DNA from: a virus
Strand: one strand, 5' to 3'
Length of the DNA stretch: 22,491 nucleotides
IMG/VR virus record: IMGVR_UViG_3300036893_000045
Location: 1-22,491 of that record
In this document: positions 1-22,491 of the stretch, one piece after another
How the letters are laid out: the number at the start of each line of letters is the position of its first letter
How positions within the stretch are numbered: the first letter of the stretch is position 1
Position numbers and translations under genes: made by a program
The notes under the pieces: generated by a model
Database searches by the model: none
Seen by the model: the letters and a program-made list of their open reading frames with translations, nothing else
What the model was told of the DNA's origin: nothing

Positions 1-1952
1 CCATCAGGGCTGCACATGTATTCTGAAAACTTTGGCTTATTTTCTAGCCATTTCATAACAGCCCACGGCCTCGATAGGCTTGCTCCGCCAGTACTGTCAG
101 CTAAATTTCCAATAGCATCGACAACATTTTGACCCTGTGCTTGTGACATGAGGTCACTTGTTTTCACGGATCCCATAATTTTTGCTGATCTATAGATATT
201 GCCAAGTTCTCCTGGCTCGAAGAGTTGGTTTAATGTTTCCCCGCCTGTCTTTTTAAGATCACCTATAAAAGCATTTGAGTTAAACACACCGTCATTGCCA
301 ACATACTTACCCATCTTCTCAGACAGCCAAGCTGATCTAACATCTTTCATGACCTGGGGCTTATCGGCAAAGAGGCTCTTAGCTTGGCTTAGGAGTTCTT
401 GCTTGCCTGGCTGAACAAATAGTTGTGCGAGCTTCTCAGGGCTATTTTGATTTTTTCTATAGGCATCGTAGATCATGTCTATTGCGTCTTTTGACGATGA
501 GTATTCATGATAAGCGTCGTTAACGGCATTTAGCATTTGAGGATCATTTTGAAGACGTGTTTGGATTTCTTGTTGTCTAAGGGACGTGGCCGTGTGTTGA
601 AGTTCGGCCCATCCAGACCTGGTGGCATCTGATCTCATGTCTAGTGGCTTGAACTTAGCGTTTTCTTGCCAGTCTCTTGTCATCTGAAGAAAGTTTCCCA
701 TGTCCATTTGACCTGAGGCCAAGGCTTTATAATCTTCTGCTAGATCATTCATGGCATCGGTGCCCATGCGAGGCCTGTCAATTCTAGACATGTTCACGCT
801 GGGAAGTTGGTCTGCTTGGGATTGATTCATGAAAAGCCTGGTCTCTTGGTCTGGAACGGCTTCTATTCCTAATTTATAGCTCTCATAGGGGACGGGCATT
901 CCCATGTCATCAAAGCGGTATCCGTCCTTCTGCATGAAATCCTTCACTACAGAAGCGAGACCTTGCGTGTTGACCTTGTTGTTATTTGCCGCAACGATTT
1001 GTTCATTGGCCGTAGAGATAAGATCATTGAGTTGTTGTCTTTTGATTTGTGTGGCAGAGAATAGTCTTTCCCCAGCATTGGACATAGGGGCATTCACGTT
1101 GCCTTGTGAATCTATAACTTCGGCGGGCTGAGCGCCAACGGCGTCCATGAAGTTCTTTGCTTCTACTTGGCTCTTGGCGAGTGTTGACATTCTAGATGCT
1201 GATGAATCTTCTATTGAAGTGGCTACGTTACTAGCAACGTTTCCAGCTCCAGTCAGAAGTCCACCAGCAAAGAGATTCATGGCTCCGCCGATATACATAT
1301 CTCTTTTAAGCTGCTCTGGGTTTGGCTTAACCCCATAGTACCGAGACATGAGAAATTGTCTGCTTGCTGAAGATAACCCTGGTCCCGCTGCATATCCAGC
1401 CGCCGCACCAATCTCCGGGGCACCGACGACGGCACCCGCTCCAGCGCCGGCAAGAGCAGACACAGATTGAACAACGGTATCAATGCCAGCACCTGTTTTC
1501 TTAGCAAGGTCTTGCATAAAATCGGTGTGTCCCGTGTCAGCGGGATGGAACTTCCCGTCTTGTCCTCTGATCCAAACATCATTTTGTCCATTGATTGGAG
1601 GCCCAATCATGGCATTTTTATCACCAACTAACTTTGACCATATCTGAAGACGCTCATTAACATTTCTGCCAATACTGGCTTGAGCAATGTCAGATGGAGA
1701 ACCAACGGCATTTACGCCACTATTTTGTCCAGTTGATCCTGATTGCTGAGCCCATTGGCCGCCGGTGCTGGCCTGTAGTTTTTGAACATCGCCTTGATCT
1801 GGAGTGAATGCTTTGTCAAAGGCATCGTCTAAAGCTTGTCCGTTAAAGGGATGGTCTTGTGGTGCAGGCGCAGCAGGCTGTGGCGTTGGCTGAGTCAATT
1901 GACTTGGATTTGCATTATTTGGAATTGTAGTATCAACGCCGTAATCAGCCAT
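1..1952 (-). CDS. Large ejection/internal virion protein, 3' end beyond window
   Basis: The reading frame starts at ATG 1952-1950 and stays open to base 1, giving about 650 residues with no stop, so the gene continues beyond the left edge. The N-terminus is rich in Pro, Gln and Asn. Residues about 153-190 and 217-240 form two hydrophobic Ala/Gly stretches (GAGAGAVVGAPEIGAAAG; AMNLFAGGLLTGAG) resembling glycine-zipper membrane segments. The remainder is charged and probably helical. It is the last visible gene of the late block, one base after the preceding stop, with AAGGG at a suitable distance upstream. A long, membrane-active, helical protein downstream of the tail genes fits the internal virion/DNA-ejection proteins of short-tailed phages (compare T7 gp15/gp16). 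That role is inferred from position and composition; no lysozyme-like motif is visible in this portion. Confidence 0.75.
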   Translation of the reverse strand, partial: MADYGVDTTIPNNANPSQLTQPTPQPAAPAPQDHPFNGQALDDAFDKAFTPDQGDVQKLQASTGGQWAQQSGSTGQNSGVNAVGSPSDIAQASIGRNVNERLQIWSKLVGDKNAMIGPPINGQNDVWIRGQDGKFHPADTGHTDFMQDLAKKTGAGIDTVVQSVSALAGAGAGAVVGAPEIGAAAGYAAGPGLSSASRQFLMSRYYGVKPNPEQLKRDMYIGGAMNLFAGGLLTGAGNVASNVATSIEDSSASRMSTLAKSQVEAKNFMDAVGAQPAEVIDSQGNVNAPMSNAGERLFSATQIKRQQLNDLISTANEQIVAANNNKVNTQGLASVVKDFMQKDGYRFDDMGMPVPYESYKLGIEAVPDQETRLFMNQSQADQLPSVNMSRIDRPRMGTDAMNDLAEDYKALASGQMDMGNFLQMTRDWQENAKFKPLDMRSDATRSGWAELQHTATSLRQQEIQTRLQNDPQMLNAVNDAYHEYSSSKDAIDMIYDAYRKNQNSPEKLAQLFVQPGKQELLSQAKSLFADKPQVMKDVRSAWLSEKMGKYVGNDGVFNSNAFIGDLKKTGGETLNQLFEPGELGNIYRSAKIMGSVKTSDLMSQAQGQNVVDAIGNLADSTGGASLSRPWAVMKWLENKPKFSEYMCSPD

Positions 1953-1953
1953 C

Positions 1954-3258
1954 TTATTGACCCTTCAACTGGTTGTAGGTGTCTTGACTGATTTTTAAAT
2001 TCTTCCTGGCTAGACGCTTATTGATTTCATTAAGCGGTACACCACTACTAATAATGCTTTTCAGAAAATCATCTTGTTTGCCGCCAGGCTGATACTCAGA
2101 GACAGACGGAGCTTTTGGCTTTGCTTTAACAGGGGCATCATCAGGAGATGTGTTTTGTCCTGGTGATTTTTCATAAAGCTGTGTTTGGGGATTGAATGTG
2201 TTTTTAGATGCCATGCCTTCTAGCTTATTCCAATCATCAGGATCAAAGGCACCTCTGATTTGATCTTCATAGCCAGCATACCCGGCGTTGCCGATCATGC
2301 CTTTGGCTTCGTTGTGTTTGGCTTGTAGCATTTTAAGTCTTAGCTGATCAGCTCCAGAATTGACGGTCTTTGCGATCTTCACGACGTCATCGACTTGCTT
2401 TTGATTTAATGGTTGTCCTGAATTAACTCTCTTATCGAGATATTGCATCAGGGCATCTGGAGCATTGATTGTCCCTTTAAGATTATCATAGGTGAATTGC
2501 CTGACAACCGTTCCGGTAAGAGCTTTCGTGAGAGCGTCCATGGCGGCGACTTGAGGCATACCAGTTTGGTATGGAGTTCCAGGCTTAAGCAGACTTCCAA
2601 TAGTGCTGGTTTGCTCAAGAGTTTTATCAAAATCTTTTTGTAAGCTGGTTGTATTGTTGATGAAGTTATTTACAAGAGTTTGCTTTCTAATGTCTTGGCC
2701 TTGAGTTTTCTGTTGCAACAGGGCTTGGGCTTGCAGACTCTTTTGAACGGCCTCCGGAAAGTCAGTTATTAAATCAGGACGTCCCAGCATGGCTGCATTT
2801 TCTTGAACGACAGCAGCCTGTTTTCTTGGATCAAGGCCCGCATTGGCTGTTGCATTAAGAGCTGCGGAAAGTCTTGAGCTATAAGTAGGATCAGTAAGCA
2901 TGTTATCAAGGGCATCAGGAGTTATTGGAGCACCATAAGAATTGAGATCTTTCTGAAGGGCCTGAGTCTGCATATCCCACATGGGGCCCTTTTTGGACTC
3001 ATCTGGCATTCCAGCGAGCGTTGCCATTCTTTGAGTGAGGTGGTTCACCATGGCAGCATTATTATCAAGCATCTTATTTTGAAGATCAGAATGCATGGCT
3101 TGAGTGCGCATGATTTGCTGCTGTAGCTGCTGGCCCATATCTACGCCCTGTACAACATTCTCTCCGAGCTTAGACCCAAGCTGCGTGGCTTGACCTACAC
3201 CTATTATGTTCGATGCGTTTGGTTCGTAATCATCAGCCATTAGCCACCCGCCATTCAT
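1954..3258 (-). CDS. Putative ejection/internal virion protein, 434 aa
   Basis: I do not recognise a named family. The protein has 434 residues from ATG 3258, or 428 from the internal ATG at 3240 (MADDYEP). The first ATG overlaps the stop of the preceding gene as ATGA, which suggests translational coupling and favours it; neither start has a strong ribosome-binding site. The sequence is hydrophilic and mostly helical: Gln/Met-rich near residues 40-75, then long charged helices, a Pro/Lys-rich linker near 365-390 and a basic C-terminus. No transmembrane segment is evident. It lies between the Q/A-rich protein and the large glycine-zipper protein, the slot used by ejection proteins in T7-like and P22-like phages. 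A virion-internal, DNA-delivery role is inferred from context only. Confidence 0.7.
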   Translation of the reverse strand: MNGGWLMADDYEPNASNIIGVGQATQLGSKLGENVVQGVDMGQQLQQQIMRTQAMHSDLQNKMLDNNAAMVNHLTQRMATLAGMPDESKKGPMWDMQTQALQKDLNSYGAPITPDALDNMLTDPTYSSRLSAALNATANAGLDPRKQAAVVQENAAMLGRPDLITDFPEAVQKSLQAQALLQQKTQGQDIRKQTLVNNFINNTTSLQKDFDKTLEQTSTIGSLLKPGTPYQTGMPQVAAMDALTKALTGTVVRQFTYDNLKGTINAPDALMQYLDKRVNSGQPLNQKQVDDVVKIAKTVNSGADQLRLKMLQAKHNEAKGMIGNAGYAGYEDQIRGAFDPDDWNKLEGMASKNTFNPQTQLYEKSPGQNTSPDDAPVKAKPKAPSVSEYQPGGKQDDFLKSIISSGVPLNEINKRLARKNLKISQDTYNQLKGQ

Positions 3259-4136
3259 GAGAAAGCATAAAATGAACCCGCAGAAGGAAGTCCAGACACG
3301 CCAAGAGGATTACTCGAAGCCCCTCCTCCGCCAGAAGCTGCATTATTACTAGACCCACCAAATAATGATCCTATACCGCCACCTCCACTGCCACCTCCAC
3401 TGCCACCAGCGCCGCCTAGTCCTGATAAATTTGTAAGTCCGGCCCCAAGGGCTGCTTGTCCAACAAACGGGGCCCCAGCTGTTGCAATTGAATTATTAAA
3501 ATTAGGCGATGTGCTGGCGTTTGCGGAGACAGCAAGCTGTTGCAATTGATTAGCTGAAGCAATACCAGCAGAGTTAATATTCGATGATGTAGAATAAGCA
3601 GAATTTAAACCTTGAGTATAATTTGCCCCAAGCTGTCCTGCTGAATTTAGAAACATGCCCGTTGCTTGTTGCTGCGCCTGCGCTGTGGCGGATTGTGTTT
3701 GCATATCAAAGTTAGCGAGCGCCATAGCTCCAGCCGTTGTAGTCGCATATCCAGGGCCATACTGCTGCTCTAATTGCTGAGTGAGCTGTGTTCTTTGTAA
3801 TTGTTGTTGCTGTTGTAATGGCGCAAGAGTTGATGCCGCTTGCCCGTTCATCAAAGCCTGTGCTTGAGAGCTTGCTGACTGATAAAGCGAGTACTGACTT
3901 TGAAGGCTTGTAAGCTGTGATGAAAGTAAGTTAGAAGACATTTGATACTGCTGTTGGATCTGCTGCATTTGACCAAACGATGGTGCGGCGGCAGCTACGG
4001 TGGCAGCATGTTGATTCTCTTGATACGTTAGAGCCTGCTGCGCCTGGGATTGCTGTGCATTGGCAGCATTTTGCTGCGCATTTGCATTAAGTAACATCCC
4101 CCCTACGCCTACAGCTACCGCTGCCGTTGCACCCAT
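3255..4136 (-). CDS. Q/A-rich ejection-type protein with Gly-rich C-terminus
   Basis: This 293-residue protein opens with a hydrophobic Ala/Gly/Val segment (GATAAVAVGVGGMLLNANA, residues 2-20). It continues as a long Gln/Ala/Ser-rich region with many QQQ runs, likely amphipathic helix or coiled coil, and ends in a Gly/Ser-rich stretch from about residue 240. This composition is typical of DNA-injection proteins of short-tailed phages (compare T7 gp14, P22 gp7), which leave the capsid and associate with the host envelope. The start at 4136 lies three bases after the GNAT stop, with only a weak GGA upstream. The 3' end overlaps the next gene by four bases. The assignment rests on composition and neighbours, not on a recognised domain. 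Confidence 0.7.
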   Translation of the reverse strand: MGATAAVAVGVGGMLLNANAQQNAANAQQSQAQQALTYQENQHAATVAAAAPSFGQMQQIQQQYQMSSNLLSSQLTSLQSQYSLYQSASSQAQALMNGQAASTLAPLQQQQQLQRTQLTQQLEQQYGPGYATTTAGAMALANFDMQTQSATAQAQQQATGMFLNSAGQLGANYTQGLNSAYSTSSNINSAGIASANQLQQLAVSANASTSPNFNNSIATAGAPFVGQAALGAGLTNLSGLGGAGGSGGGSGGGGIGSLFGGSSNNAASGGGGASSNPLGVSGLPSAGSFYAFS

Positions 4137-4139
4137 TTT

Positions 4140-4586
4140 TTATTCGTCCAATCGCTTTGCATAGATGAGGTCTACTAACTCATAGTCTTGTTGTTCTAAA
4201 ATCTTACTCCAATTATGTGCCTTTTTAATATGGTGATAAACAGCCTGGACCCCTTCGTCTCTTAGCTGATCATCACACCATTTGATAAATACTGTTCCAA
4301 AGCCTCGGCGCTCAGGGTCAATAAAGATCACGTCCTGAACAGCCTGAAGAGAATCTTTGTAATGTAGATTTCTCTTAACAAAAAAGAGTGCGTAACCAAG
4401 TAAGCGCCCCTCTTCATTTCTTGCTGTGAACGTTCTTAGATCACCGGCATTTTCAATGGCTTTATAGCGATCGACATCAACGTTAAGTTCAATGTCTTGA
4501 TAGTGAGCGACTTCACGCCAATGGAGATAGAGAAGCTTTTCGGCGTCTTTATAATATGATTCAAATGATTCTTTTTGAAAGTTCAT
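4140..4586 (-). CDS. GNAT-fold N-acetyltransferase-like protein in virion cassette
   Basis: The 148-residue protein has the layout of the GCN5-related N-acetyltransferase fold. Strand beta4 (VIFIDPE, about residues 86-92) leads into the acetyl-CoA pyrophosphate-binding loop RRGFGT (93-98), a form of the R/Q-x-x-G-x-G/A motif, followed by a helix (KWCDDQLRDEG) and the next strand (VQAVYHH). The start overlaps the stop of the upstream tail gene as ATGA, with AAAGGAAAT just before it, so it is translated with the tail genes. T7 gp13, an internal virion protein in the corresponding position, is to my recollection classed in the acetyltransferase clan, so this may be a structural or assembly homologue rather than an enzyme. 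The intact loop leaves catalysis possible. The substrate is unknown. Confidence 0.8.
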   Translation of the reverse strand: MNFQKESFESYYKDAEKLLYLHWREVAHYQDIELNVDVDRYKAIENAGDLRTFTARNEEGRLLGYALFFVKRNLHYKDSLQAVQDVIFIDPERRGFGTVFIKWCDDQLRDEGVQAVYHHIKKAHNWSKILEQQDYELVDLIYAKRLDE

Positions 4587-6583
4587 ATTTCCTTTGCGAA
4601 TAATCTTATATTATTAAGTGTTAGAGAAGGATTTGTACCCGCAACCAAGTAATACACTGTTATCACGTTTAATCCCGCAGGCACCCCATGCATCAATACC
4701 CAAGAAGATCCTGGCGGGAAAAATACGCCAAGAGCGGATGAAGATGCTCCAGCTACTGAGAAATATACCGATCTATTGGAAACTCCGTTTAAATAGTATT
4801 TAATGGTCGCAGAAAAACTAGTTGTAGTACCAGCGGCTTGAACCTGAATGTCACCAACGTTAGTTCCATCCCCTTCTAAACCAACAAGCAGGGTCCTTCC
4901 GGAGCACCATAGAGATGCTGTTAATGCGGCTGAATTTGTATCAATTATTTGAGTAGCAGACGTTTGCGTCCCGCCAGATAGAACGGCAACGGTAGAATGT
5001 GATATCTGATCATGCATAGCGACAACCGGACTTGTAGCGTTGGCATCGTAAAGAATAAGGGGACTAGCTTTCATTTTCTTAATGCTTATTGATTTGTCTG
5101 GAATAAACTCGCCAAGAGTTCCTCCCATTGTTGCATATGCGACAGTGTCGAAGAAGCCAGATGCATTATAAAGAAAAGATCCAATACATCTCCATGTTTG
5201 AGCGGGATGGTAAAACCCCCCTAAGTCAGATCTTTTATTGGGCTGGATAACATCGATCCATGCAACTCCGGTTTGATCTAAATATAAAAAATATGAATTA
5301 GAAGCAGATAGCGTAAGCCCGGATACAAGATCACTTGTATTCCAGCGAAGTTCATCCTTATCAAAAGCAAGATTATTTCCGTAAACATTAATTTGATTAT
5401 TGTCATATTTAGTTCTGTATTCAGTAGAAGAATAATACTCAGGAACGACGTTTGACGATGATGAATAAGCCGCATACGAGTCAAAAGATCTTGCGGCAAC
5501 ACAACCAGAGGTATTAGTTAAGCAGACTCCGACTAAAATGGCATTAGCTATTGCATATGTTGATCCATTTGATTGCTTCCATGTTTGGTTAACGGTGTCA
5601 TACCACATGTCGCCAGAGGCAGATGAAGTTGGCTGCGTTGGGGAATATCTTGGGTGCGTATATACAGCAAGAAGGGCTCCGCCAGTAGTAACATAAATCC
5701 ATATAAGATTCATGAGAATAACGTTGTCACTGTTGTGTAAGCCTATTGCTGGAACTTGGGCATTAGAACTATTAAAGAAAAATCCTCTTTGACAATTATT
5801 GACCTCAATTAATGACGAAGTAACTGTTGGTTTTATATAACCCATAAAATATTCAGTTACCGCAGAGTGAGTATAAGAAAATGCCTGAAAGGTTCCTCCA
5901 ATTCCAGTGATACTTGCTCCAACGGTATTTCCATATATGGAATAATCAGACATGAATCTCTGAGTGCCATCAGCCAGGTTGGCCGATAGATCGGCAATAT
6001 AGGTTCCAAACCCTTGTGTCTTTGCAGATCCATCGGCATTGCTATCATTAATTGCAAATGTGTTTCCTGTAGATGGAGCAAGGGACAGCGTGCCAGACGT
6101 AATATCATTATTAAAAGTATATAACTGGCCGTTAATATATGCCTTAAATGGAGTGACACCACATTTTAAGGTAATTGTTCTTGTAGATCCTCCAGCCGCA
6201 ACTAGATGACCAGGTTGGTTTGTTCCAGAAATCAATGCACCGCTTACAATTCTATTTACAGGTGGAGGCGTAGGGAGAGATGTGTCTATCTCGGATAAAC
6301 TTACTGCGGGGGGATCGTACCAAACATTGTCAGGTCCGCCAATAATGGCATTAAGCTGATAACGAAGTCTTTCAATTTCACCGTTTAAAGACGTGGCTAG
6401 TGACTCTGCTCCAAATGTGCCAGGAGATGTTTGAATCTGCATTTGGGCAACGCTTGCGGACCACCCGGACATTCCTGCAGGCCCAAGATTATTTATGATG
6501 TTGTCAAACTCAGCATTGAGATCTATTGATTGAATAACATCAAGTCCGGTCCATCTTTTTATTCTATTAAATAAACCAGCCAT
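4583..6583 (-). CDS. Tail/virion-associated structural protein, 666 aa
   Basis: The N-terminal 90 residues (FNRIKRWTGLD, then DLNAEFDNIINNL, then GEIERLRYQLNAIIGG) are a helical anchor of a type I recognise from tail-associated proteins of short-tailed phages. After residue 100 the protein becomes beta-rich with many Ser, Thr, Asn and Tyr residues, as in receptor-facing or baseplate-like modules; SGDMWYDTVNQTWKQSNG resembles the short repeats common in tail fibres. It overlaps the upstream nozzle gene by one base (TGATG) and the downstream GNAT gene by four, so it belongs to the tail operon. It probably attaches to the nozzle and decorates the tail. It could be a spike or a fibre adaptor; no enzymatic motif is visible. 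Confidence 0.8.
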   Translation of the reverse strand: MAGLFNRIKRWTGLDVIQSIDLNAEFDNIINNLGPAGMSGWSASVAQMQIQTSPGTFGAESLATSLNGEIERLRYQLNAIIGGPDNVWYDPPAVSLSEIDTSLPTPPPVNRIVSGALISGTNQPGHLVAAGGSTRTITLKCGVTPFKAYINGQLYTFNNDITSGTLSLAPSTGNTFAINDSNADGSAKTQGFGTYIADLSANLADGTQRFMSDYSIYGNTVGASITGIGGTFQAFSYTHSAVTEYFMGYIKPTVTSSLIEVNNCQRGFFFNSSNAQVPAIGLHNSDNVILMNLIWIYVTTGGALLAVYTHPRYSPTQPTSSASGDMWYDTVNQTWKQSNGSTYAIANAILVGVCLTNTSGCVAARSFDSYAAYSSSSNVVPEYYSSTEYRTKYDNNQINVYGNNLAFDKDELRWNTSDLVSGLTLSASNSYFLYLDQTGVAWIDVIQPNKRSDLGGFYHPAQTWRCIGSFLYNASGFFDTVAYATMGGTLGEFIPDKSISIKKMKASPLILYDANATSPVVAMHDQISHSTVAVLSGGTQTSATQIIDTNSAALTASLWCSGRTLLVGLEGDGTNVGDIQVQAAGTTTSFSATIKYYLNGVSNRSVYFSVAGASSSALGVFFPPGSSWVLMHGVPAGLNVITVYYLVAGTNPSLTLNNIRLFAKEI

Positions 6584-8199
6584 CAGCTTGCGTCTTTCTC
6601 GCCTTGCGTCCCAAATCTCATATATACCTGTGCCCTTAAGATACTTATATTCTGGTCAACGCCATCATTGTAAAAACGAAGAGCGATTCTTTTTCCAGAG
6701 CCATGTATTCTTTTTCTTACTTGAAACGAAAACCCGTCATAGGTTCTATCAATATTTGTCACGGCCTCATTTGTGCCTTTGAGTAAGCTTTGTGTGAAGT
6801 AAAGTGTTTCTGAGAATTTACCATCAAGAAACACGTCGACATTTAAATACCATTTACCGGTACATTCAATTGTGAGTTCCAAGAAATCAAATAACTTATT
6901 CACCTCTGCCATTTGACCAGGCAAAGACATGACCGATGTTTGACTTGTAGCGAAGTCAATACTTGGAGTCATGATATCCATCTCATAGCCGTCGCCATTC
7001 ACATCACGGTTCACCTGATCCATGAGATAAATGTAACCATCGTTAGCGCCGTAGCATGGACGAGGAACTAGATTAACGTCTTTGCGTAAGAACATGCAGT
7101 TTGGCTGAAGGTGATTCCACCAAGCCATTTTCTGCTGCTGCTGAGGAGATGCGAAGTCGATATATAAAACCTGATCGTTATATGTGCTTGACGTGGACCT
7201 ATATGAAAAGAAGGCCTGCTTCTTTTGCTCATAGTAGATTCCGTAGCGGGCAGTGTTGCCTTGAGGGCTCATGTTTTCACGGACGTACATGGCATTACGA
7301 CTGTTCACAAGCACGTCCGCCATGTCAAAGCCGCCATAATACTGTACGGCGTTAGCAGAAGTAATAGTGCCAAAAGAATTAGCAATAAACATATCGTTAA
7401 GAACCGTAATACCAGAGTGGGCACTGGCAGCTCCAAAGTTGTCCATGTACTTTCTAATCACCCAACTTGAAAACGTCGGTCCCGCAGAGTCATCTAAATA
7501 GTAAAGCCCATAAGGGTATTTGAAAATAAAAAGTCGTCCCTTAAACACATAACAAGCCAAAATCCCCTGACCTTCACCGGGGAACACGGGCCATACAGAA
7601 GAAACGTCCACCGTTTGAAAGTCTTCATGGTCAGCAGGATTTGAAGCATAGAGCGTATGCTGGTTGTTTTGATTCCCCCAACACCAGAGACTGTTATTGT
7701 AAATAACCCCGGCCGTTGGTTGATTCTGATTCCCACTCCAATCAAGTGCGGGCTTTGAAATCGTATATCTCGAAGTAGCATCTCCTGACATGACCTGCAC
7801 TGGATTTCCACCACTTAAGATAAAGAGCTTTCTATTGTTTCCGGCCACCTCAGCCCCGCCTTGAACAATCATGGGCTGATTTCTGATTTGAAGTGTGTTC
7901 TGTGTAGCGTCTGCCGTGTTATTCACTACAGAATTTGTAAAGATATCAGTAAGCCTATTCACATTGCCATCGGCTGTGATGCAAACAAGTCTTTGGGTTG
8001 TATTGTTGGGCCACCAGTCAATGGCTTCTAAAACGCCAGCACTCAGTGCGTTTTTATTATAGCGAATAGCCCCTGGGGCTTTTTGAACTTTGTTGCCTTC
8101 GAAGGTGATGTTATTTGCACGCTTAAGATCTGTAGGCGGAATTTGGGTATCGGGGTCATCGGTGTGAAGACCGCCCATTCCGAAGTTAATTGTCTGCAC
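6583..8199 (-). CDS. Tail nozzle protein, beta-propeller type (T7 gp12-like/P22 gp10-like role)
   Basis: The 538-residue protein begins at GTG 8199-8197, with AAGGG five bases upstream, and reads MQTINFGMGGLHTDDPDTQI. Repeated blade-like units containing short aromatic/Gly strands (for example SLWCWGNQNN, GRLFIFKYPYGLYYLDD, GYIYLMDQVN) suggest a beta-propeller, the core fold of short-tailed-phage nozzle proteins. The length is shorter than T7 gp12 (near 800 residues) but close to the P22 gp10 class. It follows the head-tail adaptor gene by seven bases and precedes the 666-residue tail gene, the expected slot for the tube or nozzle. It should form the distal end of the short tail through which DNA leaves. 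The family assignment is by pattern and order, not by a close match. Confidence 0.8.
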   Translation of the reverse strand: MQTINFGMGGLHTDDPDTQIPPTDLKRANNITFEGNKVQKAPGAIRYNKNALSAGVLEAIDWWPNNTTQRLVCITADGNVNRLTDIFTNSVVNNTADATQNTLQIRNQPMIVQGGAEVAGNNRKLFILSGGNPVQVMSGDATSRYTISKPALDWSGNQNQPTAGVIYNNSLWCWGNQNNQHTLYASNPADHEDFQTVDVSSVWPVFPGEGQGILACYVFKGRLFIFKYPYGLYYLDDSAGPTFSSWVIRKYMDNFGAASAHSGITVLNDMFIANSFGTITSANAVQYYGGFDMADVLVNSRNAMYVRENMSPQGNTARYGIYYEQKKQAFFSYRSTSSTYNDQVLYIDFASPQQQQKMAWWNHLQPNCMFLRKDVNLVPRPCYGANDGYIYLMDQVNRDVNGDGYEMDIMTPSIDFATSQTSVMSLPGQMAEVNKLFDFLELTIECTGKWYLNVDVFLDGKFSETLYFTQSLLKGTNEAVTNIDRTYDGFSFQVRKRIHGSGKRIALRFYNDGVDQNISILRAQVYMRFGTQGEKDAS

Positions 8200-8206
8200 A
8201 ATACCC

Positions 8207-9247
8207 TTATAAATAAGTAATCCGTTTCTTTTGGTTAATGTTGTCCCAGCGGGGGATGAGTGCTGCTTTTTGTTTTTGTGTGTGATCTCTTTTTTTCCTG
8301 GCGTCCATGATCATGGCCTTCAAAACGTTTTGAGCGTCTTGTTTATACGAATCTTGTCTATCGTCGGCCTTATCTCTCAGGAGCCACCAACAAGCGATGT
8401 AGACAAGAACGTCCCTAAACTCTCTTGGGATAATAGGAATTGAGTCAGGGTTTGATGTGAGGTCAAGGGGAACGGCGATATATGAAAAGTCTATGCGTGA
8501 TTGCTGGTCATTGTACTTATTGAATCTGATGTTTAACTGCTGACTATCGGTTGTACCATTATTAATTGAAGTAATGCAGAACCTTGTCGGCATTCCCATT
8601 TCAATAACTGATAATGGATATTGACGCTGAAATTCTCTGATATCTGATTGGTACACGCGGTATTCATTGTCATTATCGTAGCTCTGCTGAAGATAACAGA
8701 TCCCAGGGCCTGCAAGCCGTTGAATGCCACCCGGCTCTGTTCCATTTGGGTTTGCAGCCTGAAGTGTGTAATCAAGTAAGATAGCAAGCACTTCTGAATT
8801 TGCAGCACCTTGCCAGCCATTAAATGGAGTATCAATCGTGAATGTCGTTTGTCCGGCCGTATGCGCCGTGATGAGGTACCACTCGCTTGCCGCTGTGGTT
8901 TGCACCCACCATCCCTTAAGGCTGACATTTGTTCCTGTAGGGTACTGAGGTGCCTGGCTGAATGTTCCAGTAGCAGAATTGAATGTGAAATCTACAGTCA
9001 GAGAAGATGTGTAGTTGGTCCCAACATAAGCAAGATTAGTAACCGTTACTTTATTTGGAGAAATAGCCCATGGCCACGGCTCTCCAATATCAAGTTCAAA
9101 TTCACTTGAGCCAGCAATGATCTTTTGTTGGGCCTTATTTATATAAGATAGAGCTGTGGCGTCGAAGCCAGATGTGCCGTCATCTTTTTCGCCGCAACGA
9201 TCAAGGACCTCTTTTTTAAGGTCACTTGCGGTTTCTCCATTAGCCAC
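8207..9247 (-). CDS. Head-to-tail adaptor / tail tubular protein A-like
   Basis: The 346-residue protein starts at GTG 9247-9245, with GGGAG seven bases upstream. Residues 1-50 (KKEVLDRCGE to YINKAQQKI) and residues about 275-325 (IPREFRDVLVYIACWWLLRD, then QDAQNVLKAMIMDARKKRD) form helical blocks flanking a beta-rich insert. This helix-insert-helix organisation, with a long amphipathic C-terminal helix, is characteristic of gp11/gp4-type adaptors that dock on the portal of short-tailed phages. It precedes the nozzle gene, as T7 gene 11 precedes gene 12. The adaptor should form a dodecameric ring joining portal to nozzle. The role is well supported by position; sequence similarity to T7 itself is low. 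Confidence 0.8.
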   Translation of the reverse strand: MANGETASDLKKEVLDRCGEKDDGTSGFDATALSYINKAQQKIIAGSSEFELDIGEPWPWAISPNKVTVTNLAYVGTNYTSSLTVDFTFNSATGTFSQAPQYPTGTNVSLKGWWVQTTAASEWYLITAHTAGQTTFTIDTPFNGWQGAANSEVLAILLDYTLQAANPNGTEPGGIQRLAGPGICYLQQSYDNDNEYRVYQSDIREFQRQYPLSVIEMGMPTRFCITSINNGTTDSQQLNIRFNKYNDQQSRIDFSYIAVPLDLTSNPDSIPIIPREFRDVLVYIACWWLLRDKADDRQDSYKQDAQNVLKAMIMDARKKRDHTQKQKAALIPRWDNINQKKRITYL

Positions 9248-9264
9248 GAGTCAGCTCCCATATC

Positions 9265-9573
9265 TTAGATCAGGGAGCTATTTGATTCTGGCTCACCTGA
9301 TTTTTTAGATTTGATAATTGCAGTGTCGTTAGGCTTTGGCGCTGCAATCTTCTTGATGTTCTTCTTGCAAACATCCGGAACCTGTTCAAAAGGAATCGGC
9401 TCTCCGGTTGTATGATAAAACTTGTCAGGCTCGTCATAGAAGTAATGGTAGTTCGTACCATTCACAATATGAGTACCGTAATATCTGGCTGAAACAATCT
9501 TTCCATCAGCCCCACGCTTTTCTGGCTTATGGTCAAAAGGCTTTACTGCATCATGCAATTTAGTTTCGCTCAT
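9265..9573 (-). CDS. Hypothetical small phage protein, 102 aa
   Basis: No family is recognised. The 102-residue protein is hydrophilic, with a Tyr/His-rich centre (SARYYGTHIVNGTNYHYFYD, residues 28-47) followed by a Pro/Lys-rich C-terminal half. Its ATG overlaps the previous stop by one base (TAATG), so translation is probably coupled to the decoration-like gene upstream. There is no signal peptide or membrane segment. Its place between decoration-type proteins and the adaptor suggests a head-completion or virion-associated job, but that is context alone. Confidence 0.65.
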   Translation of the reverse strand: MSETKLHDAVKPFDHKPEKRGADGKIVSARYYGTHIVNGTNYHYFYDEPDKFYHTTGEPIPFEQVPDVCKKNIKKIAAPKPNDTAIIKSKKSGEPESNSSLI

Positions 9574-9914
9574 TAAAACCCCACCACTGAAATAGTTAAT
9601 GCCGATGACGGACTCACAGCGCTTGTTACCTCTGTAAGCTTAGATGCCGCATAGGCAGATGTTCCAATTGTCTCAAACATTTGAATGGTTCCATTCACAC
9701 GGTTCCACTGGTAAATATATCCGTCACCATTAGAATCAAGGATGTCCACCATGTCGATCTGTCCATAGGGTAATCCCATGGATGCTGCACTGATTGAAAT
9801 GCCTCCCGAAAGATAGGTTCCGCTGCTACCTTGAAGAGTAACAGTGTTCCATTTCTTACTTCGATCAGTCTTATCCTGATGGGTGACTGTATATGTCCAA
9901 GTCATCGTCGCCAT
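9573..9914 (-). CDS. Putative capsid decoration/structural protein, 113 aa
   Basis: The 113-residue protein is beta-rich, with many Thr, Ser, Gly and aromatic residues (MTWTYTVTHQDKTDRSKKWN near the start) and an Ala/Ser C-terminus. There is no catalytic motif. AGGGGTGAT lies directly upstream of the ATG, and the gene follows the 142-residue decoration-like gene by 12 bases. Small beta-rich proteins encoded just after the major capsid gene are often head decoration proteins or fibres; that is the best guess. The gene call is firm because frame, ribosome-binding site and overlap with the next gene agree. Confidence 0.7.
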   Translation of the reverse strand: MATMTWTYTVTHQDKTDRSKKWNTVTLQGSSGTYLSGGISISAASMGLPYGQIDMVDILDSNGDGYIYQWNRVNGTIQMFETIGTSAYAASKLTEVTSAVSPSSALTISVVGF

Positions 9915-9926
9915 GAGATCACCCCT

Positions 9927-10355
9927 TTAAGCTGATTTAATCATATTCGTTACGGCTAATGCATTTGCCGGGGAATCGCACACTTCAACTCCGCACCAAA
10001 CTGAACCCGCAGAATCTGCTGTTGAACAGTTGAAAACAAGCTGTCCGCCAGGAGTGAGGGTGTTACTCACGTCACTGATATCTTTGTAAACCGCTTTTCC
10101 AATACCCGTTCCATCTGGAATGGTGATTGTTCCAAGCACAGTCTGAGCCGTTGAAGACCCAGGAGTTGGCCTAAAGATAAACTGCACAACCGCTGCTGTT
10201 CCCCCAGTGACTGCTGCGTTAACAACGCAGACAAGACGGTTAGGCGTACATTGAGAGATACAAACTTGAGTGTAGGTTCCAAGGCCTGTTCCAGAGACCG
10301 AAACAGCGCCCGGAGCTGCCGAAGGAATTAGATGCCCAGATTTCTCAGTATACAT
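9927..10355 (-). CDS. Putative capsid decoration protein, Cys-rich, 142 aa
   Basis: The 142-residue protein is beta-rich (Gly, Thr, Val, Ser) with an extended N-terminus, and follows the major capsid gene with its own very strong ribosome-binding site (GAGGAG, eight-base spacer). This suggests high expression, as expected of a head decoration protein. It contains six cysteines (residues 32, 36, 43, 110, 121 and 126), unusual for a small phage structural protein and compatible with disulfides or a metal site. The 49-base gap upstream carries the paired CAACTT element shared with the capsid leader. No named family is recognised. It could also be a head fibre protein. Confidence 0.7.
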   Translation of the reverse strand: MYTEKSGHLIPSAAPGAVSVSGTGLGTYTQVCISQCTPNRLVCVVNAAVTGGTAAVVQFIFRPTPGSSTAQTVLGTITIPDGTGIGKAVYKDISDVSNTLTPGGQLVFNCSTADSAGSVWCGVEVCDSPANALAVTNMIKSA

Positions 10356-10363
10356 TTTTAGGT

Positions 10364-10393
10364 CTCCTCAAAAGTTGCAAGTCTCAAAGTTGC
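10364..10393 (-). promoter_or_regulatory. Leader element with paired GCAACTT upstream of decoration gene
   Basis: Read on the minus strand, the gap holds GCAACTT twice (cores at 10392-10387 and 10377-10372, 15 bases apart), the second running into the GAGGAG ribosome-binding site. The capsid leader has nearly the same arrangement: CAACTTTGA, a few bases, GCAACTT, then GGAG. It may be an operator, a promoter element for a phage-specific polymerase or factor, or an mRNA leader. No hairpin or terminator is visible in this gap. Confidence 0.45.
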
Positions 10394-10404
10394 TCTAAAA
10401 TTAA

Positions 10405-11352
10405 TCATGTTGAAGTGTAGTGAATGATACGCGCTTCACCAGCTGTGCTAGTGGTCCAAACAACTCCGAACTGAAGGATGCCGTACCAAGCAACATTCTT
10501 TTGACGTCCGAAGTCCTGAGGGATCGCAACGCGAAGTTCAGGATCTTGGCAAACCGCCATGACAACCGGGTCCATACCGAAGAACACGGCTTCACCAGTA
10601 GTGGTTGAAGTTCCTGCGTTCTTCTTAAGAGCGTTGACGTTTGGCGATTCAACGAAACGGATATTCTCAAGTCGACCGATCTCAGCATTATACTTTGCTT
10701 GAGGATCGGTATATTTGAACCATGTTTCCCACGAAGGGTCTTGCTTCACACCGCGAGCGGCGTATGTAGAAACAAGACCAATGTAGTCGTCACCTTCAAA
10801 GGGAGGAACATAGAGAGTTGAATAAAGATAGTCGCGAATTTGTTCAATCGCGTAAAAATTAAGGTTTGCTGTAGCGGCTTGAGTGGCTGTTCCTCCAGTA
10901 TCGAAGTTAACAGATGAAACGCCGGTTTGCTCAACCTTGATTTGACCTGTTTTGAAGGCTGCGGCAGAGGCGTTGTCCATGACAACTTTCATCTGATTCT
11001 TCAGTGCCGCTTGAACAGAGTTTTCGATATTGAACTCTGACAGATCTTCAGAGAGTGATGTGTAAGGCACTGAACGGCCCCACTCAACAACCGTGATGCC
11101 GGTTGTTTGAATGGTCAGGATATCTTCAGGAATCCTGGTCGTTTCAGCAAGGGTCCCGTCCGTGGGAACAGTCAGATTGGATACACGGGTAATTGTGATC
11201 GTGTCGCCTTTCTTGCGGCCATAGCCAGCTTCGGGCTTCACGAATTGCATGAATTTTGTATCGACGATTGCCGCCTGTCTCAGGTCAGAAGATAGCGTAT
11301 GATTTTTATACGTGCCTGAAGGGGCGTCGAATGTCCAAGTCTGCTGAGCCAT
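10405..11352 (-). CDS. Major capsid protein (HK97-fold, N4-gp56-like)
   Basis: The 315-residue protein follows the scaffold gene and has a strong AAGGAG site eight bases before its ATG. Residues 49-60 (GDTITITRVSNL), then LAETTRIPED (68-77), then TGITVVEWGRSVPYT (84-98), and the helix from about 100 to 130, match the pattern of the N4-gp56 family of HK97-fold capsid proteins: an N-terminal arm, an E-loop-like strand pair, and a long spine helix. The C-terminal half (MDPVVMAVCQDPELRVAIPQ, then the IIHYTST end) has the A-domain look of the same family. The protein builds the icosahedral shell. N4-type capsid with T7-like tail order is a mosaic combination. The capsid role is firm; the exact family is moderately sure. 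Confidence 0.85.
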   Translation of the reverse strand: MAQQTWTFDAPSGTYKNHTLSSDLRQAAIVDTKFMQFVKPEAGYGRKKGDTITITRVSNLTVPTDGTLAETTRIPEDILTIQTTGITVVEWGRSVPYTSLSEDLSEFNIENSVQAALKNQMKVVMDNASAAAFKTGQIKVEQTGVSSVNFDTGGTATQAATANLNFYAIEQIRDYLYSTLYVPPFEGDDYIGLVSTYAARGVKQDPSWETWFKYTDPQAKYNAEIGRLENIRFVESPNVNALKKNAGTSTTTGEAVFFGMDPVVMAVCQDPELRVAIPQDFGRQKNVAWYGILQFGVVWTTSTAGEARIIHYTST

Positions 11353-11360
11353 GGTTCAAT

Positions 11361-11398
11361 CTCCTTAAGTTGCTTCATCAAAGTTGAAATCTAAGTTG
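11361..11398 (-). promoter_or_regulatory. Leader element with triple CAACTT upstream of capsid gene
   Basis: On the minus strand this gap carries CAACTT at 11398-11393, 11386-11381 and 11372-11367, spaced 12 and 14 bases apart, and the last merges into the AAGGAG ribosome-binding site of the capsid gene. The final two copies and the bases between them resemble the leader of the downstream decoration gene. CTAACTT variants occur in the other two long gaps of the minus block (near 17131 and 16561). The function is unknown: operator, phage promoter or mRNA leader are all possible. Confidence 0.45.
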
Positions 11399-11410
11399 AG
11401 TATTTTAGAG

Positions 11411-12127
11411 TTAAGCTTTTTTAGCTTGTCTCTTAATTCGTCGTTCGTTCATCTCGTCAACAAAACTTGTAGCCTTCTTTGCGACTTCAATTTGAGGAGC
11501 ACCTTGTCCTGATGCGCTCAATGCCGCGGCTTCCGAAGACCGAACCTCTGTTGCGTTCGCGCCGATCTTCTTAAGAGTGCTTCGGCTACTGTCAGCCACA
11601 ACTTTAGCAAATTCTGACACGGGTTTCTTTTCCCACTCGGTCCAGTTTTTCTGAACGAGCATGTCAACAATCTCTTCCTTCCCACGAAGGTCTGGATTGG
11701 TGGCGTAGAAATTGTTCCAGAAGTTGCGTTTGTTCTCAGCTTGAGCAAGCTTTAGGTCTACTTGCCTGTTAGCTTGTTCGGTGACGTACTGATGGTATCG
11801 CTCAGGATTAGCAAACATGAGCTGATCAAGAGTGAGTCCGTCGATGATGACTTTTTGATTTTGAACGGGCTGTTGGACTTGAGATTGTACGGTTGGAGCC
11901 TGGATTACTTTTTGTTCCAGGTCAGCAACGTATTTTGACATTTCCTCGGCAGACTGAAAGGTCTTGCCGTTGAGTTCATATTTGACGGGTTCTTGTGTGG
12001 TTGTCTTTGATTCGGGATGGGCTTCCCCATCTTTGGGCATGGGCTTTCCATGCTCTCCCGCTGGACCACCTACAAGTAATGCTGCATCTGGATTAGAAGA
12101 CGTTTGCGTCTGGGTCTGTTCCGCCAC
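11411..12127 (-). CDS. Capsid scaffolding protein
   Basis: The 238-residue protein begins at GTG 12127-12125, with GGAG seven bases upstream. It overlaps the 3' end of the preceding 96-residue gene by 35 bases in another frame. The N-terminus is disordered and Gln/Thr-rich, the middle is highly charged and helical (residues about 95-190), and the end is strongly basic (RRIKRQAKKA). A hydrophilic helical protein ending in a basic tail, directly upstream of the capsid gene, is the hallmark of phage scaffolding proteins such as those of P22 and T7, which bind the inner capsid surface through the C-terminus and leave during maturation. No protease motif is present. Confidence 0.8.
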   Translation of the reverse strand: MAEQTQTQTSSNPDAALLVGGPAGEHGKPMPKDGEAHPESKTTTQEPVKYELNGKTFQSAEEMSKYVADLEQKVIQAPTVQSQVQQPVQNQKVIIDGLTLDQLMFANPERYHQYVTEQANRQVDLKLAQAENKRNFWNNFYATNPDLRGKEEIVDMLVQKNWTEWEKKPVSEFAKVVADSSRSTLKKIGANATEVRSSEAAALSASGQGAPQIEVAKKATSFVDEMNERRIKRQAKKA

Positions 12128-12383
12128 TCGATCTCTCCGTGATCATTCTATTTGCCGCGCCAACCTTGGCGCGTAAACGATTCTTTATGTCCTCAAGCGT
12201 ACCTATTACGGCGGCATATGCAAGAGAATTTCCTTGGTCAAGCTTTCCTTCTCTAAACTGACCAACAAATCGCATCTCCGCTTCCGTTTTAATCTGATCT
12301 AGAATTGGCTCAAGATTAGACAATAACATCCTGGCCATGTTGCCTTCGTTAATCCTAGTTAACTCTCTTTCAGTATTAGACAT
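12093..12383 (-). CDS. Hypothetical helical protein between portal and scaffold
   Basis: The 96-residue protein is charged and predominantly helical (RELTRINEGNMARMLLSNLE, then KTEAEMRFVGQF, then LEDIKNRLRAKVG). Its ATG follows the portal stop codon with no gap, and AAGG lies seven bases upstream inside the portal gene. The last 35 bases overlap the scaffold gene. No family is recognised. In many short-tailed phages a small helical protein occupies this spot, but I cannot say whether it acts in assembly. Confidence 0.7.
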   Translation of the reverse strand: MSNTERELTRINEGNMARMLLSNLEPILDQIKTEAEMRFVGQFREGKLDQGNSLAYAAVIGTLEDIKNRLRAKVGAANRMITERSSGGTDPDANVF

Positions 12384-14312
12384 TTATGCGCCTTGACCAG
12401 GATTGGTTCCACCCATTTTCACAGGCCCTCTCTGTACTCCAGGCATGTTATCTGGTTGTACTGACTGACCCGCCATTTGAGGTGCTTGGCTTATTTGATT
12501 GCCACCTTGTTGCGCTAGCTGACCAAGCGCTTGAGGAGAGGCTTGTCCATTGGGGTTTTGTGGACTCTCAGGTTGTGCACCAGGACCCGTGGTGTCCTTA
12601 GAGATTTTATCCATATCAATATCAAGGCTCTTAATAATCTGAGTGAGAAATTTACCGAAGTCAGCGACCTTAGCAAATTCCTGTACAAGAACCGGGGTCT
12701 GGCCAACAGTCTGAAGGAGTGATGTGAGTTTTCTAAAGTCATTGATCTTATTTAGAATGGTGGTCATGCCGAAGACTTTATATTTTCGGCCCTTAACGGT
12801 GTCAGCAAACCTGTCAGCAGCCGACATGGCAGAAATTGCACGGCCACGTTCGTCACCAAAGATTGCGATCATTTCATCATGATCCATGTCATTTAAATAT
12901 TGAGCAGAGGTTAGCCATCCCTTTGTAAGAATCTTTTCAATGAAGCCAACCTCAATGTTGGCGCAAATACCTTTAAACATACCATTGATATTATTTTCAC
13001 TTGAGACAACCTCCGTGGCCTTAACCTGCCTTTGTGGGAGCATTCCATTTCTGATATCGCTAGACATCTGCATGGCCTGCGCTTCGCGATCCGCCAAATT
13101 GTACATATCCATAGCTTCAGAGGGCTGGCCGCCAGTGGCTACTTGCTCAAGGACTTTCATGCCAGGAGGACAACTTGAATTTACTTTTAGTGTTTGCCCT
13201 GGAAATACACCATCATCAATCTCTGCGGGGTCATCAAGCCATCCTTCGCGCACCTGTTTAATACCAAATGTTGACATCATGCCTGAGTCAAACATGAGGT
13301 TAAAGAGCTCGTTTGTAGCTCTATTCATCTTGGTGGGCATGTCCATCAATGCTTTATGCCAAACAGAATGAGGTACGCGAATAATAGGGCAGCTAACGAA
13401 AGGACTTTCTCCGTGCCAGAAAGGATTGGGCTTTGGAGGCCTGATAAGGTAATGATCGTTAGCAACAGCGCATACGACATTTTTGTAAAGAACCTTTCCG
13501 GTTCCCGTTTCAATAATATCTCCCCAATATTCCTTGATCTTGATTCGTCGGCGGTAGCTTGAGAATGTGGCGTTTTGATCTGTCTCACGAGATTTTTTTA
13601 CCTTCTGTTCCTCTTGAACCATGGTGCCGCAAGCCCTTACAGCCTCAACGTCATAGATATCAGGATTTTTAGAGGCGATGTCCATAAGCTTGTACCAGTC
13701 CATTTCTATGACCTGTATTTCATAGAGGCCTTCACCAGTAGGATCTGGATACCAATCTTCTTGTCTAACGATCTCAAGCTTTAATCGCCAGACATCACTC
13801 TTTGATTTATATAGTTTTGATTCGGGCCCAGAGTCCGCAGTAGCTGAAAGACTTTTAGAGAAGAATTTTTCTTTGACCTGATATTGACCATGGACCTTCA
13901 CGATCATGAGAGACCCAAGGAGTCCAAGTTTAATTGCATCTGGTATTAGGTGGCCAATGTCGTTATTCTTAAGTTCGCGCTCAAGAAGCTTCTGCATTTC
14001 TTCTGGCTTAAGCTTCATCATGTTGTCAGGCATTCCATCTTCCGCATCAATTTCAAACCAGTCTTGTTCACCCGAGAGCGCTTGCTGCATGAAAGATGTG
14101 ATTTGTTCTGTGGCCAGATAAACCTTGCCTATAAACTCTTTTGATTGGCCGGCCTTCTTATGTGAGTAATCCTGCTTGCCGTGATAACAGTTGAAGTTCT
14201 CAGCATTAGCAAACATGCGGTAGCGCTTTGCGTGATAGGCTTCTTGGAAAGAATTGTTAACAATTTGTACTGTGGGATTTTCAACTACATCCTGTACCGG
14301 TTCCATGGCCAT
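12384..14312 (-). CDS. Portal (head-tail connector) protein
   Basis: The 642-residue protein lies directly after TerL and before scaffold and capsid genes, the standard portal slot. It is long and mixed alpha/beta. Recognisable portal features are the N-terminal helical wing with Trp- and Tyr-rich segments, the beta-strand block around residues 270-340, the helix-rich stem and crown around residues 400-480, and a disordered Gln/Pro/Gly-rich tail from about residue 575. The first ATG (14312) has AAGGAT nine bases upstream; a second ATG two codons later is possible. Twelve copies should form the ring through which DNA enters and leaves the capsid. The length sits between the T7 (about 536) and P22 (about 725) portals. 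Confidence 0.87.
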   Translation of the reverse strand: MAMEPVQDVVENPTVQIVNNSFQEAYHAKRYRMFANAENFNCYHGKQDYSHKKAGQSKEFIGKVYLATEQITSFMQQALSGEQDWFEIDAEDGMPDNMMKLKPEEMQKLLERELKNNDIGHLIPDAIKLGLLGSLMIVKVHGQYQVKEKFFSKSLSATADSGPESKLYKSKSDVWRLKLEIVRQEDWYPDPTGEGLYEIQVIEMDWYKLMDIASKNPDIYDVEAVRACGTMVQEEQKVKKSRETDQNATFSSYRRRIKIKEYWGDIIETGTGKVLYKNVVCAVANDHYLIRPPKPNPFWHGESPFVSCPIIRVPHSVWHKALMDMPTKMNRATNELFNLMFDSGMMSTFGIKQVREGWLDDPAEIDDGVFPGQTLKVNSSCPPGMKVLEQVATGGQPSEAMDMYNLADREAQAMQMSSDIRNGMLPQRQVKATEVVSSENNINGMFKGICANIEVGFIEKILTKGWLTSAQYLNDMDHDEMIAIFGDERGRAISAMSAADRFADTVKGRKYKVFGMTTILNKINDFRKLTSLLQTVGQTPVLVQEFAKVADFGKFLTQIIKSLDIDMDKISKDTTGPGAQPESPQNPNGQASPQALGQLAQQGGNQISQAPQMAGQSVQPDNMPGVQRGPVKMGGTNPGQGA

Positions 14313-14324
14313 GATGTTCTATCC

Positions 14325-15848
14325 TTAGCTGTTCATGCGTGACTGACCATAACTTGGCAGAGGCACGCGTCGTCCTGTACTGTGTCTCATCTGCGTTATT
14401 TTTGAGCATATCATCTGCAAAGCATCGTGAATATGGCTATGCTCGTTCTTAATTGGCCTGATCTTAGCTGGTTCTACCTCCAGAGACTTTTCTGGGTATC
14501 GGTAACCGCCATTAAAACCTTTAACCAGCATGTTACACGCTGGAATGTAGACTTTTAAATTTGGCCCTTCTTTGGTATAGCCCGTCAAGAAATATTCAAC
14601 AGACGTTCTCCTGGACTCCCAAGTTATTTCTCCAGGAATGGTCTGAATCCCTTTTGATTGAAGAATTTGAGCACACGAAGATTCATCGGTGTCTTTCCTG
14701 AACACGCCAGAAGGATCAATGAAGTCTCGCCATTGATTTTTTAGATCAGTCCATCCTGGATATAAAAGTCGGCACTCTCTGAGAACAATGTCGGAGAATC
14801 GCTCTGCTCCCATATTGATGGCAGTAAACTCTTTAAGGACAACAAGTGTCGAGCCTTGAAGCTGACAAACAAGACATGCCGGAGTAAGACCAAAATCCCA
14901 CCCGCGAAGCAAAGGCAGACCCAATATAGGTTTGATTTCTTCTTTTGTTCCATTTTTAGTTTGATCCCAGTCTGGGAATACGGGAAGACCTTCCCATGAT
15001 TCCCAATTAAGTTCGTACTCCATTTGATATTGTCTTGTGGGCATTGATCCCTTAACGGTGTCTTTAAATTCTTTTGTACGCTTAGCGGGGTCTGCTGTGT
15101 AGTGAAGCTGCATGACTGTGAACTTGTTCTTTGGATTTGTCCACAGCTCTACCCCTTGCATTGGGTGTTTTACGTCTCCTGATATTAAAATCTCATCGAG
15201 ATCAAGTTCATCTAAGCGATCATGGACGAGTCTCTTAAAGAAGCCCGGAGCTGGGGAGGAAACAAGACACATGCCGCCTCCTCCTTCGATTGTAGGAAAA
15301 CTCGCACTATACATTTTTTCAGCGTCTTCCCAGAATGCACATTCGTCACCAAAAACTTGAGAGAATGTGTACTGCCGGAGCTGGTCAGCTCCTTGAGGGA
15401 AGCCCTGTATTCTGGACCCAGTTTCTGGGAAATATAAGTTGTTAAATCTATACTCAAACTTTCTAAACTCTGCTGGAATTCTCTCATCGAGATTTTCAAC
15501 GATAAATTTGATTCGCTTGATAAGTTCATCAGCGTCGTCCTCTTTTTTAGAAACCATGGCGATATGTCGATTGAGTTGGAAAAGCCCTGACCAACTATAA
15601 AGCGCGAGCATGGTCCATGAGATCCTCATGCGCCTTGATTTTGGTATCGCTAACAGCCTCTTCTTTTGCCAGAGCTTTGTGAGAAGCTTCAAGTAGTCCA
15701 GGTGAACGGGGAATCTCTTGACTGGCGTTAATGGATCGACCTCGTCTCTTGTGAATACGTAATGTAGGTATTCCCAAGGATCGTTAGCGCATTTAGCGAT
15801 GGCTCCTAGAGTTTCAGTCTCTGAGGGTAGCTTTTTGAGTTCGTCCAT
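14325..15848 (-). CDS. terL: Terminase large subunit
   Basis: The 507-residue protein carries both terminase modules. ATPase: a Walker A-like segment PKSRRMRISW (residues 69-78), Walker B VFGDE (165-169), and a coupling motif containing SS (197-198). Nuclease of RNase H fold: Asp318 in RGWDFG, Asp378 in DFIDPSG and Asp475 in HDALQ give the expected acidic triad. The Walker A lacks the usual G-K-S/T and reads R-x-S, a variant of the degenerate loops seen in some phage terminases. The ATG has only a weak AGG upstream. The enzyme cuts concatemeric DNA and pumps it into the procapsid with TerS and the portal. The call is firm. Confidence 0.95.
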   Translation of the reverse strand: MDELKKLPSETETLGAIAKCANDPWEYLHYVFTRDEVDPLTPVKRFPVHLDYLKLLTKLWQKKRLLAIPKSRRMRISWTMLALYSWSGLFQLNRHIAMVSKKEDDADELIKRIKFIVENLDERIPAEFRKFEYRFNNLYFPETGSRIQGFPQGADQLRQYTFSQVFGDECAFWEDAEKMYSASFPTIEGGGGMCLVSSPAPGFFKRLVHDRLDELDLDEILISGDVKHPMQGVELWTNPKNKFTVMQLHYTADPAKRTKEFKDTVKGSMPTRQYQMEYELNWESWEGLPVFPDWDQTKNGTKEEIKPILGLPLLRGWDFGLTPACLVCQLQGSTLVVLKEFTAINMGAERFSDIVLRECRLLYPGWTDLKNQWRDFIDPSGVFRKDTDESSCAQILQSKGIQTIPGEITWESRRTSVEYFLTGYTKEGPNLKVYIPACNMLVKGFNGGYRYPEKSLEVEPAKIRPIKNEHSHIHDALQMICSKITQMRHSTGRRVPLPSYGQSRMNS

Positions 15849-15860
15849 GAAGCCTAAGGC

Positions 15861-16190
15861 TTACGGTTTTGGAACTTTAAGTCCAGTCCTAACGCGAGGG
15901 ACCTTAACTTTTTCCTGATCAGCAAAGCTTGGCATTTTAAGCGAGGACTTCATTTTGGTGTCTTGGTGCAGTGGTTTGGGATCTTGAAGTGGTTTGCCAA
16001 AAACATGTTCTGATCCAATGGCATTGGCAATGTGTTGAAGCTGATCTGGGCCTTTAATAGGTGCTTTTTCCGCAAACCCTTCTAGGTTGGTGCCGCCAGA
16101 ACTTTTATTAAAATCTTGCTGGCCAGGGTACATCTTTGGCTCATTGGGTTGACTCTCTGGCTTTGCTCCCGTTTGAAAAGGCCGTCTCAT
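15861..16190 (-). CDS. Hypothetical Pro/Lys-rich protein, 109 aa
   Basis: No family is recognised. The 109-residue protein is basic and rich in Pro, Lys and Gln, with little predicted secondary structure except a short helix (GPDQLQHIANAIGSEHVFG, residues 47-65). AAGGAG stands four bases before the ATG. It is placed between the beta-rich 109-residue gene and TerL. The disordered, basic character could suit a DNA- or scaffold-binding accessory factor, but nothing in the sequence proves it. Confidence 0.65.
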   Translation of the reverse strand: MRRPFQTGAKPESQPNEPKMYPGQQDFNKSSGGTNLEGFAEKAPIKGPDQLQHIANAIGSEHVFGKPLQDPKPLHQDTKMKSSLKMPSFADQEKVKVPRVRTGLKVPKP

Positions 16191-16198
16191 AGGTCTCC

Positions 16199-16528
16199 TT
16201 ACATGGTGAAGAAATCTAATGTGATCTCACCACTCGTGGTGGATGCGCCAACTGATTTAAGAAAAATATAATTTCTCGCAGGAATTAACACATCAACAAC
16301 CACAGGATTGGTTGTAACTGGAATTGACATATAGGCCGTTGCAGAACTTACTGTTGATGTTGGAGATAGCCCAAGCACCATAGGTTGTGCTGTGGTGTTT
16401 GAATACATGAGCTTGCCACATTGAGAATCGCCCATGGCCGAGGCATTCACAACAGAACCAAAGGCAGTCGTGACCGTTGTGGAGCCTGGTTGTTGATAGG
16501 TATATACGACTTTGTTCGCTGATGCCAT
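16199..16528 (-). CDS. Beta-rich small virion-type protein, 109 aa
   Basis: The 109-residue protein is rich in Thr, Ser, Val and Ala, with alternating strand pattern and no charged helices (for example TTNPVVVDVLIPARNYIFLK, then GEITLDFFTM). It looks like a compact beta-barrel or jelly-roll decoration protein. Its place between TerS and TerL is unusual, since decoration genes normally neighbour the capsid gene. CGGAG lies ten bases before the ATG. The gap upstream (16529-16581) has one CTAACTT element. Function unknown; a virion role is a composition-based guess. Confidence 0.65.
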   Translation of the reverse strand: MASANKVVYTYQQPGSTTVTTAFGSVVNASAMGDSQCGKLMYSNTTAQPMVLGLSPTSTVSSATAYMSIPVTTNPVVVDVLIPARNYIFLKSVGASTTSGEITLDFFTM

Positions 16529-16581
16529 GTCTCAAGATCTCCGTTACACAGGTTGTCGGCAAGTTAGCTTTAAGTCTTTAG
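16529..16581 (-). promoter_or_regulatory. 53-bp gap with CTAACTT element
   Basis: This gap between TerS and the beta-rich gene carries CTAACTTG on the minus strand (16567-16560) and a CGGAG ribosome-binding site. The element resembles CTAACTTGAGGA upstream of TerS and the CAACTT repeats before the capsid and decoration genes. No terminator hairpin is seen. Regulatory meaning is inferred only. Confidence 0.3.
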
Positions 16582-17121
16582 TTACTTCATATTTTTGTCA
16601 AGCCAGTCCTCAACTTCATCGACTGGCATTTCCACCTCTTTTGCCTGTGACTCAGGAGTGATGTCTACGTATTGGGCATCTTCAATGTCTTGTTTTTTTT
16701 CTTCTGGAGGCTTTTGAAGCATTTGAAGAATCTTTCTAACCGTTCCCTCGACTACACCATCGTCTATACCGGCTTTTCCAAACTCTCTGTTCATGAAATC
16801 TTGTGCTGCCAAAAGCCTGACATGATCTTTTGTCTTCTTGCTCGTCATGATCTCTTTGGCGACGGTGATGGCTTGTTTGGCGCAGTCTTTTAAGTGGAGT
16901 GCGGGGTCATCGCCATAAATCTTGAATCTGACTTTTTCTACAAAGAGCTTTACCTTTTTATCTTTGAGAATCTTTTTAATGGTTTGAATTCCATAGCCAA
17001 GTTCATGGGCTATGTCTTTTGGGTCCATGCCGTGTGCGGCCCAGTAGGCCACTAGCTTATGATCATCGCTGATAGGTTTTGTCTCGACTAAAGCTTTAGC
17101 TTGCCCGGAATCACTTTCCAT
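16582..17121 (-). CDS. terS: Terminase small subunit
   Basis: The 179-residue protein has an N-terminal helix-turn-helix (about residues 31-52: GMDPKDIAHELGYGIQTIKK), a helical central oligomerisation region (about 60-130) and an acidic C-terminus ending DWLDKNMK. This is the three-part architecture of small terminases, which bind the packaging site and recruit TerL. It is the first gene of the leftward late block, with GAGG five bases before the ATG. TerL follows after two small genes. The call rests on the helix-turn-helix, length and position. Confidence 0.82.
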   Translation of the reverse strand: MESDSGQAKALVETKPISDDHKLVAYWAAHGMDPKDIAHELGYGIQTIKKILKDKKVKLFVEKVRFKIYGDDPALHLKDCAKQAITVAKEIMTSKKTKDHVRLLAAQDFMNREFGKAGIDDGVVEGTVRKILQMLQKPPEEKKQDIEDAQYVDITPESQAKEVEMPVDEVEDWLDKNMK

Positions 17122-17177
17122 ACAATCCTCAAGTTAGACTTAGTTTTTACCGAATCATCGGAAGAAGGAAGTATAAA
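17122..17177. promoter_or_regulatory. Divergent start region between late block and fibre module
   Basis: About 55 bases separate TerS (leftward) from the rightward module. On the minus strand it holds CTAACTTGAGGA just before TerS. On the plus strand it holds AAGGAAG (17165-17171), a candidate ribosome-binding site, and TATAAA (17172-17177), which could alternatively be a -10 box; no matching -35 is clear. Both transcription units probably initiate here, but exact promoters cannot be fixed. Confidence 0.4.
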
Positions 17178-17339
17178 ATTCAGACTCTTGATGAGTACTT
17201 TGATGATCTTCTATATGAGATATGTGTCTCTTGTGGCATGAGTTTCATGATTGAGACCACATCACATAGAGTTATGTGCGTCAAATGCGGGTTTGCTATG
17301 ATCATGCCCGGCGAAGAAGATGTTATGGAGATCCATTGA
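17178..17339 (+). CDS. Small zinc-ribbon protein, non-standard start codon (ATT proposed)
   Basis: This frame is open from inside terS to TGA 17337-17339 and has no ATG, GTG or TTG before its first CxxC. It encodes YEICVSCGMSF, then HRVMCVKCGFAM, then a short acidic tail (GEEDVMEIH). The two CxxC knuckles 18 residues apart form a classic zinc ribbon, so the frame is very likely coding. ATT at 17178 lies six bases after AAGGAAG and would give 53 residues; ATG 17238 would lose the first knuckle. The stop overlaps the next gene's TTG start as TTGA, a typical coupling junction that supports translation here. A sequence error hiding an ATG is possible. Function is unknown; zinc ribbons of this size often bind nucleic acid or RNA polymerase. 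Confidence 0.6.
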   Translation: MQTLDEYFDDLLYEICVSCGMSFMIETTSHRVMCVKCGFAMIMPGEEDVMEIH

Positions 17340-17659
17340 GCCAACCTGCGACGTGCATAGTCTTTTTATACTTACAGGATATATTGGGAAACAATATCAC
17401 ATCTGGCGCATCTTTCTCTGTTCGTGGTGGCGCATTTAAATATGGCGTGAATTTTGTCGATGAGTCTTATTCGTCCACAACATTTGACTCTAACGGCTTT
17501 GCTCAGCTTCAAGTCGTTGAGAGCCAGACTCCTGGGGTCTACTACAACTTTTCAATCTCTTACCCATCAAATAGTTCCGTGAAGCAGATTAACTTTAAGC
17601 CAGTGATGGTTCCAAACCAGGGTGCTGTGAATCTTTGTTCAATAGGGAGTTTTACTTAA
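17336..17659 (+). CDS. Small beta-domain protein (TTR/Ig-like), tail-module paralogue
   Basis: TTG 17336 is preferred as start because GGAG (17327-17330) stands five bases upstream and the start overlaps the preceding stop (TTGA). The upstream ATG at 17276 would add a basic segment encoded by sequence that already codes the zinc ribbon in another frame. The 107-residue product is one beta-sandwich-like domain: CIVFLYLQDILGN near the N-terminus, DSNGFAQLQV mid-way, ESQTPG, and FKPVMVPNQGA near the end. The same landmarks occur in residues 155-264 of the next protein, so the two are duplicates. The xVxxYLxDxxGN opening recalls transthyretin/carboxypeptidase-regulatory folds. Probably a fibre or recognition accessory protein. 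Confidence 0.7.
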   Translation: MSQPATCIVFLYLQDILGNNITSGASFSVRGGAFKYGVNFVDESYSSTTFDSNGFAQLQVVESQTPGVYYNFSISYPSNSSVKQINFKPVMVPNQGAVNLCSIGSFT

Positions 17660-17660
17660 T

Positions 17661-18887
17661 ATGGCAACAACGACGACACCGATATTTTACAACACCACAT
17701 CGGGATTCACTTTAAGTGACTCAAATAAAATTCAAATCCTAGCTTCCACTGCGAATCTCATAAATAATTCTGGATATTCTGAAGCAAATCCCAATATTCT
17801 TTCATCGTTTCAAATGCAGGCTTCTGCGCTTTCAGCATTTTCAGAAACGGCTTCATATAGTGGGAGTGACAATGTCCAATACACAATTCTTATCAATGGT
17901 GCTGATTATTATTGGAATGGGAGTGGCTGGGTTACAAGTAATGGGACCTATTCACAAAGTAATACAGCTTCTGTTATCAATAGCAATTGCGGTAGTAGTT
18001 CTCTTGCTACTATTCTCGGGACTGGCTCTTACGTTCAGATCAGAGCTTTCCTGCACTCAGCCTCAGGAACAACCACTCCAACCCTCACGTCAATCGCCGT
18101 CACTTACACCTTCGCGGCCATCAGACCTTCAAACCCTGCCCAATGTACCGTCTGGGTCTACCTCGAAGACATACTGGGAAATATAGTTGGCAGCGTACAA
18201 AATGCGTCGCTTGGGGTAAGTCAAAAAGATCCCTTTATTTATGGTCAATTTGTCGTTGCTCCGTTTACAAAATCTGTGGCGTTCAATTCCAGTGGTTATG
18301 CACAAATCATTTTAGACGAAACTCAAACACCTGGTTATTCGGTGCAGTTTTCAATTACATATCAAACTAATAGTACGATAAAACAAATTAGCTTCATTCC
18401 TTGCGTAGTTCCAAATGCTGGGGCGTGCGCTTTGACTTCAATTACCACCTTTGAAAACAAAACAGCAACAGTGACTCCGATCACTGGAAATAACTCAATC
18501 ACTCCTGTTGAGACTCAAGTGGTGATTTCAAACAATGTGACCTCAATTCCAATTGCTAGTCTTAATTTTAGTCCTGCCACATTTAGTGAAGTGGAGATCT
18601 GGCTCAATATCAGACGACAGACCAGTAATAATTTTTTTAGATTTATTGGCAGAGCCTACTTAACCTGGAGCCAGACCACAAGTTTATGGTCATTAACTCT
18701 CATTGGAGATACTGGTTCTTCTGGACCAATAACTGGAGTTTCTCTCGCAGTTTCAACTGGAGCTGGACCGTATTATCTTCCGACAATTTCATATACTTCT
18801 GATGATGCTACCAATAGTGGAGCTTATACGAATTATATCGGGACGATGAGATATAAAATCATGAACACATTTCTCCTTGAGCAGTAA
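17661..18887 (+). CDS. Multidomain fibre/recognition protein, 408 aa
   Basis: Three parts are visible. Residues 1-152 form a beta-rich lectin-like module (YTILINGADYYWNGSGWVTS, then VQIRAFLHS, then LTSIAVTYTF), a pattern I associate with phage and cell-surface binding domains. Residues 155-264 are a second copy of the domain that makes up the whole preceding protein (CTVWVYLEDILGN, then SSGYAQIILDETQTPG, then CVVPNAGA). Residues 270-408 are another Ser/Thr-rich beta module with no named match. There is no signal peptide. The gene starts two bases after the preceding stop, with GGGAG 11 bases upstream. The context is a receptor-binding module transcribed opposite to the packaging and virion block. 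Role inferred: tail fibre or fibre adaptor. Confidence 0.75.
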   Translation: MATTTTPIFYNTTSGFTLSDSNKIQILASTANLINNSGYSEANPNILSSFQMQASALSAFSETASYSGSDNVQYTILINGADYYWNGSGWVTSNGTYSQSNTASVINSNCGSSSLATILGTGSYVQIRAFLHSASGTTTPTLTSIAVTYTFAAIRPSNPAQCTVWVYLEDILGNIVGSVQNASLGVSQKDPFIYGQFVVAPFTKSVAFNSSGYAQIILDETQTPGYSVQFSITYQTNSTIKQISFIPCVVPNAGACALTSITTFENKTATVTPITGNNSITPVETQVVISNNVTSIPIASLNFSPATFSEVEIWLNIRRQTSNNFFRFIGRAYLTWSQTTSLWSLTLIGDTGSSGPITGVSLAVSTGAGPYYLPTISYTSDDATNSGAYTNYIGTMRYKIMNTFLLEQ

Positions 18888-18904
18888 TTAAAGTTTTCAT
18901 TATA

Positions 18905-18937
18905 GCTCCCGAAAAGAAGGTACACTGGAAAGGGAGC
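18905..18937 (+). promoter_or_regulatory. Inverted repeat covering the fibre gene ribosome-binding site
   Basis: GCTCCC (18905-18910) is perfectly complementary to GGGAGC (18932-18937), with a 21-base loop. The right arm contains the GGGAG ribosome-binding site of the 888-residue gene at 18942. If folded in mRNA, the stem would hide the site and could delay or condition translation. A six-base GC-rich stem is modest, so chance remains possible. Confidence 0.35.
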
Positions 18938-18941
18938 ATCT

Positions 18942-21608
18942 ATGAAATTCCTCGTCATTGCCCTCACCCTCCTCATTGCATCTATGTCCCAGGGACAACA
19001 AGCCACCTTTCCCTTACTCAAGGCTGGAGATTATTCCCCCATAAACTCTAGCGCCCAACTTGAAGTAAAAAGCACTTCCCTGGGATTTCTTTTACCTCGT
19101 ATGACCACAACCCAGAAGAATGCGATTTCTTCGCCATCCGCTGGTCTTCAGGTTTACGACACAACTCTTGGGGCTGTATGTGAATACAATGGCTCTTCTT
19201 GGCAAACTCTTTCTACGTTCTTAAGTCCAATGACTACTGCTGGAGATATGATTTATGAGAATGGAACTCCTACAGCGGCGCGATTGGCTATTGGCACCAC
19301 TGGACAAGTACTAAATGTTAATTCTTCTGGCTTTCCAGGGTGGACCACAAATATTTTTGGTAATGCTTCAAATGTAACTGGAATTGTCGCTGTATCAAAT
19401 GGTGGAACCGGCAACACTACCACTCAAGCGGCATTCAACAATTTATCTCCCACTACGACTAAGGGAGATATGATTTACTATGATGGTTCAAATGATTCTC
19501 GTCTGGCTCCTGGAACAACCAATCAAATTTTAAACATGTCTGGTGGTGTTCCCGCTTGGACCTCAACTTTTACTGGTAATGTAACTGGAAATGCTTCAAC
19601 AGCCACTGCTCTTGCGGCTTCCCCTTCGCCTTGTCCATCGAATCAATATTCAACCGGTATTGCGGCAAACGGCAATGCAAGCTGCTCTCAGGTCGCATAC
19701 TCACAATTGACTGGGACGCCAACGCCAGTTCCAACCCCTTTTGTTTTAAGGGCTGGAGATACAATGACCGGCACTTTAACCGTCCAAACTTCTAATGATT
19801 TTCTTGATGGAATAGACAGCTCCAGTACCAACTGGATAAAAATTGATTCTGGCGGGAATGTCACAAGTCGCGGAGGAATTTTATCCCTTGGAAACACTGT
19901 GGTGTCTAGGGCTGGTATTATAAATCTAAATGGTGGGACATCAGGAACTATAACGATTCAACCACAATCAGCCGCAGGAACATACAATTTTAATTTGCCT
20001 ATAAGCGTTGGATCTTCGAATAGCGTCTTAGCTTCAGGCGGTGGCGGATCTACTGCCATGACTTGGATTCCTGTAACAGAAAATGAAACCGCATCTACGC
20101 TTGTATATCGAGGTCCAGATGGAATAGGACTTATCGGTGTCGGTGGAAGCAATGGCATTTTCTTCGACTCAAATCCCTCTGCAAATAATTATGCAGGAAT
20201 GGCACTTACTGGCAGCACATCCTATACCATTTTGAATGCCCCAGGGGCTTCTGGCGTTGATTATTTCAGAGCAAACAACGTCACCATGGGGTCGGCAACA
20301 GGTGGAACCGGATGGACATTTAATTTGCCAGCTACTTTTGGAGTTAATGCAACAACTCAAGGTTCTATCTCTATTGCGAATAGCGCCACACTCGGAACAT
20401 CAATAACCATTTTAAATCTTGGCAATACGACGGCATATAATTTTGATCTACCCACTACCGCTGGAAATTCTGGACAGGTTCTTACTTCAGCAGGTGGCAC
20501 CGCTTCCATGACATGGACAAGCCCATTAACAAATCCCATGACAGGAACTGGAGACATGATTATCGGTGGATCTTCCGGTTCGGCGACGAGGCTTGCCGCT
20601 GGCTCTACTGGTGCGATATTGAATATGTCTTCCGGAAGTCCAACTTGGCTATCTGTCGGCACAAGCGGACAGGTCCTTACCATGCAAGGAGTGCCAACAT
20701 GGTCTAGTGGCTCTTATACAGCTCCAACCACGCAAAGATTTACATCAAACATTTTATCAACGGGAGGTAGTACCGCCAATACCACTGCCTGTATAACTAG
20801 TCTTGGTTCTACGGCTGGCATAGTGGTTGGGGCCTATGTTTACGACACAAAAACTCCTGCAGCTATTACGGCAGGAACTGCGGTTACAGCTATTGGAACT
20901 TGTGGTTCTGGTCCAAGTAATAGCGTCACAATAAGCGTTGCAGCCGGAGCCACAACTCAAGGAGATACATTTCAATTTGGAGGAGTGTATTCCATGCCCA
21001 CAAACCCCGCACCTCTTTACATTACCGTGGAAGGCGTGGGCTCTGGCGGAGGAGGATCTGGCGGTGGTGGCTCTCCAGGACTAGGAATAGGCAATACTTC
21101 TTATAGTGCTACTTTTTTTGGCTCATCCGGGGCCAATCAAAATGTACTCAATGGAGGTGGTGGTGGCACGGTCCTCGCTACCGCAGCTGCTGGCGGAGCG
21201 TGTACGCTTGGAACCGCTTCAAATTACACAACGCTTCTTTCGTTTGCTGGAGGAGCCGGAAGCCCCTCTACTACTAACGGTGTAAGTGGTACTTCCTTTG
21301 GTGGCGGTCCTGGCGGAGTTTCATTTTTTGGCGGCGCAGGTGCCGCAGGCTATACGTCATCATCTGCCCCAGTAGATGCCCAGCCCAACTCTGGCTCTGG
21401 TGGCGGCGGCGGTGGCAGCGGAACAAACAATGACGGTGGCGGGGGCGGAGCTGCTGGTTGTTATGCAAAAATTCAGATTGGAGCTACCACAACTACATAT
21501 CCATGGATTCTTGGTATAGGAGGCACAGGTGGTGCGACAGGAACATCTGGAACCAAGGGTTCAAGAGGAGGAGATGGATTCCTTTTGATCAGACAATATT
21601 TTCAGTAA
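18942..21608 (+). CDS. Large repetitive fibre/adhesin with signal peptide and polyglycine tip
   Basis: The 888-residue protein begins MKFLVIALTLLIASMSQG, a textbook Sec signal peptide (basic n-region, hydrophobic core, likely cleavage near residue 18), followed by LEVKSTSLGFLLPRMTTTQK (40-59), a domain of secreted bacterial surface proteins. Then come repeats of the form GDMIYx, xARLAxGTTGQxLN, PxWT (about 101-135, 175-207 and 536-590), a GGTG motif (154-157), and AGDTMTGTLTV (271-281), all known from phage fibres. From about residue 683 (YSMPTNPAPLYITVEGVGSG) a Gly-rich domain with GGGG runs forms the C-terminus, like polyglycine-II tips or Gly_rich_2-type domains. GGGAG precedes the ATG. 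It may be a host-recognition fibre or a phage-encoded surface protein exported by the host. Confidence 0.85.
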   Translation: MKFLVIALTLLIASMSQGQQATFPLLKAGDYSPINSSAQLEVKSTSLGFLLPRMTTTQKNAISSPSAGLQVYDTTLGAVCEYNGSSWQTLSTFLSPMTTAGDMIYENGTPTAARLAIGTTGQVLNVNSSGFPGWTTNIFGNASNVTGIVAVSNGGTGNTTTQAAFNNLSPTTTKGDMIYYDGSNDSRLAPGTTNQILNMSGGVPAWTSTFTGNVTGNASTATALAASPSPCPSNQYSTGIAANGNASCSQVAYSQLTGTPTPVPTPFVLRAGDTMTGTLTVQTSNDFLDGIDSSSTNWIKIDSGGNVTSRGGILSLGNTVVSRAGIINLNGGTSGTITIQPQSAAGTYNFNLPISVGSSNSVLASGGGGSTAMTWIPVTENETASTLVYRGPDGIGLIGVGGSNGIFFDSNPSANNYAGMALTGSTSYTILNAPGASGVDYFRANNVTMGSATGGTGWTFNLPATFGVNATTQGSISIANSATLGTSITILNLGNTTAYNFDLPTTAGNSGQVLTSAGGTASMTWTSPLTNPMTGTGDMIIGGSSGSATRLAAGSTGAILNMSSGSPTWLSVGTSGQVLTMQGVPTWSSGSYTAPTTQRFTSNILSTGGSTANTTACITSLGSTAGIVVGAYVYDTKTPAAITAGTAVTAIGTCGSGPSNSVTISVAAGATTQGDTFQFGGVYSMPTNPAPLYITVEGVGSGGGGSGGGGSPGLGIGNTSYSATFFGSSGANQNVLNGGGGGTVLATAAAGGACTLGTASNYTTLLSFAGGAGSPSTTNGVSGTSFGGGPGGVSFFGGAGAAGYTSSSAPVDAQPNSGSGGGGGGSGTNNDGGGGGAAGCYAKIQIGATTTTYPWILGIGGTGGATGTSGTKGSRGGDGFLLIRQYFQ

Positions 21609-21881
21609 TCATTGATCTAAAGGATCTTTCTTCATAATCTCTTCTCTGATTTCTGGCCACTTGTCTTTAGAGATTATTTTAATGGCGGTGAAGGCTCTTC
21701 TCATATGAATAGGCATGTCTTCAAGTGGTTTGATTGCTTTTGTAAGCTCATGAACTGCTTTGGCAAGCTCCTCATCGGCTTTGTACTTTTTCTTGAAGAT
21801 GTTCCACAGAACCTCGCCAAGCTTGAGAAGGATAAGCCCTAAGATTCCGTACTTTTCTAAAATGACTCCCAATAGATCCAT
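21609..21881 (-). CDS. Small membrane-associated protein, holin candidate
   Basis: The 90-residue protein has a hydrophobic N-terminal segment (MDLLGVILEKYGILGLILLK, residues 1-20, continuing to about 30) and a long charged helical tail (KKKYKADEELAKAVHELTKA, later KDKWPEIREEIMKKDP). One N-terminal membrane span plus a charged cytoplasmic tail is compatible with a class III-type holin or another lysis accessory protein, but no family signature is certain and no endolysin lies in this window. The stop codon abuts the stop of the fibre gene (convergent). No clear ribosome-binding site stands before ATG 21881, which weakens confidence in the exact start. Confidence 0.65.
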   Translation of the reverse strand: MDLLGVILEKYGILGLILLKLGEVLWNIFKKKYKADEELAKAVHELTKAIKPLEDMPIHMRRAFTAIKIISKDKWPEIREEIMKKDPLDQ

Positions 21882-21929
21882 AAAGTAATGATGAAAGCCC
21901 TTCCGTGAACTTTCACCATTTTCCCGCCC

Positions 21930-21942
21930 GGGGAGAATCCCC
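21930..21942. repeat. Perfect short hairpin GGGGA-GAA-TCCCC
   Basis: Five GC-rich base pairs close a three-base GAA loop. It lies in the divergent gap between the small membrane gene and the XRE gene. The absence of a following T-tract on either strand argues against an intrinsic terminator; an operator or mRNA leader structure is as likely. Confidence 0.4.
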
Positions 21943-21964
21943 TCCGATGTTTATACTTGATGTA

Positions 21965-21984
21965 TTTACAAAAAAAGTTTACAA
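21965..21984 (+). repeat. Tandem TTTACAA repeat, candidate operator
   Basis: TTTACAA occurs twice, 13 bases apart start to start, separated by a run of A residues, 24 bases upstream of the XRE gene start. Close direct repeats before a Cro/CI-type regulator gene are common operator arrangements. The A-rich setting makes chance similarity possible. Confidence 0.35.
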
Positions 21985-22007
21985 GCGAGCCTATGGAGAA
22001 TTAAAAT

Positions 22008-22259
22008 ATGACCAATCTCGCTCGTTTCATTAAAAATCGTAGAGAATCCATGGGGATTTCACAAGGAAAACTTGGTGAAGCTCTAGGATTTAAAAACGGA
22101 CAATTCATCTCAAATATTGAGATAAGCCGCGATATTCAGTATCCTGTGAAGTACTTTAAGAAGATTTCCAAGATTCTGAACGTATCAATTTCAGAACTTA
22201 TCCCACTAGCTGCGTCTGACTACATCACATGGCTTGAGAGGCAAATCTATGGCAAATGA
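22008..22259 (+). CDS. XRE-family helix-turn-helix regulator
   Basis: The 83-residue protein is almost entirely one Cro/CI-type DNA-binding domain: FIKNRRESMGISQGKLGEAL (residues 7-26) gives the first helices and the Q-x-x-L positioning helix, GFKNGQFISNIE (27-38) the recognition helix, and KKISKILNVSISELIP (51-66) the closing helices. There is no cleavage or oligomerisation domain, so it is Cro-like in size. GGAG stands nine bases before the ATG, and the gene sits behind a candidate operator. It may control its own promoter and the divergent gene; a lysogeny switch is possible but no integrase or second repressor is visible. It overlaps the next gene by 11 bases. Confidence 0.85.
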   Translation: MTNLARFIKNRRESMGISQGKLGEALGFKNGQFISNIEISRDIQYPVKYFKKISKILNVSISELIPLAASDYITWLERQIYGK

Positions 22260-22437
22260 GACCATTAAGGTGGACTATAAAAAGTTAAACGAATTAAAAC
22301 ATGCTTTTCTAGCCATTCAAAAACAGATCGTTAATGACCACATTGCTGAAACGGGCTCACAGCTCTTCAAAGAAGATGCAACGGCTGCGGCATTAATCTG
22401 TCTTTTGGTTCATGCTTACGAAGTTGAGAAGCCCTAA
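22249..22437 (+). CDS. Hypothetical protein, 62 aa, coupled to XRE gene
   Basis: ATG 22249 is chosen because GAGG (22238-22241) lies seven bases upstream inside the XRE gene; an ATG five codons earlier lacks such a site. The 62-residue product is helical and amphipathic (VDYKKLNELKHAFLAIQKQI, later TAAALICLLVHAYEVEKP). No family is recognised. The 11-base overlap suggests translational coupling, so it may act with the regulator. An AAGCCC/GGGCTT inverted repeat straddles its stop, without a T-run. Confidence 0.65.
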   Translation: MANETIKVDYKKLNELKHAFLAIQKQIVNDHIAETGSQLFKEDATAAALICLLVHAYEVEKP

Positions 22438-22491
22438 ACTCTGTGGGCTTGGAACTTACCCTTTCTTACAATCACAAGACCAAGACGGCCC

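Follow-up and report, generated by a model that had tools for sequence, protein, structure and literature searches.

A phage-encoded fibre-like protein with a predicted Sec signal peptide, and its kinship with the surface fibres of Bdellovibrio

The P0001 locus

The window, meaning the whole stretch of DNA analysed here, is a 22,491-bp linear IMG/VR record whose minus strand carries an SU10-like portal, a terminase, a capsid and podovirus-type tail genes. On the plus strand, beside a 408-aa structural-type protein, lies the gene for the fibre-like protein P0001. The features are:

4583-6583, minus: gp666, a conserved tail-associated protein (homologues in 35 related loci)
10405-11352, minus: major capsid protein (capsid similarity), the query for finding the phage family
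12384-14312, minus: portal, SU10-like (profile match)
14325-15848, minus: terminase large subunit (profile match)
17661-18887, plus: neighbour protein, 408 aa, structural-type, without a signal peptide (homologues in L008, L010 and L032)
18930-18936, plus: Shine-Dalgarno-like AAGGGAG (direct reading)
18942-21608, plus: P0001 coding sequence, an 888-aa, probably exported fibre-like protein (ORF list and translation)
18942-18995, plus: signal peptide of P0001, residues 1-18, cleavage predicted between SQG and QQA (rule-based scorer)
19041-19217, plus: LPRMTT fibre module, residues 34-92 (alignments, structure model, Foldseek)
19227-19355, plus: GDMIY repeat 1, residues 96-138 (sequence; matches fibres of L002, L003 and L043)
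19362-19688, plus: GGTG/GDMIY shaft segment, residues 141-249, common to chromosomal MAT-type (mosaic adhesive trimer) fibres of Bdellovibrionota
20526-20654, plus: third GDMI(I) repeat, residues 529-571 (sequence)
20967-21605, plus: Gly-rich tip, residues 676-888, common to the L032 signal-peptide fibre, the L022 tail protein and exported host proteins

The same strand also holds a 127-aa ORF with a GTG start (17276-17659), which looks partly paralogous to one domain in the 408-aa neighbour (a duplication or truncated copy), and a small HTH regulator (HTH_3; 22008-22259) adjoining the P0001 gene. The terminase large subunit is a single ORF in 45 relatives and is split into two ORFs in L008, L010, L029, L038, L042, L043, L051 and L057; the split point is approximately constant (residues ~213-229 of the window protein, close to the ATPase/nuclease border), with several overlaps of 4-14 nt.

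The P0001 reading frame extends exactly from 18942 to 21608 (+). Its ATG follows the AAGGGAG by approximately 5 nt, and the next methionine, at residue 15, is without a comparable ribosome-binding site. The N-terminus has a lysine at position 2, a hydrophobic run of 12-13 residues and small residues at -3 and -1 (SQG, then QQ), and the predicted Sec-type signal peptide is MKFLVIALTLLIASMSQG, followed by QQ. Using a rule-based scorer that looks for a positive n-region, an uncharged h-region with a mean hydropathy of at least 2 and small -3/-1 residues, P0001 scored 4.8 (cut-off 4.0). At this cut-off, 25 of 1,144 gene starts in related phages were positive versus 5 of 5,092 internal-methionine stretches, which puts the call for P0001 far above chance. 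A lipobox with Cys at +1 is absent (the site reads SQG-QQA, and the first 79 residues are Cys-free). Cysteine content, taken as a possible pointer to an oxidising destination, was 0.84 versus 0.60 per 100 aa. Further along lie LPRMTT (at about residues 51-56), two copies of GDMIY and a third in the form GDMII, VSNGGTG, AGDTMTG and a C-terminal polyglycine. The combination that the original prediction had described in one 888-residue protein (signal peptide, LPRMTT, GDMIY/GGTG/AGDTMTG repeats and polyglycine) is therefore borne out by the reading frame, its ribosome-binding site, the score of 4.8 and the motifs themselves.

Modules shared with phages and bacteria

Searches with P0001 gave no match in Pfam or PHROGs, nor did a sequence search of the PDB; the homologous tip of a host protein (L318) matches Pfam Gly_rich_2 slightly under the cut-off. 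Structure prediction, which had been proposed as a check, gave a good model for the core of the LPRMTT module and a poor one for the tip. In the model of this ~50-residue module, the core reached a pLDDT of at least 90 over 36 residues, and the best PDB match found by Foldseek was the tailspike TSP3 of phage CBA120 (31% identity, E 0.03, probability 1.0); Mtd and collagen trimerisation domains matched less well, and the E-values overall were marginal to non-significant. Among predicted viral proteins, the matches to the model were phage fibres. The model of the Gly-rich tip had a pLDDT of 52 and was left unused.

The original description of LPRMTT as a surface-protein domain has to be given up, as the module is frequent within ordinary phage fibres and is common to virions and exported bacterial proteins. 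Ordinary LPRMTT fibres, such as those of Leptolyngbya phage Lbo-JY46 and uncultured phage LR756501, resemble P0001 in carrying the module within a fibre-like protein, but they have no signal peptide and the module is internal or C-terminal. None of the module's 80 best viral homologues (19 of them 5'-incomplete) has a signal peptide, versus 62 of the 80 best from bacterial genomes, where the module mostly stands directly after it. These bacterial homologues are mostly from Bacteroidota, and two, L205 and L209, are from Bdellovibrionales. L205 is a chromosomal MAT-type fibre with LPRMTT and GGTG modules, and L209 is a fibre in a siphophage- or myophage-type prophage. The signal and LPRMTT region of L209 can be aligned to P0001 starting at residue 3 (44%, E 7e-17), its C-terminal tip is common to podovirus L014 (E ~1e-21), and other pieces are common to L082, L044 and L043. 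The comparison of phages with chromosomes suggested at the outset thus places signal-bearing LPRMTT proteins in bacterial genomes, and also in prophages of Bdellovibrionota.

MAT fibres of Bdellovibrio bacteriovorus are phage-fibre-like trimers with signal peptides, displayed on the predator surface, and one of them binds prey glycans (PMC10769870). P0001 shares with them the signal peptide, a repetitive phage-fibre-like shaft and exchangeable tips, and segments of its shaft are 33-60% identical in chromosomal MAT-type proteins. The matches fall only in the LPRMTT/shaft part (aa ~388-517 of L303, L305, L297 and L309; 346-606 of L205). Unlike MATs, P0001 is phage-encoded and lacks the ~130-aa beta-rich MAT domain (LTYQGRI-type) after the signal; given that this N-terminal domain defines MATs, we do not file P0001 among them. 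As to the trimeric beta-prism shaft of MATs, the shaft of P0001 is similar in sequence, and the LPRMTT model, a monomer model only, resembles tailspike and trimerisation folds. Judging from these sequence likenesses, P0001 is probably trimeric and probably works like a MAT fibre.

Matches to P0001 were found in 26 of 340 Bdellovibrionota genomes and covered LPRMTT, the shaft (141-249) and the tip (676-888), the last in three. Among 248 Bacteroidota genomes, nearly all matches were to the N-terminal module, with short repeat matches elsewhere in one genome; one of 249 Pseudomonadota genomes matched, the centre genome only. Based on the segments found in Bdellovibrionota genomes, and on the links to Bdellovibrio phages and prophages described below, Bdellovibrionota are quite probably the hosts of the podovirus, although the LPRMTT module is a pointer to Bacteroidota as well. 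Lysis lipoproteins and holins, considered as host markers, gave no clear families in common with the podoviruses.

Some Bdellovibrionota chromosomal proteins end in a Gly-rich tip of the P0001 type (L315 5375-6412, L316 4967-6013, L318 6220-7110). Proteins of this kind mostly have a signal peptide, with a coiled coil or short stalk, and one genome has two paralogues. The genes of the exported proteins in L315 and L318 have ordinary chromosomal neighbours, and L316 and L317 are similar.

Signal-peptide fibres in related phages

To sample the phage family we took capsid-similar contigs, the best 80 of 116. About a dozen of these ~80 carry signal-peptide fibre-like genes. Large ones occur in L014, L032, L034, L043, L044, L057 and L058, and inspection added those of L049 (whose true start is 30 codons inside the automatic call), L055 and L082; several shorter genes with signal peptides are found in L008. 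Four more signal-peptide genes lie on the plus strand of L008 (3-701, 711-1184, 7796-8635 and 8644-9054); TerS and TerL flank two of these. The N-termini of the podovirus signal-peptide fibres are largely unrelated, and so the signal function appears to be kept without a single common sequence.

Ordinary virion tail fibres assemble in the cytoplasm and hence have no signal peptide. When fibre-like genes of 300 aa or more were counted uniformly, a signal peptide was found, as in P0001, in 8 of 72 from the podovirus family, versus none of 75 from other viral contigs and none of 11 from control phages; it was also found in four of seven phage and prophage fibre genes of Bdellovibrionota, those four having been picked for carrying one. 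For the pooled groups the enrichment has a Fisher p of ~9e-5. Mapped onto the capsid tree, the trait requires eight changes, at least four of them forced by well-supported branches, and has therefore been repeatedly gained, lost or swapped; as it is not clustered, it defines no clade. Many capsid relatives are without such a fibre, a scatter that counts against the exported-fibre reading.

The cultured Bdellovibrio phage compared was phi1422, phi1402 and MAC3UK being left out; the record NC_015585, tried as phi1402, turned out to be another phage. The phi1422 gp68 (JQ177062, 'hypothetical protein') is a 614-aa protein with a predicted signal peptide, encoded directly after the tail-fibre gene gp67. 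Similar to P0001, it combines a signal peptide with a fibre-like body beside a tail-fibre gene, but the body sequence is different, and its link to the family is not direct and runs through a prophage of Bdellovibrio UBA4095 and podovirus L014. This phi1422-like prophage has a gp68 homologue in a conserved gene order, with ~35-37% identity where the two align, and this signal-peptide fibre aligns from residue 1 with L014 (~379 aa, 27%, E 8e-13). In L314, another Bdellovibrionota prophage, the signal-peptide fibre and residues 22-138 of P0001 share 35% identity (E 3e-14). No signal-peptide fibre was found in four sister phages of phi1422, from Vibrio, Aeromonas, Pectobacterium and Iodobacter hosts. 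The 170-aa gp75 of phi1422 (L313 44298-44810, plus) likewise has an N-terminal signal peptide, and it is weakly similar to an L037 protein. We propose a class of signal-peptide fibres of Bdellovibrionota phages, having a signal, a repetitive body and a swappable tip and lying in the structural region of a tailed phage; P0001 fits this class.

The signal-bearing fibres of L034, L049, L058, L055, L032 and L057 have a common 'IFxGSxVKxL'-type module, L034 and L049 beginning with the signal peptide and then '(A)AxIFSGSDVKxLK'. The fibre of L040 begins 'M SAVIFKGNKVASLK', with a strong Shine-Dalgarno sequence and a stop six codons upstream, and that of L007 is alike; in both, the native start of a fibre without a signal coincides with the predicted mature N-terminus of its signal-bearing homologues. 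Hidden upstream signals in these two are ruled out by in-frame stops upstream. The L058 and L055 signals are identical at 7 of 17 positions and the residues that follow at 47 of 57; for L034 and L049 the values are 6 of 21 for the signal and 14 of 20 for the mature part. The signal appears to behave as an add-on in a Bdellovibrionota prophage as well, where L350 (8127-9266, plus) has an LPRMTT fibre without a signal in the place of the exported one of L355.

Divergence of this kind fits signal peptides and would not be expected from a structural helix. Given that the signals diverge while the mature N-termini stay conserved, that L040 and L007 start at the cleavage point of the others, and that LPRMTT usually follows a signal peptide in bacterial chromosomes and never in the best 80 other viral homologues, a Sec export signal at the N-terminus of P0001 is well supported. 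The original prediction had offered, besides a host-exported fibre, a hydrophobic N-terminus anchoring a virion fibre, that is, an uncleaved tail-attachment or membrane-anchoring helix. The fibre modules are indeed typical of virions, and cleavage of P0001 is predicted from sequence. We nevertheless regard such a helix as improbable, since the mature module is where homologues without the stretch start, the stretch is poorly conserved beside a conserved module, and cleavage-like motifs follow it in otherwise unrelated proteins. The exported fibre is thus the part of the original interpretation that is supported; the virion anchor is disfavoured, and the surface-domain assignment of LPRMTT is not upheld.

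Proposed export and possible uses

We propose that P0001 is a phage-encoded, Sec-exported, MAT-like fibre that reaches the envelope or outside of a Bdellovibrionota host, and put the probability of this reading, host included, at roughly 65%. The protein would be made with its signal peptide, probably late in infection given the gene neighbourhood, and the Sec machinery of the host would export it. After cleavage of the signal, the LPRMTT module and GDMIY/GGTG shaft would bring three chains together, as in MAT fibres, and the fibre would arrive at the envelope or exterior of the infected predator by the route of the host MATs. There, the exchangeable tip may bind surface glycans or receptors. 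The occurrence of such signal-bearing fibres in other Bdellovibrio phages and prophages suggests that these viruses place a fibre at the surface of the infected cell or beyond it, either in addition to one on the virion or in its stead.

As to its use, we tentatively put first that the fibre covers the receptors used by the phage itself, on the infected cell as well as on daughter cells and debris, and would thereby lessen re-adsorption of progeny. Most exclusion proteins are early genes, and the late-operon position of P0001 differs. Sister phages carry the tips of P0001 and L034 on their gp666-type tail proteins, so that the exported fibre and the virion may have recognition targets in common, gp666 being a separate protein and the likelier virion receptor-binding protein. 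In T5, the receptor-binding protein pb5 blocks infection when added, and exclusion proteins help phages to re-adsorb less to infected cells and to fragments of cells (PMC9586334). The T5 proteins Llp/Cor are phage-encoded, exported and act on the phage's own receptor, the last being only proposed for P0001, but they are small lipoproteins, whereas P0001 is an 888-aa fibre without a lipobox cysteine (PMC9586334). The common tips, the blocking by pb5 and the exclusion proteins lead us to favour receptor masking slightly over prey binding, which we rank in turn above loading onto virions.

Prey binding, a possible but less likely use, would mean that a fibre on the infected predator binds prey and aids the entry into prey needed for phage growth. 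Shaft segments common to surface-displayed MAT fibres, one of them binding prey glycans (PMC10769870), and a tip common to the exported host proteins L315-L318 agree with such a conversion of prey range; the late-gene neighbourhood does not. Neither does the apparently lytic nature of the podovirus family, suggested by a capsid scan of ~85,000 bacterial genomes in which no relatives (prophages) were found at the sensitivity of the search used. A precedent for tail-type phage proteins ending on the host surface as adhesins is PblA/PblB of Streptococcus mitis phage SM1, although these reach the surface of a Gram-positive host via holin/lysin permeabilisation (PMC2920869).

It is rather unlikely that P0001 is a virion fibre with an export step, maturing in the periplasm and joining virions at lysis, and so still a receptor-binding protein. 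The genes of such fibres do adjoin terminase genes or end tail operons (phi1422 gp67-gp68, L355, L314, L357), tips are common to gp666-type tail proteins, and the signal-less homologues in L040 and L007, with the L350 fibre, are presumably virion proteins. However, tail assembly is cytoplasmic and a conserved, separate tail protein, gp666, is already present; we know of no tailed phage that loads Sec-exported fibres. Least probable of all is that the gene was lately acquired from a bacterial exported adhesin and that its signal does nothing for the phage. Although a signal peptide with LPRMTT close behind is the usual bacterial architecture, signal-peptide fibres with different N-termini are found in about a dozen of the relatives, as well as in two or more further phage lineages, and signal function is retained despite sequence divergence.

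Tail-fibre-like proteins are assumed to remain cytoplasmic until assembly. A Sec-tagged class of fibres, if true, would be a new means for a phage to remodel the host surface, one that recurs in several unrelated Bdellovibrionota-linked phages and was already present, previously unnoticed, in the cultured phi1422. It is conceivable, though doubtful, that predator phages equip infected predators with exported MAT-like fibres that alter adhesion, and that host MATs arose from, or swap modules with, phage genes. The exported fibres would form a bridge between phage fibres and the prey-recognising MAT fibres of Bdellovibrio, and a phage origin of MATs would therefore be testable with an existing phage-host pair.
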